A stretch of DNA of 64,000 bases, from the NCBI GenBank assembly GCA_021776375.1, contig JAJFGA010000090.1:1-64000 (forward strand), in the 5' to 3' direction. The notes beneath the pieces are model-generated. The model was not told the origin of the DNA and searched no databases. It saw only the letters and a program-made list of their open reading frames with translations. The translations under genes were made by a program, and so were the position numbers. This document shows positions 1 through 64,000 of this stretch, one piece after another; position 1 is the stretch's first letter; each line of letters opens with the position of its first letter. This DNA is from Hyphococcus sp. (GTDB lineage Bacteria; Pseudomonadota; Alphaproteobacteria; Caulobacterales; Parvularculaceae).

Positions 1-1
1 G

Positions 2-1807
2 AACTTTGTTGATTGTCCGGGCTCGAATGAATTAATCCAGACGAGCGAAGACGCAATGCGCGCAGCCGATATTGTCGTCATTGTCGCTGAGCCAAACCCG
101 GAGCGCATCGTCAGCCTCGGCTCATACTTTAAATTTCTCGATGATAACGACATTCCCCATGTGCTGTTCGTAAACCGCCTCGACGAGGTTCAAGTGCGAG
201 TGCGCGATCTGTTGCAGTCGCTGCAAGCCTATTCAGAGCGGCCGCTCGTTTTACGCCAGGCGCCCATCCGCGACGGCGATACAATTGTCGGCGCGGTCGA
301 TCTGGTCAGCGAACGCGCCTGGAAATATCGCGAAGGCAAGCAGTCGGAGCTGATCGAAATCCCCGCCTCGGTTAGAGACCGCGAGGCTGAAGCGCGCGAG
401 ACCATGCTAGATACGGTTGCTGATTTCGATGATGGGCTGATGGAGCAAATCCTCGAGGACAAAGTTCCGGCCAGCGACGAAATTTACGACTTGATGGCGC
501 AGGAGCTACGTGAGGACGTTGTTGTCCCGGTGTTGCTCGGATCGGCCGCACATGGCAACGGCATCACCCGGCTATTAAAACTGCTGCGCCATGAAACACC
601 CGAGGTTCGGGTTGGCGCCGCCCGCCATGGCTTTGACAAAAACGGCGGTACGGTCGCCTCGGTGATGCGCACCATGCATGTGCCCCACACCGGCAAAATC
701 TCGGCGATGCGAATATGGAAAGGCGCGCTCAAAAATGGCGATGCGCTCGGTAGCGGGCGCATAACGGGTTTGTTAGCGCTGAATGGCGAGGCCCGAGACA
801 AACTCGGCGAAGCGCGCGCCGGAGACCTTGTGGGCATTGCCCGCACCGACGAACTGGCGACCGGCGATATTGTGATCGATGGGCAAATTCATAAACAGGA
901 CTTCGCCGGCGCCGGGCATGCGCCGGTATACTCACTGGCCATCCACGCAAAGAACGCCAGGGACGATGTAAAGCTATCGTCGGCGTTAGCGAAGTTGCGC
1001 GAGGAAGACGCATCGATCCTTGCCGAACGCCGCCCCGAGACGGGCGAATTATTACTGCGCGGCCAGGGCGATGTGCATCTTCGGCTTGTGGCTGCGAAAT
1101 TGAAAAATCAGTATAATATTGAAATTGAGACATCTGCGCCGACGCCCGCTTACCGTGAGACCATTCGCGGCGCCGGCGATCAACATACGCGCCACAAAAA
1201 ACAAAGCGGCGGTCATGGCCAGTTTGCGGACATTAAGATCAAGATCAAGCCATTGCCGCGCGGCGGCGGTTTTGAGTTTGATGAAAACATTCATGGCGGC
1301 ACGGTACCCAAGCAATTCATCCCGGCGGTCGAGACCGGCGTCAAAGACGGTCTCGCACGCGGGCCTTTAGGGTTTCCCGTGGTTGATTTGGCGGTAACGC
1401 TTTGTGACGGCCAACACCATGCGGTCGATTCAAACGAGATGTCGTTCAAGCTTGCCGGTCATCAGGCGATGCGCGAGGCCCTGCCCAATTGTGATCCGGT
1501 CCTGCTCGAGCCAATTTATGAGACCCGCATCCACACGCCAAGCGACTGCACCAACAAAGCCCACGGCGTCATCTCCAGCCGCCGCGGGCAGATATTAGGG
1601 TTTGACGCGCGCGACGGCTGGCCCGGCTGGGACACAGTTACCGCAATGATGCCGGAGACCGGACTTCAAGGCCTGATCATTGAGCTGCGTTCCCTAAGCC
1701 AGGGCGCGGCGACTTATGAGGCTGCGTTCGATCATTACCAGGAATTATTCGGCAATGACGCCGACAAGGTTGTCGCTGAACATAAGGCGGAATTTGAAGG
1801 ACGCTAA
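2..1807 (+). CDS. Elongation factor G-like translational GTPase (5' partial)
   Basis: EF-G-family GTPase; the gene is cut by the left edge of the window and the reading frame is open from base 2. The first visible residues contain DCPG, the G3 motif of translational GTPases, so roughly the first 70-90 residues are missing. About 601 residues are visible. The G4 motif reads NRLDE instead of the usual NKxD. Domain II, then the domain III-V block, follow in EF-G order; the domain IV signature (HKKQSGGHGQFAD, then GGTVPKQFIPAVETG) is clear. Many alphaproteobacteria carry a second, divergent EF-G-like protein besides the fusA product in the ribosomal operon. No rpsL/rpsG/tuf neighbours are seen here, so this is more likely the paralogue, whose role is not settled. 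It is convergent with the next gene. Confidence 0.88.
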   Translation, partial: NFVDCPGSNELIQTSEDAMRAADIVVIVAEPNPERIVSLGSYFKFLDDNDIPHVLFVNRLDEVQVRVRDLLQSLQAYSERPLVLRQAPIRDGDTIVGAVDLVSERAWKYREGKQSELIEIPASVRDREAEARETMLDTVADFDDGLMEQILEDKVPASDEIYDLMAQELREDVVVPVLLGSAAHGNGITRLLKLLRHETPEVRVGAARHGFDKNGGTVASVMRTMHVPHTGKISAMRIWKGALKNGDALGSGRITGLLALNGEARDKLGEARAGDLVGIARTDELATGDIVIDGQIHKQDFAGAGHAPVYSLAIHAKNARDDVKLSSALAKLREEDASILAERRPETGELLLRGQGDVHLRLVAAKLKNQYNIEIETSAPTPAYRETIRGAGDQHTRHKKQSGGHGQFADIKIKIKPLPRGGGFEFDENIHGGTVPKQFIPAVETGVKDGLARGPLGFPVVDLAVTLCDGQHHAVDSNEMSFKLAGHQAMREALPNCDPVLLEPIYETRIHTPSDCTNKAHGVISSRRGQILGFDARDGWPGWDTVTAMMPETGLQGLIIELRSLSQGAATYEAAFDHYQELFGNDADKVVAEHKAEFEGR

Positions 1808-1827
1808 CAATATCGTTATCTCATACG

Positions 1828-1970
1828 TGATGCAGCACGCCAGTGCTGCTTTGCAGGCCCGGGATCTATTTAAATGGTCCCGGACCAACATTGCATCAGC
1901 CCGACCGCGAAGACGGCCAAATCATGGTTTGCGTGCATTCGCGCGGGGGGCTGCAACGTATCCGGGATGA
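1828..1970. repeat. Structured intergenic repeat, copy 1 (ends in CCGGGATGACG)
   Basis: Non-coding spacer between two convergent genes. Its right part (about 1893-1970) shares blocks in the same order with the sequence near 63890-63975: GCATCA/ATGCAA, CCCGACCGCGAAG, GCG-rich hairpin, then TCCGGGATGACG. The left part has a CCGGGA...TCCCGG inverted pair around 1860-1885. It is probably a dispersed palindromic repeat of the kind common in alphaproteobacterial spacers, and may double as a bidirectional transcription stop. Confidence 0.55.
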
Positions 1971-2022
1971 CGATCTACTATTGTTGTGAGATTCCGAGGC
2001 GCTTCAGAATAGGAAATTCAAA

Positions 2023-3060
2023 TTAAACCGTGTCAGGCCCAACCCTTATCACCGCCTTGCCCATATTCTCTCCGCTGAATAACCCAATGAACGCGTCCGG
2101 CGCTTTTTCCAGGCCTTCATATTTGGTTTCCTGAAACTTGATTTTTCCGGCGGCAAGCAGCGGCGCGACTTCCATCGCGAACTCCATCGCCTTGTCTATA
2201 TATTCCGACACGATAAACCCGCGCGCCATGACGCCGCGGCCAATCATATTGACGAGGTTGGGCGGGCCGGCCTCAAGCTCAGTGTTGTTGTAAACCGAAA
2301 TCATCCCGCAAAGCGCCATGCGCCCGCCAAACCCAATACAGTTGAGCGCGGCTTCCAGATGCATGCCGCCGACATTTTCAAAATAACAGTCAACGCCCTT
2401 TGGCGCGGCTTGCGCCAGCGCCTTGGTCAATTCTCCGGCGTTTTTGTAGTCTTTGTAATTGAGCGCCACATCGACACCGGCTTCGTTCTCCAGCCATGCG
2501 CATTTTTCCGGCGACCCGGCTGAGGCGATGACCCGACATCCTTTTGCCTTGCCGAGTTGGCAAACCACCGACCCGACCGCGCCCGCAGCGCCTGAGACAA
2601 ACATTGTCTCGCCTTCCTTGGGCTCAAGGATTTGCGTAACGCCCGCCCAGGCGGTCAGGCCCGGCATCCCCAAAACGCCCAGATAGGCCGAAAGCGGCGC
2701 CATGTTCGGGTCGACCTTCTGGGTGCGCTCACCTTTGGAAATATAGTGCGTTTTCCAGCCGCCAAGGAAATCGACGACATAATCGCCCGGCTCATAGCCT
2801 TGAATATTCGATTCGATCACTTGGCTGACCACGCCGCCTTCTAACGGCGCATCAAGCGAGAATGGCGGGATATAGCTTTTGACCTCCGGCCGCATGCGGC
2901 CGCGCATATAAGGGTCAACCGACATCCACACGCTCCGGCACAGCATTTCGCCATCACCTGGCGGCGGTACATCAATGTCGCGTAGCTGGAACTGTGATGG
3001 TTGCGGCATGCCCGCCGGGTATTCGTTTAGAAAAATCGCCTTCGCATTGATTTCCGTCAT
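2023..3060 (-). CDS. NADP-dependent oxidoreductase, CurA/YncB (MDR) family
   Basis: A 345-residue zinc-independent medium-chain reductase of the CurA / YncB / prostaglandin-reductase-1 type. Such enzymes reduce the C=C bond of alpha,beta-unsaturated ketones and aldehydes with NADPH in the cytoplasm. The N-terminal GroES-like domain carries the family-typical VDPYMRGRM around residues 48-57. The Rossmann loop AAGAVGSVVCQLG lies at about 158-170, and a GGMHLEAALNCIGFGGRMALCG segment marks the cofactor domain. No zinc-ligand cysteines are seen. It stands alone, divergent from the small lipoprotein gene upstream and convergent with the EF-G-like gene. The physiological substrate is unknown. Confidence 0.9.
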   Translation of the reverse strand: MTEINAKAIFLNEYPAGMPQPSQFQLRDIDVPPPGDGEMLCRSVWMSVDPYMRGRMRPEVKSYIPPFSLDAPLEGGVVSQVIESNIQGYEPGDYVVDFLGGWKTHYISKGERTQKVDPNMAPLSAYLGVLGMPGLTAWAGVTQILEPKEGETMFVSGAAGAVGSVVCQLGKAKGCRVIASAGSPEKCAWLENEAGVDVALNYKDYKNAGELTKALAQAAPKGVDCYFENVGGMHLEAALNCIGFGGRMALCGMISVYNNTELEAGPPNLVNMIGRGVMARGFIVSEYIDKAMEFAMEVAPLLAAGKIKFQETKYEGLEKAPDAFIGLFSGENMGKAVIRVGPDTV

Positions 3061-3257
3061 AGCTCAATAATCCTCGTTCATCTCATGATGACACTAGCCC
3101 ATCGCCCTCTTCTCGCAAGGGCGTGATGCAGCGGCCCAATTCGGACAGATCGCCGCCTCATTCTCGCCTTGGATACGGGCGATCTTGTATCTTAACGAGA
3201 CACGGGGCCTCAAGACCCGCATTTTAGATTTTAAAACGCGACGAGAAGGAGATGGAA

Positions 3258-3602
3258 ATGAAGTTATTGCTGATTGCTTCCAGCGCTATGTTTTTGGCCG
3301 TAGCCGGCTGTCAGTCGACCGGCGAAGGCGCGCTGACCGGCGCAGTTATCGGCGCTGCGGGCGGCGCGATTGCCGGTGAGATTTTTGCCGGCAGCCCTGG
3401 CCGCGGCGCTGCCTATGGCGCGCTTATCGGCGCAGCGCTAGGCGCTTATGAGGGCTGCTCGCGCGCCGGAACCTGTTGGGGCCGGGCCCGAGACCACGGC
3501 CACCGTCGTTATGATCGCTATTCAGGCCGGTATTACTATGTCGATCCGGAATATGGCGACACTTATTGGGAAGACGGATCGTTCCGCGAATATGGCGATT
3601 AA
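3258..3602 (+). CDS. Small glycine-zipper lipoprotein
   Basis: A 114-residue predicted outer-membrane or periplasmic lipoprotein. The second ATG (3258) is preferred because GAAGGAG sits about 6 nt before it; the ATG at 3252 directly abuts that site. A short hydrophobic signal ends in a VAGC lipobox (Cys near residue 17). A Gly/Ala-rich glycine-zipper stretch follows (about residues 22-65, repeated GAxxGA patterns), then a Tyr/Arg/Asp-rich tail. Proteins of this build resemble the 17-kDa surface antigen / YMGG-like families, which associate with the outer membrane, but function is unassigned. A good intrinsic terminator follows at 3657-3705. Confidence 0.75.
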   Translation: MKLLLIASSAMFLAVAGCQSTGEGALTGAVIGAAGGAIAGEIFAGSPGRGAAYGALIGAALGAYEGCSRAGTCWGRARDHGHRRYDRYSGRYYYVDPEYGDTYWEDGSFREYGD

Positions 3603-3656
3603 CGCCAGCTTCTCATGCAAGTAGATTGATAAAACTCTTCGGGGGGACCGTCGCGT

Positions 3657-3705
3657 AAAATCAGTCCGCCGGATCGTTTGGATCCGCGCGGGCTGATTTC
3701 TTTTT
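3657..3705 (+). terminator. Rho-independent terminator after the glycine-zipper gene
   Basis: AAATCAG near 3658-3664 pairs with CTGATTT at 3693-3699. Inner pairs (GGATC...GATCC) extend the stem, and CTTTTT follows at 3700-3705. It lies 55 nt after the stop at 3602. Its partial symmetry could also serve the convergent gene ending at 3781. Confidence 0.6.
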
Positions 3706-3780
3706 GCGTATTGCGGCAGCGAGGTCACGGTTGCTCCAGGCCCGGAGAACTGATGCATAGTCTCGATCATCTGGGGCGCC

Positions 3781-4488
3781 TTATTCCGTACTCGGCGTAC
3801 CATTTAAGTAGATGAGCGTTAAGCCAAGAGTGTCCCAAACCCCATGTGCTATTATGAGCGGCCACAGGCTACGCCGGAATAGCAAAAAGAACAGACCACT
3901 GAATATTGCGCCAACGCCGATCCGGAGCATGCCGCCAATACCTTGATAGGCGTGTCCAATGGCGAAAATTACCGCCTGACAGAAGACAGCAGCGAGCCAT
4001 GCACCCCAAGTCTTCCCCAATATTTCGGCAATGCGATTTAATAAAAAGCCGCGAAAAATAATTTCTTCAGCGAATGCCGCAGCCGTCCAGACAATTGCGA
4101 GCCACACAAAATACAATGAGAGGTCGCCGTGAATGGCAGCAAGAGGGCCTATATCGGATTCGGGTAGATTGAAAGCTGTTGCAATGGCGTCCTTGATGGG
4201 GCTGAGCGCTAATAAATTTACGGCGACAATGGCGATGCCGAATATCGGTATCAGCCATTTATGGGCCCCCCATTTCAGACCAATGCCCGAAAGCCCATCT
4301 GCATGGTCTTTAGCCAGCAACAAAATTACAGCGGCAAGAAAGATTGACCGGCCAGGAACAGGTCCATCTACGGGCCAGCCCAAGGCTGGGTAGACGATTT
4401 GCGTGAAAAGCAAAGTTGCGCCAAGCGCGACCAGACCAAGCAGTGCCAGTTCTCGAAAAAAACGACGACTATCATATTGTGTGGTCAT
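3781..4488 (-). CDS. CPBP-family intramembrane glutamic endopeptidase (CAAX-protease-like)
   Basis: A 235-residue polytopic membrane protein of the CPBP (Rce1-like) family. The start at 4488 (MTTQYD) is chosen because AAAAGGAT sits 6-7 nt upstream; an upstream in-frame GTG at 4512 would overlap the tetR stop. Several hydrophobic helices are evident. The three family motifs are present: EEIIFRG (EE near residues 141-142), the His of FAIGHAYQG (near 179), and HGVWD near the C terminus (near 215). Family members cleave or otherwise act on membrane-bound substrates, and in bacteria some serve bacteriocin self-immunity. It is immediately downstream of a tetR gene, so it is probably that regulator's co-transcribed partner. 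Substrate unknown. Confidence 0.85.
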   Translation of the reverse strand: MTTQYDSRRFFRELALLGLVALGATLLFTQIVYPALGWPVDGPVPGRSIFLAAVILLLAKDHADGLSGIGLKWGAHKWLIPIFGIAIVAVNLLALSPIKDAIATAFNLPESDIGPLAAIHGDLSLYFVWLAIVWTAAAFAEEIIFRGFLLNRIAEILGKTWGAWLAAVFCQAVIFAIGHAYQGIGGMLRIGVGAIFSGLFFLLFRRSLWPLIIAHGVWDTLGLTLIYLNGTPSTE

Positions 4489-4511
4489 GAAACTATCCTT
4501 TTCGAACAGCA

Positions 4512-5174
4512 CTAGAGTTTGAGATATGTGCTTGTTGCCAGCACCAACTCGCGCAGAAATTCATTTTCGGATACTTGGTCGAGGGGGGCTGGGTTGGTGC
4601 AAAACAGATATTGTTCTCGCAACTCAGCTCCGATCATGGAAATCGCAAAAGAAATCCGAAGCTGGGCGCGCTTATTCGTTCCGCCATCCAAGCGCGCACT
4701 CATGGCGGCTATTAATTCTTGATGGATCGACTGGTTCGCCTGTTTAAGGTAGCGGGTGAGATCAGTATCTTTGGAACTCCTGAATAAAAGCGTCATTGGC
4801 TTCAGGATTGGCCGGTGGTGAGAAAATATGTAAGTTATGGCTTTGCAATAGGTGCGTAAAAACCCTTCCAATGAAGTTGCTCGAATAGCGCTCGGCTTCG
4901 TGGCGGGGTGCCCCTCGTCGCGAAGTTTTCCGACGACCATCTCTTCGGCGACAAAGATCAGTAAGCGTTCTTTTGAAGGGAATCGACTATAAAGTGAGCC
5001 CAGCCCTACTTTTGCTTCGCGCGCCAATTCACTCATTGACAGATCGTCATAACCTTCACGTAGGATTATTCCATATGCAGCGGCGACAATGCGCATAAGC
5101 GTTTGCTGACTGCGTGCTTGTTGGGGCCGAACAATACAAGGGTTGGGCGATCCAGAATTCATAGAATTGCCCAT
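4512..5174 (-). CDS. TetR/AcrR-family transcriptional regulator
   Basis: A 220-residue one-component repressor. The N-terminal helix-turn-helix spans about residues 25-70, with the typical run ending in SLYSRFPSKERLL. The C-terminal ligand domain is not similar to anything recognised. An in-frame ATG at 5162 is an alternative start. The stop lies 23 nt before the CPBP protease start, suggesting one transcript. An inverted repeat overlapping the -10 element of a good promoter lies about 65 nt upstream of the start, consistent with autoregulation. Inducing ligand unknown. Confidence 0.88.
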   Translation of the reverse strand: MGNSMNSGSPNPCIVRPQQARSQQTLMRIVAAAYGIILREGYDDLSMSELAREAKVGLGSLYSRFPSKERLLIFVAEEMVVGKLRDEGHPATKPSAIRATSLEGFLRTYCKAITYIFSHHRPILKPMTLLFRSSKDTDLTRYLKQANQSIHQELIAAMSARLDGGTNKRAQLRISFAISMIGAELREQYLFCTNPAPLDQVSENEFLRELVLATSTYLKL

Positions 5175-5238
5175 TTTCCTGCGACATAATTCTGTGGCAG
5201 ATGCATCTATAGCTGTTACCTTCAGTCAAAACAAGAAT

Positions 5239-5270
5239 TGGAATATAGTTCCAGTTTTATGATAACACAA
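5239..5270 (-). promoter_or_regulatory. Promoter with overlapping TetR-type operator upstream of tetR
   Basis: On the minus strand, TTGTGT (5265-5270) and TATATT (5242-5247) are separated by exactly 17 nt. The inverted repeat TGGAA-n5-TTCCA (5239-5253) covers the -10 element. This is the expected place for a self-repressing TetR regulator. The rest of the 270-nt spacer (5175-5444) shows no gene. Confidence 0.5.
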
Positions 5271-5444
5271 GTCGTATGATGGCAAAAACGCTGAGCTATG
5301 GCCGAATTAGCCTATGAACCATATTGGGCGCACAGTTATGCGCTCACAGGAGTAGTGACGTTTAGGTGTAACTTCTCATGCATGGTCAATCTACGGCAGT
5401 CCTGCACCTGCCCAAATTGGATAAGCCGCCGAAGTATTCTTACC

Positions 5445-5717
5445 CTAGCGAACCCTATCTTCAGGGCCTGAGTGTTTACGTCCCCTTCCCATCTGACTGA
5501 GCGCAATCAGCGTGAGAGTTGGCGCAAACCCGTCAATCTGCCCGGTCGGGTCGGCAATTTCCCAGAACGCAAAGAGACCCGCCCATCCCCACAAGGCAAC
5601 CGCCACGACACCAAGTACGGCATCAAAGGCGAGTTCAAAGCCAGGTATTCGGCCAATGGTAAAATCGAGGACGTCAAGGATGACGGCGATCACGAGTTTG
5701 GCCATTGCTGTTTTCAA
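5445..5717 (-). CDS. Small two-helix membrane protein of unknown function
   Basis: A 90-residue protein with two hydrophobic segments (about residues 5-20 and 30-55) separated by a short polar turn (GRIPGFE). Nothing recognisable beyond a small inner-membrane protein. The TTG at 5717 overlaps the stop codon of the upstream esterase gene (ATTGA), which favours translational coupling. An ATG at 5705 is the alternative start. It is the last gene of the minus-strand run that begins with the TonB receptor or earlier. Confidence 0.6.
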   Translation of the reverse strand: MKTAMAKLVIAVILDVLDFTIGRIPGFELAFDAVLGVVAVALWGWAGLFAFWEIADPTGQIDGFAPTLTLIALSQMGRGRKHSGPEDRVR

Positions 5718-6661
5718 TGTGTGTCCGCCGCGCCAAATCGCTGCTGAATAAAATCCGCCGATTGCGCAACCGAGCGGTCGGCTTCCGGCATTTTACCAAC
5801 GAAAATAGGCCATACATGCGCGAGGCCTTTTTCGACAACCAGTTGCGACGTGACGCCAGCGGTGACTAAACGCTCATGCAGTCTTACCGAGTCACTATAC
5901 AAGATTTCATTATCGCTCGTGAATGTCTGAATTGGCGGCAACCCGCTAAGGTCCGCATAGAGGGGCGAGGCCAAAGGGGTTTGCGGATTGGCGCCGCCGA
6001 GATATTTCTTCGCGCCCTCGACAATATATACTTTCTTGAACATCACATCGCTTTTTTCATTGTGAGAAAGCGAGGCGCCACTGGTCGCAAGATCCGTCCA
6101 GGGAGAGTATAAAACCGCGCCGGCCGGCATCGGCAATCCGTGATCGCGTGCACACAGCATTAGCGCCAGCACCAGTCCGCCGCCAGCTGAATCTCCCGCA
6201 ACGACGATGCGTTGGGGTTCTCGCGTCTGATCAAGAAGCCAGCGATAGGCGTCTAGGGCGTCATCGACCGCCGCCGGAAAAGGATGCTCCGGCGCCATTC
6301 GATAGTTAAGAGAAAACACATCCGCCCGGCTCGCCGCCGCCAGCGCGAAAGTGACGGCGCGGTGAGACTTTGCCGAGCCAAATACATAGCCGCCGCCGTG
6401 CAGGTAGAATATCAGATTGCCGTCCTCAGCATTCTTATTACGATGCCACTCGCCCCTTACGGCGCCATCATCGCGCTTTTCGATTGTAATCCCGGCAGGC
6501 GGCGTATTCGGCGCCATTCGGTCTGTGCCGGCGCGGAGTTTTTCCGGGTCCATCAAATGCAACGGGTGGCGCTTCAAGCTCCATTTCAAATACCAGTTGA
6601 GAATATTGGCCTTAAGGCTGGGCAAGAGCGCCTCCCGATTTGCTAAATCGACGCTATGCAA
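5714..6661 (-). CDS. Alpha/beta hydrolase, HSL-type esterase
   Basis: A 315-residue cytoplasmic carboxylesterase of the hormone-sensitive-lipase family. The oxyanion-hole motif HGGG is at about residues 88-91 and the nucleophile motif GDSAGGG at about 156-162. A downstream Asp (SDNEILYSDS, near 251) and His (LAHVWPIF, near 284) complete the likely catalytic triad. There is no signal peptide. It lies 60 nt downstream of the TonB receptor and overlaps the next small gene, so it may hydrolyse an ester imported by that receptor. That link is an inference from position only. Confidence 0.9.
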   Translation of the reverse strand: MHSVDLANREALLPSLKANILNWYLKWSLKRHPLHLMDPEKLRAGTDRMAPNTPPAGITIEKRDDGAVRGEWHRNKNAEDGNLIFYLHGGGYVFGSAKSHRAVTFALAAASRADVFSLNYRMAPEHPFPAAVDDALDAYRWLLDQTREPQRIVVAGDSAGGGLVLALMLCARDHGLPMPAGAVLYSPWTDLATSGASLSHNEKSDVMFKKVYIVEGAKKYLGGANPQTPLASPLYADLSGLPPIQTFTSDNEILYSDSVRLHERLVTAGVTSQLVVEKGLAHVWPIFVGKMPEADRSVAQSADFIQQRFGAADTH

Positions 6662-6720
6662 GTTGAGGCGTCAAGAAAAGCACTTTTGGCGCCTATAGCC
6701 CTGGCAATTATACGCCCGCC

Positions 6721-8745
6721 TTACTGACGATAACGCAGTCCGACGCCGAAGGTTCTTTCCTCGCCCGGAAAAAACCGTTCACTGCCAAAGGCAAAGTCCG
6801 CGCGTTCCGCATAGAGCGTGTTTGTAACATTGCGCAAAGTGAGGAAAGCCGACAGACGATCCGTCACCGTAGCCTCGCCGCGCAGATGCAAGAGATCGTG
6901 GCCTTCATAGGCGTGATCATTGGCGGCGTCAGTAAAATAGGAGCCAACCGATACCCATTCCGCCTCAAGCCAGGCGCGCTCCGTTGGGGTCCAGCGCAAC
7001 CGAGTATTGGCAATCACACGTGGCGCCGTATCGATGTCATCGCCTTTCATAATCGATTCAGACGCCCTGCCGGTCGGGCGGTCAAAACGGTAGGTATGCG
7101 CTGCATAGGTGAGCGCGCTTTCCAACGTCAAGCTATCATGCAGCAAGATGTGCAAATCCGCCTCAACGCCAGCATGGCGCGTCTTGCCATTGGCTACGTT
7201 AAAACCGTCGGCGTCACGGAAAAAGAAATTGCGCTTTTCCATCCAGAAACCGGCAAGGTTGATATTAACCCGTTCGCCAATGCTCGCCCGTAAGCCCAAT
7301 TCAACCGCATCAATCTGTTCCGGCCGCGCCTGCTCGCCGGTCTGATTGATCTGCAGTCGATAGATATCCGTTGTTTGCGGAGGGCGCGCGCCGCGCGCGT
7401 AGCTTATATGGGCGTTGACGTTCTCAGAGAATTCATGCCGTAGGCTAAACTTCGGACTGGCGGTTACGAACCGGTCAGTCTTGTCGTCCAGCCGCAAAAA
7501 CCGGCCGACAATGCCGCTATCGGTTAGATTGTCGTAATCATAGATCGTTCCATCGACACGCGCAGCGGCAGTCACATAAGTCGCCGGCGCAATCTGATAT
7601 TCGGCTTGCACAAAACCGGACGCATTGAGCGCACGAACCTTGTAATCATAATGAAGCCCTTGGGTGAAAGAAAAAATCCTCGGGCGCGCCTGGAATTCGC
7701 TTAACGTTCCTTCGGTATATTCCGCATCGACACCGGCGATCAACGAAAGGCGCCCAGCCTCGTGATAAACCGCACTCTGCGCGCCAACACTCCAATGGCT
7801 ATTATTCTCAATCGCCTTTGAGGGGAGAAAATGCTGCTGGAACTCCATCTTGTTCCAGCGCCCGTAGGGCGTGATTTTCAAAACCATGCTATCGCTGATC
7901 CGGGCTTCAATGGTGGACTGAAACCTGAGCGATTTCGCGTCACGATAGGCGTCCGGAAAATCATTCGTCCGTCGCGCCGTGCGATCAAGGAGTGCCTCCC
8001 GCTCAAAAATAAACCCGGCTGTCTCCTGCTCGAGATTATCGAACGAGAAAATCGTGTCGATACTGACATTATCTCCATCGGCCATGTGGCGCAGGGTCAG
8101 CTTTTGCTGGTCGAGTCCCGCGTCCTGGCGATAGCCGGCTTCAGAGACAGCTGACATGCCAGCGAAAAACCGCTGTTCACCTTTGCCGCCGGAAATGGTT
8201 CCTTTTATTTTGTAGCGATCCTCGGTGTCGCCAAAGACTTCTGCGGAAAGTGAAGCATCTTCGCCCGGCTCAGGCGTCAACACGTTAATGACGCCATGGA
8301 TCGCATTGGCGCCATAGAGCGCGCCGGATGGCCCGCGGACAATTTCAATCGCGCTGGCAATCTCATGATGAGCGTCAAACAGCCCGTTGACATTGGCAAA
8401 GCCTGGCGAGCGCAGTGGCACGCCGTTTTCCAAAAACAGGAATGAGCCCGCCCCAGCCCCGCCAGATAAAACTGGCGAGCGGATCGCCGTTAAATGTTCC
8501 GCACCCGACCCGCGATGCAAGCTAACGCCCGGCGCACGCGCCAAAGCCTCGGCAATATGATCCGCGCTAATGCGGATGAGATCGTCCTGGTCGAGTGCGG
8601 TAATGCTCAGCGCAACGTCATCAATTGACTGGGCGCGACGCTCGGCGGTGACGACAATTGTGTCTTCCCCGAATGCCGGCGCAACAAAGAAAATTCCGCC
8701 CAAGGCGGAAGCAACAAGCAAAATCTTTTTCATTGAACGAACCAT
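6721..8745 (-). CDS. TonB-dependent outer-membrane receptor
   Basis: A 674-residue TonB-dependent receptor. A signal peptide ends in PAFG/ED near residue 26 and is followed by a TonB-box-like segment (DTIVVTAERR). A plug domain runs to about residue 150 (IVRGPSGALYGANAIHGVINVLT), then a long beta-barrel ends in the usual aromatic C terminus (GVGLRYRQ). The barrel has TonB-receptor landmarks such as FVQAEYQIAP and LRNVTNTLYAERADF. A second possible start lies at 8733 (MKKILL). A run of ten G residues lies 8 nt upstream of the ATG at 8745, see the separate site. Substrate unknown; the neighbours (homogentisate and fumarylacetoacetate enzymes, an esterase) hint at an aromatic or ester compound. 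Confidence 0.92.
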   Translation of the reverse strand: MVRSMKKILLVASALGGIFFVAPAFGEDTIVVTAERRAQSIDDVALSITALDQDDLIRISADHIAEALARAPGVSLHRGSGAEHLTAIRSPVLSGGAGAGSFLFLENGVPLRSPGFANVNGLFDAHHEIASAIEIVRGPSGALYGANAIHGVINVLTPEPGEDASLSAEVFGDTEDRYKIKGTISGGKGEQRFFAGMSAVSEAGYRQDAGLDQQKLTLRHMADGDNVSIDTIFSFDNLEQETAGFIFEREALLDRTARRTNDFPDAYRDAKSLRFQSTIEARISDSMVLKITPYGRWNKMEFQQHFLPSKAIENNSHWSVGAQSAVYHEAGRLSLIAGVDAEYTEGTLSEFQARPRIFSFTQGLHYDYKVRALNASGFVQAEYQIAPATYVTAAARVDGTIYDYDNLTDSGIVGRFLRLDDKTDRFVTASPKFSLRHEFSENVNAHISYARGARPPQTTDIYRLQINQTGEQARPEQIDAVELGLRASIGERVNINLAGFWMEKRNFFFRDADGFNVANGKTRHAGVEADLHILLHDSLTLESALTYAAHTYRFDRPTGRASESIMKGDDIDTAPRVIANTRLRWTPTERAWLEAEWVSVGSYFTDAANDHAYEGHDLLHLRGEATVTDRLSAFLTLRNVTNTLYAERADFAFGSERFFPGEERTFGVGLRYRQ

Positions 8746-8753
8746 AACGCATA

Positions 8754-8763
8754 CCCCCCCCCC
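8754..8763 (-). repeat. G10 homopolymer tract in the TonB-receptor leader
   Basis: Ten consecutive C on the plus strand (G10 on the coding strand) lie 8 nt upstream of the ATG at 8745, where the ribosome binding site would be. Long homopolymers in such positions are known to slip and switch expression in other bacteria. Here it is only a candidate. Confidence 0.7.
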
Positions 8764-8818
8764 AAACCCTCCACGAAGCTTCAGGATATCCTCCAGAAAA
8801 CCTCAAAAATCTGGTTTT

Positions 8819-9838
8819 TCATTCCTGGCCTACGTATTTCGCGACATTTTGGTCAATCGCGCCGAAAATCGAATGGCCGTCCTTGTCTTTCATCTTGATC
8901 TCAACACGGTCGCCAAATTTCATGAACGGCGTTTTCGCCGCCCCGTCGTAAATCGTCTCGATCATGCGGATTTCGGCAATACAGGAATAGCCGTCGCCGC
9001 CGTCACTGATCGGTTTACCGGGCCCATCGTCAAGCTTGTTCGACACCGTGCCTGACCCGATGATCGTGCCTGCCGACAGGGGCCGTGACTTTGCAGCATG
9101 GGCGATCAATTGCGGGAAGTTGAAAGTAAGGTCCACCCCGGCATTCGCCCGCCCGAACGGCGCGCCATTATAGTTGATAAGGAGCGGCAAACGGACGGCG
9201 CCATCGCGCCACGCCTTGCCCAGCTCTTCCGGCGTGACCGCACAAGGTGAAAAGGCGGAGGACGGTTTGGACTGAAAGAAGCCAAAGCCTTTTGCGAGCT
9301 CGCCGGGAATAAGACCGCGCAGGGAAACATCGTTCACCAGCATAATCAGGCGAATGTAATCGCCCGCCTCATCGGCGTTGACGCCCATGGGCACGTCGCC
9401 GGTGATGACCGCGACCTCGCCTTCCATATCGATGCCCCATCCTTCGTCGGTCGGCATCGCAATATCGTCGCGAGGGCCGAGAAACGCGTCCGAGCCTCCC
9501 TGATACATTAGCGGGTCTTCATAAAAGCTCGCCGGCACCTCAGCGCCGCGCGCTTTCCTGACGAGTTCCACATGGTTGATATAGGCCGATCCATCCGCCC
9601 ACTGATAGGCGCGCGGCAGGGGCGAGGCGCATTCGCGCTCATGAAACCGCTCGACCGGAACGGACCCGGTCTCCAGCCCTTGCGCCAGCTCCTGCAAGCC
9701 GGGCTCAACCGCGGCCCAATCATCAAGCGCGGCCTGCATCGTCGGCGCGACACGCGCCGCATCGGTGTAGCGCGTCAAGTCTTTCGATACGACAACCAGT
9801 TTGCCGTCGCGGCCGTTTTTCAGAGAAGCGAGTTTCAT
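8819..9838 (-). CDS. Fumarylacetoacetate hydrolase family protein
   Basis: A 339-residue FAH-family enzyme. In tyrosine breakdown this family cleaves fumarylacetoacetate to fumarate and acetoacetate. The C-terminal FAH domain carries the acidic metal-binding set: E of EGEVAVITGD near residues 138-146, D of VNDVSLR near 168, and GSGTVSNK near 265. An N-terminal segment ending in PLPRAYQWADGSAYINHVELV is typical of the two-domain FAH-like enzymes often found beside hmgA. Ten nt separate it from the upstream alcohol dehydrogenase, so they are probably co-transcribed. The homogentisate dioxygenase further upstream supports a tyrosine / homogentisate role, although no maleylacetoacetate isomerase is in the window. 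Confidence 0.88.
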   Translation of the reverse strand: MKLASLKNGRDGKLVVVSKDLTRYTDAARVAPTMQAALDDWAAVEPGLQELAQGLETGSVPVERFHERECASPLPRAYQWADGSAYINHVELVRKARGAEVPASFYEDPLMYQGGSDAFLGPRDDIAMPTDEGWGIDMEGEVAVITGDVPMGVNADEAGDYIRLIMLVNDVSLRGLIPGELAKGFGFFQSKPSSAFSPCAVTPEELGKAWRDGAVRLPLLINYNGAPFGRANAGVDLTFNFPQLIAHAAKSRPLSAGTIIGSGTVSNKLDDGPGKPISDGGDGYSCIAEIRMIETIYDGAAKTPFMKFGDRVEIKMKDKDGHSIFGAIDQNVAKYVGQE

Positions 9839-9847
9839 GGTCTTTCC

Positions 9848-10864
9848 TCAATCAAAGTCATTTTTCAAAACGATCCGGTAGCGCGCTTTACCGGCCTCAA
9901 GATGCTCCATCGCCGCATTAATGTCAGACATTTTAAATTGCTCCGTCTTCGGCGCAATATCGTGCCGGCTGCAAAATTCCAGCATTTGCGCGGTGACCGC
10001 TGGCGAGCCTACCGGCGAGGCGCTGATCTGGCTTTGTCCGGCCATGATCGCTGGGATTTGCACTGGCACCGGCTCAGCAACAGCGCCGACAAAATGCAGC
10101 CGCCCGCGCGGCGCAAGCGTGCGCATCAGCCGCGGCCAGTCCAGCGTCACGGCGACGGTTGCAAGCAGGAAACCAAACCGGCCTTTGGCCTGTTTCCAGG
10201 CGCCGGGATCTCGCGAGTTCAAAGTTTTGTGGGCGCCAAATTCCCGGGCTTCTTTTTCTTTGTCTGGCGACGAGGTAAACGCCGTCACCTCGCAGCCCCA
10301 TTTGTTGAGGAACTGCAACGCAAGGTGACCGAGCCCACCTATGCCGATGACGCCGACCTTGTCGGTCGGCTTCACGTCAAACTGCACCAGCGGATTGAAG
10401 ACCGTTATGCCGCCGCAGAACAACGGCCCGGCTTTGTCAAAATCCAGGTCATCCGGTAAAGGGATCGCCCAAACCCACTGGCAACGGACAATATCAGCAA
10501 AGCCGCCATGACGGCCAATGATTGTCGCCTCATTACCGGGCGAAAGATTATGATCGCCGCTGAGGCTTTGGTGCGAATTGAGATTACTTTTCGCAAGCCA
10601 GCCAAGACCGACTTTCTGGCCAACCGTCATGCCGACGACGTTGGCGCCAAGCGCGCGGATGCGACCAACGACTTCATGGCCGCCGACAAACGGATACGTC
10701 GTGCGGCCCCATTCATTGGTCCACATCGACAGGTCCGAGTGACACAGCCCGCAATAATCGACATCAATGTCAATCTCGTCGGAACCAAGGGCCCCGAGTT
10801 CATATTCGAAAGGTTTGAAGGGTTCTTTTACACCCGCGGCGGCCCATGCGCGTATTGTCGTCAA
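9848..10864 (-). CDS. Zinc-type alcohol dehydrogenase lacking the structural-zinc cysteines
   Basis: A 338-residue MDR alcohol dehydrogenase of the cinnamyl-alcohol-dehydrogenase / AdhC-like type. Catalytic-zinc residues are present: Cys of CGLCHSDL near residue 37 and the GGHEVVGR motif near 62. The Rossmann loop is GIGGLGHLALQF near residue 173. The region that normally holds the four structural-zinc cysteines instead reads SNLNSHQSLSGDHNLS, with every Cys replaced. GRHGGFAD follows, as in relatives. It sits between a small exported protein gene and the FAH-family gene. It probably oxidises or reduces an alcohol or aldehyde in the same catabolic route; substrate unknown. Confidence 0.88.
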   Translation of the reverse strand: MTTIRAWAAAGVKEPFKPFEYELGALGSDEIDIDVDYCGLCHSDLSMWTNEWGRTTYPFVGGHEVVGRIRALGANVVGMTVGQKVGLGWLAKSNLNSHQSLSGDHNLSPGNEATIIGRHGGFADIVRCQWVWAIPLPDDLDFDKAGPLFCGGITVFNPLVQFDVKPTDKVGVIGIGGLGHLALQFLNKWGCEVTAFTSSPDKEKEAREFGAHKTLNSRDPGAWKQAKGRFGFLLATVAVTLDWPRLMRTLAPRGRLHFVGAVAEPVPVQIPAIMAGQSQISASPVGSPAVTAQMLEFCSRHDIAPKTEQFKMSDINAAMEHLEAGKARYRIVLKNDFD

Positions 10865-10890
10865 TTGCTATCTCCTGTCTGGTGTTGCGG

Positions 10891-11211
10891 TTACTTGTCG
10901 AGGCTGTCGCGCGCTTCATTGGCCTCACAACGTGCATAACTCTCCGCCGCCTCAGCATAGCGCTCGGCGGCGGCTGCGAAATCTTCCAGCTTTGCGATAT
11001 AAGCTGCAACATCACTCTGGTAACGGGTTAGCACCCGGTCGTCACAGTTATTTTCCTCGCCAAAACGAGCGTCGGCAAGGCAAGAAGGCGGGCGCGGGCG
11101 CTCATAAGATTGCGGAGCCTGCGGAGCGCGACCAACGGACGGGCAATAGGCTTCAGCTGCGCCGGTAGTCGCAAGCAAAATAACCCCCGTGCAGAAAAAA
11201 ACCTTCATCAA
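10891..11211 (-). CDS. Small exported protein with helical C-terminal half
   Basis: A 106-residue protein with a clear Sec signal peptide (cleavage after AEA, near residue 21). A Pro-rich segment with a few Cys follows, then an Ala/Glu/Tyr-rich amphipathic helix (about residues 63-100) with repeated AEAAE-type spacing. No family is recognised. It lies between hmgA and the alcohol dehydrogenase on the same strand, 26 nt before the latter, so it may belong to the same transcript. Probably periplasmic. Confidence 0.65.
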   Translation of the reverse strand: MMKVFFCTGVILLATTGAAEAYCPSVGRAPQAPQSYERPRPPSCLADARFGEENNCDDRVLTRYQSDVAAYIAKLEDFAAAAERYAEAAESYARCEANEARDSLDK

Positions 11212-11326
11212 ACCCCTTCCAAAATATTTGAAAGACTAACCATGACGCCCGCGCATGCGGAATCCTATGCGCTGAGTTCATGTCAATACCATGCGCCCGC
11301 GCGTCCGCCAAATCCACGCAAATTGG

Positions 11327-12460
11327 CTAATCTCGCGCCTTCCATGAATTGACATAGTCCACATCTTCAACCGCGCTGGCGGCCTCGCCGATATCGAGCG
11401 GGTCCCGGGTGTCGATCATCACTGCATATTCATTCGTGCCGGGACTTTTCTGCTCCAACATGTTCTGAAGCGCCTTGGGGTGCGGACCGTGAGTGAAGCC
11501 GGCCGGGTGAAACGTCATCATCCCGGCGTCGATATTATCGCGGCTGAAAAAATCGCCGGCGTGATAGAACAGAACCTCGTCATAATCATCATTGTTGTGG
11601 AAGAACGGAACCTTTAGCGCACCAGGATCGGTCTCGAACGGGCGCGGCGCAAAAGTGCAGACAACAAAGCGGTCCGAGACAAAGGTCGTATGCGCTGATG
11701 GCGGCACATGATAGCGGTGGCTCATGAGCGGGCGAATATGACGAACATTCAACCGCACCGGAGACAATTCGCCGTGCCAGCCGACCACATCAAGCGGGTT
11801 ATAGGGGTAAGTCGCAACCGAAATCTCACCACACTTTTTAATTTCAACCCGGGTCTCGCCGTCATCGGCCTGATGGGCTTTGAACGCATCGTTGATCTTC
11901 GGCGCGTCCATCATCGCGGGATCAAAAACCGCATGGTTCCCGAGCATGCCCTTATCCGGCAATGTGTAATGGGTATTGGTCGCCTCAATCATCAAAATTG
12001 CCGCCGGCGAATTCGGCGCGAGGCGCCACATGGTTCCGCGCGGCAGGAGAATATAGTCGCCCGGTTCAAATGCGAGATGTCCGTAGTCGCAAAAAAGATC
12101 GCCCTCACCCTGGTGAATAAACAATAGCTGATCGCCATCGCCATTGCGCGCCAGCCCCGACATCGGCCTATCCAGCTTCCAAAAGCGGATATCGGTCGCG
12201 TTATTGTGGAGCACAACAGGCGCGCTCCACGGGCTGCTGCTCGGCCCGTCCAGAGCAACCAGATTATAAGCGCGGGGGCGCAAAGGGCCTTCAAAATTCA
12301 CCCAACCCGTTGGCGGGCGCTTGTGATGCATGAAGGCGGCGGGGCCGAAAAACCCTTCCTTGGAGATTTCTCGCTCATAGGTGCCCGTGGGCATATCTGC
12401 GTGGGCCTGGCGCGAGGTGGCGCCTTCGATGCGGGAAGCGGTGATCCATTTGCCGGCCAT
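11327..12460 (-). CDS. hmgA: Homogentisate 1,2-dioxygenase-like protein
   Basis: A 377-residue cupin-fold ring-cleavage dioxygenase. The open frame runs further upstream, but the start at 12460 (MAGKWI) has GGAG 8 nt before it and is where homology-like sequence begins. The C-terminal half holds the likely iron site: DEVLFYHAGDFFSR and FHPAGFTHGPHP, similar to the metal region of homogentisate dioxygenases. It is shorter than classical HmgA (about 430-450 residues), as in a set of alphaproteobacterial and sphingomonad proteins annotated with this name. Cleavage of homogentisate would give maleylacetoacetate, feeding the FAH-family enzyme downstream. A related gentisate- or other-substrate dioxygenase cannot be excluded. 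It is divergent from trxB. Confidence 0.78.
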   Translation of the reverse strand: MAGKWITASRIEGATSRQAHADMPTGTYEREISKEGFFGPAAFMHHKRPPTGWVNFEGPLRPRAYNLVALDGPSSSPWSAPVVLHNNATDIRFWKLDRPMSGLARNGDGDQLLFIHQGEGDLFCDYGHLAFEPGDYILLPRGTMWRLAPNSPAAILMIEATNTHYTLPDKGMLGNHAVFDPAMMDAPKINDAFKAHQADDGETRVEIKKCGEISVATYPYNPLDVVGWHGELSPVRLNVRHIRPLMSHRYHVPPSAHTTFVSDRFVVCTFAPRPFETDPGALKVPFFHNNDDYDEVLFYHAGDFFSRDNIDAGMMTFHPAGFTHGPHPKALQNMLEQKSPGTNEYAVMIDTRDPLDIGEAASAVEDVDYVNSWKARD

Positions 12461-12480
12461 TGTGTCATCTCCATGGGAGT

Positions 12481-12508
12481 TAAAATTAGTAACATTTGTT
12501 ACCATTTT
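12481..12508. promoter_or_regulatory. Inverted repeat (GTAACA-TT-TGTTAC) upstream of hmgA
   Basis: Six-base arms GTAACA and TGTTAC (12489-12502) are flanked by AAAAT and ATTTT (about 12482-12486 and 12504-12508). This gives an extended imperfect palindrome 28 nt upstream of the hmgA start. It looks like a dimeric-regulator operator in the hmgA leader; the regulator is not in the vicinity. Confidence 0.45.
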
Positions 12509-12654
12509 GACCGCCGCACCGCAATAGGCGGTAAACCCGGCCAAATCGGCCCTTTCCCTCACCGCCCGTGTTTGGTAACGCCTGCGCGATTGGGCGCCCT
12601 GTTGGCTTGCACTGGAGCCCAGACCCGACCATTTGAAGCGCCCAGGCCGCCTAA

Positions 12655-13644
<990 letters not shown>

Positions 13645-13689
13645 TGAGCCACTGCTTGCAGCCAGCACGTATAATTTCAGGAGGAATGA

Positions 13690-14169
13690 ATGCTAAAAAC
13701 ATTATCCGCAGCACTGGTTTTGATATTTGCGAGCTTGTTCGCCAGCGCCAGTTTGGCTAGCGACGCCTTTGACGCCGGACTGATCAAAAAACAAAGCGCT
13801 TATTCATTTGACGACACCGTCGCCAAGCTTGAGGCGGCGCTTGCTGCACGCAATATCGGCGTGATGAATAAGGTTGATCATGCGGCCGGCGCGGAAGCCG
13901 TCGGCCAATCCCTGCGGCCGACAACGCTATTAATATTCGGCAACCCCGCAATTGGCTCCCAGCTGATGGCGGCCAGCCAGTCTATCGGCCTTGATCTGCC
14001 ACTGAAGGCGCTGGTTTTCGAAGATGCGGACGGTAATATCTGCGTTGAATATAACGACATCAACTATATCGCCCGGCGCCATGGCGTCCCGGCGGATCAT
14101 CCAGTAGTCGCGCGCATCGCCGGCGGACTTGAGTTTGTGACGAACGCCGCGACACGCCCAGCTGAGTAG
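13690..14169 (+). CDS. Exported DUF302-domain protein
   Basis: A 159-residue periplasmic protein. Signal peptide residues 1-23 (cleavage near SLAS/DA), then one DUF302 domain: SFDDTVAKLEAALAARNIGV, the RPTTLLIFGNP core near residue 78, and ALVFEDADGNICVEYND near 107. AGGAGG-like bases precede the ATG. DUF302 proteins are small alpha/beta folds of unclear function. It lies 45 nt after trxB on the same strand. Confidence 0.85.
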   Translation: MLKTLSAALVLIFASLFASASLASDAFDAGLIKKQSAYSFDDTVAKLEAALAARNIGVMNKVDHAAGAEAVGQSLRPTTLLIFGNPAIGSQLMAASQSIGLDLPLKALVFEDADGNICVEYNDINYIARRHGVPADHPVVARIAGGLEFVTNAATRPAE

Positions 14170-14264
14170 GGCAACGCCAACGCCGCATTTTTCATTTTCA
14201 ACAACGCGGTTTTGCTTGCCGATGACCCACGGTTGGGCGGTCCAATTGTCAAATTCGGATGGAT

Positions 14265-14290
14265 CAAAACGCTTTTGAATTGGCGTTTTG
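14265..14290. promoter_or_regulatory. Inverted repeat in the leader of the protocatechuate operon
   Basis: CAAAACGC (14265-14272) and GCGTTTTG (14283-14290) form perfect 8-bp arms with a 10-nt spacer, one helical turn between half-site centres beyond the arms. It lies about 50 nt upstream of ligK and inside the only spacer of the operon, so it is a plausible operator for the missing lig regulator. Confidence 0.45.
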
Positions 14291-14339
14291 TGGCTCTTCT
14301 GGCAAGCTTGTCACATCCAGACGGACCGGAGTTATGGCT

Positions 14340-15035
14340 ATGGGCGTTGTCGTCCAGAACATCAAACGTGTTGACCGCTCGACCGTCGACGCCTTTGCGG
14401 CGGAAAAGTATGGCGTTGCAACCGTCCATGAAGCGCAAGGGCGCAAGGGACTTCTCGCGCCGGGCATCAAGCCAATTTACAAAGGTGCGCATGTCGCCGG
14501 TACGGCGGTCACCATTTCCGCGCCACCTTGCGACAACTGGATGATCCATGTTGCGGTTGAACAATGCCAGCCCGGCGACGTTTTGGTGCTGGCGCCAACG
14601 TCTGATTCTGACGCCGGATATTTCGGCGACCTGCTTGCCACTTCGCTGACCGCTCGCGGTGTTAAAGCGCTGATCATCAACGCCGGCGTGCGCGACACCC
14701 GGGATCTGACCGAGATGAAGTTTCCTGTCTGGTCAAAATGCGTGTTTTCACAAGGTACGGTCAAGGAAACCCTAGGCAGCGTAAATGTGCCGGTGGTCTG
14801 CGCCGGCGCGCTGGTCCATCCGGGCGATCTCATCATCGCCGATGATGACGGCGTTGTCGTTGTCGCGCGTGAGGACGCCACCAGTGTCCTTGAAAAATCG
14901 AAACAGCGAGAAGCCGATGAAGAAGACAAACGCAAGCGCCTCGCAGCGGGAGAACTTGGTCTTGATATTTATAAGATGCGCGAGCGTCTTGCCGAGAAAG
15001 GGCTAAAATATATTGATCAGGCGGATACGGATTAA
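14340..15035 (+). CDS. ligK: 4-carboxy-4-hydroxy-2-oxoadipate aldolase / oxaloacetate decarboxylase
   Basis: A 231-residue RraA-fold class II aldolase, the last step of protocatechuate 4,5-cleavage: CHA to pyruvate plus oxaloacetate. The signature [20 protein letters not shown] followed by GVRD (near residues 98-122) supplies the metal and pyruvate ligands. The ATG at 14340 lies 8 nt after GGAG; the ATG at 14334 is only 2 nt from it. The frame runs further upstream, but without family-like sequence. It is the first gene of a nine-gene plus-strand operon whose other members (ligU, J, I, A, B, C) settle its role. Alternative names are galC and proA. Confidence 0.93.
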
Positions 15036-15041
15036 CCGCCC

Positions 15042-16136
15042 ATGCTCACTGCAATCCCGGCGACATTGATGCGCGGCGGCACCTCAAAAGGGCTGTTTTT
15101 TGATAAAAGCGCCCTGCCCGAGGATGAAAGTCTTCGTGACCGCGTATTACTCGCCGCCATGGGCTCGCCCGACATCCGCCAGATTGACGGCGTTGGCGGC
15201 GCGCATCCGCTGACCAGCAAAGTTGCGGTGATCTCACCATCCAGCCGCAACGATGCAGATGTCGATTATCTTTTCTTACAGGTCGTCGTCGATAGGGCGG
15301 AAGTCAGCGACAGCCAGAATTGCGGCAACATCCTCGCAGGTGTCGGCCCCTGGGCGATTGACCATGGGCTTGTGGAATGCGCCGGTGACGTAACGCCGGT
15401 GCGCATTCATATGGCCAACACCGCAAGCATTGCGGTGGCCCATGTGCCGACGCCAAATGGCGCGGTCGAATATGAGGGCGATGCGCGTATTGACGGCGTT
15501 CCGGGGACCGCTTCGCCGATACCGATCGATTTTGTTGACGTCGCCGGCACAAGTTGCGGCGCGCTGTTTCCGACCGACAACCCTCGCGATACAATCGATG
15601 GCGTTGACGTCACCTGTATCGACAATGGCATGCCAGTCGTGCTTCTGCGCGCAAGCGATTTTGGACTAACCGGCACAGAGACACCTGAGGAACTTGAACA
15701 AGACACAGCCCTGAAAGTGCGCATCGAAGCGATCCGATTGAAGGCCGGCCCGAAGATGAAGCTTGGCGACGTTGCCGGCAAGACCGTCCCAAAAATGACA
15801 CTGATTTCTCCACCGGCAAGTGGCGGCATCCTCTCGACGCGGAGCTTTATACCACACCGGGCGCACGAGGCGATCGGCGTTCTCGGCGCCGTCAGCGTTG
15901 CTGCTGCTTGCCTTGCGCCCGGTTCTGTCGCCGACGGCATTGCTGCGGTCAAAACAAACGCTTCAGGCGTCCAACGCCTCGATATCGAACATCCGAGCGG
16001 TTTTTTTACGGTCGAAATGGACGTTCAAATCGATGCCAGGGCGCTAGCGATCAAACGCTCCGCCCTGTTGCGCACCGCTCGCCCGGTGATGCGCGGCGAG
16101 GTATTAATCCCGTCAGCGATATGGAGCGGTCGATGA
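15042..16136 (+). CDS. ligU: 4-oxalomesaconate tautomerase / isomerase (PrpF family)
   Basis: A 364-residue PrpF-like isomerase. LigU/GalD enzymes shift the double bond or enol form of 4-oxalomesaconate before its hydration. The N terminus PATLMRGGTSKGLFF (residues 6-20) is the PrpF signature. The catalytic-cysteine region DSQNCGNI lies near residue 90 and GTSCGALFPTD near 168. It starts 6 nt after ligK and its stop overlaps the next start (ATGA). Whether it acts like LigU or GalD cannot be told from sequence alone. Confidence 0.92.
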   Translation: MLTAIPATLMRGGTSKGLFFDKSALPEDESLRDRVLLAAMGSPDIRQIDGVGGAHPLTSKVAVISPSSRNDADVDYLFLQVVVDRAEVSDSQNCGNILAGVGPWAIDHGLVECAGDVTPVRIHMANTASIAVAHVPTPNGAVEYEGDARIDGVPGTASPIPIDFVDVAGTSCGALFPTDNPRDTIDGVDVTCIDNGMPVVLLRASDFGLTGTETPEELEQDTALKVRIEAIRLKAGPKMKLGDVAGKTVPKMTLISPPASGGILSTRSFIPHRAHEAIGVLGAVSVAAACLAPGSVADGIAAVKTNASGVQRLDIEHPSGFFTVEMDVQIDARALAIKRSALLRTARPVMRGEVLIPSAIWSGR

Positions 16137-17029
16137 CACTATCGCGTATCGCACTGATCGGGTTTGGCGAAGTCGGACAAATTCTCGGCAAAGACCTCGC
16201 CGCAAACGGTGTTGAGGATATCTCCGCCTGGGACCTAAAGTTTGACGATGCCGATAGCGGGCCATCACGCGCGCTGACCGGAAATTATGTGACCGCTAGC
16301 GCAAATGCGCAGGATGCAGTCAAGGGCGCAGATCTCGTGATCTCCGCCGTCACCGCGGCGCAGACCATTACAGCAGCGCAAAGCGCCGCCGACGCCATCG
16401 GGCCTGGTGGCTTCTTTGCCGATATGAATTCGGCGTCCCCGTCAGTGAAAACCAAAGCCGCTGCGATCATCAACGACGCCGGAGGGCGCTATGTCGATCT
16501 TGCGGTGATGGCGCCGATTGCGCCAAAGCGGCTGACAACGCCAATGCTAGCGGGCGGGCCGCATGCGCAAGCGCTGATTGATGCCGTATCCGGGCTCGGC
16601 TTTGACGGCGCAGCTTTCTTTGCTGACGAATATGGCAAGGCCGCCGCCGCCAAGATGTGCCGCAGCATCGTCGTCAAAGGTATAGAGACGCTGCTCACAG
16701 AAGCACTTCTTGCTGCGCGGCATTATGGCGTGGATGCATCGGTGATCACATCGCTTGACGATCTCTTTCCGGGCAGGGACTGGAACCGGCTTGCGCGTTA
16801 TATGATTGCACGCTCGCTGGAACACGGCGCGCGGCGCGCGGAAGAAATGCACGAGGTTGCGCAAACGGTTTGCGATGCCGGCGTCGATCCGCTGATGAGC
16901 ACAGCTTGCGCCGAACGGCAGAACTGGGCGGCTGTGCGCAAAGCAGCCATGAACGAGGCCGCGCTGGCGCCAATGCTCGATGCTATCCTCAAAACTATTC
17001 AGTCTGACAAGGATGCGGCCTCATGTTGA
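16133..17029 (+). CDS. NAD(P)-dependent dehydrogenase with DUF1932 C-terminal domain
   Basis: A 298-residue protein of the 6-phosphogluconate / 3-hydroxyisobutyrate dehydrogenase superfamily. The N-terminal Rossmann fold has GFGEVGQILGKDL near residues 9-21. VDLAVMAPIAPKRLTTPMLAGG sits near 120-141. The C-terminal DUF1932 domain contains AAAKMCRSIVVKGIETLLTEA near 170. The start at 16133 has GGAG 6 nt upstream and overlaps the ligU stop by 4 nt; the open frame extends further upstream but inside ligU. It is embedded in the lig operon between ligU and ligJ, so it should act on a dicarboxylate or tricarboxylate intermediate. Its exact reaction is not established. Confidence 0.85.
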   Translation: MTLSRIALIGFGEVGQILGKDLAANGVEDISAWDLKFDDADSGPSRALTGNYVTASANAQDAVKGADLVISAVTAAQTITAAQSAADAIGPGGFFADMNSASPSVKTKAAAIINDAGGRYVDLAVMAPIAPKRLTTPMLAGGPHAQALIDAVSGLGFDGAAFFADEYGKAAAAKMCRSIVVKGIETLLTEALLAARHYGVDASVITSLDDLFPGRDWNRLARYMIARSLEHGARRAEEMHEVAQTVCDAGVDPLMSTACAERQNWAAVRKAAMNEAALAPMLDAILKTIQSDKDAASC

Positions 17030-18048
17030 TTATTGACTGCCACGGTCATCATACGGTCGCACCACAAGCCCATCTTGATTATCGCGAGGCGCAAAAGGCG
17101 CGCTTGAAAGACCCTTATCTGCCGCGTCCCGACCGCGCCACTATCAGCGATGATGAAATTCGCGAAGGTATCGAGGCCAATCAGCTAAAGCTGCTTAAAG
17201 AGCGCGGCGCCGACATGACGATCTTCAGCCCGCGCGCCTCACGCATGGAACCCCATGTGGGCGACGCTGAAACCGCGCTCGACTGGTCGATTGCCTGCAA
17301 CAATCTCATTCATCGGGTAACGGATTTATACAAGGATACGTTCATTGGCGTTTGCATGTTGCCGCAAACGCCGGGCGGATCGCTCGACAACTCCATCGCC
17401 GAGCTAGATCGGTGCATCAACGAGTTGGGCTTTGTCGGCTGCAACCTCAATCCGGACCCCTCGGGCGGCCACTGGACGTCGCCGCCGCTGACCGACCGCT
17501 ACTGGTATCCGATCTATGAGAAAATGGTTGAGCTTGATGTTCCGGCGATGGTTCACGTTTCCGGCTCGTGCAACCCCGCCTTTCACGCTACGGGCTCTTA
17601 TTATATTGCGGCGGACACGAACGCTTTCATGCAATTTATTCAGGGCAATCTGTTTGCAGATTTTCCAGACTTGAAATTCATCGTCCCTCATGGCGGCGGC
17701 GCGGTTCCCTACCACTGGGGGCGTTATCGTGGCCTTGCGGATATGTTGAAGCAACCACCCGTCGAGACCCATGTGATGAAAAACGTCTATTTCGACACCT
17801 GCGTTTATCATCAACCGGGCATTGATCTCCTCTTTGGCGTCATCGATATCGACAATATTCTCTTCGGCTCGGAAATGGTCGGTGCGGTACGCGGGATAGA
17901 TCCGCAGACGGGACAATATTTCGATGACACGAAACGCTATGTCGATAACCTCAATCTGTCCGATGATGATCGGTACAAAGTCTATGAAGGCAACGCCCGG
18001 CGCGTATACCCTCGTCTTGACCAGATGCTGAAGGCGGCCGGCAAATGA
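17023..18048 (+). CDS. ligJ: 4-oxalomesaconate hydratase
   Basis: A 341-residue amidohydrolase-superfamily enzyme that hydrates 4-oxalomesaconate to 4-carboxy-4-hydroxy-2-oxoadipate. Metal-binding motif DCHGHH near residues 5-10; HVSG near 178; VPHGGGAVPYHWGR near 222; LFGSEMVGAVRGID near 284, where the terminal Asp of the fold is replaced by Glu (SEM), as in LigJ-type enzymes. It overlaps the preceding gene by 7 nt and the following ligI by 4 nt. Confidence 0.92.
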   Translation: MLIIDCHGHHTVAPQAHLDYREAQKARLKDPYLPRPDRATISDDEIREGIEANQLKLLKERGADMTIFSPRASRMEPHVGDAETALDWSIACNNLIHRVTDLYKDTFIGVCMLPQTPGGSLDNSIAELDRCINELGFVGCNLNPDPSGGHWTSPPLTDRYWYPIYEKMVELDVPAMVHVSGSCNPAFHATGSYYIAADTNAFMQFIQGNLFADFPDLKFIVPHGGGAVPYHWGRYRGLADMLKQPPVETHVMKNVYFDTCVYHQPGIDLLFGVIDIDNILFGSEMVGAVRGIDPQTGQYFDDTKRYVDNLNLSDDDRYKVYEGNARRVYPRLDQMLKAAGK

Positions 18049-18967
18049 ATGAGCGGGCCGCGACATTTGAAAAAACGCCGGGCTGGCTCGACTGGCATCC
18101 GCGCCCGTCAAAGCCAGGCTTTGTTCCGCCGCCAGGCGCGGTCGACGCCCATTGCCATGTCTTCGGGCCGGGCGCCAAATTCCCCTTCGCGCCTGAGCGC
18201 AAGTATACGCCCTGCGACGCCTCAAAAGATCAGCTCTATGCCTTGCGTGATCATCTTGGCTTTTCGCGCAATGTGATTGTACAGGCGACCTGCCATGGGT
18301 CAGACAATCGCGCGCTCGTCGATGCAATTGCGCACTCAAACGGCCGCGCGCGCGGCGTTGCGAGCATCAAGCCGGAGATTTCCGATGACGATTTAAATGC
18401 GCTCAACGCGGCTGGCGTGCGCGGCGTGCGCTTTAATTTCGTCAAGCGCCTTGTTGACGCTCTGCCCCGCGAGCCGCTGATGGAAATCGCTAGCCGCATT
18501 CGCCCGCTCGGCTGGCATATCGTGATTTATTTCGAGGCGCCGGAACTGCCCGAGCTCTATGATTTTTTCACGTCCCTGCCGACACCCGTTGTCGTCGATC
18601 ATATGGGCAGGCCTGATGTGTCAAAGCCGGTCCACGGCCCGGAGTTTGAGCTCTTCATCAAGCTTATGTGCGAAAATGAAAACTTCTGGTCAAAGGTCAC
18701 TTGCCCCGAAAGGCTTAGCAACGAAGGCCCGCCGCATTACGCTGATGTGGCGCCGTTTGCGCGCCGGGTAGTGGAAGAATTTCCCGACCGCGTCCTGTGG
18801 GGCACCGACTGGCCGCACCCGAACCTTAAGTCTCACATGCCGGACGATGCCTGGCTTGTTGATTTCATTCCCAGGATAGCGACGACCCCGCAGCTACAGC
18901 AGAAGCTGCTGGTGGATAACCCGATGCGGCTTTATTGGCCGGAAGAGCATAAAGGAGAAGCACAATA

Positions 18968-18968
<1 letters not shown>
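18045..18968 (+). CDS. ligI: 2-pyrone-4,6-dicarboxylate hydrolase
   Basis: A 307-residue amidohydrolase-superfamily lactonase that opens 2-pyrone-4,6-dicarboxylate to 4-oxalomesaconate. VDAHCHVFGPGAKFPFAP (near residues 34-51) is the family N-terminal metal motif. GVRFNFVKRLVD lies near 132, DHMGRPD near 185, and the catalytic Asp motif LWGTDWPHPN near 253. It overlaps ligJ by ATGA and shares one base with ligA (TAATG). Confidence 0.94.
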
Positions 18969-20199
<1,231 letters not shown>

Positions 20200-20221
20200 T
20201 CGCAATTTGGAGAGCGAACCC

Positions 20222-21172
20222 ATGAAAGTCATTCTCGCTGGCGCCGGCGCCTTTGGCCTGAAGCATCTAGACGGCATCAAAAACATCGACGGCGTAGAGG
20301 TTGTCTCGCTGATCGGGCGCAGGCTGGAACCGACGCAAAAAGTTGCGAAGGATTACGGTATCGCCCATGCGACGACAGATCTGTCAGAAGCGCTTGCTCA
20401 ACCCGGCGTCGAGGCGGCGATCCTCTGCACACCGACACAGATGCACGCCGCGCAAGCTATCGCTTGTATGGATGCCGGCAAGCATGTGCAGATAGAAATT
20501 CCTCTAGCCGACAGCTGGCAAGATGCTGATGCGGTCAATAAGAAACAAAAGGAAACCGGTCTAGTCTGCATGGTTGGGCATACGCGCCGCTTTAACCCGT
20601 CGCATCAATATATTCATAACAAGATCACAGCCGGCGAGCTTTCAATCCAACATATGGATGTGCAAACCTTTTTCTTCCGCCGCAAGAACATGAACGCCAA
20701 GGGCGAGGCGCGGTCCTGGACCGATCATCTGCTTTGGCACCATGCAGCCCATACTGTCGATCTTTTCCAATACCAGACCGGCGAGAAGGTCACGCAAGCC
20801 AACATCATCGAAGGGCCTGTTCATCCAGAGCTTGGCATTGCGATGGATATGTCGATCCAGCTGAGAACCGAGAACGGCAAACTTTGTAGCCTGACGCTAT
20901 CCTTCAATAATGATGGACCTTTCGGCACGTTCTTCCGTTATATCTGCGACAACGGCACCTATATTGCGCGCTATGACGATTTGTTCACCGGCCGCGAGGA
21001 AGCGGTCGATGTCTCTAATGTTGACGTCTCAATGAACGGCATCGAATTGCAGGACCGGGAGTTTTTTGCCGCAATCCGTGAGGGTCGCGAACCAAACGCA
21101 AGCGTCGGGCAAGTGCTCGCCTGTTATGAAACGTTGCACCTGCTGGAGCAGCAATTGAACGCGCAAGAATAA
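20222..21172 (+). CDS. ligC: 4-carboxy-2-hydroxymuconate-6-semialdehyde dehydrogenase
   Basis: A 316-residue Gfo/Idh/MocA-family dehydrogenase that oxidises the LigAB product (as its hemiacetal) to 2-pyrone-4,6-dicarboxylate with NADP+. The nucleotide motif GAGAFGLKHLDGI is near residues 7-19. CTPTQMHA is near 75, and HVQIEIPLADS near 92 sits where the family's EKP motif is normally found. The start at 20222 follows GGAG by 9 nt, and the family N terminus begins there. It lies 22 nt after ligB. Confidence 0.93.
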   Translation: MKVILAGAGAFGLKHLDGIKNIDGVEVVSLIGRRLEPTQKVAKDYGIAHATTDLSEALAQPGVEAAILCTPTQMHAAQAIACMDAGKHVQIEIPLADSWQDADAVNKKQKETGLVCMVGHTRRFNPSHQYIHNKITAGELSIQHMDVQTFFFRRKNMNAKGEARSWTDHLLWHHAAHTVDLFQYQTGEKVTQANIIEGPVHPELGIAMDMSIQLRTENGKLCSLTLSFNNDGPFGTFFRYICDNGTYIARYDDLFTGREEAVDVSNVDVSMNGIELQDREFFAAIREGREPNASVGQVLACYETLHLLEQQLNAQE

Positions 21173-21183
21173 AAAAGGCTGCA

Positions 21184-22182
21184 ATGAAAACTCGCAAGAT
21201 CGGACAGTTTGACGCCGGTGAGATCGGTCTCGGCTGTATGAATTTAAGTCACGCCTATGGCGAGCCGCCGACGCCAGAAACCGGCGTCAGGGTGCTCCAC
21301 ACAGCGCTTGATCTGGGTGTTACGCATTTTGACTCTGCCGCGCTTTACGGCTTTGGCCGCAACGAGGCGCTTGTCGGTCCGGCGCTTAAACCGTTTCGCG
21401 ACAGTATTTTTCTGGTCAGCAAATGCGGCATGCAGGGCGTTGACGGCAAGCGCGTCATCGACGGGCGGCCGGAAACATTGCGGGCGACACTGGAAATGTC
21501 ACTGCGCCGGCTCGAGACGGACTTTATCGACCTTTACTACCTCCACCGCTGGGACAAAGAGGTCCCTATCGAAGCCTCGGTCGGTGAAATGGCGCGAATG
21601 GTAGAGGAAGGAAAAGTCCGCGCGATTGGGTTGTCAGAAGTTTCCGCCGTAACCCTCAATAAAGCCCATGCAGTACATCCGATTGCAGCCGTTCAGTCGG
21701 AATATTCCTTGTGGAGTCGCAATGCCGAAATAGCGATGATCGACGCTTGCAAAGAGGTTGGCGCGGCGTTTGTCGCCTTTTCTCCCCTGGCGCGGGGCTT
21801 TCTCGCGGATGTTGAGCTTGACCCGACAGCACTTGCTGCAAAGGACATCCGCTGCAACATGCCGCGCTTTCAAGAGCCGCATTTTTCAGCCAATGCAAAG
21901 CTCTCGCCTGAATTTCAAAGCATAGCCAAAGCCGCCGGCTGCACGCCAGGCCAACTCGCGCTTGCCTGGGCGCTGCAAAAAGCACCGCACATTCACGTTA
22001 TTCCCGGCACCACTTCTCTCGCCCATCTCGAAGAAAACGTCGCCGCCAGCACGATCAAGCTGAGCCCGAAAACCATCGCCCGCGTCGAGCGACTGATTAA
22101 CCAGAACACCATCAGCGGGCCGCGCTATCCTGCGTCGGTACAAGCCGAGATCGATACCGAACAATTTCCCAATGAAGTCTAG
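21184..22182 (+). CDS. Aldo/keto reductase
   Basis: A 332-residue (beta/alpha)8 NADPH-dependent aldo/keto reductase, AKR11/12-like. The catalytic tetrad is visible: Asp of HFDSAALYG near residue 50, Tyr of ALYG near 55, Lys of VSKCG near 80, and His of YYLHRWD near 122. The C-terminal QLALAWALQ, then IPGTTSLAHLEEN, binds the cofactor. It is the last gene of the lig operon, 11 nt after ligC. It may reduce an aldehyde precursor or side product of aromatic catabolism; that is inferred from position. Confidence 0.9.
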   Translation: MKTRKIGQFDAGEIGLGCMNLSHAYGEPPTPETGVRVLHTALDLGVTHFDSAALYGFGRNEALVGPALKPFRDSIFLVSKCGMQGVDGKRVIDGRPETLRATLEMSLRRLETDFIDLYYLHRWDKEVPIEASVGEMARMVEEGKVRAIGLSEVSAVTLNKAHAVHPIAAVQSEYSLWSRNAEIAMIDACKEVGAAFVAFSPLARGFLADVELDPTALAAKDIRCNMPRFQEPHFSANAKLSPEFQSIAKAAGCTPGQLALAWALQKAPHIHVIPGTTSLAHLEENVAASTIKLSPKTIARVERLINQNTISGPRYPASVQAEIDTEQFPNEV

Positions 22183-22193
22183 CGGAACTGCCC

Positions 22194-22520
22194 TCAAGGC
22201 AGACCAGGATAGCTTGTCACCATCTGGATTTTCAAATCGGGAAAGCTATCCACATACTGAATTTTTACGTCTGGAAAGCTTTCAACAAATGTCCACTCGC
22301 CGCATTTATCAGCAAAGCTCGTGACCACCCTGACTTTCAGGTCCGGAAAACTCTCAACGATTTTAACCTTGATGTCAGGGAAACTCTCGACGATTTGTAC
22401 TTTTCCGTGAAGCGCAAATCCCTTGAAGGTGCAGTCCTCACCGACCACGCTTTCCGCATAAGCCAAAGACGTCGCCCACTGCGCGATCACCGATCCACAT
22501 ATCAATATTCCAAGTCTCAT
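22194..22520 (-). CDS. Exported repeat protein, probable 7(1) septoil-knot type
   Basis: A 108-residue protein with a signal peptide (residues 1-22) and a mature part made almost wholly of six short repeats. Units: VQIVESFPDIK (41-51), VKIVESFPDLK (52-62), VRVVTSFADKC (63-73), a longer GEWTFVESFPDVK (74-86), IQYVDSFPDLK (87-97), IQMVTSYPGLP (98-108). Cys30 and Cys73 could form a disulfide. The pattern of consecutive hV-[ED]-SFPDhK strands matches my memory of the Pfam septoil-knot family, small beta proteins predicted to be deeply knotted. That assignment is recalled, not searched. Function unknown. It is convergent with the aldo/keto reductase (11 nt apart). Confidence 0.7.
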   Translation of the reverse strand: MRLGILICGSVIAQWATSLAYAESVVGEDCTFKGFALHGKVQIVESFPDIKVKIVESFPDLKVRVVTSFADKCGEWTFVESFPDVKIQYVDSFPDLKIQMVTSYPGLP

Positions 22521-22846
22521 ATCCTGATGATTTTAGGCCACACTCGGCAAAATCACTAATCCGCGCGCGCCCTATTAATTGACATTCTACAGAAAGCCGC
22601 CTATCTCGCGGCCAGCAATGCTGCGATGCAGCGCGCGCAATCGGCCATGTAATATGAATTATAGGGCCCCACGATAAGACGCAGCGCTTTAATTTAATCG
22701 CATAAGCCATTGCTTTTGATGACGCATCGCTTCCATCGGCGGAAGAGCGGGGCGTTGGATTGAAACCGACCCGCCGATGCACAAAGCCGGATAAAAGATT
22801 CTCGCAATAAGCAGATCGCCGGCAATATAAACCTTACGGAGAGCGA
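22521..22846. other. 326-nt spacer between divergent repeat-protein and helicase genes
   Basis: No convincing gene on either strand; the longer open frames here lack family features. It holds a strong plus-strand promoter (next entry), followed by about 230 nt of untranslated leader for the helicase with several GC-rich self-complementary segments. GGAG precedes the helicase ATG. Confidence 0.6.
22579..22607 (+). promoter_or_regulatory. Sigma-70-type promoter for the DEAD-box helicase
   Basis: A consensus -35 TTGACA (22579-22584), a 17-nt spacer and TATCTC (22602-22607). Transcription would start near 22614, leaving a leader of about 230 nt before the ATG at 22847. Confidence 0.5.
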
Positions 22847-24271
22847 ATGTCGTTTGCCGATCTCGGCCTTGAGCCGAAGCTTCTCGATGCTATTGCAGCT
22901 GCAGGCTACGAGACCCCCACACCGATCCAGAAAGAAGCGATCCCGCCCGCGCTTGAAAACCGTGACGTATTGGGCATTGCCCAGACCGGCACGGGCAAAA
23001 CCGCATCTTTCACCCTGCCAATGATCCAGCGCCTCGGTCGAGGCCGGGCCAAAGCGCGCATGCCGCGCTCATTGGTTCTGGCGCCAACACGCGAGCTGGC
23101 GGCGCAAGTTGCAGAGAATTTTGAAAAATACGGCGCCAATCACAAGCTATCGATGGCGCTCCTGATTGGCGGCGTTTCTTTTGGCGACCAGGACGCCAAG
23201 CTGACCCGCGGCGTTGATGTTTTAGTCGCAACCCCCGGCCGCCTCCTTGACCACTTTGAACGCGGACGTTTGTTGCTCACCGGAATTGAAGTGATGGTCG
23301 TCGATGAGGCTGACCGGATGCTCGACATGGGCTTTATCCCAGACATTGAAAGAATATTTAAACTCACCCCGATGACCCGGCAAACCCTGTTCTTCTCGGC
23401 AACAATGCCGCCGGAAATTCAGCGCATCACAGACCAGTTCCTGCATAACCCGGTACGTGTTGAGGTCGCAAAACCCGCAACCGCCGCCGACACGATAAGC
23501 CAGCGTATCGTGCGCATGCCGATAAAAGATGACAGAACAAAACGCGCTGCACTGCGCCAGTTGCTAACGCACAAAGATGTCAGAAACGGAATTATTTTTT
23601 GCAACCGTAAATCAACCGTCGATGTGATCGCTAAGTCCTTGCAAAAACATGGCTTCAATGCGCGCCCGATCCATGGCGACCTTGCTCAAGCTTTCCGGAC
23701 GGAAACCTTGGATAAATTTCGCAGCGGCGAGGTGCAGTTTCTTGTCGCCTCTGACGTTGCCGCCCGCGGTCTCGACATTCCCAATGTTAGTCACGTCTTT
23801 AATTACGACGTGCCGATCCACGCTGATGATTATGTACACCGCATTGGCCGTACAGGCCGCGCCGGCAAAAAGGGCGCAGCAATGATGTTGGTGACGCCCG
23901 CTGACAGTAAATTTTACGCAGCGATTTTAAAAACCACCGGCGCAGAAGAAATTGAAGCGCTCGACTTTTCTGCATTCTTCGAAGAGCATGCCGCCGGCGG
24001 CGGCCACCGCCGCCCTAGCCGCGACAAGGCGGATGACAGCCGGAGCCGACCACGCCGCCAGCCAAGAAAAGCGGAAGAGCAAAAACCGGAACCGTCCAAA
24101 CCCGAAGCTGCCAATGAGACACCAAAAGTCGTAGCGGACAGGGAACCGCCGGCGCCGCGCCGCAGGCGAACAAACCCGACAAAACCGTCAAAGCAGCGCG
24201 AAAGCGCCGAGCCGGTCATCGGCATGGGCGATCATGTTCCGGATTTCATCACGCGGGCCGTAGCGAGTTAA
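22847..24271 (+). CDS. DEAD-box ATP-dependent RNA helicase (RhlE-like)
   Basis: A 474-residue RNA helicase. Ordered motifs: Q motif (ETPTPIQKEAIPP near residues 23-35), Walker A AQTGTGKT near 45, PTRELAAQ near 78, VDEAD near 150, FSATMPPE near 181, then helicase C domain with IFCNRKSTVDVIAKSL, VASDVAARGLDIPNVSHV and HRIGRTGRAGKKG. A disordered basic tail (about residues 385-460) rich in Arg/Lys/Pro/Glu probably binds RNA. RhlE/CsdA-type helicases act in ribosome assembly, RNA decay and cold adaptation. The long leader suggests post-transcriptional control. Confidence 0.95.
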   Translation: MSFADLGLEPKLLDAIAAAGYETPTPIQKEAIPPALENRDVLGIAQTGTGKTASFTLPMIQRLGRGRAKARMPRSLVLAPTRELAAQVAENFEKYGANHKLSMALLIGGVSFGDQDAKLTRGVDVLVATPGRLLDHFERGRLLLTGIEVMVVDEADRMLDMGFIPDIERIFKLTPMTRQTLFFSATMPPEIQRITDQFLHNPVRVEVAKPATAADTISQRIVRMPIKDDRTKRAALRQLLTHKDVRNGIIFCNRKSTVDVIAKSLQKHGFNARPIHGDLAQAFRTETLDKFRSGEVQFLVASDVAARGLDIPNVSHVFNYDVPIHADDYVHRIGRTGRAGKKGAAMMLVTPADSKFYAAILKTTGAEEIEALDFSAFFEEHAAGGGHRRPSRDKADDSRSRPRRQPRKAEEQKPEPSKPEAANETPKVVADREPPAPRRRRTNPTKPSKQRESAEPVIGMGDHVPDFITRAVAS

Positions 24272-24395
24272 TAACGTCTTAAGACATTAGATGCCGTCTT
24301 TGCACGGCTTTAGGCATTCATTTACGCTGATTGGGCTAGGATACGTCCCGTCGTCGTCGCCCTGCATGAACAGGCGGCGCGAGGGGGTATACAAT

Positions 24396-25460
24396 ATGTC
24401 GGCCTGCGTGGAAGCCACCCATAGAATTGCAGAGATAGCGCTCGGCGCGTTGAAGAAGATCGGTTTGGCCGCGATTCCGCGCAACTTTGAGCTATGGTAT
24501 GCGCATGCGGAGGGCCGCAGTCCGGAATTGTCTCGCGCTATTCAGGTTGCTACGGATACGGATGGCAAGATCAGCCAGGAGGCCGCCGACGAGCTCTTTA
24601 AAGAGCATATCCAACATGTCGATCTCTCACGCGATGTCATCGATCTGGTCAGCCGGTTCCAAGCGGAAATCTCCGACCTTTTTGACGCCATTGAACAGAC
24701 CGGCGAGAACACCAGCGGCCACCACCGCAAATTGAGCGACCTTTCCGTTCAACTACGCCAGACTACCGAGGAATATCCTGCGGTTGGCAAGCTTCTGGAA
24801 GGCGTTATTACAGTCGCCCAAGACATGCGTGTGGAAAACGAAAAGCTCGAACACCGGCTCGCTGACTCCGCAAATGAAATCAGCACGCTTCAGCGCAATG
24901 TTGAAAACATTCAGGCCGAAGCGATGAAAGATTCGCTGACCGGCATTGCCAATCGCTCGATGTTCGATAAATCGCTGGCGCAACAATTGGTCGAGGCAGT
25001 CTCGAGCAACGAACCCTTGTCCCTTGTTATGGCCGATATCGACAATTTCAAGAAGTTTAACGACAAATGGGGCCACCAGACCGGCGATCAGGTTCTGCGC
25101 CTAGTGGCGGAAGTGATGAACGCCAATGTCAAAGGTCAAGATGTGCTGGCGCGTTATGGCGGTGAAGAATTTGCGATTGTCCTTCCAGGTACGTCGCTCA
25201 ACCACGCCCACATGCTTGCCGACCGCATTCGCACGGCTATCGAATCGCGACGGCTAAAAAAGCGCCGGACAAAGGAAGACCTCGGCGTAATCACGATGTC
25301 TATGGGTGTCGGCGCCCACCGTGAAGGCGATACGACGGAAACCATTATTGAGCGCGCCGACGAATGTCTTTACGCTGCTAAAGCCCGCGGCCGCAATCTC
25401 GTTGTCAACGAGGAAGACATCAAGGAAGATGGTGAAAACAAACGCGGCAGCGCCGCTTAA
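24396..25460 (+). CDS. Diguanylate cyclase (GGDEF domain)
   Basis: A 354-residue cytoplasmic enzyme making cyclic di-GMP. The start at 24396 follows GAGGGGG by 9 nt; the open frame extends 35 codons upstream without merit. N-terminal helical region (about 1-130), a coiled coil (about 145-185), then the GGDEF domain. The domain has DSLTGIANRSMFD near 195, MADIDNFKKFNDKWGH near 235 and the active loop RYGGEEF near 277. The product-inhibition site position reads KGQD instead of RxxD, so allosteric feedback is probably weak or absent. No membrane segment or known sensory domain is seen; the input is unknown. It is convergent with the next gene, with only 4 nt between stops. Confidence 0.92.
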   Translation: MSACVEATHRIAEIALGALKKIGLAAIPRNFELWYAHAEGRSPELSRAIQVATDTDGKISQEAADELFKEHIQHVDLSRDVIDLVSRFQAEISDLFDAIEQTGENTSGHHRKLSDLSVQLRQTTEEYPAVGKLLEGVITVAQDMRVENEKLEHRLADSANEISTLQRNVENIQAEAMKDSLTGIANRSMFDKSLAQQLVEAVSSNEPLSLVMADIDNFKKFNDKWGHQTGDQVLRLVAEVMNANVKGQDVLARYGGEEFAIVLPGTSLNHAHMLADRIRTAIESRRLKKRRTKEDLGVITMSMGVGAHREGDTTETIIERADECLYAAKARGRNLVVNEEDIKEDGENKRGSAA

Positions 25461-25464
25461 GCGC

Positions 25465-26031
25465 CTAGCTTTTGGTGTCTTCTACCAGCAGATCAAATCG
25501 GTCATGTCCCCAATATTTCGACACGCCCATAACCGCGAACGGGACGCCGAACACACCGTCCTCGACGATCTGCTCGCGTTGTTTTTGTAAAATCTCGGCG
25601 ATGTCAGCGTCTTCCTGGGCGCCGCGCAATGCATCAGCGCTCCATCCGCATTGCTCGGCGCAAGCTTCAAGCACTGACATATCAGAGACGTTCTTGCCCT
25701 CACCCCAGCGCGCATCGGCAACGCTGAGCGCGAATGGCAATCCCTTGCCATCGCGAACTGCGGCCACGGCGCCTTTATTCGCTGGACCAAAATCCACATC
25801 AAACGGGCTCGGTCGAGTAATCGGCAGCCCCATGCGCATGGTCATGCGCGGCGCATCAATCCCGTAATAGGCAAGCTTTGGTTTATTCGCCATGGGATCG
25901 CTGAACGGCGCACCTTCCGGCGGCCCTGTAAACGGAATCAGATCCGCATCCAGTCCGGCGCGATCAATTATATGGAGGCCAAGCCGCGAATAGGGGCTGC
26001 GAAAGGCGTGATAGACACGAATGGAGGACAT
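25465..26031 (-). CDS. DsbA-fold oxidoreductase / 2-hydroxychromene-2-carboxylate isomerase family
   Basis: A 188-residue thioredoxin-fold protein of the HCCA-isomerase (kappa-GST-like) family. The position of the thioredoxin CxxC is SPYS (residues 12-15), as in glutathione-using HCCA isomerases. The cis-Pro region GVFGVPFAVMGVSKYWGHDRFDLL near 160-183 is diagnostic. Such enzymes isomerise intermediates of naphthalene-type aromatic degradation or conjugate glutathione; the substrate here is unknown. It is divergent from an HxlR regulator, which probably controls it. Confidence 0.87.
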   Translation of the reverse strand: MSSIRVYHAFRSPYSRLGLHIIDRAGLDADLIPFTGPPEGAPFSDPMANKPKLAYYGIDAPRMTMRMGLPITRPSPFDVDFGPANKGAVAAVRDGKGLPFALSVADARWGEGKNVSDMSVLEACAEQCGWSADALRGAQEDADIAEILQKQREQIVEDGVFGVPFAVMGVSKYWGHDRFDLLVEDTKS

Positions 26032-26053
26032 GCACTGGCTCCTGAGCGTAGCG

Positions 26054-26122
26054 GTCTGAATTATCAGACAGTCTGAATTTGCAGTTTAACGCCAACACGA
26101 GTAACTTTCAACTTTAAAGTCA
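26054..26122. promoter_or_regulatory. Operator-like repeats between the HCCA-isomerase-like and HxlR genes
   Basis: A perfect inverted repeat GTCTGA-ATTA-TCAGAC (26054-26069) is followed by a second GTCTGAATT at 26071. Then comes GTAACTTT...AAAGTCAC (26101-26122) with a 10-bp palindrome ACTTTAAAGT at 26111-26120. TATAAT at 26124-26129 directly abuts the last site and lies only 8 nt from the hxlR ATG. Confidence 0.5.
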
Positions 26123-26137
26123 CTATAATGAAACGTC

Positions 26138-26527
26138 ATGTCCAAAAGCGCCCATGTTGACCGCTCAATTTGTCCGATCGCGGTGACGCTCGATATCCTC
26201 GGCGACAAATGGACGTTGCTTGTTGTTCGCGATCTCCTGCTCGGGGCCAGCCGTTACAATGATTTCCTTGAAGCGCCGGAAAACATCCGCACCAACAGCC
26301 TCGCCGACCGTCTGAAGCGACTGGAAGAACACGGCCTTATAGCCAAGACTGCCTACCAGGCCCGCCCGGTACGGTATGAATATAAACTGACGCAGAAAGG
26401 GCGGGCGCTGAAGCCGATGATCCGGCAAATCGTCAAATGGGCCAATGAATTTTACCCGCAAACCTACACGCCGCCAAAAAATGGGCGCGTGAAAAGACCT
26501 ACAAACAAAAACGTTGCACGGCGTTGA
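26138..26527 (+). CDS. HxlR-family transcriptional regulator
   Basis: A 129-residue winged-helix repressor/activator. The family N terminus has CPIAVTLDILGDKWTLLVVRDLL (near residues 12-34) with the conserved single Cys, often a redox or aldehyde sensor. The wing region RPVRYEYKLTQKGRALKPMI lies near 77-96. The C terminus is basic. The leader is very short: a TATAAT box ends 8 nt before the ATG, so the message may be nearly leaderless. It is divergent from the HCCA-isomerase-like gene, its likely target. Confidence 0.92.
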   Translation: MSKSAHVDRSICPIAVTLDILGDKWTLLVVRDLLLGASRYNDFLEAPENIRTNSLADRLKRLEEHGLIAKTAYQARPVRYEYKLTQKGRALKPMIRQIVKWANEFYPQTYTPPKNGRVKRPTNKNVARR

Positions 26528-26542
26528 ATCAACGTGATGAGA

Positions 26543-26920
26543 TTATTTGGGTTTGGATTTCTTGCGGACTTTCTTTTTGGCCGACTTCTTCGCACGACGC
26601 GATGCGCCCAACGCCAGTTCCGTCCAGTGAGTCAGCACATCATTGTCATCGTAAATTTCATCCGGCGCGTTATAATATGACATCGTGCCGGCCTTGCCTT
26701 TAGAAAATTCAACGACGAACGGCCCGAGCCCCGCCGCCTCGAATTCGGCCCGCGTCACATCATCTACCTTCAGCCACAAGTCATCGTCGCCCGTTATCGC
26801 AAAAATCGCGCCGTCGCAATAAACTCCCGCGCCGCCAAACATCTTGCGGATGGTGATGACGCCAAAGGGAGCAAAGAGGTCTTTTATGTAATCGAGATAG
26901 GACGAAGACGGGAGCATCAA
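26543..26920 (-). CDS. TfoX N-terminal-domain protein
   Basis: A 125-residue protein with a single TfoX N-terminal domain: the core IRKMFGGAGVYCDGAIFAI lies near residues 24-42, and KAGTMSYYNAPDEIYDD near 76. A Lys/Arg-rich tail (about 105-125) could bind nucleic acid. The full-length TfoX/Sxy competence regulator also has a C-terminal domain that is absent here. Stand-alone N-domain proteins are common in alphaproteobacteria and their role is unknown. Confidence 0.87.
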   Translation of the reverse strand: MMLPSSSYLDYIKDLFAPFGVITIRKMFGGAGVYCDGAIFAITGDDDLWLKVDDVTRAEFEAAGLGPFVVEFSKGKAGTMSYYNAPDEIYDDNDVLTHWTELALGASRRAKKSAKKKVRKKSKPK

Positions 26921-26983
26921 TTAAACCTCACTATCGTCCCTCAGAAAGAGGTTTTACAATATCCGAGAGCCCGGATAACGGCA

Positions 26984-27349
26984 TTACGCATCTGACTTGT
27001 GCGGCACAATCGTTACACTCTCGCCGCAACCGCAGGCATCGGTCTGGTTTGGGTTGTTAAAAACGAAACGCTGGGACAATTTTTCCGTGACGTAATCGAT
27101 CTCAGCGCCGATCAGGAATAGAACCGCCTTCGGGTCAATCAAAATCTTGATGCCGTTTTCTTCAACCACCTCGTCAAGCGGCGCGATATCAGTAGCGTAG
27201 TCCATGGTGTATTCCATGCCGGCGCAGCCGCCGTTTTTAACGCCGATCTTGACGCCGATATAGTTCTCATCCGTGCTGGACATAATCTCGCTAATTCGCG
27301 CCGCGGCGGCGTCGCTCAGCGTTACAACTTTTGGACGGGGTCTAACCAT
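26984..27349 (-). CDS. sufA: Fe-S cluster assembly A-type scaffold/carrier (SufA/IscA family)
   Basis: A 121-residue A-type carrier protein. The three cluster-binding cysteines are present: GGCAGMEY near residue 42, and the C-terminal DACGCGES near 107-109. It hands [2Fe-2S] or [4Fe-4S] clusters to target proteins in the cytoplasm. It is the last gene of the suf operon. Its ATG overlaps the stop of the preceding exported-protein gene (TAATG), so it is translationally coupled to it. Confidence 0.93.
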   Translation of the reverse strand: MVRPRPKVVTLSDAAAARISEIMSSTDENYIGVKIGVKNGGCAGMEYTMDYATDIAPLDEVVEENGIKILIDPKAVLFLIGAEIDYVTEKLSQRFVFNNPNQTDACGCGESVTIVPHKSDA

Positions 27350-27741
27350 TACTGCAACTCTTTTAAGGGCTTACAAAAAACTGTTTCCCGGAATGAAATA
27401 CCGTTTGTTTGTGGGCGGCATACTTTCCTTAAATTAGCAACACTCATTGAGCCACGAGAGCACTGCAATTCATATTCCGCGATCAGCTTCTGTCGCATTT
27501 CAACCATTCTGTTAAAATGAATCACAAGCGCATTCGCCTCGCTTTGAACACGCCGATCTGAGTTGGTTTGCTTTTCTGATATCTCATCATGGAGTTTATT
27601 GTTGTACAGCCCAAGCTTTTCAATATTCATGGATGTTTGTGCACATGCCGCACCTTCCACAAGAGACAGGTTGTACTGTGCATTTGCAGATCCAACCGAT
27701 AGGAAAGCGAAGGCCGCCAGCAATCCAACATTAATGTACAT
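27349..27741 (-). CDS. Exported protein of unknown function within the suf operon
   Basis: A 130-residue protein with a Sec signal peptide (residues 1-21, ending SANA/QY). The mature part is largely helical with five Cys residues (one near the N terminus, four in the last 40 residues), compatible with periplasmic disulfides. No family is recognised. It is packed directly between the DUF59 gene (TAG then ATG, no spacer) and sufA (TAATG overlap), so it is surely co-transcribed. A periplasmic product is odd in a cytoplasmic Fe-S operon. Its base composition is somewhat more AT-rich than its neighbours, which suggests later insertion. Confidence 0.75.
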   Translation of the reverse strand: MYINVGLLAAFAFLSVGSANAQYNLSLVEGAACAQTSMNIEKLGLYNNKLHDEISEKQTNSDRRVQSEANALVIHFNRMVEMRQKLIAEYELQCSRGSMSVANLRKVCRPQTNGISFRETVFCKPLKELQ

Positions 27742-28158
27742 CTAAAGCCACCCCAGTTCCAACTTCGCTTCATCCGACATGCGCTCCGGCGTCCATGGCG
27801 GATCGAACACCATTTCCACCTTCACATCCTCAACACCGTCAACGCCGCGCACAGCGCCCTCGACCCAGACAGGCATTTCACCAGCGACAGGACAGCCCGG
27901 CGCCGTCAGCGTCATATCGACGGTCAACAGCCGGTCGTCGTCCAGGTCGACCTTATAGATGAGGCCGAGCTCGTAAATATCAACCGGGATTTCAGGGTCG
28001 TATACAGATTTAAGCGCGGTGATGATGTCCGCCGTGATACGCGTCAACTCATCTTCAGGAATTGACGAGGCTCCCGATGTTTCGGCTTGCGGAGCATTTT
28101 CCGGCGCCGTCTCCGGTTCGCTGATCTTCACATCAATTATGTCGCGTTGATTATCCAT
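27742..28158 (-). CDS. SUF-associated DUF59 (MIP18-family) protein
   Basis: A 138-residue protein with an acidic N-terminal extension (about 1-35) and one MIP18/DUF59 domain. Key motif SVYDPEIPVDIYELGLIY is near residues 51-68, LTAPGCPVAGEMP near 84-96 with the conserved Cys, and VFDPPWTPERMSDEA near 117. These proteins (SufT, PaaD-like) help Fe-S cluster maturation. It starts 8 nt after sufS. Confidence 0.92.
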   Translation of the reverse strand: MDNQRDIIDVKISEPETAPENAPQAETSGASSIPEDELTRITADIITALKSVYDPEIPVDIYELGLIYKVDLDDDRLLTVDMTLTAPGCPVAGEMPVWVEGAVRGVDGVEDVKVEMVFDPPWTPERMSDEAKLELGWL

Positions 28159-28166
28159 CTTCTCAC

Positions 28167-29423
28167 TCAGCTAAGCATTTCATGGGTTTTCTTCAATCCT
28201 GCGATCAACGCCTCAACATCTTCATGGGTGTTGTAAGCGGCAAAGGATGCGCGCGCCGTCGCCATCACGCCTAAACGCTTCATCAGCGGCTGGGCGCAAT
28301 GGTGTCCGGCGCGCACAGCGACCCCGGTGCGGTCAAGGATCGCCGATACATCATGCGGGTGCGCCCCCTCAACTGAAAAAGCTATGATCGGCGCCTTCCC
28401 CGGTGCGCGACCATAAACTCGTACGAAGTTGAGCTTCGCCAATTCTTCCAGCACATGATCTTTAAGCCGCGCCTCATGGGCTGCAATCACATCAACGCCC
28501 TTGGCGTTCATCCATTGCAGCGCAGCGCCAAGGCCAATTGCCTCCAAAATCGGCGGCGTCCCCGCTTCAAACCGGTGTGGCGGGTCATTATAGGTTACGA
28601 CCTCGGTCGTCACCATATCGATCATCTCGCCTCCGCCTTTGAAAGGCGGCAATACTGCGAGTACAGACTTCTTGCCGTAGAGAACGCCGATGCCGGTTGG
28701 ACCGTAAAGCTTGTGACCGGTCATCGCATAAAAGTCACAATCAATCTCGCGCACATCTACCCGGCCGTGAACCCCTGCCTGGCAGCCGTCAAAGAAGATT
28801 TTAGCGCCACGCTCATGCGCGACTGCCGCCAAATCTTTTGCCGGCGTTGGCGCACCCAGAACATTTGACATATGAGTGATGGCGACAAGCTTGGTGCGCG
28901 CAGTAAACAGCGCGCGATAGGCCTCTAAGTCGATCTCGCCATCGTCTGAAATATCTAGCCATTTCAACACCACGCCCTTGCGCTCGCGCAAGAGGTGCCA
29001 GGGGACGATATTGGAATGGTGCTCGGCCAGCGAAAGAATGATTTCATCGCCCTCGCCTATTTCCCCGCTTCCACTGACATTGGCGCCCATAGCATAGGAA
29101 ACCAGGTTGAACGCATCGGTGCCGCCGGATGTGAAAATAATTTCGTCAGGCGAGCCCGCATTAATGAACTCCGCAACGGTTTTGCGGGCGCCCTCAAAGG
29201 CGGCTGTCGCTTCATTGGAGAGAAGATGCAAGCCGCGATGCACATTCGCATAGGAATGCTCCATCGCATGGCTCATCGCATCAATCACCGCGCGCGGTTT
29301 CTGCGCTGAGGCTGCGCTGTCAAGATAAACTAGCGGCTTGCCGTAAGCCTTGCGCTGCAGAATCGGAAATTCTTCGCGCAGGGCGACGACATCAAGTTCA
29401 TTTATCGCAGAGCCATCACTCAT
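28167..29423 (-). CDS. sufS: Cysteine desulfurase SufS (group II)
   Basis: A 418-residue PLP enzyme that takes sulfur from cysteine for the SufBCD scaffold. N-terminal YLDSAASAQKP; PLP lysine in MTGHKLYGPTGIGVLYG (near residue 238); catalytic Cys376 in VRAGHHCAQPL, the group II pattern without the extended loop. No sufE is found in the window, so its sulfur-acceptor partner must be elsewhere. Its start overlaps the sufD stop by 4 nt. Confidence 0.95.
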   Translation of the reverse strand: MSDGSAINELDVVALREEFPILQRKAYGKPLVYLDSAASAQKPRAVIDAMSHAMEHSYANVHRGLHLLSNEATAAFEGARKTVAEFINAGSPDEIIFTSGGTDAFNLVSYAMGANVSGSGEIGEGDEIILSLAEHHSNIVPWHLLRERKGVVLKWLDISDDGEIDLEAYRALFTARTKLVAITHMSNVLGAPTPAKDLAAVAHERGAKIFFDGCQAGVHGRVDVREIDCDFYAMTGHKLYGPTGIGVLYGKKSVLAVLPPFKGGGEMIDMVTTEVVTYNDPPHRFEAGTPPILEAIGLGAALQWMNAKGVDVIAAHEARLKDHVLEELAKLNFVRVYGRAPGKAPIIAFSVEGAHPHDVSAILDRTGVAVRAGHHCAQPLMKRLGVMATARASFAAYNTHEDVEALIAGLKKTHEMLS

Positions 29424-30658
29424 TCGTATACCAACCAGTCGGCGACTTTTCTGCGGAAAACATCGCCCAGGCGATCATCGTCCATGCCGTCAATCACTTC
29501 ACCTACAAACGCCTCAACCAGAAGCGCACGCGCAACAGCCTCATCGAGGCCACGCTGACGCAAATAGAACAACGCATCCTCGTCCAGCGCACCGCAGGTC
29601 GAGCCATGGGCGCATTCAACGTCATCGGCGTAGATCTCAAGTTCCGGCTTATGGTTCGCCTCCGCCATATCCGACAGCAAGAGCGCGTTGGCGGTCATTT
29701 TGGCATCGGTCTTTTGCGCTTCTCGCTCGACTTCAAACTTGCCCTGAAAAACATTGCGCCCGTGATCACGCGCGACCCCTTTATGGATCTGGTGGGTCCT
29801 GCAATGCGGCGCTTTGTGCACAACTTGGGTTGTGAAATCAGAATGGCGATCATCGCAAAGAAGCGCCATGGAGTTGATTTCCGCCGAACCCGCCGACGCC
29901 CATAAATGCACAAGTGTCTCGTGACGTGCCAACCGTGATCCCGTCGATAGGCTGGCTTGCTTGAACGCCGCATCCGCGTCAACTTTCGCGGCGCAAACTG
30001 TGTTTACGATCTGGTCAGTACCGGTCTCGTGAACCACTGTGCGGTGAAACTGCGCGCCGTCACGCACAACCATATGAAAGAGGTGAGAATAAAGCCCGCT
30101 CCCCTCGCCTTCATATGTTTCAATAAGTCTCGCGCGCGCATTAACGGAAACCCGCATCAAGGTTTGCGTGAAGGCGGACGCAGCGTTGGTGTTGATATGG
30201 CGGATCAAGATCGGACGATCCGGCGGCACGCTCTCACCAACTTCAATACCGAGCGCCTTGCGGGTCATCGCAATATTTAAAGTGGCAATCGCATGGCGTT
30301 CTAATTCAGGAATGGCCGCCACGGGCTCGACAACGCCATAACGCAGCCCTTCAGGCGCCTCCCCTTGCGGCAGCTCAATCCGTCCATTGATGATCCGAAA
30401 CTCGAGCGGGTTCAGCGCGGCGAAATCTGACGTCACAATGTCAGCATGCGCCTCAGCGTCATTTGCGGGAGAAAGGCCTCGCAAGGCGCCGTGAAAATCG
30501 GACCACTTCCATCCCTCAATGCGACGGTTTGGAAATCCCTGCTTTGCAAAACGCTCAAATGCGGCGGTCTGTACGCCGGTTGCTTTGGCGCGCGCCGCAA
30601 ACGCCGCCTGCAAATCAACCTCGAACGGTGTTGGTTTATTGAACAAAGCCTCGTTCAC
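29420..30658 (-). CDS. sufD: Fe-S assembly scaffold subunit SufD
   Basis: A 412-residue member of the SufB/SufD family, partner of SufB and SufC in the SufBC2D scaffold. The core beta-helix ends in the signature HGSTCGALDEDALFYLRQRGLDE (in two parts, near residues 355-377), and KAPHCRTHQIHKGVARDHGRNVFQGKFEV lies near 280-308. The conserved late His region is H-G-S-T. It lies directly after sufC with no spacer. Confidence 0.94.
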   Translation of the reverse strand: MNEALFNKPTPFEVDLQAAFAARAKATGVQTAAFERFAKQGFPNRRIEGWKWSDFHGALRGLSPANDAEAHADIVTSDFAALNPLEFRIINGRIELPQGEAPEGLRYGVVEPVAAIPELERHAIATLNIAMTRKALGIEVGESVPPDRPILIRHINTNAASAFTQTLMRVSVNARARLIETYEGEGSGLYSHLFHMVVRDGAQFHRTVVHETGTDQIVNTVCAAKVDADAAFKQASLSTGSRLARHETLVHLWASAGSAEINSMALLCDDRHSDFTTQVVHKAPHCRTHQIHKGVARDHGRNVFQGKFEVEREAQKTDAKMTANALLLSDMAEANHKPELEIYADDVECAHGSTCGALDEDALFYLRQRGLDEAVARALLVEAFVGEVIDGMDDDRLGDVFRRKVADWLVYE

Positions 30659-31405
30659 TTATGCCGCCTCGATAAATTGTTCGTAGCCTGATTTTTCAAG
30701 TTCAGCCGCAAGTCCGGCGGCGCCGGATTTGACAATTCGTCCGTCCGCCAGAACATGCACCCGGTCCGGTTTGATATAATGCAAAAGCCGCTGATAGTGC
30801 GTGATGACCAAAAAGCCGCGCCCCGGTCCGCGCAACGCATTCACAACTTCGCCGACCATTTTCAGCGCATCAATGTCTAGTCCGGAATCGGTTTCATCCA
30901 TAATTGCAAAGCGCGGCTCGAAGATTGCCATTTGCAACATCTCCATGCGCTTTTTTTCACCACCAGAAAAGCCGACATTGAATGGGCGTTTCAACTTGGC
31001 GTCATCGAGCCCGACAAGTTTTGCTTTCTCGCGGATCAGCCGGATGAAGTCGGCCGCGGACATATCTGCTTCCCCGCGTGCGCGCCGTTGAGCATTCAGC
31101 GCTGTACGGATGAAGGTCATGGTCTGCACGCCGGGAATTTCCATCGGGTGCTGAAACGAAAGGAACAAGCCCTTTGCCGCACGCGCATCAGGCGCGAGAC
31201 CTAAGATATTAGCGCCCTCAAGCATGACCGCGCCGTCCGTCGCCTCATAGCCGTCACGGCCTGCAATCGTGTAGGACAGCGTCGATTTGCCCGACCCGTT
31301 CGGCCCCATAATCGCATGCACTTCGCCCGCAGGCACATCGAGGCTCAATCCTTTGAGGATTTCATTGCCGCCAACCGTGGTATGAAGATTTTCAATCTTT
31401 AACAT
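30659..31405 (-). CDS. sufC: Fe-S assembly ATPase SufC
   Basis: A 248-residue ABC-type ATPase that drives the SufBCD scaffold. Walker A GPNGSGKST is near residues 35-43. The signature region reads NVGFSGGEKKRMEML near 142-156. Walker B with FAIMDETDSGLDIDAL near 163-178 carries the SufC-specific SGLD. The start at 31405 (MLKIENLHT) is where the family begins; an in-frame start at 31435 would overlap the ridA-like gene. Confidence 0.96.
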   Translation of the reverse strand: MLKIENLHTTVGGNEILKGLSLDVPAGEVHAIMGPNGSGKSTLSYTIAGRDGYEATDGAVMLEGANILGLAPDARAAKGLFLSFQHPMEIPGVQTMTFIRTALNAQRRARGEADMSAADFIRLIREKAKLVGLDDAKLKRPFNVGFSGGEKKRMEMLQMAIFEPRFAIMDETDSGLDIDALKMVGEVVNALRGPGRGFLVITHYQRLLHYIKPDRVHVLADGRIVKSGAAGLAAELEKSGYEQFIEAA

Positions 31406-31413
31406 TGTTTCGA

Positions 31414-31857
31414 CTATTTCCTTATCGCCAAACATTCGATTTCAATCGCCGCGCCAATCGCTAAACCATCGGCGCCCAGGGTTGAGCGCGCAGGTTTGTC
31501 GCCTGGAAAAAACTTCGCATAGGCAGCGTTCATCTCTGCGAACTTTTCCATATCGTCGAGAAAGATCGTGCATTTGACGATGTCGGAAAGGTCGCTGTCG
31601 AGGCGCGCCAGGGTGGTTTTATAATTTTCAAAGATTTGCGCCGTCTCCGCGCCGACACCGCCCTCAACGATCGTCGTTCCCCCTGGCGCGCGACCGATCT
31701 CGCCAGAAAGATAAATCGTATTACCGATCACAACAGCTGACGAGAACGGCAAATCTTGCGGCAGCGACGGATCGCGATCGTAAGTTCGCTCGTCAGACTG
31801 CGCACCACAGGCGGCGAGCATGAATGCCGCCAACAATATGAAAATATTTCTTATCAC
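31414..31857 (-). CDS. RidA-family protein with lipoprotein signal
   Basis: A 147-residue protein: a lipoprotein signal (lipobox LAAC, Cys near residue 17) followed by a RidA/YjgF domain. The RidA core is complete: IYLSGEIGR near 48, and the PARSTLGADGLAIGAAIEIECLA tail near 121-143 with the Arg that binds the imine substrate in active RidA proteins. Canonical RidA deaminates reactive enamines in the cytoplasm. An exported, lipid-anchored version in a suf operon between the cupin gene and sufC is unusual. Its function is inferred only at family level. Confidence 0.85.
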   Translation of the reverse strand: MIRNIFILLAAFMLAACGAQSDERTYDRDPSLPQDLPFSSAVVIGNTIYLSGEIGRAPGGTTIVEGGVGAETAQIFENYKTTLARLDSDLSDIVKCTIFLDDMEKFAEMNAAYAKFFPGDKPARSTLGADGLAIGAAIEIECLAIRK

Positions 31858-31909
31858 TTCATGCTCCTCTCGCTATCCCGGATAGCGATAACAGTTGGCC
31901 AGTCTATAT

Positions 31910-32266
31910 TCACTTTGCCCTCTTCGGTTCGACAATCACATAAACCGTTGTCGTGTCACCAATATTTAAAGCCTCATGCCACTCAACACCGTCCGACCAC
32001 CAAGTCTCCCCGGCAGGTGTTTGTTGCTCGCGAGCGCCGGTTGCATCAGTAACCTGCATGACGCCGCCTTCGACGATGTAGCCCCAATGCGGCGGGTGAT
32101 AGTGTCGCTCATGGCCTACCCCCGGCGGAAAAGTACAGCGCGCCGCACGCATCTGGTCATTTTCAAACAGTAATTCGCAAACGCTCTCCCCTTTCCAACC
32201 CGCCTCAATGGGGTTTGGGAGCGCGGAGGCCTGAAGCGCTGCTGCAACCAATAAGATCAACATCAA
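31910..32266 (-). CDS. Exported single-domain cupin
   Basis: A 118-residue protein: a signal peptide (residues 1-16, ending LQASA), then one cupin barrel with [21 protein letters not shown] (near residues 48-68). The HxHxxxH-type cluster and Glu are compatible with a metal site, and [10 protein letters not shown] follows near 90. It overlaps the sufB stop by 4 nt, so it belongs to the suf transcript. Ligand unknown. Confidence 0.82.
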
Positions 32267-33807
32267 CCGACACTCCCTTCCAGGCTCACACTGACAAGTT
32301 TTTGCGCCTCAACCGCGAATTCCATGGGTAGTTTCTGCAAAACATCCTTACAGAAACCATTGACTAGGAGCGCGACGGCCTCTTCCTCTGAGAGCCCGCG
32401 CTGGCGGCAATAAAACAGCTGATCTTCCGAAAGCCGCGAGGTCGTAGCCTCGTGCTCAAGGATCGCGGACGGGTTCTTTGCCTCCACATAGGGCACGGTG
32501 TGGGCGCCGCATTCATTGCCGATCAGCAGCGAATCGCATTGCGTGAAGTTGCGCACATTATCAGCCTTGCGGTGTACAGAAACCAGCCCGCGATAGGTCG
32601 AGTTGGATTTGCCCGCCGATATGCCTTTGGAGATAATCCGCGAGCGCGTGTTTTTTCCAAGATGGACCATTTTGGTTCCAGTGTCCGCCTGCTGATGATT
32701 ATTGGTGATGGCGATTGAGTAAAATTCGCCCTGGCTGCCCTCACCCTTCAAAATGCAGGACGGGTATTTCCAGGTCACCGCTGAGCCGGTCTCGACCTGT
32801 GTCCACGATACTTTGGCGTTCACGCCGCGACAGTCCGCCCGTTTGGTGACGAAATTATAAATGCCGCCCTTGCCGTCCTTGTCGCCGGGATACCAGTTTT
32901 GCACCGTTGAATATTTAATCTCAGCATCGTCTTCGATAATCAATTCAACGACGGCGGCATGAAGCTGGTTTTCATCGCGCATCGGCGCGGTGCAGCCTTC
33001 AAGATAGGATACGTATGAGCCCGGTGCGGCAATAATCAGCGTGCGTTCAAACTGTCCGGTATTGGCCTCGTTAATCCGAAAATAGGTCGACAGCTCCATC
33101 GGGCACTTAACGCCTTCGGGCACATAGACAAACGTACCGTCAGAAAACACCGCCGAGTTAAGCGTTGCAAAGTAATTGTCTGAGGTTGGCACTACCGTGC
33201 CGAGATATTTCCGGACAAGATCTGGATGTTCACGCACTGCTTCCGAAAACGACAAGAAGATGACGCCGACCTTGGCAAGCTCATTCTTAAACGTCGTCGC
33301 GACGGAAACACTGTCAAACACAGCATCAACGGCGACTTTGCGCCCGCCATCATCCGTCTTTGAGGCTTCGCCAATACGCGCCTCCGCGGCCGACCCTGCG
33401 GCGCCCTTCACACCGAGAAGAACTTCCGCCTCCCTTAGCGGGATGCCAAGCTTTTCAAAATCGGCGAGAATCTCCGGCGGCACATCGTCAATGGATTCAT
33501 ATTTGGCGCCGCTCGCAGGCTCGGAATAATAATAAGCGTCCTGATAATCGATGTTCGGATAGTCAACCATCGCCCATGTCGGCTCTTCCATGGTCAGCCA
33601 ACGGCGAAAAGCCTCAAGGCGCCATTCCAGCAACCAGCTCGGCTCTTCTTTCTTGGCGGAAATATACCGCACCGTGTCCTCGTTCAGGCCCTTTGGCGGC
33701 TTGGCGGACTGAACATCCGTCGTGAACCCATATTTATAGGTTTCGAGCGACGCTGTCGCCTCGACGGTCGCCTTATCTATTCCCTCTTTATACGTTGTTT
33801 CAACCAC
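32263..33807 (-). CDS. sufB: Fe-S assembly scaffold subunit SufB
   Basis: A 514-residue core subunit of the SufBC2D scaffold. Family landmarks: [19 protein letters not shown] near residues 52-70, [21 protein letters not shown] near 230-250, [21 protein letters not shown] near 272-292, and the C-terminal [21 protein letters not shown] near 452-472, which includes the invariant Cys region. The GTG start at 33807 shares one base with the stop of the preceding gene (TAGTG). Confidence 0.95.
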
Positions 33808-34469
33808 TATCTCTCACCGTCCACAGTCATTTCCTCGATGCTCATACCCCCAGATTGTTCGCCAACCAAACGAGACAAGTCGGGTAATTGCACACCGACA
33901 GTGCTGTTTCGTAAGGCGCTGAAAACGCGTAGGCGCGCCGCCTCCGGCTTGTTCTGGCTTAACTTCCAGGTTGCATCAATCGCCTCGACCGATATTTCCA
34001 GCGGCGAAATCGATCGCTGCATACGCGCGTAAACTTTTGCATCCATTTTGGATGGGGCCCAAGGCGTCTTGGGTAACAGGCGCCCCTCAAACTGCGCCGA
34101 CAAGCGCTCAACAATGCCCGGCAGATCTTCATCAGGTAATACTTTCAACGCGCCACGAATATGGACAGCAACATAATTCCAGGTTGGAACCTGGTTGTTA
34201 TCAAGCTCATACCAATCCGGCGAAACATAACCGTCCGGTCCGGTAACAGCCAATAGGCATTCCATGGGTTGGCCAGCCTGCTTCAAGATTGGATTTGCGC
34301 GCGACAGGTGCAACTCGATGCGAGCGCCATCATCGCAAATACAGAAGGGAACATGAGCCGCAAGGAGCCCGTTATCGCCATTGATGGTGAGCATGCCAAA
34401 CCCGCGCGCCTCGGCGAAGGCGAGATTTTCCTTTTCATCTACGGATCGAAATAATGTGTTCGGATGCAT
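33807..34469 (-). CDS. FMN-binding negative regulator, PaiB family
   Basis: A 220-residue flavin-reductase-fold protein like Bacillus PaiB. Features: N-terminal [30 protein letters not shown] near residue 58; [26 protein letters not shown] near 78-103 is the family signature. The start at 34469 was chosen because the family begins there; the open frame extends upstream into the neighbouring gene's end. It lies between the nifS-like gene and sufB in one strand-consistent block. Whether it regulates anything here is unknown; flavin or haem binding would suit an iron/redox operon. Confidence 0.87.
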
Positions 34470-34483
34470 CTTTACCCAATCGG

Positions 34484-35623
34484 CTATGCCGCCCTCTCTT
34501 TTATTCGTGCATAGGCGGCGGGCCACTCGCGGATGAAGGCGTCCGCATCTTCCTGCGCTGAATTCCACCCCAGCGACACGCGAATTGAGGTCGTTGCTTC
34601 TTCCTCACTGGCGCCCATCGCGGTTAGCACATGGCTTGGCTTTGATTTGCCGGAAGAGCAGGCCGAGCCGGCGGAGACCGCAATGCCGGCAAGGTCCATA
34701 TTCATCAGCTGCGTCGCGCCGGAAAACCCTGGGGCGCTGAGACAGAGCGTGCCCGGCAGGCGGTCAGTCTCCGTACTCCAAACCTTCGCACCCGCATGCA
34801 GCACCGCGGCCTGCATTTCAGAACGCAGCCGCGTAATCTCACCGGCGCGCGCGAGGCTGTCTTGCGCTAACGCGCAAGCCTTGCCGAGACCGGCAAGACC
34901 CGGCGTGTTGGTCGTACTCGCGCGGCGGTTCATCTCCTGGCCGCCGCCGCGTAACACCGGCTCCAGCGTCAGATTGGGCCCGGCAATGACCGCGCCAACG
35001 CCGAGGGGGCCACCGAATTTATGCCCGGTAAAACTCATAATATCAGCGCCCGACATAACGAAGTTGACCGGGATTTTACCCACCGCCTGCGCTGCGTCAG
35101 AAAACAACAGCCCGCCAAATTCATGGGTGATCGCCGCCGCTTCCGCCACCGGCTGGATCGCGCCAGTCTCGTTATTGGCGAACATGAGACAAACCAAAAA
35201 TGCGCCGCTATTGTTTTGCCTGTAGGCGCGCAACTGCTCGCGCAATTGGTCAAGATCGACGACGCCGGCACTATTGACGGGGATGGTCTCAATCTCCGCG
35301 CCCGTTGTCGCCGCATTGGCGGCAACTGCAGGATGCTCAATCGCGCTGATGAAAATGCGTTGGATTTTGTGCGCGGCGACAGCGCCATGCAACACATAGT
35401 GAATGGATTCTGTACCGGAGCTGGTAAAGACGACGCCGTTGACCGGCGCATTAACAAGGCTCCGCACCTGCTCGCGGGCATCTTCAACTATCTTGTGCGC
35501 GCGCCTGCCTTCTTCGTGTACGGACAGAGTATTGCCGTCCGCCGCCATGGCTGCCGCTACAGCTTCAATAACTTCAGGCCGCACCGGCGCGGTCGCGTTA
35601 TGATCTAAATAGTGGCGCGTCAT
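34484..35623 (-). CDS. Cysteine desulfurase, NifS/IscS-like
   Basis: A 379-residue class V aminotransferase-fold enzyme, the first of two cysteine desulfurases in this operon. N-terminal YLDHNATAPVRPEV; PLP lysine in FTGHKFGGPLGVGA near residue 197; catalytic Cys in SAGSACSSGKSKPSH near 323, the group I (IscS/NifS) type with the extended flexible loop. The start at 35623 is supported by homology; the longer open frame upstream reads through two partial copies of this same gene start in a different frame. Its ATG overlaps the stop of the preceding 35-residue short reading frame (ATGA). Confidence 0.92.
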   Translation of the reverse strand: MTRHYLDHNATAPVRPEVIEAVAAAMAADGNTLSVHEEGRRAHKIVEDAREQVRSLVNAPVNGVVFTSSGTESIHYVLHGAVAAHKIQRIFISAIEHPAVAANAATTGAEIETIPVNSAGVVDLDQLREQLRAYRQNNSGAFLVCLMFANNETGAIQPVAEAAAITHEFGGLLFSDAAQAVGKIPVNFVMSGADIMSFTGHKFGGPLGVGAVIAGPNLTLEPVLRGGGQEMNRRASTTNTPGLAGLGKACALAQDSLARAGEITRLRSEMQAAVLHAGAKVWSTETDRLPGTLCLSAPGFSGATQLMNMDLAGIAVSAGSACSSGKSKPSHVLTAMGASEEEATTSIRVSLGWNSAQEDADAFIREWPAAYARIKERAA

Positions 35624-35727
35624 TGAATGGCCTCGCCTGCGCATAGAAAGTGAAACACCGATAGGCGACCGGTTTTGGTTTGTGCGCCTTCGCGCACGGT
35701 CGCGTTTTGGACGAGATAATGGCGCAT
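35620..35727 (-). CDS. Short reading frame 2, partial duplicate of the nifS-like gene start
   Basis: A 35-residue frame beginning MRHYLVQNATVREGAQ, which mimics MTRHYLDHNATAPVRP of the following gene for its first ten residues and then diverges into TKTGRLSVFHFLCAG. Its ATG overlaps the stop of short frame 1 (TGATG) and its stop overlaps the nifS-like start (ATGA). It may be a coupled leader peptide or simply the remnant of a repeat insertion; no protein function is claimed. Confidence 0.4.
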   Translation of the reverse strand: MRHYLVQNATVREGAQTKTGRLSVFHFLCAGEAIQ

Positions 35728-35861
35728 CATCTTGTGGCCCCACCTGCATATAGACAGCAAAACACCGAAGGGCGACCGGTTTTAGTTTGCGCACCTTCGC
35801 CCGAAGGCTGATTTTGTGCGCCTTCGCGCACAGGCGCATTATGATCCAAATAATGCCGCAT
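35727..35861 (-). CDS. Short reading frame 1, partial duplicate of the nifS-like gene start
   Basis: A 44-residue frame beginning MRHYLDHNAPVREGAQ. It is coupled to the iscR stop by a TGATG overlap, exactly where one would expect the original start of the next gene. After residue 9 it continues as a repeat-derived sequence with an internally repeated GEGAQ/REGAQ motif and TKTGRPSVF, matching short frame 2. Probably a broken first copy of the gene start. Confidence 0.4.
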   Translation of the reverse strand: MRHYLDHNAPVREGAQNQPSGEGAQTKTGRPSVFCCLYAGGATR

Positions 35862-36346
35862 CACTCCGCCGCTCCCTTATAGACGCGTTCATCCGGCGAT
35901 TGTTCATTCGGCGCATTGACCGCCGCCATGCCCAAGACGCGCTTTTTGAGAATGTCTTCGAGGCTAACGGCATTTAAAAATATCTCAATCTGGCGTCCCA
36001 ACTCGTCCCACAAATCATGGGTGAGGCATCGCGCAGTCGTGCCCTGACAGCCGAGCACTGACCCGCCGGCGCATGCGGTGGTTCTGATTTCCTCATCCAC
36101 AGCAGCAATGATATCGGCAATGCGAATATCGGCCGGCGCATTGACCAACCAATAGCCGCCCGCAGCGCCGCGCGCGCTTTCAACCAGGCCAGACCGTTTT
36201 AGCTTTGCAAACAGCTGCTCCAGATAGGATAGGGAAATCCCCTGGCGCAACGCGACATCCGATAGCGCCACCGGAACCCTTGCCCCCATAGCTGCAAGGT
36301 CAGCCATCGCTGAAACTGCATATCTGCCCTTGGTCGTAAGCTTCAC
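35861..36346 (-). CDS. iscR: Rrf2-family Fe-S regulator (IscR-like)
   Basis: A 161-residue Rrf2 winged-helix regulator that would sense Fe-S status and control the downstream operon. N-terminal MKLTTKGRYAVSAMADLA; HTH with SLSYLEQLFAKLKRSGLV near residues 38-55. Three cysteines (C92, C100, C107) and H110 in RCLTHDLW match the cluster ligands of E. coli IscR, but the Cys spacing is C-x7-C-x6-C rather than C-x5-C-x5-C. The GTG at 36346 has AAGGA 6 nt upstream; an earlier in-frame ATG at 36382 is less likely. It is the first gene of the suf operon. Confidence 0.9.
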   Translation of the reverse strand: MKLTTKGRYAVSAMADLAAMGARVPVALSDVALRQGISLSYLEQLFAKLKRSGLVESARGAAGGYWLVNAPADIRIADIIAAVDEEIRTTACAGGSVLGCQGTTARCLTHDLWDELGRQIEIFLNAVSLEDILKKRVLGMAAVNAPNEQSPDERVYKGAAE

Positions 36347-36443
36347 ATCAAATCCTTTTGATGCAGGTAATTTGCACCGCACATATGCTGGCGCCGCGGC
36401 GAAAACATGTTATACGCGCCCGCCGGTCGGCCCTCTACTAGCG

Positions 36444-36472
36444 GAAATAGGAAACCACACTAAACTAGTCAA
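36444..36472 (-). promoter_or_regulatory. Promoter with IscR-type box upstream of iscR
   Basis: On the minus strand, TTGACT (36467-36472), a 17-nt spacer and TATTTC (36444-36449). The -35 region reads TTGACTAGTTTAGTG, an imperfect dyad (GACTA...TAGT) resembling IscR type-1 sites, which often overlap the -35 in alphaproteobacteria. It would give autorepression by cluster-bound IscR. Confidence 0.5.
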
Positions 36473-36588
36473 CATTATCGCCATCACAAATCGGCGAAAT
36501 GACTAGCTTTTTTGATATTTTTGCTTACTTGCCGACTGAATTAATTGGATATGGACGACCGCAACCAATGCGGCAAAAAAGGAAGCCG

Positions 36589-37266
36589 ATGCCTGAAGTC
36601 ATTTTCACCGGTCCCGAAGGACGCCTTGAAGGTCGTTACCAAAAGGGCAAAGGCGACAATCCACCGGTCGCGCTTGTTCTCCATCCGCATCCGATGTTCG
36701 GCGGCTCGATGAATAACCGCGCGACTTACGAGCTCTATCAGATGTTCGTGCGCCGGGGTTTTTCGACCATGCGTTTCAATTTCCGCGGCATCGGCCGCAG
36801 CCAAGGCGAATACGACCAGGGCCAGGGCGAGCTTGCCGATGCGGCGACCGCGCTCGATTACATGCAGCAATTGAACCCGAATGCGCCCTTTGCCTGGGTC
36901 GCAGGGTTTTCCTTCGGCTCGTGGATCGCCATGCAGCTGTTGATGCGGCGGCCTGAAATCGTTGGCTTCATCTGTGGCTCAACGCCTGCAAATATCTATG
37001 ATTTTTCGTTTCTAGCGCCGTGCCCCTCGTCCGGGCTCATCATTCACGGCGAGCTCGACAAGATTTGCGCGCCAGAAGAAACCAAGAGCATGGTCGAGCG
37101 CACGCGCACCCAGAAAGGCCGCAAAGTCGAATTTGCCGTGTCGCCGGGCGCTGATCATTTCTTTGAAAGTCACATGGAAGATTTTCTCGCGATGGCCGAA
37201 ACCTATCTCGATGCGCGCCTTGCCAATGAACGCCCCGAGGGCGATTATCATGGCGAAAAACAATGA
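36589..37266 (+). CDS. Alpha/beta hydrolase (COG2945-type)
   Basis: A 225-residue cytoplasmic hydrolase. The start at 36589 (MPEVIFTG) follows GGAAG by 3 nt and fits the family N terminus; 30 further upstream codons are open. It has the family segments LHPHPMFGGSMNNR near residues 29-42, FNFRGIGRSQGEYD near 62-75, and the nucleophile elbow AGFSFGSW near 105-112. A His near the C terminus (PGADHFFE near 192) completes a triad. Substrate unknown. It is divergent from iscR. Confidence 0.88.
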   Translation: MPEVIFTGPEGRLEGRYQKGKGDNPPVALVLHPHPMFGGSMNNRATYELYQMFVRRGFSTMRFNFRGIGRSQGEYDQGQGELADAATALDYMQQLNPNAPFAWVAGFSFGSWIAMQLLMRRPEIVGFICGSTPANIYDFSFLAPCPSSGLIIHGELDKICAPEETKSMVERTRTQKGRKVEFAVSPGADHFFESHMEDFLAMAETYLDARLANERPEGDYHGEKQ

Positions 37267-37382
37267 GATTATTCTGCGTTAACCGATCCGCGGGTTAGAC
37301 CTGGTTGGCGCCGAATTTGAAGGTAGCCGTCTTTTGCCGCCACTATCCACATAGCAGCGACAGCGGCGTCAGGCGGGGGACG

Positions 37383-37784
37383 ATGTCGAGGTTTCCGTTT
37401 CATATTGGGCGCGTCCGGGTTGCGTTGAACTCCACGCTTCAGGGCGTGAACGGTTTTACAGGCCATGGCAATGTCGCGTTTTTTGTCTGGCGCAGCGGCG
37501 CCAAAAGAATCGACATCAGCCTTAACGGCATCGGCGGACGGACCGCTGATGTTTTTATTGACAATGCGCATTACCAAGCGATGCCGCTCGAAAATGGGGC
37601 GGTACGCTTCACTGTTAAAACATCATGCGGCGACCTTGTTCCCAGCCTTGCGCCGGGCGCACGCGTTGAAATACACCAAAATGGCGAGGCTATTCTCGGC
37701 GGGACGCTTTACGCCAAGCCGCCAATCGGGCTGTTTCAACTGCCCCGAAAGCTAATCTCCTACTTGAGATCGAAAGCCAGCTAG
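37383..37784 (+). CDS. Conserved-looking protein of unknown function
   Basis: A 133-residue protein with no signal peptide and a mostly beta-strand pattern (alternating hydrophobic residues in segments such as NVAFFVWR, KRIDISLNG, RVEIHQNGEAILGG). A basic C-terminal tail ends LISYLRSKAS. GGGGGA lies 2-3 nt before the ATG at 37383. No domain is recognised. It sits alone between the hydrolase and a chorismate-mutase-like gene; the coding pattern over 130 codons makes it a real gene. Confidence 0.6.
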   Translation: MSRFPFHIGRVRVALNSTLQGVNGFTGHGNVAFFVWRSGAKRIDISLNGIGGRTADVFIDNAHYQAMPLENGAVRFTVKTSCGDLVPSLAPGARVEIHQNGEAILGGTLYAKPPIGLFQLPRKLISYLRSKAS

Positions 37785-37985
37785 AGCACCGGGCGAAGCA
37801 CCCGACCCCGCCGATGCGGTTGCCGACAAGACTCGCCGCGCCGCGCTAACCAAGAGTGTGACGAATGCGTGCCGCATAAATCCTCGCGAGAGTTCCATGA
37901 GCTGTGTTACCATATCATGCGCGACTTCTTTTTGAGGGCGTTGCAAGAGTATTTGCCAACCCGGAACAAAACGGACCTAGCGCTT

Positions 37986-38279
37986 ATGAAAACCGCCGCA
38001 GATTGCCAGACGATGACCGAGGTGCGCACTGAAATTGACCGCGTTGACTGCGCGCTGATAGACCTTCTTGCCGAGCGTTGGACTTATGTCGATAGGGCCT
38101 GGTTTTTTAAGCGCTCGCCAGAGGAAGCCTCCGTGCCATGGCGCAACAAGGACGTGATCGGCAAGGTCAAGGCGCGGGCGGCGCAAACCGATATGCCGCC
38201 GGAGATGGCCGAAGCGTTGTGGCGGCTGATTATCGGCTGGGGCATTCAGTATGAAGAAGAGCGCCTGAGAGAAGAATGA
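37986..38279 (+). CDS. Chorismate mutase (AroQ fold), PchB-like
   Basis: A 97-residue all-helical AroQ-class protein. From memory its N terminus aligns without gaps to the isochorismate-pyruvate lyase PchB: MKTxxDC at residues 1-7, then R14, R31 and K42 at the same positions as the PchB active site, and a Gln near residue 88. It could therefore be chorismate mutase, isochorismate pyruvate lyase, or both. No salicylate or siderophore genes are nearby, so chorismate mutase for Phe/Tyr synthesis is the simpler reading. The next start overlaps its stop (ATGA). Confidence 0.85.
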   Translation: MKTAADCQTMTEVRTEIDRVDCALIDLLAERWTYVDRAWFFKRSPEEASVPWRNKDVIGKVKARAAQTDMPPEMAEALWRLIIGWGIQYEEERLREE

Positions 38280-38740
38280 CCTCCGATATCCACCCCTCTA
38301 TCGGCGCGATGCTGAGTAATGCGCGCGATTGGCTGACGCACGAGCATTCGCTGTTCCAGTCGCTGAACCTTGAACCCACTCTGCTTGGCAGGGGCAAGGC
38401 GACCTTTGTCGTGGACCTGCCCGAAGCGTTCACCAATGAGAGGGATGTTATCCATGGCGGGTTGATGACCATCATCATGGATTCAATTTTCGGCCTGACG
38501 GTTTTTACCGCGCTGGAAGAGTTAAAACCGATCGCCACAATCAATTTGCATATTGACTATATCGCAAACGCCGAAGCCGGTTCCCGCGCAGTTTGCGCCG
38601 CGCACTGTATCTCCGTCAACGACGATATCGCTTATGTCTCGGGCGACCTCAAAATCGAAGATGACGGCCGGTTGCTCGCAACCGGCTCCGGCGCCTTCAT
38701 GGTCGGCACGCGCGGCCCTGTAAAAGGATCGCGGCTATGA
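38276..38740 (+). CDS. Hotdog-fold thioesterase (PaaI family), first of a pair
   Basis: A 154-residue hotdog-fold acyl-CoA thioesterase. The family core VIHGGLMTIIMDSIFGLTVFTAL lies near residues 57-79, with the HGG and catalytic Asp. ATINLHIDYIANAEAGS near 86-102 follows as usual. It overlaps the chorismate mutase gene and the next thioesterase gene by 4 nt each, so the three are translationally coupled. Acyl substrate unknown. Confidence 0.88.
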   Translation: MTSDIHPSIGAMLSNARDWLTHEHSLFQSLNLEPTLLGRGKATFVVDLPEAFTNERDVIHGGLMTIIMDSIFGLTVFTALEELKPIATINLHIDYIANAEAGSRAVCAAHCISVNDDIAYVSGDLKIEDDGRLLATGSGAFMVGTRGPVKGSRL

Positions 38741-39144
38741 ACCCGGCGATTACAGCCTTGATCGAGCGCTCAGCAGTCGCCAAATGGCTGGGCTTTTCCG
38801 TGCAGGAAGATGAGGGCGGCATGGTCTACGCCCTCGCCTTTGACGAAAAACATATCGGCAATCCGCTGATCCGCGCACTCCATGGCGGCGTTATCTCTGC
38901 ATTTTTGGAGGTGGCGGCGCAATGCGAGGTCGCCGCCGTACTTGGCGCCGGCGCGAGTGTCAAAACCGTCAATCTGGATATCGACTATCTCACCTCGTCA
39001 CGGGCGCAGCCGATGCAGGCGCGCGTACGCATAACGCGCATGGGCCGTCGGCTGGCGTTTGTTGAGGCGGCCGGCTGGCAGGCAAGTGAGAGAAAACCCG
39101 TCGCCAAGGCGCAGTTTCGCCTTCGGATCGGCGGCGCGGATTAA
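38737..39144 (+). CDS. Hotdog-fold thioesterase (PaaI family), second of a pair
   Basis: A 135-residue hotdog protein. It shares the family core (ALHGGVISAFLEVAAQCEVAA near residues 47-67, then VKTVNLDIDYLTSSRAQPMQAR). The position of the usual catalytic Asp/Glu is Glu (FLEVA), while its partner has Asp (IMDSI). It lies immediately after the first copy by an ATGA overlap; the two may form a heteromer. Confidence 0.86.
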   Translation: MNPAITALIERSAVAKWLGFSVQEDEGGMVYALAFDEKHIGNPLIRALHGGVISAFLEVAAQCEVAAVLGAGASVKTVNLDIDYLTSSRAQPMQARVRITRMGRRLAFVEAAGWQASERKPVAKAQFRLRIGGAD

Positions 39145-39184
39145 TCGCCGTTAGAGTGCAGACTAGACAACTAGTGAACGTGGC

Positions 39185-39523
39185 CTAGGCCCCGGCGCAA
39201 GCTGCGCAGCGCAGCGCCGTTGGGTCAATTTCAAGCCGCCGCACCGCAATCGCCTCACCGCATTCTTCGCACCAGCCATAATTGCTATCGTCAATCCTGG
39301 TCAGCGCCGCATCGATTTTACGCTGTTCATTTACGCGCCGCACCTCCTGAGCGTTGGCCATCGCCTGCTGCTGCAAAGCGTCCTGCCGTGTTAGTCTGCC
39401 CACGGATTGCTGATCCAGCTCAACCGGTTTTCGCGCTACCGCAGAATCTCGCGACATAGCCGCCAGCTCGGCGCGGCGGGCTGTGAGGATGGTTTTGAAC
39501 CGGGCGCGTTCAGCGTCTTTCAT
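39185..39523 (-). CDS. DksA/TraR-family zinc-finger protein
   Basis: A 112-residue DksA-like protein: an N-terminal coiled coil (about residues 1-75), then a C4 zinc finger CEECGEAI...RCAACAG (near residues 86-110). DksA-type proteins act on the secondary channel of RNA polymerase; short forms like this one (TraR/YbiI class) are of uncertain role. It is convergent with the thioesterase gene and lies upstream of holC's end. Confidence 0.88.
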   Translation of the reverse strand: MKDAERARFKTILTARRAELAAMSRDSAVARKPVELDQQSVGRLTRQDALQQQAMANAQEVRRVNEQRKIDAALTRIDDSNYGWCEECGEAIAVRRLEIDPTALRCAACAGA

Positions 39524-39556
39524 GGTCGGTTGGTCGCTTTCCTCATCGCCCGCATC

Positions 39557-40006
39557 TTACGCCTGCTTATCCCAGCCGCCTTGCGCCGACTGTTTCCAAT
39601 AAGTCGCCTCGCATCCAGCCGCTTTCACGTCCTTCCAAAAGCCCCGCGCATCACCCACCGCCGTCTCGTCGCGGCCGTCGAAAATCATCACGCAACGCTC
39701 CAGCGAAGTGATCGCCGCCGGGTCGGTTCTGGCGCCGTCGACCAGAAACAATATCTGCGGCGCATTTGGCATGTCTTCGCCGTCAGTCAACCACACCGGC
39801 TGGCGCGCACCCTCGCCGCCAGCGGCGTGGGGCAGAAAAGTATCATCCCTATACGTCCAAAGATGAGCGTCCAGCGCCTCCGCACGCGCTTTCGTTCCAG
39901 CGCGCACCACCGCGCGCCAGTCACGCGCCAAGGTCTTTTCAAGGAGCCCCGGTAGGACATCTTCAAGCCGCGCGCGCTCGAGGTGATAGAACAGAACTTC
40001 GGTCAA
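39557..40006 (-). CDS. holC: DNA polymerase III chi subunit
   Basis: A 149-residue HolC protein. Start MTEVLFYHLERARLEDVLPGLLEKTLARDW is typical, with LWTYRDDTFLPH near residues 49-60 and the acidic WLTDGEDMPNAPQILFLVDG near 71-90. Chi links the clamp loader to single-strand-binding protein. It lies 22 nt downstream of pepA, a conserved arrangement in many proteobacteria. Confidence 0.93.
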   Translation of the reverse strand: MTEVLFYHLERARLEDVLPGLLEKTLARDWRAVVRAGTKARAEALDAHLWTYRDDTFLPHAAGGEGARQPVWLTDGEDMPNAPQILFLVDGARTDPAAITSLERCVMIFDGRDETAVGDARGFWKDVKAAGCEATYWKQSAQGGWDKQA

Positions 40007-40028
40007 TAGGGAAGCTCCTTCGGACTAA

Positions 40029-41519
40029 TCAGCCTTCAAAATTCACCCTGACGAATTCGTCGAGTAGTCGCACCCCGTAGCCGGAGCCGCCTTTAGGGAT
40101 TGTTGGCGTTTCTTTTTCATTCCAAGCCATGCCGGCGATATCGAGATGCGCCCAAGAGACATTGTCTTTTATGAAACGGCCAAGGAACGCCGCCGCGGTA
40201 GACGATCCCGCACCTTTTCCGCCGATATTCTGCATATCGGCAATGTCGGATTTGATCATATCATCGTGGTTCTTGGTCAATGGCATGCGCCACAACTTAT
40301 CACCCGTCGCCTCCCCCGCGGCGATGAGTTTCTTCGCCAAAGCATCGTCTTTGGTAAACATGCCGCCAAACTCATGGGCCAGCGCCACCAAGATCGCGCC
40401 GGTCAGCGTTGCAAGATCGATAACGGTTTCCGGCTTATAGGTTTCCTGCGTCCACCACAGCGCATCAGCGAGAACCAAACGACCCTCCGCATCGGTGTTG
40501 AGGATTTCGATGGTCTGGCCGGACATTGATTTAACGACATCGCCGGGGCGTTGCGCCTTGCCATCTGGCATGTTTTCAACCAAGCCGATGACGCCAACGA
40601 CATTGGCCTTGGCCTTGCGGCCGGCAATCGCCGCCATCGCACCGGTGACAGCGCCGGCGCCGCCCATATCCCATTTCATATCCCCCATGCCGGGACCCGG
40701 TTTCAGCGAAATGCCGCCGGTATCGAAGGTCACGCCCTTGCCGACCAGCGCCACTGGCGCATCGCCCTTTTTGCCGCCCATCCACTCCATAGCAACAAGC
40801 CGGGACGGCTTTTCCGAGCCCTGGCCAACGCCGAGAAGCGAGCCCATGCCGAGTTTTTTCATTTCCGGCACGCCCAGCACTTTGACTTTAACGCCAAGCT
40901 CGGTCAGCTTCTGACAGCGTTTTGCGAAACTATCCGGATAGAGAACATTTGCCGGCTCGGAGACCAGATCGCGCGTCAAAAACACGCCGTCACCAACTTT
41001 AGCATGCGTCACATAGGCTGCCTTGGCGCGCGGCTCGGATGTATGGACCGCGATTTTGGTCAGCGCAGGCTTGTCGTCTTTTTCTACGGTGGTGCGGTAT
41101 TTGTCGAAACGATAACTCCGCATCCGCGCACCATCGGCGATCCGCGCCGCCAATTCGCCAGCGTCAATTTTCTTTACGGACAAACCGTCGAGCGCAAAAA
41201 CGGCGGTCTTTTCCCGGCTCGCCTGGAGTCTTGCAATCACTCGGCCGCCCAGCGCCTCAGCGTCCAGCGGGCTAAAGTCTTTTGTCGGTCCGGCGCCAAC
41301 AAGGAGGACGCGGCCATTGCCAATTCCGGCTGGCGAAATGATTTCGAGGAATTGCCCTTTTTTGGGCTTATACCCAGCCGCCTTGGTCGCGCGGTCAAGT
41401 GCGCCGTCAGTTTTGTCGTTGACGTCTTGATATGCTTTCGCCTTTTTGCCGTCCTCAAAAACCGGAATGATAATCGCGCCAGTTTTCGGCAGGGCGGCGG
41501 TTGAAAAAGTGACTTGCAT
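40029..41519 (-). CDS. pepA: Leucyl aminopeptidase (M17)
   Basis: A 496-residue cytosolic di-metal aminopeptidase. The N-terminal regulatory/DNA-binding-like domain is followed by the M17 catalytic domain: VGKGVTFDTGGISLKPGPGM near residues 260-279, with the lysine and aspartate metal ligands, and the signature NTDAEGRLVLADAL near 342-355. It is divergent from lptF, as in many proteobacteria. Confidence 0.96.
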   Translation of the reverse strand: MQVTFSTAALPKTGAIIIPVFEDGKKAKAYQDVNDKTDGALDRATKAAGYKPKKGQFLEIISPAGIGNGRVLLVGAGPTKDFSPLDAEALGGRVIARLQASREKTAVFALDGLSVKKIDAGELAARIADGARMRSYRFDKYRTTVEKDDKPALTKIAVHTSEPRAKAAYVTHAKVGDGVFLTRDLVSEPANVLYPDSFAKRCQKLTELGVKVKVLGVPEMKKLGMGSLLGVGQGSEKPSRLVAMEWMGGKKGDAPVALVGKGVTFDTGGISLKPGPGMGDMKWDMGGAGAVTGAMAAIAGRKAKANVVGVIGLVENMPDGKAQRPGDVVKSMSGQTIEILNTDAEGRLVLADALWWTQETYKPETVIDLATLTGAILVALAHEFGGMFTKDDALAKKLIAAGEATGDKLWRMPLTKNHDDMIKSDIADMQNIGGKGAGSSTAAAFLGRFIKDNVSWAHLDIAGMAWNEKETPTIPKGGSGYGVRLLDEFVRVNFEG

Positions 41520-41674
41520 TTAATCCTCTTGATTTTTGTTTTACGGCCTGACGCCCAGGTTACAGTCTGGCGACCAATCAAACGGTTTCGGCGCGCCGGC
41601 GATTTATGCTAGGCCGGGGTGATTTTGGAAGGCGACAATCTAACCGCCCTGCGCCATAAGGGAAGACCGCCCGC

Positions 41675-42799
41675 TTGAACAGCCTTGATAAATATATTCT
41701 GCGTCAATGTCTGACCCCGTTATTGATGATTTTGATCGTGATTACGTCGATCGTGTGGATGACACAGAGCCTCCAACGAATCGAAATCATTGTTAAATTC
41801 GGGCAAGGTCTTGGCGTTTTCCTGTATTTGAGCCTCCTGATCATTCCAAGCCTGCTCGCAATCATTATCCCGTTTGCTTTGTTTGGCGCCGCGGTTTTTG
41901 CCTTGCACCGGCTACATACTGACAGCGAAATTGCGGTGATGTTCGCCGCCGGGGTGAGCCGCTGGCGGCTGGCGGCCCCAATCCTCCTGATCACCCTGCT
42001 TGGCGCGCTTGCGACTTTGTATGTGAACGCGGATCTGATGCCCAGAAGCTACCGGATATTGAAACAAACCGTCGCCGATATCCGCGCCGACTTCGCCAGC
42101 TCGGTCATTCGCAGCGGCGAATTCATGACTTACATTGACGGGTTCACCATTTATGTAGATGAGGCGCGCCCGGGCGGGCAATTTGTCGGCCTACTGGTCA
42201 ATGACTACCGCAATAAAGACGACCCCAAGACCTATATGGCGCAGAAAGCCATCCTGCGAGACACTGGCGCCGGGCCAATGCTGATATTAAAAGACGGCAA
42301 CATCCAGCGCATCGCCGAGGATACTGGAGTGGTAGATTTTATCCGCTTTGGCGAACTGGCTGTGAATATTTCAAGCTTTCAGAACGGGCGCAGCGAGCTG
42401 GTTCTGGAATTGACCGAACGCTATCCGCATGAGCTCCTCAATCCTGATATGTCCAAACCCTATGATCGCGCCAACGCCGCGCGACTGATCGCCGAAGGCC
42501 ATGCACGTTTTGCCGGGCCGCTATACGCCTTCGCCTATGTGTTTGTCGGGCTCTACGCCATGCTCGGCGGGGCCTATAATAGGCGCGGATATGTGGTGCG
42601 CATCGCCGCGGCCGGCACGGTAATTTTCGCCGTACGCATCACCGGCTTTCTGGTCCAGGGCCTGGTCGAGACATCGGCCGCCTATTGGATGTTATACGCC
42701 GTTCCCGGCGTCGTCATCGTCATCTTCGCCGCTTTGTTGTTTGCGCCCATGGGCTGGCGCGCGCGCATCATGCCCGCAACATCACCCGGAGCGCACTAA
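41675..42799 (+). CDS. lptF: LPS export permease LptF
   Basis: A 374-residue inner-membrane protein of the LptB2FGC transporter that extracts lipopolysaccharide. It has the YjgP/YjgQ family plan: three N-terminal helices, a periplasmic beta-jellyroll (about residues 130-265) and three C-terminal helices. The first helix follows LDKYILRQCLTPLLMILIVI, and FAAGVSRWRLA near 90 is the coupling-helix region. The start is TTG at 41675, with GGAAG about 11 nt upstream. It overlaps lptG by TAATG. Confidence 0.94.
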   Translation: MNSLDKYILRQCLTPLLMILIVITSIVWMTQSLQRIEIIVKFGQGLGVFLYLSLLIIPSLLAIIIPFALFGAAVFALHRLHTDSEIAVMFAAGVSRWRLAAPILLITLLGALATLYVNADLMPRSYRILKQTVADIRADFASSVIRSGEFMTYIDGFTIYVDEARPGGQFVGLLVNDYRNKDDPKTYMAQKAILRDTGAGPMLILKDGNIQRIAEDTGVVDFIRFGELAVNISSFQNGRSELVLELTERYPHELLNPDMSKPYDRANAARLIAEGHARFAGPLYAFAYVFVGLYAMLGGAYNRRGYVVRIAAAGTVIFAVRITGFLVQGLVETSAAYWMLYAVPGVVIVIFAALLFAPMGWRARIMPATSPGAH

Positions 42800-43893
42800 T
42801 GCCCCCGGAAACTTTGTTCAAATATATCGCAATGCGCGCGATTTTTGGCATTGGCGGGCTGTTGCTCATCCTTGCCAGTCTGGTGTTGCTAATCGACCTG
42901 ATCGAGAATCTGCGTTTCGTTGGAAAAATACCGGATGGAAGTTTTGGCCTCGCTGTCAGCTTAACGCTTTTGCGCGCCCCGGCGCTGACCCAGGCGTTAA
43001 TCCCTTTTGTGTTTTTGTTTGGTTCAATCTGGATGTTCTACCAGCTAAATCGCAGATCAGAACTCTCGGTCATGCGTTCCGCCGGACTATCGATCTGGCG
43101 CCTGCTAGGGCCGGCGGCCTTTATCGCGGCGCTCGTCGGCGTTCTTATCATCACTGTCTTTGATCCGATGTCATCAACGCTTTTGTCTTATGCCGAGCAG
43201 GTCAAGACCAGGACACAAGACAAACCCAACGACATCGTGCAGCTGTTCGAAGACGGCATCTGGCTACGCCAGCGCGATGCCGCCGGGCAGATTATCGTCA
43301 ACGCCAAAAACCTCGACGCTGATAACGGCACACTTGAACAGGTTACGATCTGGCGGTTTGGTCCCGAAAACGTGTTTCTGGAGCGGATTGATGCGGATCA
43401 GGCGGTGATGTCCGGCGCCACGATGGAGATGCGTGATGCGCGGCTAACATCGATTTCAAATCAACAGCAACTTCGCACCCCGGTTTACGCCATCAATACA
43501 GCGCTGACGGTAAATGACCTGCGTGAGCGCGTGGTCCCGCCAGAGACCATGTCGCTGTGGCAATTACCGCGCTATATTCTGATGGCGGAAGCTGCCGGGC
43601 TGCCGACCGCCCGATATCATATCCGGTTTCACGATTTGAGTTCGACGCCGCTGAAGTTGCTGGCGATGGTTTTGATCGCCGCCGCCTTCTCTCTGCGGCC
43701 AACAAGGCTGGGCGGGGCGCTTCAGCTTATGGCGGCGTCGGTTGGCGCCGGTTTCCTGCTCTATATTCTCTCCGAAATATCAACGGCTTTGGGCGAATCA
43801 GGGCTCGCCCCGGCGGCGCTGGCGGCCTGGACGCCCGCCGTCGTTGCAACCCTTGCAGCGATCACAGCGCTGTTGCATATGGAGGAAGGGTAG
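42799..43893 (+). CDS. lptG: LPS export permease LptG
   Basis: A 364-residue partner of LptF with the same fold. N-terminal LFKYIAMRAIFGIGGLLLI; RSELSVMRSAGLSIWRLL near residues 81-98 is the coupling region; the C-terminal helices contain LKLLAMVLIAAAFSLRPTRLGG. The ATG at 42799 shares a base with the lptF stop; an open extension upstream lies inside lptF. Confidence 0.94.
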   Translation: MPPETLFKYIAMRAIFGIGGLLLILASLVLLIDLIENLRFVGKIPDGSFGLAVSLTLLRAPALTQALIPFVFLFGSIWMFYQLNRRSELSVMRSAGLSIWRLLGPAAFIAALVGVLIITVFDPMSSTLLSYAEQVKTRTQDKPNDIVQLFEDGIWLRQRDAAGQIIVNAKNLDADNGTLEQVTIWRFGPENVFLERIDADQAVMSGATMEMRDARLTSISNQQQLRTPVYAINTALTVNDLRERVVPPETMSLWQLPRYILMAEAAGLPTARYHIRFHDLSSTPLKLLAMVLIAAAFSLRPTRLGGALQLMAASVGAGFLLYILSEISTALGESGLAPAALAAWTPAVVATLAAITALLHMEEG

Positions 43894-43993
43894 CCGGGCG
43901 CTAATCTTGGCTTTGTTCGGCTGGACCTCGTCCGGGCGGCGATTTAACCATAAGCAGCGCAATATTTTCGATTCGCGCGCATGAGGAGCTGTT

Positions 43994-46249
43994 TTGAGTC
44001 GCAATCGCCGCATAGCGCGACTGTGGATCACTACCGTTTTGGCAAATGCCGGAGCGGCGTTGCCCTCTTGCGTCCTCGCCTATCAACCGCCGCCCCTCCC
44101 CAGCCAGTCCAGCGCATCGCCAGGAACGAACGATGCGGGTGACGTTGATCAGGTTTTATTCGAAGCCAACACGGTCACACGCCAAGTCGCCGATGGGCCG
44201 ATTGTCGCCGAGGGTGATGTCCGCGCATTTTTTGGCGAGCGGTATTTGCGCGCCGACCGGCTGATCTACGACCCCGCTTCTGATCTCGTTACCGCCGAAG
44301 GTAATGTCTCGGTTACGGATTCTAACATGGAGACGGTTTTTGCCGGCAAGGCGATCCTTTCCGGCGACCTCCGGGACGGGATTGTCGATAATTTCAGCGC
44401 TCTGCTCAAAAATAACACACGGCTCGCCGCCGCCAGCGCCGTGCAGGAGCAAGGCGCGCGAACACGCCTGAAGAATGCGGTCTTTACGTCCTGCAATGTC
44501 TGCAATGACCACGGCGACGCCAAGACCCCAACATGGCGGATCAAGGCGCTCAGAGTAACGCGTGATTTGGAACGGAAAGTTATCCGCTTTCATCATGCCT
44601 TTTTCGAAGTCAAAGGCGTGCCAATTTTGTACACGCCCTATTTGCAAGGACCCGACCCATCGGTCGAACGTCAGTCTGGTTTCCTGACGCCGCGCATCGG
44701 CACGTCCAGCCGGCTCGGGTTTAATTTCGAATTGCCCTATTATCTCGCCCTTTCCAATTCCCAGGACGCGACATTCTTTCCGAAATTCACCGCCAAAGAT
44801 GGCGTCCTATGGCAAAGCGAATACCGTTTGCGCGGCAAACGCGGTTATCATGTCCTGTCCGGCGGCATCATTGATTTCGACAACACCAACGAGCAGGAAG
44901 AAAACATCCCTGGCGTTCGGTGGCACTATTTTGGACGCGGTTATCGTAATTTTGGCGAGAAATGGCGGCTTAGTTACGATTTTGAACGGGTCTCTGACAA
45001 CACCTACTTGCGGCGATACAATGTGGAGCGGCGCGGCGACCTTCGCCAGGCGCTAAACCGCGGCAACACCAACCAGTTGCGCAGCAACGCCCGCGCCGCA
45101 TGGACGAGCGGCGGCTCGAAGCTGACTTTCGACACTTATCTGTTTCAAGGATTGCGCGCGCAAGACGATACCGCAACAACACCGTACATCTTACCACTGA
45201 TAGACTACAAACATGAGTTCCGGTCCAATCTGGCTGGCGGCAAGGCGCGCGTGGGCGCCAATATCGCCTCAATCTACCGGACCGGGGGAGCAGACTCGCA
45301 ACGCTTCACATCAACCGCAAACTGGGACCGCGACATTACCACGCGCGGCGGTCATCGGTTTCATCTATTTGCTGAAGCCCGCGCCGACGCTTATTTCTTT
45401 CAGGATCTTGATCTTGGTACAGAAATTATTCCCGGCGTACCCGGCGACCCAACCGAATTCGAAGCGCGCTTTGCGCCCACGGCGGGCGTGGAATGGTCAT
45501 ACCCGCTAACGCGGTCCTTGGGATCGGCGCGATTGTTCATTGAGCCGCGCGTTCAACTGATCGCAAGTCCGGCAAATATTGAAAACGACCAGATCATCAA
45601 TGAGGACTCGCAAAGCATCGAATTCGACTACGCTGGGCTTTTTGATTTCAACAAAGCAACCGGCTATGACGCCTTCGAAGACGGGCAACGCATGAATGTC
45701 GGCATTGCCGCATCCGCCGTATGGCCTAACGGGATTGAGGTCGATGGATCAATCGGTCAGCAGTTTCGCGTTCAATCTACTGACGCCTTTGATATTTCAT
45801 CCGGCCTAGGCGACAAAAATTCCGACATCGTCGGCAGCCTCAATGTCCGCTTTGGTTCGGTAGGCGGCATTGAAAACCGCTTTCGGATTGATAACAAAAG
45901 CGGCGATGTTCAGCGGGTGGAATCGATGGTCTTCCTGAGTGCAGGGCCAGTGACCGGCAATGTCAGCTATGTCCGCCTCAATGAAGAAAACATTTTCGCC
46001 AATCTCATTCGCCGCGAGGAGCTGACGGCAAGAGGCAGGCTGAAGCTGAGCCAGCACTGGTCGGCCGCCGGCGCCTGGCGGCTTGACCTGGAAAGCGATC
46101 AAACGATTCGGCAGGATTTTTCGGTTGGCTATGAGGACGAATGCTCCACATTCGCCGTCACTTTCCGCCGCGACCGCACAAGGGACGAAAACCTGGAACC
46201 CGACAATGCGGTCCTGATCAGCTTCACGCTGAAGTCGCTGGTAGAGTGA
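43994..46249 (+). CDS. lptD: LPS-assembly outer-membrane protein LptD
   Basis: A 751-residue outer-membrane beta-barrel that inserts LPS into the outer leaflet. A signal sequence (about residues 1-29) precedes an OstA/LptA-like jellyroll domain (about 50-190: ADGPIVAEGDVRAFFGERYLRAD and YDPASDLVTAEGNVSV), then the large barrel. GVPILYTPYLQGPDPSVERQSGFLTPRIG near residues 207-235 is the family signature. Cys pair at CNVCND near 160 and a late Cys near 717 could give the disulfides LptD needs. The start is TTG with GAGGAG upstream. Confidence 0.95.
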   Translation: MSRNRRIARLWITTVLANAGAALPSCVLAYQPPPLPSQSSASPGTNDAGDVDQVLFEANTVTRQVADGPIVAEGDVRAFFGERYLRADRLIYDPASDLVTAEGNVSVTDSNMETVFAGKAILSGDLRDGIVDNFSALLKNNTRLAAASAVQEQGARTRLKNAVFTSCNVCNDHGDAKTPTWRIKALRVTRDLERKVIRFHHAFFEVKGVPILYTPYLQGPDPSVERQSGFLTPRIGTSSRLGFNFELPYYLALSNSQDATFFPKFTAKDGVLWQSEYRLRGKRGYHVLSGGIIDFDNTNEQEENIPGVRWHYFGRGYRNFGEKWRLSYDFERVSDNTYLRRYNVERRGDLRQALNRGNTNQLRSNARAAWTSGGSKLTFDTYLFQGLRAQDDTATTPYILPLIDYKHEFRSNLAGGKARVGANIASIYRTGGADSQRFTSTANWDRDITTRGGHRFHLFAEARADAYFFQDLDLGTEIIPGVPGDPTEFEARFAPTAGVEWSYPLTRSLGSARLFIEPRVQLIASPANIENDQIINEDSQSIEFDYAGLFDFNKATGYDAFEDGQRMNVGIAASAVWPNGIEVDGSIGQQFRVQSTDAFDISSGLGDKNSDIVGSLNVRFGSVGGIENRFRIDNKSGDVQRVESMVFLSAGPVTGNVSYVRLNEENIFANLIRREELTARGRLKLSQHWSAAGAWRLDLESDQTIRQDFSVGYEDECSTFAVTFRRDRTRDENLEPDNAVLISFTLKSLVE

Positions 46250-46385
46250 TACGCGCCGTGACGCTTGCGCGGCCCCAATTTTGCTATATTTTCCATCCAT
46301 CACGTCCGGTCTACAGGGATGCCATAGCGGGCCCACGGCGTCCAAACTGGCGGTTACAACAGCCCGCCCAACGAGTAACACCGTA

Positions 46386-47705
46386 ATGACTCTGAAGCGT
46401 TTTTTCCTATATACCTCAATTAGTTGCTCTCTATTTCTAAGCGTCGGCCAAAGTCTGGCGCAAGTGACGCCAAACGCAGCGCCAACCAGCGAAGAGGTCA
46501 TCCGGAAGTCCGGCGTGCCGCGAGAAGCGGTTGCTGCGGTGGTCAACGATTCGGTTGTCACCACCTTTGATGTGCGCCAGCGCATGCGGCTGATGTTGAT
46601 TTCGGCTGGCGGGCAGCTCCCAGAGGACGCTCTGGGCCAGCTGCAACAGCGCGCGCTCAGAGACCTGATTGAAGAACGGCTGAAGCTTCAGGAAACCACC
46701 AAGTTTGAGGTTCCGGTCAGCGACGATGAGCTTGACGAAGAGCTGGCGATGATTGCCGCTCAGTCCAAGATGAGGCCCGAGGATCTGCAGCTCGTGCTCG
46801 AGGCACAGGGTGTTTCCATAAACTCCCTGAAACAGCAGCTAAAGACTACCATCAGCTGGCCGCAACTTGTGCAAGGCCGGTTTCGCGAGCGCATACGCGT
46901 CAATGACGACGAGGTCGAAGATACGCTTGATCGCATGCGCGAGGATGCAAGTCTTGAGCAATTTCTGATTTCAGAAATCTGTATTCCCGTCGATGATCCA
47001 GCGCAGGCACAGCAATATTATCAAGGCGCTCTGCAACTCATCGAGCAGATGCGCCGCGGGGTTCCATTCAGCGTCATCGCACAACAATTTTCAGCCTGCA
47101 CGACCGCAGCCGTAGGCGGCGACATGGGCTGGGTGCGCAGCGGAGAGCTGGAGCCGGAACTTGACGCGGCGATACGCGAACTGCCAATTGGCGCCGTCAC
47201 CAATCCGATACCGTCCGAGGGCGCCTTCATGATGTTGGCGGTTCGCGACAAGCGCGAGGCCGTTATCGCGGGCGAGCCAACATTTAAACTGGCTTATCTT
47301 TCCGCGCCGGAATCTGTTGGCGAAAACACCGCACGATTTGCATTCAAGCGCGTAACCACGGCTGAAGTCTGCTCGGGACGCGATTTGCGGATCGATCTAG
47401 GTAAGGATATTGGCTACACGCTGCTTGAGAATATGACCCTCGAGGCCATCGACCCGCGATTTGCTGAATTCATTGAAGATCTCGACCATGGCGAGGCCAG
47501 TCCGGTGATCAAAGCGGACAGCGCCTACCACACAGCTTATGTCTGCGACAAAGACGAAGGACTAGGGCTACCGTCGCGCGTGGCGATTGAAAACCGGATT
47601 TATCAACGCCAATTGCAGAGAATTGGCCAACAATATCTTCGCGACATTGAGCGCAAATCGACGGTGGATATTCGGTTGAAAGAGCAGCTCGCCTTACGCG
47701 GCTAA
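46386..47705 (+). CDS. surA: Periplasmic chaperone / peptidyl-prolyl isomerase SurA
   Basis: A 439-residue periplasmic protein: signal peptide ending SLAQ/VT (near residue 26), a SurA N-terminal helical domain (REAVAAVVNDSVVTTFDVRQRMRLML near residues 42-67), and a parvulin domain (about 190-290, with GGDMGWVRSGELEPEL near 240). A C-terminal segment follows with weak second-parvulin character. It assists outer-membrane proteins such as LptD, encoded just upstream. The start at 46386 was chosen for the clean signal peptide. Confidence 0.93.
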   Translation: MTLKRFFLYTSISCSLFLSVGQSLAQVTPNAAPTSEEVIRKSGVPREAVAAVVNDSVVTTFDVRQRMRLMLISAGGQLPEDALGQLQQRALRDLIEERLKLQETTKFEVPVSDDELDEELAMIAAQSKMRPEDLQLVLEAQGVSINSLKQQLKTTISWPQLVQGRFRERIRVNDDEVEDTLDRMREDASLEQFLISEICIPVDDPAQAQQYYQGALQLIEQMRRGVPFSVIAQQFSACTTAAVGGDMGWVRSGELEPELDAAIRELPIGAVTNPIPSEGAFMMLAVRDKREAVIAGEPTFKLAYLSAPESVGENTARFAFKRVTTAEVCSGRDLRIDLGKDIGYTLLENMTLEAIDPRFAEFIEDLDHGEASPVIKADSAYHTAYVCDKDEGLGLPSRVAIENRIYQRQLQRIGQQYLRDIERKSTVDIRLKEQLALRG

Positions 47706-47821
47706 GAGCTGTGAATGGAAAACGCCTTGTGCTGGCCGCATAAAGAGGATGGCCGGCGCCAACCCAAAGAATAACGCCGATCGGCGCTCGACTCTTTAGA
47801 CTTCAGACCGGCTGTTTATCA

Positions 47822-48859
47822 GTGACTGCAAACTCACCAACCTCCCCGCCATTTGCACAGCCCCCAATCGCGTTGACCATGGGCGATCCGGGCGGCGTTG
47901 GCGCGGAGATCGCTGTCAAAGCCTGGGCGACGTTGCGCCATAGCGGTCCGGCGTTTTTTCTGATCGACGACCCGGCGCGGGTAGCAAAATTATCCCCTGA
48001 GATAATTCTCATCTCCGATCCAAGCCAAGCACAGGATGCGTTCGCAAACGGCTTGCCGGTCATGGCGTTGACTGGCGATGTTTCCGCTACGCCGGGCCTG
48101 TCGCAACCAGAAAACACGCCCGCCATCCTTGAGAGCATAGAACGTGCGGTGAGTTTTGCGCTTGACGGGGCCGCCGCGGCCATCGTCACCAATCCAATCC
48201 AGAAGTCGACACTGATGGCGGCAGGGTTCGCCTTTCCTGGGCACACAGAATTCCTTGGCGACCTGACGAAATCGGCGCCAATGCCCAAGGCGCGCGCGCG
48301 CGGCCCGGTGATGATGTTGTCAGGGCCGCAATTGCGCAGCGTTCCCGTCACTATCCACCATGCAGTCAAGGACGCTGTCACGATGCTGACGCCGCAGCTT
48401 ATTGTCCACACGGCGATGGTGACGGCGGAGGCTTTGCGCGATGATTTCGCGATTGCAAATCCGCGCATCGTCATATCCGGTCTCAACCCCCATGCGGGAG
48501 AAGCTGGCGCGCTTGGCGTTGAGGATGAAATGATTATCGCGCCTGCGGTCGACGAGTTGCGCGGCATTGGGCTCAATGTACGCGGCCCCCTCCCCGCAGA
48601 CACGATGTTTCACCAAGAAGCGCGCGCGAGTTACGATGCGGCGCTGTGCATGTTGCACGACCAGGCGTTGATACCGGCGAAAACGCTGGCGTTTCATGAC
48701 GCCGTCAACGTCACCCTTGGCCTGCCGATCATCCGCACATCGCCCGATCATGGCACGGCGCTCGATATTGCCGGCAAAGGCGTGGCGCGCGCCGATAGCC
48801 TGATCGCTGCGATCCGCCTCGCCGCTGAGGTGGCGCAAACCCGCCACCAGCTTTTATGA
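47822..48859 (+). CDS. pdxA: 4-hydroxythreonine-4-phosphate dehydrogenase
   Basis: A 345-residue NAD-dependent enzyme of vitamin B6 synthesis. Family markers: LTMGDPGGVGAEI near residues 18-30, TNPIQKSTLMAAGFAFPGHTEFL near 122-144, SGLNPHAGEAGALGVEDEMII near 220-240, and MLHDQALIPAKTLAFHDAVNVTLGLP near 278-303 with metal-binding His residues. The start is GTG. It overlaps rsmA by ATGA. Confidence 0.95.
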   Translation: MTANSPTSPPFAQPPIALTMGDPGGVGAEIAVKAWATLRHSGPAFFLIDDPARVAKLSPEIILISDPSQAQDAFANGLPVMALTGDVSATPGLSQPENTPAILESIERAVSFALDGAAAAIVTNPIQKSTLMAAGFAFPGHTEFLGDLTKSAPMPKARARGPVMMLSGPQLRSVPVTIHHAVKDAVTMLTPQLIVHTAMVTAEALRDDFAIANPRIVISGLNPHAGEAGALGVEDEMIIAPAVDELRGIGLNVRGPLPADTMFHQEARASYDAALCMLHDQALIPAKTLAFHDAVNVTLGLPIIRTSPDHGTALDIAGKGVARADSLIAAIRLAAEVAQTRHQLL

Positions 48860-49683
48860 CCTCGGAACTGCCGCCCTTACGCGAGGTTATCGAGCGCTAC
48901 GATCTGGCGGCGAAGAAATCTCTCGGTCAGCATTTCCTGCTTGATCTCAACATTACTCGCAAAGTCGCCAGAGCCGGCGTTGTCGGCGCTGATGACACAG
49001 TGCTGGAAATAGGCCCCGGCCCCGGAGGATTGACGCGTGCGCTTCTTGAGACCGGCGCGCGGGTCATCGCCATTGAACGCGACCAACGCTGCATCGAAGC
49101 CCTTGGCGGTCTTGCCGGCGCATTTCCGGATCGGTTGCGCATTGTCGAAGCGGACGCCATGAAAATCTCGGATATGAAGGTTGCCGCCGGCGCCGCGCCG
49201 GTGAAAATTGTCGCCAACCTGCCTTATAATATTTCAACCGAACTATTGATCCGATGGCTCAAGGCCGGCCCATCGCTTTGGAGCCGGATGGCGCTGATGT
49301 TTCAAAAGGAAGTCGCTGACCGGATTCTCGCAAGGCCCGGCTCGAAGACGTACGGGCGTTTGTCGGTAATCGCGCAGGCGACCGCCTCGCCGTCGCGCGC
49401 TTTTGACCTTCCTGCGCGCGCCTTCACGCCGCCGCCGAAAGTGGACTCGACTGTGGTCCTGTTCGATCCGGCAATGGACGCTTTTGCAGAAATTGAAGCG
49501 CTCGAAAAAGTAACGCAGGCCGCCTTTTCCCAGCGCCGCAAAATGCTCCGCTCATCGTTGAAATCCGTCTTCGGCGCGCATCTCGCCGAGGCGCTGGATA
49601 AAGCCGGAATCCTTGAAACTGTAAGGGCGGAAGACGTTTCGGTCGCGCAGTATAAGATGCTCGCTGCGATTGCAGCAGCGTAG
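48856..49683 (+). CDS. rsmA: 16S rRNA dimethyladenosine transferase (KsgA/RsmA)
   Basis: A 275-residue SAM-dependent methylase that dimethylates two adenosines near the 3' end of 16S rRNA. KKSLGQHFLLDLNI near residues 16-29; SAM motif EIGPGPGGLTRALLE near 51-65; catalytic NLPYNIST near 124-131 and FQKEVADRI near 154. The surA-pdxA-rsmA order is widely conserved. Confidence 0.96.
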   Translation: MTSELPPLREVIERYDLAAKKSLGQHFLLDLNITRKVARAGVVGADDTVLEIGPGPGGLTRALLETGARVIAIERDQRCIEALGGLAGAFPDRLRIVEADAMKISDMKVAAGAAPVKIVANLPYNISTELLIRWLKAGPSLWSRMALMFQKEVADRILARPGSKTYGRLSVIAQATASPSRAFDLPARAFTPPPKVDSTVVLFDPAMDAFAEIEALEKVTQAAFSQRRKMLRSSLKSVFGAHLAEALDKAGILETVRAEDVSVAQYKMLAAIAAA

Positions 49684-49720
49684 CGTTAGATTACATGTGT
49701 AAAGTGTGGTGGGGCGTGGG

Positions 49721-49854
49721 GCGGCTATCCTTCGCAACGCGCTTTCTGCTCTCGCAGAAAACGCTCCTCAGGATGAGGGTTTTTGTTGTTGATAGAAACT
49801 CAGCCCTCATCCTGAGGAGCAGTCCGTAAGGACTGCGTCGCGAAGGATGGCCGC
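49721..49854. repeat. Large palindromic intergenic repeat between convergent genes
   Basis: Outer arms GCGGCTATCCTTCGC (49721-49735) and GCGAAGGATGGCCGC (49840-49854). Inner 17-bp perfect arms GCTCCTCAGGATGAGGG (49763-49779) and its complement (49804-49820). Two side hairpins: TTTCTGC-TCTC-GCAGAAA (left arm) and CAGTCC-GTAA-GGACTG (right arm). The whole folds into a cloverleaf. It separates convergent rsmA and the acyl-CoA synthetase gene and may stop transcription both ways. Confidence 0.75.
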
Positions 49855-49860
49855 TTAACT

Positions 49861-51477
49861 CTACGCGCGCAACACGTCGTGCTCGCCGCGCACAAAAGCC
49901 TCGGCCAGTTTGAATTTCTGGATCTTGCCGGACCCGGTGAGCGGCCATTCATCGAGATAGATCCAATAGACGGGCGTTTTCTGCGGCGACAGGCGCTTGC
50001 GGATGAATGACTTCAACGCCGCGACATCGGGCTTTTCATCCGCAGCGGGGCGCATGAAACACGCAACCTCCTCGCCCCATTTGTCATCCGGTATGCCGAC
50101 AACCGCGACCTCCGCGATCGCATCATGTTCAAGCATCGCGTTTTCAATTTCTGCCGGAAAGAGGTTCTCGCCGCCGCGAATAATCATTTCTTTGACGCGC
50201 CCGGTTATCTTCACATAGCCGCGCTTGTCCATACGGCCGAGATCGCCGGTGTGGAGCCAGCCGTCCTTGTCTATGGCGCTCGCGGTCGCTTCGGGCGCGT
50301 CATTATATCCGGTCATGACAAGATAGCCGCGCGTGCAAATCTCGCCCTGGGCGCCCACGGCTGCAATTTCATTGGTCTGCGGATCTCGGATGGAGACCTC
50401 CACATAAGGCAGCGGCTGGCCGATCGTCTCGGTCAAATCTTCAAGCGTATCGTCATGCCAGGCTTGCGTGATTACAGGCGAGGATTCCGTCTGGCCGTAG
50501 ACGATCTGGATCGTACTGCCAAAGACCGCCTTCGCCTTGCGCACAAGCTCCGGCGCCACCATCGCCCCGCCGGACATCATCTTTTCCACGGACGAAACAT
50601 CACGGCCGCTGCGCTCTACTTCATCGATCAGGGCGACGATCATCGTCGGCACGCCGAGAATGAAGCGCGTGCGCTCTCGCGCGATCACACGGATGATCAT
50701 TTCCGGGTCGAACATCGGCGCCAGCAGCATTGTCGCCCCGACACCGAGCCCCCCAAGCGCCAGGATGGCGCAGCCGGTTGTATGAAACAGCGGCATATTG
50801 TGGACGAAAACGTCCCCGGCGCTGACGCCCGCGCGCGTCATCGTGTCGACGCCATTGCGAACGAGCCCATGATGATGCAAGAGCGCGCCTTTCGGGAAAC
50901 CGGTGGTGCCCGACGTATACTGGATTTGCGCGACATCGCCCGGCCGCACCTCCGGCAAGGCGCCTTTATCGGCCCCGGCGTAAAGCGCGTCGTGATCTGT
51001 CAGCAAAATACGGTGACGGATCGTCGGCAAAAGATCGCAAGCTTCGTCAGCGATTTTTTGCATCGGATTGCCGCGAAAATCTTCAACATAGTAGATCGCC
51101 TCCGACCGCGATTGCTCCAGAATGAATTTAAGTTCGCGCGCCTGATAGGCCGGATTGATGGTGACGAGCGTGACGCCCGCCAGGGCGGAGGCAAGTTCCA
51201 AGAGCATCCATTCAGGAATATTATTCGCATAGACAGCAATGCGCGCGCCTTTTTCATGCCGCGTTGCAAGCGCCTTCGCCATGCGTTCTGCATCGGCGAG
51301 CAGGTCAGCATAGGTCCATGCGCGCCCGATCTCGCCTTCGTAAGAAAGTTCTTTCAACGCGGGACGATCAGGGTGCGCCGCTGCTTGCCGTCGCAGCATA
51401 TCGCCGATGGTTATCGCTTCCGGGGCGTTACCTGATTGAGCTGGAAAATAGGCGTCGGTGAGCGAGACGTCATACAT
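49861..51477 (-). CDS. Fatty-acyl-CoA synthetase (AMP-binding ligase)
   Basis: A 538-residue acyl-adenylate-forming enzyme. P-loop motif QYTSGTTGFPKGALLHHHGL near residues 187-206; IVYGQTESSPV near 325; WLHTGDLGRMDKRGYVKITGR near 411-431; the C-terminal GSGKIQKFKL with the adenylating Lys near 516. Activates a fatty or other carboxylic acid to its CoA ester in the cytoplasm. A thioesterase gene follows upstream on the same strand (19 nt), suggesting a shared acyl-CoA role. Confidence 0.93.
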   Translation of the reverse strand: MYDVSLTDAYFPAQSGNAPEAITIGDMLRRQAAAHPDRPALKELSYEGEIGRAWTYADLLADAERMAKALATRHEKGARIAVYANNIPEWMLLELASALAGVTLVTINPAYQARELKFILEQSRSEAIYYVEDFRGNPMQKIADEACDLLPTIRHRILLTDHDALYAGADKGALPEVRPGDVAQIQYTSGTTGFPKGALLHHHGLVRNGVDTMTRAGVSAGDVFVHNMPLFHTTGCAILALGGLGVGATMLLAPMFDPEMIIRVIARERTRFILGVPTMIVALIDEVERSGRDVSSVEKMMSGGAMVAPELVRKAKAVFGSTIQIVYGQTESSPVITQAWHDDTLEDLTETIGQPLPYVEVSIRDPQTNEIAAVGAQGEICTRGYLVMTGYNDAPEATASAIDKDGWLHTGDLGRMDKRGYVKITGRVKEMIIRGGENLFPAEIENAMLEHDAIAEVAVVGIPDDKWGEEVACFMRPAADEKPDVAALKSFIRKRLSPQKTPVYWIYLDEWPLTGSGKIQKFKLAEAFVRGEHDVLRA

Positions 51478-51495
51478 GGCGATTGTGTTCCCCCT

Positions 51496-51906
51496 TCAAA
51501 CCTGCCGGATGATCTGCGTCTGCGTCACCACCGCGGCGAGCTTGCCGTCATCTCGAAATATTTCCGTCTTCCAGACCTGGAGCGTGCGCCCGATATTCAC
51601 CGGCGTCGTAACGGCCTTCGCCGTCTGGCCGACCGGAATAGCCCGCAGGAAATTCGTCTTGCTCTCAATCGTGCTGGTGACCGAGCCCTCGGGCATGTTC
51701 AAAAAGGCGCCGATCCCGCCCATATTGTCCGCCAGCGCCATAATCGCGCCGCCATGAAGCGTTGCGGGAATGGTGCAATGGTCCTCAGTGACTTTAAGCT
51801 CCCCCTCAACAAGGGTCTTCGTGACGTTCGTCATCACGACGCCCATCATTTTAGCAAAGGGCGCATTGCTCGCATTAAGGGCGTCGGCAAGGTTTTCTTC
51901 GGTCAT
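51496..51906 (-). CDS. PaaI-type hotdog thioesterase
   Basis: A 136-residue hotdog-fold protein: ATLHGGAIMALADNMGGIGAF near residues 49-69 with HGG and the catalytic Asp, then SKTNFLRAIPVGQTAKAV. It starts 9 nt after the stop of the methyltransferase gene upstream and ends 18 nt before the acyl-CoA synthetase start, so the three probably form an operon. Confidence 0.88.
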   Translation of the reverse strand: MTEENLADALNASNAPFAKMMGVVMTNVTKTLVEGELKVTEDHCTIPATLHGGAIMALADNMGGIGAFLNMPEGSVTSTIESKTNFLRAIPVGQTAKAVTTPVNIGRTLQVWKTEIFRDDGKLAAVVTQTQIIRQV

Positions 51907-51915
51907 TCACAACTT

Positions 51916-52506
51916 TCAAAGCCAGCGGCGCACGCGTTTTCTATACGCAGCATATTCGCTACCGAATTGACCTACAAGATAAGCTTCCTCTTCCGCAATA
52001 ATCGATTGCAGTCCGACAAAGGTGATGATCAGCGCGCCGACCGTCAGCGGGCCGGGCGCCGCCAGCGCCGCGCCGGCGATTATCATCAGGATGCCAAGAT
52101 AAATTGGGTTGCGCGAAAATCGGTGCGGCCCCGTTGTGATCAGGCTGGCGATGTCGCCGCCCTCTTTCGGAACGCCGATCCGCCAGGAGGCGCCCATATG
52201 AAGATGGGTTACGACCATCAAACCGCCACCCAACGCCATCATGCCCACCGCAAGATAGGGCGCGGGCGAACTTTGCGCGAAAACCCATTGGTCAAGCGTC
52301 GGCGCCCATGGGCGCGCGATAAGATATCCGTCAAGGATTACGGCGACTATGAGCAATAGGCGCTGCCATGGGGTTGCCTGCCGGGGACTGACCGCAACAG
52401 CTTTGACCTTGTTTCGCACACTGGAATAGACGGCAAACCCCGCAATCCACAAAACGAAAAATATCGTTAGTCCGGCGACAATGTATCTGAAATCACTCTC
52501 TGTCAT
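51916..52506 (-). CDS. Isoprenylcysteine carboxyl-methyltransferase / PEMT-like membrane protein
   Basis: A 196-residue polytopic membrane protein with about five hydrophobic segments. The C-terminal catalytic signature is LITTGPHRFSRNPIYLGILM near residues 122-141, followed by an EEAYLVGQFGSEYAAYRKRVRRWL tail. These proteins methylate small membrane-associated substrates with SAM. The start at 52506 (MTESDF) has GGAG 5 nt upstream. Confidence 0.85.
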   Translation of the reverse strand: MTESDFRYIVAGLTIFFVLWIAGFAVYSSVRNKVKAVAVSPRQATPWQRLLLIVAVILDGYLIARPWAPTLDQWVFAQSSPAPYLAVGMMALGGGLMVVTHLHMGASWRIGVPKEGGDIASLITTGPHRFSRNPIYLGILMIIAGAALAAPGPLTVGALIITFVGLQSIIAEEEAYLVGQFGSEYAAYRKRVRRWL

Positions 52507-52616
52507 ACCCACTCCACAAAATACTGAAGGCCGGGATAGCAGAGAGTTTTTCCACGTCAATATGAATCTTGATACGGAGTAATGTTATAATATCGATAGT
52601 TATATCGTTTCAAACG

Positions 52617-53159
52617 CTATCCGGCGTTCATCAATACCGCCACGAGGAGCGCTGTTTCCGGCCCATGATTGACCCAGGCGTGATTGGTCGCGCGCTGGAT
52701 GACGACGTCGCCGGGCTTTAACGGCGCCGGCTCGCCATCGTCGAGTACGAGGTCAACCTCGCCTTTCACAAGGATGATCACATCGAGCGTGTCGGTCTTG
52801 TGCATCATCGGATGGCGCGCCGTATCGACACGGGCGTGAGCAGCGCCGACAGCGCCAAAGGCGAACGCGGCGGCGGCGTCCAATTCGTCCCTTGTTTTCG
52901 CGCTGTCTTCCGGCGCGACTGAGAACCAGCGCACTTTCACCGCGCCGGCGTCGGGTTCGAGTTTTAAATCCTGATCGGCGAGCCGGTCGGTCGCATCGAG
53001 AAGCCCGCCTTCGCTCAACGGCGCGGTCCAGATTTCCGCAAGCCCCGCTTCCTCCACCGCAATCAATTTCGCCGCTTCGCCGTCGATCAAAATGCGCGAT
53101 CGGCCATTCTCATCATCGCCGGTAATAATGCGCCGGAGCGAGCTCCAATCCATTGCCAT
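52617..53159 (-). CDS. Cupin-domain protein
   Basis: A 180-residue cytoplasmic protein whose C-terminal half is a cupin: PMMHKTDTLDVIILVKGEVDLVL (near residues 117-139) and VVIQRATNHAWVNHG near 152-166. The metal-site His and Glu set is only partial, with Asp in place of one His. The N-terminal 100 residues are a mixed region without a known domain. Function unknown. It starts one base before the lipoprotein gene's end. Confidence 0.8.
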   Translation of the reverse strand: MAMDWSSLRRIITGDDENGRSRILIDGEAAKLIAVEEAGLAEIWTAPLSEGGLLDATDRLADQDLKLEPDAGAVKVRWFSVAPEDSAKTRDELDAAAAFAFGAVGAAHARVDTARHPMMHKTDTLDVIILVKGEVDLVLDDGEPAPLKPGDVVIQRATNHAWVNHGPETALLVAVLMNAG

Positions 53160-53659
53160 TATTCGGCGTACTCCGCATCCGGGCCGACAAAAGAGTCGAT
53201 CACCGACAGCGCATCATAGGCGCCGCCATCTTCCGGCGCGTCGCCCTCGCCCATCAACACTTCCATCCTGACGGTGAAATAGTCCTGTGCGCCGACATTG
53301 CCCACATTGCCGCCGACGCCAACGCTGCCGCCCGAACGCCTGCCGTATGAGCCGGTGCCAAAGCCCGCACCAATGGAAACGCCGCCGCGTTCTTCACCCG
53401 TAATGTCGCGCGAGGCAACGCGGAACCAATCATAACCATTGGCAAGCGCCAACTCTGCGGCGCGACGCAAAGCATAATCTTCGACCATCTCAGGCGGCAT
53501 ACCGCCCGAGCCGCGATAGACGATGCGGTAGCGATCAGCTTCTATTTTCGTGCTGCTATAGCCAAAGTTGCTAGCGCCTGAGGGGCCGTATTGCGCCGGT
53601 CCGGTCGCGGCGCAGGCCGCCAACATCACAGCGATCGATAAAATTGTGATCACTCTCAT
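53159..53659 (-). CDS. CC0125/CC1285-type lipoprotein
   Basis: A 166-residue predicted lipoprotein: signal with lipobox LAAC (Cys near residue 16). The mature core has ADRYRIVYRGSGGMPPEMVEDYALRRAAELALANGYDWFRV near residues 41-81 (in pieces), a pattern I recall from the Caulobacter CC0125/CC1285 lipoprotein family, followed by a Gly-rich segment (GGVSIGAGFGTGSYG) and a beta-rich tail. Function unknown. Confidence 0.8.
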   Translation of the reverse strand: MRVITILSIAVMLAACAATGPAQYGPSGASNFGYSSTKIEADRYRIVYRGSGGMPPEMVEDYALRRAAELALANGYDWFRVASRDITGEERGGVSIGAGFGTGSYGRRSGGSVGVGGNVGNVGAQDYFTVRMEVLMGEGDAPEDGGAYDALSVIDSFVGPDAEYAE

Positions 53660-53784
53660 CCGAGCGCCTCCTTTTGCTGTTCAAATAATAGCATTTTTGA
53701 CGCCGCGCCGCAAAGCGGCTGTTCACAGCCCAGGGGGAGCCCAGTTAGCCTTATGTGTCATCGCTACCGCTCACCCGGAACGCT

Positions 53785-54117
53785 CTATTTACGAGCGCCC
53801 GCAATAAGAAGCCCTGCAAAAACAACCGGCAATAGTGAGAATGCGCCGAAAGCGATTTGGCCAGTCATGAAAATAACAATGGTGGACGCCAAAAATCCGG
53901 CCGCGATGATGCTGGCGCCAGGCAGCTTGAACTTTGGAACCGCCGCCAGCACGCCGCCAAGGATTTGCATTGCGCCTAACGCCATCAGCAAAGACATGCC
54001 AAGCCCTGCATCTTCAAAAAACTTCACCTCTTGCGGCATCCGCAACAGCTTCACCGCGCCCGCAGACAGGCTCATCAAAACCAGAATAACCAAGATGACT
54101 GTTTGAAATATTTTCAT
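53785..54117 (-). CDS. DoxX-like small membrane protein
   Basis: A 110-residue protein with four hydrophobic helices (about residues 3-22, 40-58, 66-84, 89-105), matching the DoxX/DoxX-like four-helix plan. The segment KLLRMPQEVKFFEDAGLG near residues 24-41 is typical. The start at 54117 (MKIFQT) is preferred over 54150. Function unknown. Confidence 0.78.
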   Translation of the reverse strand: MKIFQTVILVILVLMSLSAGAVKLLRMPQEVKFFEDAGLGMSLLMALGAMQILGGVLAAVPKFKLPGASIIAAGFLASTIVIFMTGQIAFGAFSLLPVVFAGLLIAGARK

Positions 54118-54208
54118 GCTTGTCTCAGCCTTCGTTAAAAAAACTCTCAACTCTATCTGACACTTCGTTCGGGCCTAAGCTAGAACGCAACGGACAAACC
54201 TCGCCCCG

Positions 54209-54805
54209 TCAACCAAAAATCTGACCAACCACTTCCGGCTTCATCAACACTGTCAACACAACGCCCGCAATCGCGCCGCCGAGATGGCCTTCATGGGCGA
54301 TGACGTTGCCTTCGCGGCCCATCAGGCCAATGGAAACCGCAATGAAAACGGCGGCGAAAATGAATGCCGGGATCGGTATAGGAATGAACATCAAATAGAG
54401 CGGCGCCAGCGGATAGAACAGGCAATACGATAAAACAACGCCGGAAACGCCGTCCGATGCGCCGAGAGAAGAATAATCGAGCCGGTCGCGATTGACATAA
54501 AAAGAAACGATGCCGCTGGTTAAAATGGCGCCAAAATACACCACTAAAAATCCGTCCGTGCCGAGAAGGCCTTCAACCGTCGGGCCGAAAAACCACAGCG
54601 TCATCATGTTGAACAGAAGATGAAAATAATCGCCGTGCAGAAAGGACGACGTAAAAACCCGGTAGTGCTGTTTTTTACGCGCAACTGCGCCAACGTGAAA
54701 CGCAAAGCTGTTGGCAAAGTCGCGATCGAAGGAGAGCGCGTAAATGCTGACTATCAAATTGACGATGATAAGCGCGATGGTCGCCGGCGCCTCAGGAAGG
54801 TCCAC
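54209..54805 (-). CDS. Rhomboid-family intramembrane serine protease
   Basis: A 198-residue membrane protein. Rhomboid landmarks: HGDYFHLLFNMMTLWFFGPTVEG near residues 55-77, the catalytic Ser in DGVSGVV near 118 (GxSG), and the catalytic His in HEGHLGGAIAG near 174. It would cleave single-pass membrane proteins inside the lipid bilayer; substrate unknown. Its start shares one base with the bolA-like gene's stop. Confidence 0.88.
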   Translation of the reverse strand: MDLPEAPATIALIIVNLIVSIYALSFDRDFANSFAFHVGAVARKKQHYRVFTSSFLHGDYFHLLFNMMTLWFFGPTVEGLLGTDGFLVVYFGAILTSGIVSFYVNRDRLDYSSLGASDGVSGVVLSYCLFYPLAPLYLMFIPIPIPAFIFAAVFIAVSIGLMGREGNVIAHEGHLGGAIAGVVLTVLMKPEVVGQIFG

Positions 54806-55107
54806 TAAGCGCCAGCCGTGTCTTGTTGCGCTTCTTCTTTTGCCTCTTCTGGCGTCACTGTCTTCATCGCCAGTGCGTGCACTGCTCCCGCCAGTTCCTC
54901 GCGCAATATATCATTGATGAGACGTTGGCGGGCGACGCGGCTCAACCCTTCAAATTGCGCCGACACGACCAGCAGGCGGAAATGCGATTCACCGCCTTCG
55001 CGTGACCCAGCATGACCGGCGTGCAGGTGCGATTCATCCTTCACCTCCAGGCGAGAGGGCGACAAACGGTCATTGATTTTCCGCTGAATGGTTTGCGCAA
55101 TAGACAT
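54805..55107 (-). CDS. BolA-family protein
   Basis: A 100-residue BolA protein. Core: LEVKDESHLHAGHAG near residues 22-36, SHFRLLVVSAQFEGLSRVARQRLIND near 42-67, and the HALAMKTVTPEE motif near 79-90. BolA proteins bind monothiol glutaredoxins or DNA and link Fe-S status to stress or morphology. The start at 55107 (MSIAQT) is preferred over 55128. It is divergent from the J-domain gene, an order common in alphaproteobacteria. Confidence 0.92.
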   Translation of the reverse strand: MSIAQTIQRKINDRLSPSRLEVKDESHLHAGHAGSREGGESHFRLLVVSAQFEGLSRVARQRLINDILREELAGAVHALAMKTVTPEEAKEEAQQDTAGA

Positions 55108-55181
55108 CGGCGCGAGGTCATCGCACATCCTGCGGTTCTGTCAATATTGTGCATGCCCCCGCATCGCACCATATTAGACCC

Positions 55182-55820
55182 ATGGCGAAGAAAGAATATA
55201 AACCGCGGCTGGGTTTCGATATCCGGGTCAAACCGCCCTCAAAGAGCAAAACCAAGCCGCCGGCCTGGGCCGAACCGGCTGACAGGACGTGCGACAAGAA
55301 GGGCTGCGACGAGCAGGCCGCCTGTTCGCTGCCCAAAAGCCCGCGCGAGCCGCGCGTCCGCGTGTGGTATTGCCTCGCCCATGCCCGCGAGCACAATAAA
55401 GGCTGGAACTATTTCGAGGGCATGAGCGACGGCGAGGCCAAAGCCGCGCGCGAGGCCAATCTCTATGGCGACCGACCAACCTGGTCGATGGGTAAAAACG
55501 ACCGCGCCCGGGCGACAGGGGGCGCTGGCGCCTCGGCTGATATGCAAGATGCGTTCGGCGTCCTGGGTAAGGGCGCAAAGGCCAAAGCCGAAGAAAGCGG
55601 CCACCACCGCGAGGGCAAACGGCTTACCAAGCTACAGGTCAACGCCTTCGACACGCTCGCCCTGCCTTATAACGCCGCGTCCGGCGACATAAGGCGGCGC
55701 TATGCTGAACTGGTCCGCCGCTTCCACCCGGATTCCAATGGCGGAGACCGCAGCGCCGAGGAACAGCTCAACGAGGTCGTCAAATCGCACACGATCTTGA
55801 AAAAGGCGCGGTTTTTATAG
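55182..55820 (+). CDS. J-domain (DnaJ-class) protein
   Basis: A 212-residue protein with a C-terminal J domain (about residues 152-212) containing the HPD tripeptide in RRFHPDSNGGDR, which stimulates DnaK. The N-terminal half has Cys/His pairs (TCDKKGCDEQAACSLP and WYCLAHAREHNKGW) that could bind zinc. The start at 55182 (MAKKEYK) is chosen over 55149. It lies between bolA and cobS, as in many alphaproteobacteria. Confidence 0.9.
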   Translation: MAKKEYKPRLGFDIRVKPPSKSKTKPPAWAEPADRTCDKKGCDEQAACSLPKSPREPRVRVWYCLAHAREHNKGWNYFEGMSDGEAKAAREANLYGDRPTWSMGKNDRARATGGAGASADMQDAFGVLGKGAKAKAEESGHHREGKRLTKLQVNAFDTLALPYNAASGDIRRRYAELVRRFHPDSNGGDRSAEEQLNEVVKSHTILKKARFL

Positions 55821-55907
55821 CCTTCAGGCGGCGCCAAAAAGCCTTGTGAATGACCGACTTTCAGGCGAGGTTCGCCTTCCTTGATCCGATAAAGAGATAT
55901 TCGCCCC

Positions 55908-56894
55908 ATGGCCGTCACCGACGATAAGTTTCCGCAAAAGCCCGAAAAAACTGTTTCCGCAAAAAAAGTCTTTGGCGTCGATGTCGAATTCGACGTGCCG
56001 GCCTTTGCTGAACGCAACGACTATGTCCCGGAGATTGACGACGCCTACCGGTTTGACCCGGAAACGACGATGGCGATCCTCGCCGGCTTCTCCCGCAACC
56101 GCCGGGTCATCGTCCAGGGCTATCACGGCACCGGCAAGTCGACGCATATCGAACAGGTCGCCGCACGCCTCAACTGGCCGTGCATTCGCATCAATCTCGA
56201 CAGTCATGTGAGCCGCATCGACCTGATCGGCAAGGACGCGATCGTCGTGCAAAACGGTGTTCAGGTGACGGCTTTTAAAGAGGGCATGTTGCCATGGGCG
56301 TTTCAGCGTCCGGTGGCGCTGGTGTTTGACGAATATGACGCCGGTCGGCCCGATGTGATGTTTGTGATCCAGCGGGTGTTGGAGGCCGAAGGACGGCTCA
56401 CTCTTCTCGACCAGAACAAAGTTTTAACGCCCAATCCGTGGTTCCGCCTGTTCGCCACCACTAACACGATCGGCCTTGGCGACACTACCGGGCTTTATCA
56501 CGGCACCCAGCAGATCAACCAGGGCCAGATGGACCGTTGGTCAATCGTCACGACACTGAATTACCTCGACCACAAGGAAGAAACCGAGATCGTGGTCGCC
56601 AAAGTCCCGCTTTATGATTCAGCCAAAGGCCGCGAAGCGATTGAGGCGATGGTGCGGGTCGCCGATATGACGCGCAACGCCTTTATCGCCGGCGACATTT
56701 CAACCGTCATGAGCCCGCGCACGGTGATTACCTGGGCGCAAAATGCGGAAATTTTTAAAGATCTTGGTTATGCCTTCCGGGTGACGTTCTTAAACAAATG
56801 CGATGAGCTGGAGCGCCCGACGGTGGCGGAGTTCTACCAGCGCGCCTTTGGCGAGGATTTGCCGGAGGCGGCGCCGGAAGTGAGTGTCGCTTAG
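55908..56894 (+). CDS. cobS: Cobaltochelatase-type AAA+ subunit CobS
   Basis: A 328-residue MoxR-class AAA+ ATPase. Walker [10 protein letters not shown] near residues 69-77; Walker B region [18 protein letters not shown] near 136-153; sensor [10 protein letters not shown] near 180. CobS and CobT drive cobalt insertion by CobN in aerobic cobalamin synthesis, although this pair is often found in genomes or loci apart from cobN. Here no cobT follows; a desaturase gene does. N-terminal [20 protein letters not shown] is typical CobS. Confidence 0.93.
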
Positions 56895-56967
56895 ATGTTA
56901 TCTATTTGAACTAATTACGAGAAACAATAACTTTGCCGATTAACAAAATCGCGCTAGAAACCGACCC

Positions 56968-58056
56968 GTGTCAAAGCCAGTTCGTATCCCTTCCGCGCCT
57001 GTCGTAGCGTCCTCCGATCAGCAACGCAGCGATCAAACCGACGCCTTTGCGCGCATTGCCGATCATTGCCAACGCTTTCGCGGCGCCGCGCCGGTACGCA
57101 GCATTGGCCAGCTGGTTTTAAACCTGTCACTTTATGGCGGATTGATTGCGGCGATGTATGGCCTGGTCGCGATCGGCGCCTGGTGGGCGGCGCTGCTGCT
57201 TAGCATTCCCGCTTCGGGCATTTTGATACGCCTGTTCATTATCCAACATGATTGCGGGCACGGCGCGTTTTTTAAATCCAAACGCGCCAATCATGCGATT
57301 GGCTGGTTGATTAGCGTTTTGAGCTTCACGCCATACGGCTTCTGGCGCGATGCGCATAATCGTCACCACGCCAATTCCGGCAATCTCACCAAACGCGGCA
57401 TGGGCGGCGTCGACACGCTGACGGTCGAAGAGTTCAAGCGCCTGACCCCGCGCAACAAAGCCTTGTACAAATTCTACCGTCACCCGTTGACGCTGTTGGT
57501 CTTCGGGCCGCCGGTATATTTCCTCCTCTTACAGCGTCTGCCAATGGACGCCGGCCCAATGCCCTACTCGGAGGTTTATTTCGGCATGAAGGGGCCGCGC
57601 ATCTGGCAAAGCGTGATGTTGTTAAATCTGGCGCTGGTGGTGCTTTACGGCGGGCTTGCGTTTTTATTCGGCGGCCTTGCAACACTGATCGTCATCGCCC
57701 CGACTGTCTCGCTCGCTGGCATTGCCGGTTCGTGGCTGTTTTATGTGCAGCATCAATATGAAGGCGCCTATTGGGCGGACCGCAAGGACTGGAGCTATAA
57801 TACAGCCGCCCTCCTCGGCAGCTCGCATTATGACCTGCCGCGCATCTTGCAATGGTTCACCGGCAATATCGGCCTGCATCACATCCACCATCTTTGCAGC
57901 CTCATTCCCAATTACCGGCTGCAGGAATGTTATGACGCCAGCCCCGAGCTTCAGGCGCTGCCAAAACTGAGCATACGCGACAGTTTAAAATCCCCGGGCA
58001 TGACGTTATGGGACGAACAGCGTAGCCGCATGGTTGGGTTTTCGGCTGTTCAATAA
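56968..58056 (+). CDS. Membrane fatty acid desaturase
   Basis: A 362-residue integral-membrane desaturase with three histidine boxes that bind the di-iron centre: HDCGHGAFF near residue 93, HNRHHANSG near 129, and HHIHHLCSLIPNYRL near 305. Four or more hydrophobic helices separate them. It introduces a double bond in acyl lipids; position unknown. The start is GTG at 56968, 73 nt after cobS. Confidence 0.92.
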   Translation: MSKPVRIPSAPVVASSDQQRSDQTDAFARIADHCQRFRGAAPVRSIGQLVLNLSLYGGLIAAMYGLVAIGAWWAALLLSIPASGILIRLFIIQHDCGHGAFFKSKRANHAIGWLISVLSFTPYGFWRDAHNRHHANSGNLTKRGMGGVDTLTVEEFKRLTPRNKALYKFYRHPLTLLVFGPPVYFLLLQRLPMDAGPMPYSEVYFGMKGPRIWQSVMLLNLALVVLYGGLAFLFGGLATLIVIAPTVSLAGIAGSWLFYVQHQYEGAYWADRKDWSYNTAALLGSSHYDLPRILQWFTGNIGLHHIHHLCSLIPNYRLQECYDASPELQALPKLSIRDSLKSPGMTLWDEQRSRMVGFSAVQ

Positions 58057-58165
58057 TTTTCTGTACGATATGAGCAAAGTCGAAGGGCCTGCTTTACGCC
58101 AAGCACTCTAGCGGCGGCGGCGCATTTATGGCATCTATCTGCCGGTGTCACATTCGAGGAACCCA

Positions 58166-59584
58166 ATGAAACGCTTGCTCCTATCCGCGGCGCTCGCCGC
58201 CGCTCCCGTCGTCGCTCACGCGCAGCACGAAGAAGTTATGACGCGTATTGATGCGCGTTACGACCAGACGGCGGATATCGCGCGCAAGCTCTGGGAGTGG
58301 GCGGAAGTCGGCTATCAGGAAGAGCGCTCCAGCACGCTCCTCCAGGATTCGCTCAGCGCCGAAGGCTTCTCGATTGAAAAAGGCGTTGCGAAAATCCCGA
58401 CAGCGTTCGTCGCCGAATATGGCGACGGCGGACCGGTAATCGCCATTCTCGCTGAGTTCGACGCTCTTCCCGGCATCAATCAGGATGCAGCGCCAACCCG
58501 CGCGCCAATCGACGGCAAGGGCGCGGGCCATGCCTGCGGCCACAATTTGTTCGGCGCGGGGTCAGTACAGGCCGCAATCGCCATCAGGAACTGGCTTGAA
58601 GAAACGGGAACGCCGGGACGCATCCGGCTATACGGAACGCCCGCCGAAGAAGGCGGTTCGGGCAAGGTCTATATGGTGCGCGAAGGCTTGTTCGATGATG
58701 TGGACATTGCGCTTCATTGGCATGCGGATGATGAAAACTCTGCGGCGGCGCGCACAAGCCTTGCCAATCGTTCAGCGAAATTCCGTTTCCACGGCATTTC
58801 GGCGCACGCGGCCGGCGCGCCGGAAAGAGGGCGCTCGGCGTTGGATGGTGTTGAAGCGTTCAATATGATGGTCAATATGATGCACGAACATGTGCCACAA
58901 GAAGCGCGCATTCACTATGTGATTACCGCCGGCGGCAATGCGCCCAATGTGGTGCCGGATTTTGCCGAAGTGTTTTATTATGTCCGCCATCCGGAAGCGA
59001 AAGGCGTAGAAGAAATATGGACGCGCCTTGAAGACGCCGCGCGCGGAGCGGCGCTCGGCACAGGCACGAATGTCGACTGGGAGATCATCCACGGCAACAA
59101 CCCGCTCCTCGTTAATGAGACGCTCGCCAAGATGATGGATGAAAAGCTGCGCGAAGTCGGCGGCGTCACCTATACCAAGGAAGAAGAAAAGTTCGCGAAG
59201 AAAATCCATGCGAGCTTTGATCGGCCGAAGCTAGAACTCGGCAGCCAGGAAGAAATCCAGCCCTATGAAAAATCGCTCGGCTACGGTTCAACGGATGTCG
59301 GCGACGTCTCCTACGCAACGCCGACCGTTGGACTTCGCACAGCGACTTGGGCGCCCGGCACATCAGCCCATAGCTGGCAGTCAGCGGCTGCGAGTGGCAT
59401 GAGCATCGGCTTTAAGGGCGCACAAGTCGCGGCCAAGACGCTGACGCTTGCGGCCATCGAACTCTACTCCAACCCGGAAATGCGCGAGGCCGCGCGCGAG
59501 GAATTCGAAGAGGCGCGCGGCGAAGGCTATAAATATTACTCACTCCTAGGCGACCGCGAGCCGCCGCTGGATTATCGGAAATAA
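58166..59584 (+). CDS. Exported M20-family amidohydrolase (AbgB-like)
   Basis: A 472-residue metalloenzyme with a signal peptide ending AHAQ (near residue 20), so it is probably periplasmic. M20 landmarks: AILAEFDALPGINQ near residues 92-105, GHACGHNLFGAGS near 121-133 with metal ligands, GTPAEEGGSGK near 154-164 with the catalytic Glu pair, and the dimerisation/lid domain (FHGISAHAAGAPERGRSALD near 206). Relatives hydrolyse N-acyl amino acids or aminobenzoyl-glutamate. The start at 58166 follows GAGGA by 5 nt. Confidence 0.9.
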   Translation: MKRLLLSAALAAAPVVAHAQHEEVMTRIDARYDQTADIARKLWEWAEVGYQEERSSTLLQDSLSAEGFSIEKGVAKIPTAFVAEYGDGGPVIAILAEFDALPGINQDAAPTRAPIDGKGAGHACGHNLFGAGSVQAAIAIRNWLEETGTPGRIRLYGTPAEEGGSGKVYMVREGLFDDVDIALHWHADDENSAAARTSLANRSAKFRFHGISAHAAGAPERGRSALDGVEAFNMMVNMMHEHVPQEARIHYVITAGGNAPNVVPDFAEVFYYVRHPEAKGVEEIWTRLEDAARGAALGTGTNVDWEIIHGNNPLLVNETLAKMMDEKLREVGGVTYTKEEEKFAKKIHASFDRPKLELGSQEEIQPYEKSLGYGSTDVGDVSYATPTVGLRTATWAPGTSAHSWQSAAASGMSIGFKGAQVAAKTLTLAAIELYSNPEMREAAREEFEEARGEGYKYYSLLGDREPPLDYRK

Positions 59585-59705
59585 TCCCTTGGTATCATTA
59601 ATCGACCAGGCTGGCGGATAATAATCTCTCCGCCGGCCGGCTTTCCCGACCTTGCGCAAGCAGCCCAAAACCGGCGAATAAGGGGCTCCAAAAAAGAAGA
59701 TTTTT

Positions 59706-61079
59706 GTGGCCCGAAATAGCGAAACCTATATCTGCCAGTCTTGCGGCGCGGTCTATGCAAAATGGGCCGGGCGTTGTGAGGCGTGTGGGGAATGGAACGC
59801 GATCCAACAGGAACTGACCGAGGCCGGGCCGCCGGGCTCGCTCACCGGATCAGGCGGTGCTGGCGCCAAATCCCGCGGCAAGCGGCTTGAATTCACCCCG
59901 CTTTCCGGCGGCGGCGAGGCTGTGCCGCGTATCCTCACCGGCAACGCTGAGTTTGACCGCGCTTGCGGCGGCGGGCTGGCTCATGGCTCGGCGCTGTTGA
60001 TCGGCGGCGATCCCGGCGTCGGTAAATCCACCTTGCTGTTGCAAATCGCCGCCGGGCTGGCGGAGGGCGGGCAACGCATCGCTTATATCTCTGGCGAGGA
60101 ATCACCCTCACAAATCCGCATGCGCGCAGAACGGCTTGGCGTTGAAAAGGCGCCGGTGCATCTCGCCTCCGCGACGTCGCTGCGGGACATTCTCGCGACA
60201 TTGAAATCAGAACGCCCGGACGCAGTCATCATCGATTCAATCCAGACGTTATGGTCCGACACCCTGCCGGCCGCGCCCGGCACGGTGACGCAGGTACGCG
60301 CCTGCGCCCATGAGCTGGTGCGTTTCGCCAAATCCTCCGGCGCTGTGGTTCTGCTTGTCGGCCATGTCACCAAGGACGGGCAGATCGCCGGCCCCCGCGT
60401 CGTCGAACATATGGTTGACGCCGTGATGTATTTTGAAAGCGAGCAGGGCCGCGACTTCCGAATTTTGCGGGCGGTGAAAAACCGTTTCGGCGCGGCCCAC
60501 GAAATCGGCGTTTTTGAGATGACCTCAAAGGGCCTTGCCGAAGTCGCCAATCCGTCGGAGCTGTTTTTGTCGACCAATGAGGAACCGGCGTCGGGCGCGG
60601 CTGTGTTTGCTGGCATTGAAGGCACGCGGCCCGTTCTGGTGGAAATCCAGGCGCTGGTCTCGCCTTCTTCCCTCGCCTCGCCACGGCGCGCCGTGGTCGG
60701 CTGGGACAGCGCCCGGTTGTCAATGTTGCTGGCGGTGCTCGACACCAGAGCCGGCCTCGATTTTGGCCGCCATGATGTTTTTTTGAATGTCGCCGGGGGT
60801 TTGCGCATTGCAGAACCGGCCGCCGACCTCGCGGCGGCGGCGGCTTTGTGCTCGTCCCTGTTTGACGCGCCGCTGGCGCCCGGCAGGGTTGTGTTTGGCG
60901 AGGTCGCCCTCTCAGGCGCTGTGCGCCCCGTCAACCAGACCGAAGCCCGCCTTAAAGAAGCCAAAAAGCTAGGCTTTATGGGCGCGCTGGCGCCCTCTGG
61001 CGCGTCCAGCGACGCCTTGCAATTGACCCAGGCTGCCAAATTGAGCGACCTCGTCGCTTGGGTGCGGGACCAAGCTTAA
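59706..61079 (+). CDS. radA: DNA repair protein RadA
   Basis: A 457-residue RecA-like ATPase that drives branch migration in recombination. C4 zinc finger CQSCG...CEACGEW near residues 8-28; Walker A GGDPGVGKST near 99-108; RadA-specific KNRFGAAHEIG near 258-268; the Lon-like C-terminal domain ends in ASSDALQLTQAAKLSDLV. The start is GTG at 59706. Confidence 0.96.
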   Translation: MARNSETYICQSCGAVYAKWAGRCEACGEWNAIQQELTEAGPPGSLTGSGGAGAKSRGKRLEFTPLSGGGEAVPRILTGNAEFDRACGGGLAHGSALLIGGDPGVGKSTLLLQIAAGLAEGGQRIAYISGEESPSQIRMRAERLGVEKAPVHLASATSLRDILATLKSERPDAVIIDSIQTLWSDTLPAAPGTVTQVRACAHELVRFAKSSGAVVLLVGHVTKDGQIAGPRVVEHMVDAVMYFESEQGRDFRILRAVKNRFGAAHEIGVFEMTSKGLAEVANPSELFLSTNEEPASGAAVFAGIEGTRPVLVEIQALVSPSSLASPRRAVVGWDSARLSMLLAVLDTRAGLDFGRHDVFLNVAGGLRIAEPAADLAAAAALCSSLFDAPLAPGRVVFGEVALSGAVRPVNQTEARLKEAKKLGFMGALAPSGASSDALQLTQAAKLSDLVAWVRDQA

Positions 61080-61172
61080 CTGTTGAGCCCTGACGCTATC
61101 GAGGGTATTGAAAATCTGTGGGGACCAGCGACTCGCTCTATTATCGGCGGGCGGAGAAAACCGGGTTTAGTA

Positions 61173-61865
61173 ATGTTCGATTTGCTTTTTGTGCTTGTCG
61201 TCGGCTTGTCTACGATATTTGCAGCCATGCGCGGGGGATTACGCGAACTGGCAACGCTGCTGGCGCTGGCCATGGCCGGCGGCCTGACCTGGATGGTGGC
61301 GCCCGGCGCACTTGGCGCTATTGGCCTTGCGGACAGTTTTTTCGGAACCATCGCCCTTTGTGCGGTTCTTGTCGCGGTGTTTTTCGTCGTCGCACATATC
61401 GTCCTCCATCTCGGTTTGAAACAGGTTCCGCTGGAAGGGCGCGCGGCGCTGATTGACCGCCTCGCCGGCGGCGGCTTTGGCGCCTTTCGCGGCCTGGTGC
61501 TGGTTGGTCTCGGCTTCCTTGGCTATGGCTATTACCTCGACGAAGCGCGCCAACCCGAAGAAGTGAAAACCGCCGTTACCCGGCCGATCGCCGCGGGCAT
61601 GGCCAACTGGTTTGAAAGCTTCGCACCGGAGGCAACACAAATCGACGGCGAGCTGCAAGAAGAAAAAGATGAAACGGAAGACGCCGACGCCGCGATTGAC
61701 GGCTATGCGCGCACCGACCGCAACGGGCTTGAAGAAATCGTCACCACCGTGACAACAACCGACCCGGCGCTGGTGCTCGAGGCCCCCGAGGTCGAAGAAA
61801 CCCCGGCCGAGGCCAGGGCGCTTGAAGACGAGATGGCCGACATTCTTCAGGAGAACGAGGAATAA
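61173..61865 (+). CDS. cvpA: CvpA-family membrane protein
   Basis: A 230-residue protein with four predicted helices in its first 140 residues (starting FDLLFVLVVGLSTIFAAMRGG), as in CvpA, then a long acidic, low-complexity cytosolic or periplasmic tail (about 165-230). CvpA proteins affect colicin V production and envelope stability. The cvpA-purF order is classic. The start at 61173 is preferred to 61083 because the family begins there. Its stop overlaps the purF start (TAATG). Confidence 0.88.
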   Translation: MFDLLFVLVVGLSTIFAAMRGGLRELATLLALAMAGGLTWMVAPGALGAIGLADSFFGTIALCAVLVAVFFVVAHIVLHLGLKQVPLEGRAALIDRLAGGGFGAFRGLVLVGLGFLGYGYYLDEARQPEEVKTAVTRPIAAGMANWFESFAPEATQIDGELQEEKDETEDADAAIDGYARTDRNGLEEIVTTVTTTDPALVLEAPEVEETPAEARALEDEMADILQENEE

Positions 61866-63424
61866 TGACCCTCCCCGGCGACGCTACCCTGTCTCTACAA
61901 AACCGCATCGCCGACTTCCTCAAACTTGAAGCCCCACTCTATCACCGGCGGCAATCGGAACTCGACGCGCTGCTTGGCGGCGCCAAGCTCAAAGAAGAAT
62001 GCGGCGTATTCGGCGTCATCGGCGCCAAAGACGCCGCCGCCCTCACAGTTCTTGGCCTTCACGCACTACAACACCGCGGGCAGGAAGCCGCTGGCGTCGC
62101 CAGCTATGATGGCAAACAGTTTCACACCGAACGTCATCTCGGCCTTGTCTCCGATAATTTTTCCGATGCCAAAACCATCGGCCGCCTGATCGGCGACAGC
62201 GCCATTGGCCACACCCGCTATTCGACGCATGGCGACATGGTGTTGCGCAATGTTCAGCCGCTCTATGCCGATCTCGACAAGGCCGGGCTCGCGATTGCGC
62301 ATAATGGCAACCTCACCAACGCCAAAACATTGCGCGCTGACCTCGTGCGCCGCGGCTGTATCTTTCAGTCTACGTCGGATTCTGAAATCTTCCTGCAACT
62401 CACCGCCCGCTCGCAATATCTATCCGTAACCGACAAGCTGATCGACTCCTTAAAACAAATCGAAGGCGGCTATGCGCTGACGGTGTTGTCGCCGGAGGGG
62501 CTGATTGGCGTGCGCGACCCGGTCGGCATCCGTCCGCTTGTCCTCGGCAATCTCGATGGCGCGCCGATCCTGGCGTCGGAGACGTGTGCGCTCGATATTA
62601 TCGGCGCGCAGTTCGTGCGCGACATCAAACCGGGTGAGGTGGTTATCTGCCGCGCCGACGGATCGGTTGAAAGCCGGCAAGTATTCCCCGAGCCGCAACA
62701 CGCCCGGCCTTGCATCTTTGAGCTGATCTATTTTGCCAAGCCCAATTCCGTGGTCGATGGGCAAAGCGTTTATGAGTTGCGCAAGCGCCTTGGCGTGCAA
62801 CTGGCCAAGGAAGCGCCATCGGACGCTGATCTGGTCTCGCCGATCCCAGATAGCGGCGTGCCCGCGGCGATCGGTTATGCGCAAACCGCAGGCCTTCCCT
62901 ATGAGATGGCGCTGATCCGCTCGCACTTTATCGGCCGCACATTTATTGAGCCGGAACAAAAAATCAGAGAAGCCGGTGTTGCCCGCAAGCACTCGCCCAA
63001 TCGCAAGCTGATCGAAGGCAAGAGCGTCGTCCTGATTGACGATTCCATCGTCCGCGGCACCACCTCGCGCAAGATTGTCGAAATGCTGCGCGCCGCCGGC
63101 GCCGCGAAAGTGCATCTGCGCATTGCTTGCCCGCCGATCCAGCATCCCGATTTTTACGGCGTCAACACGCCGTCCTATGAGGAACTTCTCGCCGTCGGCC
63201 GCGACGTTGAACAAATGCGCCAACTGATCGGCGCTGATACGTTGGCCTTCCTGTCGCTTGAAGGACTTTATCTGGCGCTGCGCAAAGGCAAACGCGACGA
63301 CGCTGCGCCCGCCTTCACCGACCACTGCTTTACCGGCGACTATCCGACCCGCCTCACTGACCGCGAAGCGCAAGACCGTGACGCGATTGTATCGCAGCTG
63401 TCGTTCCTGGCTGAGACGAGTTAG
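61865..63424 (+). CDS. purF: Amidophosphoribosyltransferase
   Basis: A 519-residue first enzyme of purine synthesis: PRPP plus glutamine to phosphoribosylamine. N-terminal glutaminase domain with its nucleophile Cys46 in KEECGVFGV, exposed after removal of a long propeptide (about 45 residues). The PRPP-binding loop VVLIDDSIVRGTTSRKIV is near residues 389-406. ACPPIQHPDFYGVN follows near 421. It overlaps cvpA. Confidence 0.96.
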   Translation: MTLPGDATLSLQNRIADFLKLEAPLYHRRQSELDALLGGAKLKEECGVFGVIGAKDAAALTVLGLHALQHRGQEAAGVASYDGKQFHTERHLGLVSDNFSDAKTIGRLIGDSAIGHTRYSTHGDMVLRNVQPLYADLDKAGLAIAHNGNLTNAKTLRADLVRRGCIFQSTSDSEIFLQLTARSQYLSVTDKLIDSLKQIEGGYALTVLSPEGLIGVRDPVGIRPLVLGNLDGAPILASETCALDIIGAQFVRDIKPGEVVICRADGSVESRQVFPEPQHARPCIFELIYFAKPNSVVDGQSVYELRKRLGVQLAKEAPSDADLVSPIPDSGVPAAIGYAQTAGLPYEMALIRSHFIGRTFIEPEQKIREAGVARKHSPNRKLIEGKSVVLIDDSIVRGTTSRKIVEMLRAAGAAKVHLRIACPPIQHPDFYGVNTPSYEELLAVGRDVEQMRQLIGADTLAFLSLEGLYLALRKGKRDDAAPAFTDHCFTGDYPTRLTDREAQDRDAIVSQLSFLAETS

Positions 63425-63649
63425 CGCTTTTCTTAACCTTACCGGCCTCGCCGCCAATGACGAATATCGCGGTGATGTCCTGGCGCTTGAACTCAAAAGC
63501 ATATGGCGCCGACCTCCTCGGCAGGCCTAAAAAAAACCTTCGCGCTTTATGCAAGCCCTGTAACCACGGGCCCTGTAGCCGAATCTGGTCCAACATTTTT
63601 ACCCCCTGGCGCCGCTAACATTGGCGCCGCCTGTCGCGGGGATGTCTTT

Positions 63650-63760
63650 ATGCGTCGCATCTGGCTGCACTGCATCTGGTTTGCTCCTTTAGCTGCAATT
63701 TCCGGATGCTGCAGACGGTCGCAACAACACATCAGCATATCCGGACTGCCTATAATATAA
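63650..63760 (+). CDS. Possible tiny lipoprotein
   Basis: A 36-residue frame MRRIWLHCIWFAPLAAISGC... with a lipobox-like AISGC near residue 18 and a GGGGA site 7 nt before the ATG. It resembles entericidin-sized lipoproteins in build only, with no known family. The short length makes chance likely. Confidence 0.28.
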   Translation: MRRIWLHCIWFAPLAAISGCCRRSQQHISISGLPII

Positions 63761-63775
63761 GGCCGCCAGAAAGGG

Positions 63776-63811
63776 TGAGGATGAAATTTAATATATTAAA
63801 TTTCATCCTCA
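63776..63811. repeat. Perfect 36-bp palindrome
   Basis: TGAGGATGAAATTTAATA followed directly by its exact reverse complement: 18-bp arms with no spacer. It is AT-rich at the centre and lies 16 nt after the tiny lipoprotein frame. It could be a terminator-like stem, operator or cruciform. Confidence 0.85.
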
Positions 63812-63860
63812 TCGGTCCAAATGGTCCTATAATCAGCGCAGGGCGCAGTGAAGTTTCCCC

Positions 63861-63974
63861 GTCATCCCGTTGAACGAACTCGTTCAACCGATGCAACACC
63901 CCGACCGCGAAGGCGGTCGAATTATAAATTGCGCGCCCTTGTGCGCGGATGTTTCTTCGCTGGTCCGGGATGAC
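63861..63974. repeat. Structured intergenic repeat, copy 2 (GTCATCCCG...CGGGATGAC)
   Basis: Bounded by GTCATCCCG (63861-63869) and CGGGATGAC (63966-63974). Inside are hairpins TTGAACGA-AC-TCGTTCAA (about 63870-63888), CGACCGC-GAAG-GCGGTCG (about 63902-63919), and a GCGC pair near 63930-63947. It shares ordered blocks with the spacer at 1893-1970. Confidence 0.65.
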
Positions 63975-64000
63975 GCCGTTCTTTTGAGCGCTAAAGCCCC

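What the first reader, a model, noticed from the sequence alone, without database searches (positions are those of the whole stretch)
22194..22520. Exported six-repeat protein of probable knotted (septoil) type
The mature protein is almost wholly (x)hV[ED]SFPDhK units of 11 residues. Such near-identical repeats over only 65 residues with two possible disulfide cysteines match the predicted deep-knot family as I recall it. Small, exported and uncharacterised, and next to an aromatic-degradation operon.
Basis: partly seen in the sequence, partly recalled or inferred. Interest (0 to 1): 0.6.

Follow-up and report, generated by a model that had tools for sequence, protein, structure and literature searches.

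The report
Exported relative of 7_1-knotted protein
A small protein that a marine bacterium exports is built from six short repeats and is a clear relative of Q9PR55, the most complexly knotted protein structure known, and phages carry copies of the same gene as cargo, which gives a first hint of what the family may be for.

Summary
Window 22194-22520 (-) encodes 108 aa: a Sec signal peptide and an 86-aa mature domain with six SFPD-type repeats in two 35-aa halves of three. The repeat is far beyond chance and under purifying selection. By sequence the domain is a homologue of Q9PR55/UU089.1 (PDB 8iwa, 8jrm), the solved 7_1 ("septoil") knot: phmmer 3.6e-11, profile 2e-16, nothing else credible in the PDB. 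A confident AlphaFold2 model (pLDDT 91) matches only those entries. The knot type of this protein was not computed (no coordinates); 7_1 is likelier than the 5_1 published for another homologue. New here: the family occurs in at least nine phyla, patchily; nearly all copies have a signal peptide; two cysteines 43 residues apart are gained or lost together, so a disulfide probably clamps the knot. No Pfam or NCBIfam family covers it, but PHROG 6462 does, and at least five distinct phage contigs carry it antisense among late genes, like a moron. The neighbouring aromatic (lig) operon is not involved. Best guess: a knot tied after export, serving the envelope; phage copies as lysogenic-conversion or exclusion factors (inferred, low confidence).

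The parts
22194..22520 (-). Gene for the exported six-repeat protein, 108 aa
   Evidence: ORF; orthologues in most other genomes of the genus and further afield; dN/dS 0.03-0.06
22455..22520 (-). Sec signal peptide, residues 1-22 (probable cut AYA|ES)
   Evidence: Read from sequence; a hydrophobic stretch in the same place in nearly all homologues. No signal-peptide program was available
22302..22406 (-). First half: three repeats (SFPD, SFPD, SFAD), residues 39-73
   Evidence: Lag-11 and lag-35 self-identity; strands 17-21, 28-32, 39-43 of the model
22197..22301 (-). Second half: three repeats (SFPD, SFPD, SYPG), residues 74-108
   Evidence: Lag-35 self-identity, 18 of 35 between halves; strands 53-56, 63-67, 74-78 of the model
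22431..22433 (-). Cys30, probable disulfide partner 1
   Evidence: In 119 distinct domains this and the Cys73 column are both Cys (104) or both not (15), never one alone
22302..22304 (-). Cys73, probable disulfide partner 2, at the hinge between the halves
   Evidence: As for Cys30
22847..24271 (+). Divergent DEAD-box RNA helicase (RhlE type); conserved neighbour in Parvularculaceae only, not thought part of the function
   Evidence: NCBIfam; same divergent pair in L011, L014, L022, L024, L029, L041
14259..22182 (+). Protocatechuate 4,5-cleavage (lig) operon and an aldo-keto reductase, convergent with the gene; judged unrelated
   Evidence: LigK, OMA tautomerase, LigA, LigB matches; next to the gene only in the closest relatives L009-L012

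Best explanation
An exported member of the Q9PR55 (7_1 torus-knot) family. The precursor is threaded unfolded through SecYEG and cut after AYA. In the periplasm the two homologous 3-repeat halves wind round each other as a two-strand beta braid, which makes a (2,n) torus knot, 7_1 most likely. A disulfide C30-C73 then pins the N-terminal segment to the hinge between the halves. The product is a small, very stable, protease-resistant scaffold with no catalytic site, acting at the cell envelope. Because phages carry the same gene as antisense cargo among late genes, I take the family's role to be envelope protection of the lysogen or host, for instance superinfection exclusion, with chromosomal copies such as this one being domesticated. 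Shown: homology, repeat and half architecture, model fold, cysteine co-occurrence, phage carriage. Inferred: the export step, knot type (7_1 about 0.6, some torus knot about 0.9), disulfide (about 0.85), stability, function (about 0.25).
For: phmmer to 8iwa E 3.6e-11 and profile 2e-16, next best 0.89. AF2 model pLDDT 91.4, pTM 0.77; Foldseek 8iwa E 1.2e-6, TM 0.56-0.57/0.62, all four matches under E 0.001 are Q9PR55; VIA-align Z 6.1, 53 residues at 1.6 A, model 9-79 on chain 16-89, which spans the published knotted core 27-83 (PMC9278004). Halves 35 aa apart. Cys columns 104 both, 15 neither, 0 one alone, 6 changes each on the tree. Phage carriage: PHROG 6462 at 3.8e-32; antisense between baseplate hub genes in L126, L129, L133, beside spanin and endolysin in L141 and a minor tail gene in L142.
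Against: No knot was computed. TM to 8iwa is only moderate (0.57-0.62). A homologue, P73136, was predicted 5_1 (PMC9278004). AlphaFold does not respect chain crossing (PMC10672856). Only 3 independent Cys losses lie on well-supported branches (p 0.25). The window copy is not in a phage; no neighbour or defence-family match points to a function. None of the 50,697 GenBank phage records matched.
Confidence: 0.75

Rival explanations
1. Same family, but the window protein is a 5_1 knot, because the last winding is not completed or the end does not thread, as predicted for the Synechocystis homologue P73136.
For: Brems et al. found 7_1 in Q9PR55 and 5_1 in P73136, 48% identical (PMC9278004). The window protein is, like the cyanobacterial homologues found here, exported and of that length.
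Against: The model aligns with 8iwa out to its last residue (model 79 on chain 89) and has a further stretch after it, so the winding segment is present.
Confidence: 0.3
2. An ordinary unknotted beta-solenoid of 11-residue repeats.
For: Regular 11-residue repeats with one strand each suit a simple solenoid.
Against: The only PDB matches by sequence and by fold are the 7_1-knotted Q9PR55; no solenoid was matched. The 13-residue step and the 35-aa halves are what a two-strand braid needs.
Confidence: 0.06
3. An accessory of the protocatechuate (lig) operon, for instance a periplasmic binder of aromatic compounds.
For: It lies 11 bp from the end of that gene cluster in the window and beside it in the four closest relatives L009-L012.
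Against: Opposite strand, tail to tail; other orthologues sit by a helicase, UbiD-like or transhydrogenase-like genes without lig genes.
Confidence: 0.02
4. A host-serving envelope protein with no phage-related role (stress or structural scaffold), picked up by phages only as a passing moron.
For: Purifying selection and retention in 23 of 28 genomes of the genus, own included; most copies found are chromosomal.
Against: Recurrent carriage at a fixed antisense site in diverged phages suggests benefit to lysogens.
Confidence: 0.4

Closest known systems
Q9PR55 / UU089.1 of Ureaplasma urealyticum, 7_1 knot (PDB 8iwa, 8iwb, 8iwc, 8jrm, 8w68)
   Same: Homologous repeats VxSFPDxKV; the same order with a hinge of equal length between the halves; fold match to the model over the knotted core
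   Different: The window protein has a signal peptide, a probable disulfide C30-C73 and a complete sixth repeat (SYPG) beyond the end of Q9PR55; Q9PR55 has no cysteine at the hinge position (its Cys sits three residues earlier)
P73136 of Synechocystis (predicted 5_1 knot, Brems et al. 2022)
   Same: Homologue of Q9PR55 (48% identity), 112 aa, uncharacterised (PMC9278004); cyanobacterial relatives found here have the same plan as the window protein
   Different: Its sequence was not at hand; predicted as 5_1, not 7_1
PHROG 6462 (phage protein family, unknown function)
   Same: Full-length profile match E 3.8e-32
   Different: PHROG families are built from virus proteins; the window copy is chromosomal beside metabolic genes

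Membership tests
Q9PR55-type 7_1 knotted proteins | Sequence homology to Q9PR55 | tested here: met
   phmmer 3.6e-11, profile 2e-16
Q9PR55-type 7_1 knotted proteins | Same fold over the knotted core (residues 27-83) | tested here: met
   Foldseek E 1.2e-6; VIA-align Z 6.1, 53 residues at 1.6 A, chain 16-89
Q9PR55-type 7_1 knotted proteins | The backbone forms a 7_1 knot | not testable with these tools
Pfam PF19647 (recalled as septoil knot) | Match to the profile | tested here: not met
   In this copy PF19647 is DUF6150; no match in 60 genomes including this one (its controls did not ring either); no Pfam hit above cut-off for the protein, and no knot family among matches of 52 members
PHROG 6462 | Profile match over the full length | tested here: met
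   E 3.8e-32, profile positions 9-103 of 103
Disulfide-bonded exported protein | Two cysteines that pair | tested here: inconclusive
   104 both, 15 neither, 0 one alone, but few independent losses; no thiol assay
Phage moron (lysogenic-conversion gene) | Extra gene, antisense to and within late phage genes | tested here: met
   For phage copies L126, L129, L133, L141, L142; not for the window copy
Known anti-phage defence protein | PADLOC profile match | tested here: not met
   No family up to E 0.1

The most novel reading that the evidence does not exclude
A family of exported, disulfide-locked torus-knot (7_1) proteins that tie themselves after Sec translocation, spread between bacterial phyla by temperate phages that carry them as morons, and protect the lysogen's envelope, for instance by superinfection exclusion.
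Probability: 0.2. Interest if true: 0.8.

Novelty: new member of a known kind. Interest (0 to 1): 0.55.

Why it matters
Q9PR55 is the most complex protein knot solved; it is uncharacterised in function, and how such a knot ties itself is open. The window protein and its relatives show that the fold is not a mycoplasma oddity. It occurs in many phyla, is usually exported (so the knot would have to form outside the cytoplasm, after the chain has been threaded unfolded), is probably locked by a disulfide, and is phage cargo. That turns 'what is a 7_1 knot for, and can it fold in the periplasm?' into experiments that can be done in ordinary laboratory strains.

Tried and rejected
Pfam, NCBIfam and PADLOC profiles: no credible match. 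PF19647, recalled as the septoil family, is DUF6150 and does not match. Operon partner from neighbourhoods: none conserved beyond close kin; one recurrent 'neighbour' cluster is only the antisense reading of the repeat gene itself. Link to the lig operon rejected. Pre-F residues of the six repeats (ESF, EHF, TDF and so on) were compared across 78 homologues for a ladder pattern that would show which repeats stack: sets differ between lineages, so no conclusion. Tandem two-domain relative L057: AlphaFold2 failed (pLDDT 38, pTM 0.21), so the idea of two knots in one chain rests on sequence only. BFVD viral structure library: no significant match. GenBank phage records: no tblastn match. The primary paper on Q9PR55 (PMC10840475) is not held.

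Full report
What is there. The ORF at 22194-22520 on the minus strand encodes 108 aa: a signal peptide (MRLGILICGSVIAQWATSLAYA, cut read by eye; no lipobox, no twin arginine) and an 86-aa mature domain. The mature domain has six SFPD-type repeats with the phenylalanine (Tyr in the last) at 25, 36, 47, 60, 71 and 82. Identity at lag 11 is 27 of 75; the best lag in 2000 shuffles averaged 9.2 and never passed 16. A lag of 35 gives 18 identities: the domain is two halves, each beginning G-x-(V/W) and holding three repeats. Against the window's close relatives dN/dS is 0.03-0.06, so the protein is under strong constraint.

What it is. phmmer against all PDB sequences finds one molecule, UU089.1 of Ureaplasma (8iwa and four further entries), at E 3.6e-11; a profile of 52 relatives gives 2e-16, with the next match at 0.89. 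This is Q9PR55, in which Brems et al. predicted a 7_1 knot (PMC9278004), later confirmed by crystallography (PMC11223836, PMC13352647); entry 8jrm is titled a solution structure of a 7_1 knotted Q9PR55. The AF2 model of the window's mature domain (52 sequences, no templates) has mean pLDDT 91.4 and pTM 0.77, all five models above 81, with six strands, one per repeat. Foldseek gives Q9PR55 entries as the only significant matches (E 1.2e-6 to 4e-5, TM 0.54-0.63); VIA-align gives Z 6.1 with 53 residues at 1.6 A, model 9-79 on chain 16-89, which spans the published knotted core 27-83. So membership of the family is well supported. The knot itself is inherited by homology: coordinates are not released to the script box, so no invariant could be computed. 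Caution is due, since P73136, a 48% identical homologue of Q9PR55, was predicted 5_1, and AlphaFold is blind to chain crossing, though the authors of that warning thought the 5_1 and 7_1 cases might be real (PMC10672856).

Family names. No Pfam or NCBIfam family matches credibly. PF19647, which I recalled as the septoil family, is DUF6150 in this copy and finds nothing in 60 genomes (its control genomes did not ring either). PHROG 6462, unknown function, matches over its length at 3.8e-32.

Distribution. 106 relatives were confirmed in the GTDB genomes, in Pseudomonadota, Bacteroidota, Ignavibacteriota, Chlorobiota, Cyanobacteriota, Bacillota, Spirochaetota, Myxococcota and Bdellovibrionota (from record titles). 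It is patchy: 6 of 398 genomes in the window's phylum, 11 of 395, 14 of 291 and 4 of 299 in the phyla of a Bacteroidales, a Roseofilum and a Selenomonadaceae genome, but 23 of 28 in the window's own genus, own genome included. Nearly all have a hydrophobic N-terminal signal; L101 is an exception.

Cysteines. In 119 distinct domains the columns of C30 and C73 are both Cys in 104, neither in 15, one alone in none (L129 has a Cys one place off the second column and none at the first). On a tree built without those columns each changes 6 times; on well-supported branches only 3 independent pairs exist, all in the same direction. This fits a disulfide that ties the N-terminal segment to the hinge between the halves; it is an inference.

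Phages. 13 IMG/VR contigs carry the gene. In three diverged phages (L126, L129, L133; hub proteins 22-28% identical) it lies antisense between two baseplate hub genes, PHROG 4930 and 5233. In L141 it is antisense beside an Rz spanin and endolysin, in L142 beside a minor tail gene near the terminase, and in L130 near a terminase. L143 is undecided (no PHROG match of its neighbours), and L124, L127, L128 and L132 were not checked and may be host DNA. On the poorly resolved tree phage copies need 9 changes of label. No GenBank phage record matched. The window's own copy is chromosomal: divergent from a DEAD-box helicase (a pair shared with other Parvularculaceae) and convergent with a protocatechuate 4,5-cleavage operon that is beside the gene only in its closest relatives.

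How it probably works. Shown: homology, repeats, halves, model fold, cysteine co-occurrence, phage carriage. Inferred: Sec export as an unfolded chain, knotting after export, a disulfide lock, high stability, and a role at the envelope. Literature on other knots is mixed on protease resistance: ClpXP degrades some knotted proteins easily (PMC6382783 abstract). I commit to an envelope-protecting scaffold, with phage copies as lysogenic-conversion or exclusion factors, at about 0.25; a purely host-serving envelope role is at least as likely.

Noticed in passing
L126:5667-5960, L129:9887-10240, L133:6893-7258: Three diverged phages hold the knot gene antisense at the same site between two baseplate hub genes; a phage moron of a knotted-protein family.
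   Followed up: partly
L057 (match 5001-5237) and L075: Two Bacteroidales proteins hold two domains of this family in one chain (both copies match the profile); possibly two torus knots in one protein. AlphaFold2 failed on one of them.
   Followed up: partly
L101, L130, L131: Cysteine-free copies that seem to lack a signal peptide (clearest in L131), as in a cytoplasmic branch of the family.
   Followed up: no
L103, L104, L105, L076, L088, L121, L122, L141: Copies that keep a signal-like N-terminus but lack both cysteines; the fold seems to manage without the disulfide.
   Followed up: no
window 14259-20199: Protocatechuate 4,5-cleavage gene cluster (LigK, 4-oxalomesaconate tautomerase, LigA, LigB and neighbours), ordinary.
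   Followed up: partly
L018 (Turneriella); plasmid hits NZ_CP092209.1 and NZ_CP092208.1: Relatives in Leptospiraceae, two of them on Leptospira weilii plasmids, annotated hypothetical protein.
   Followed up: no
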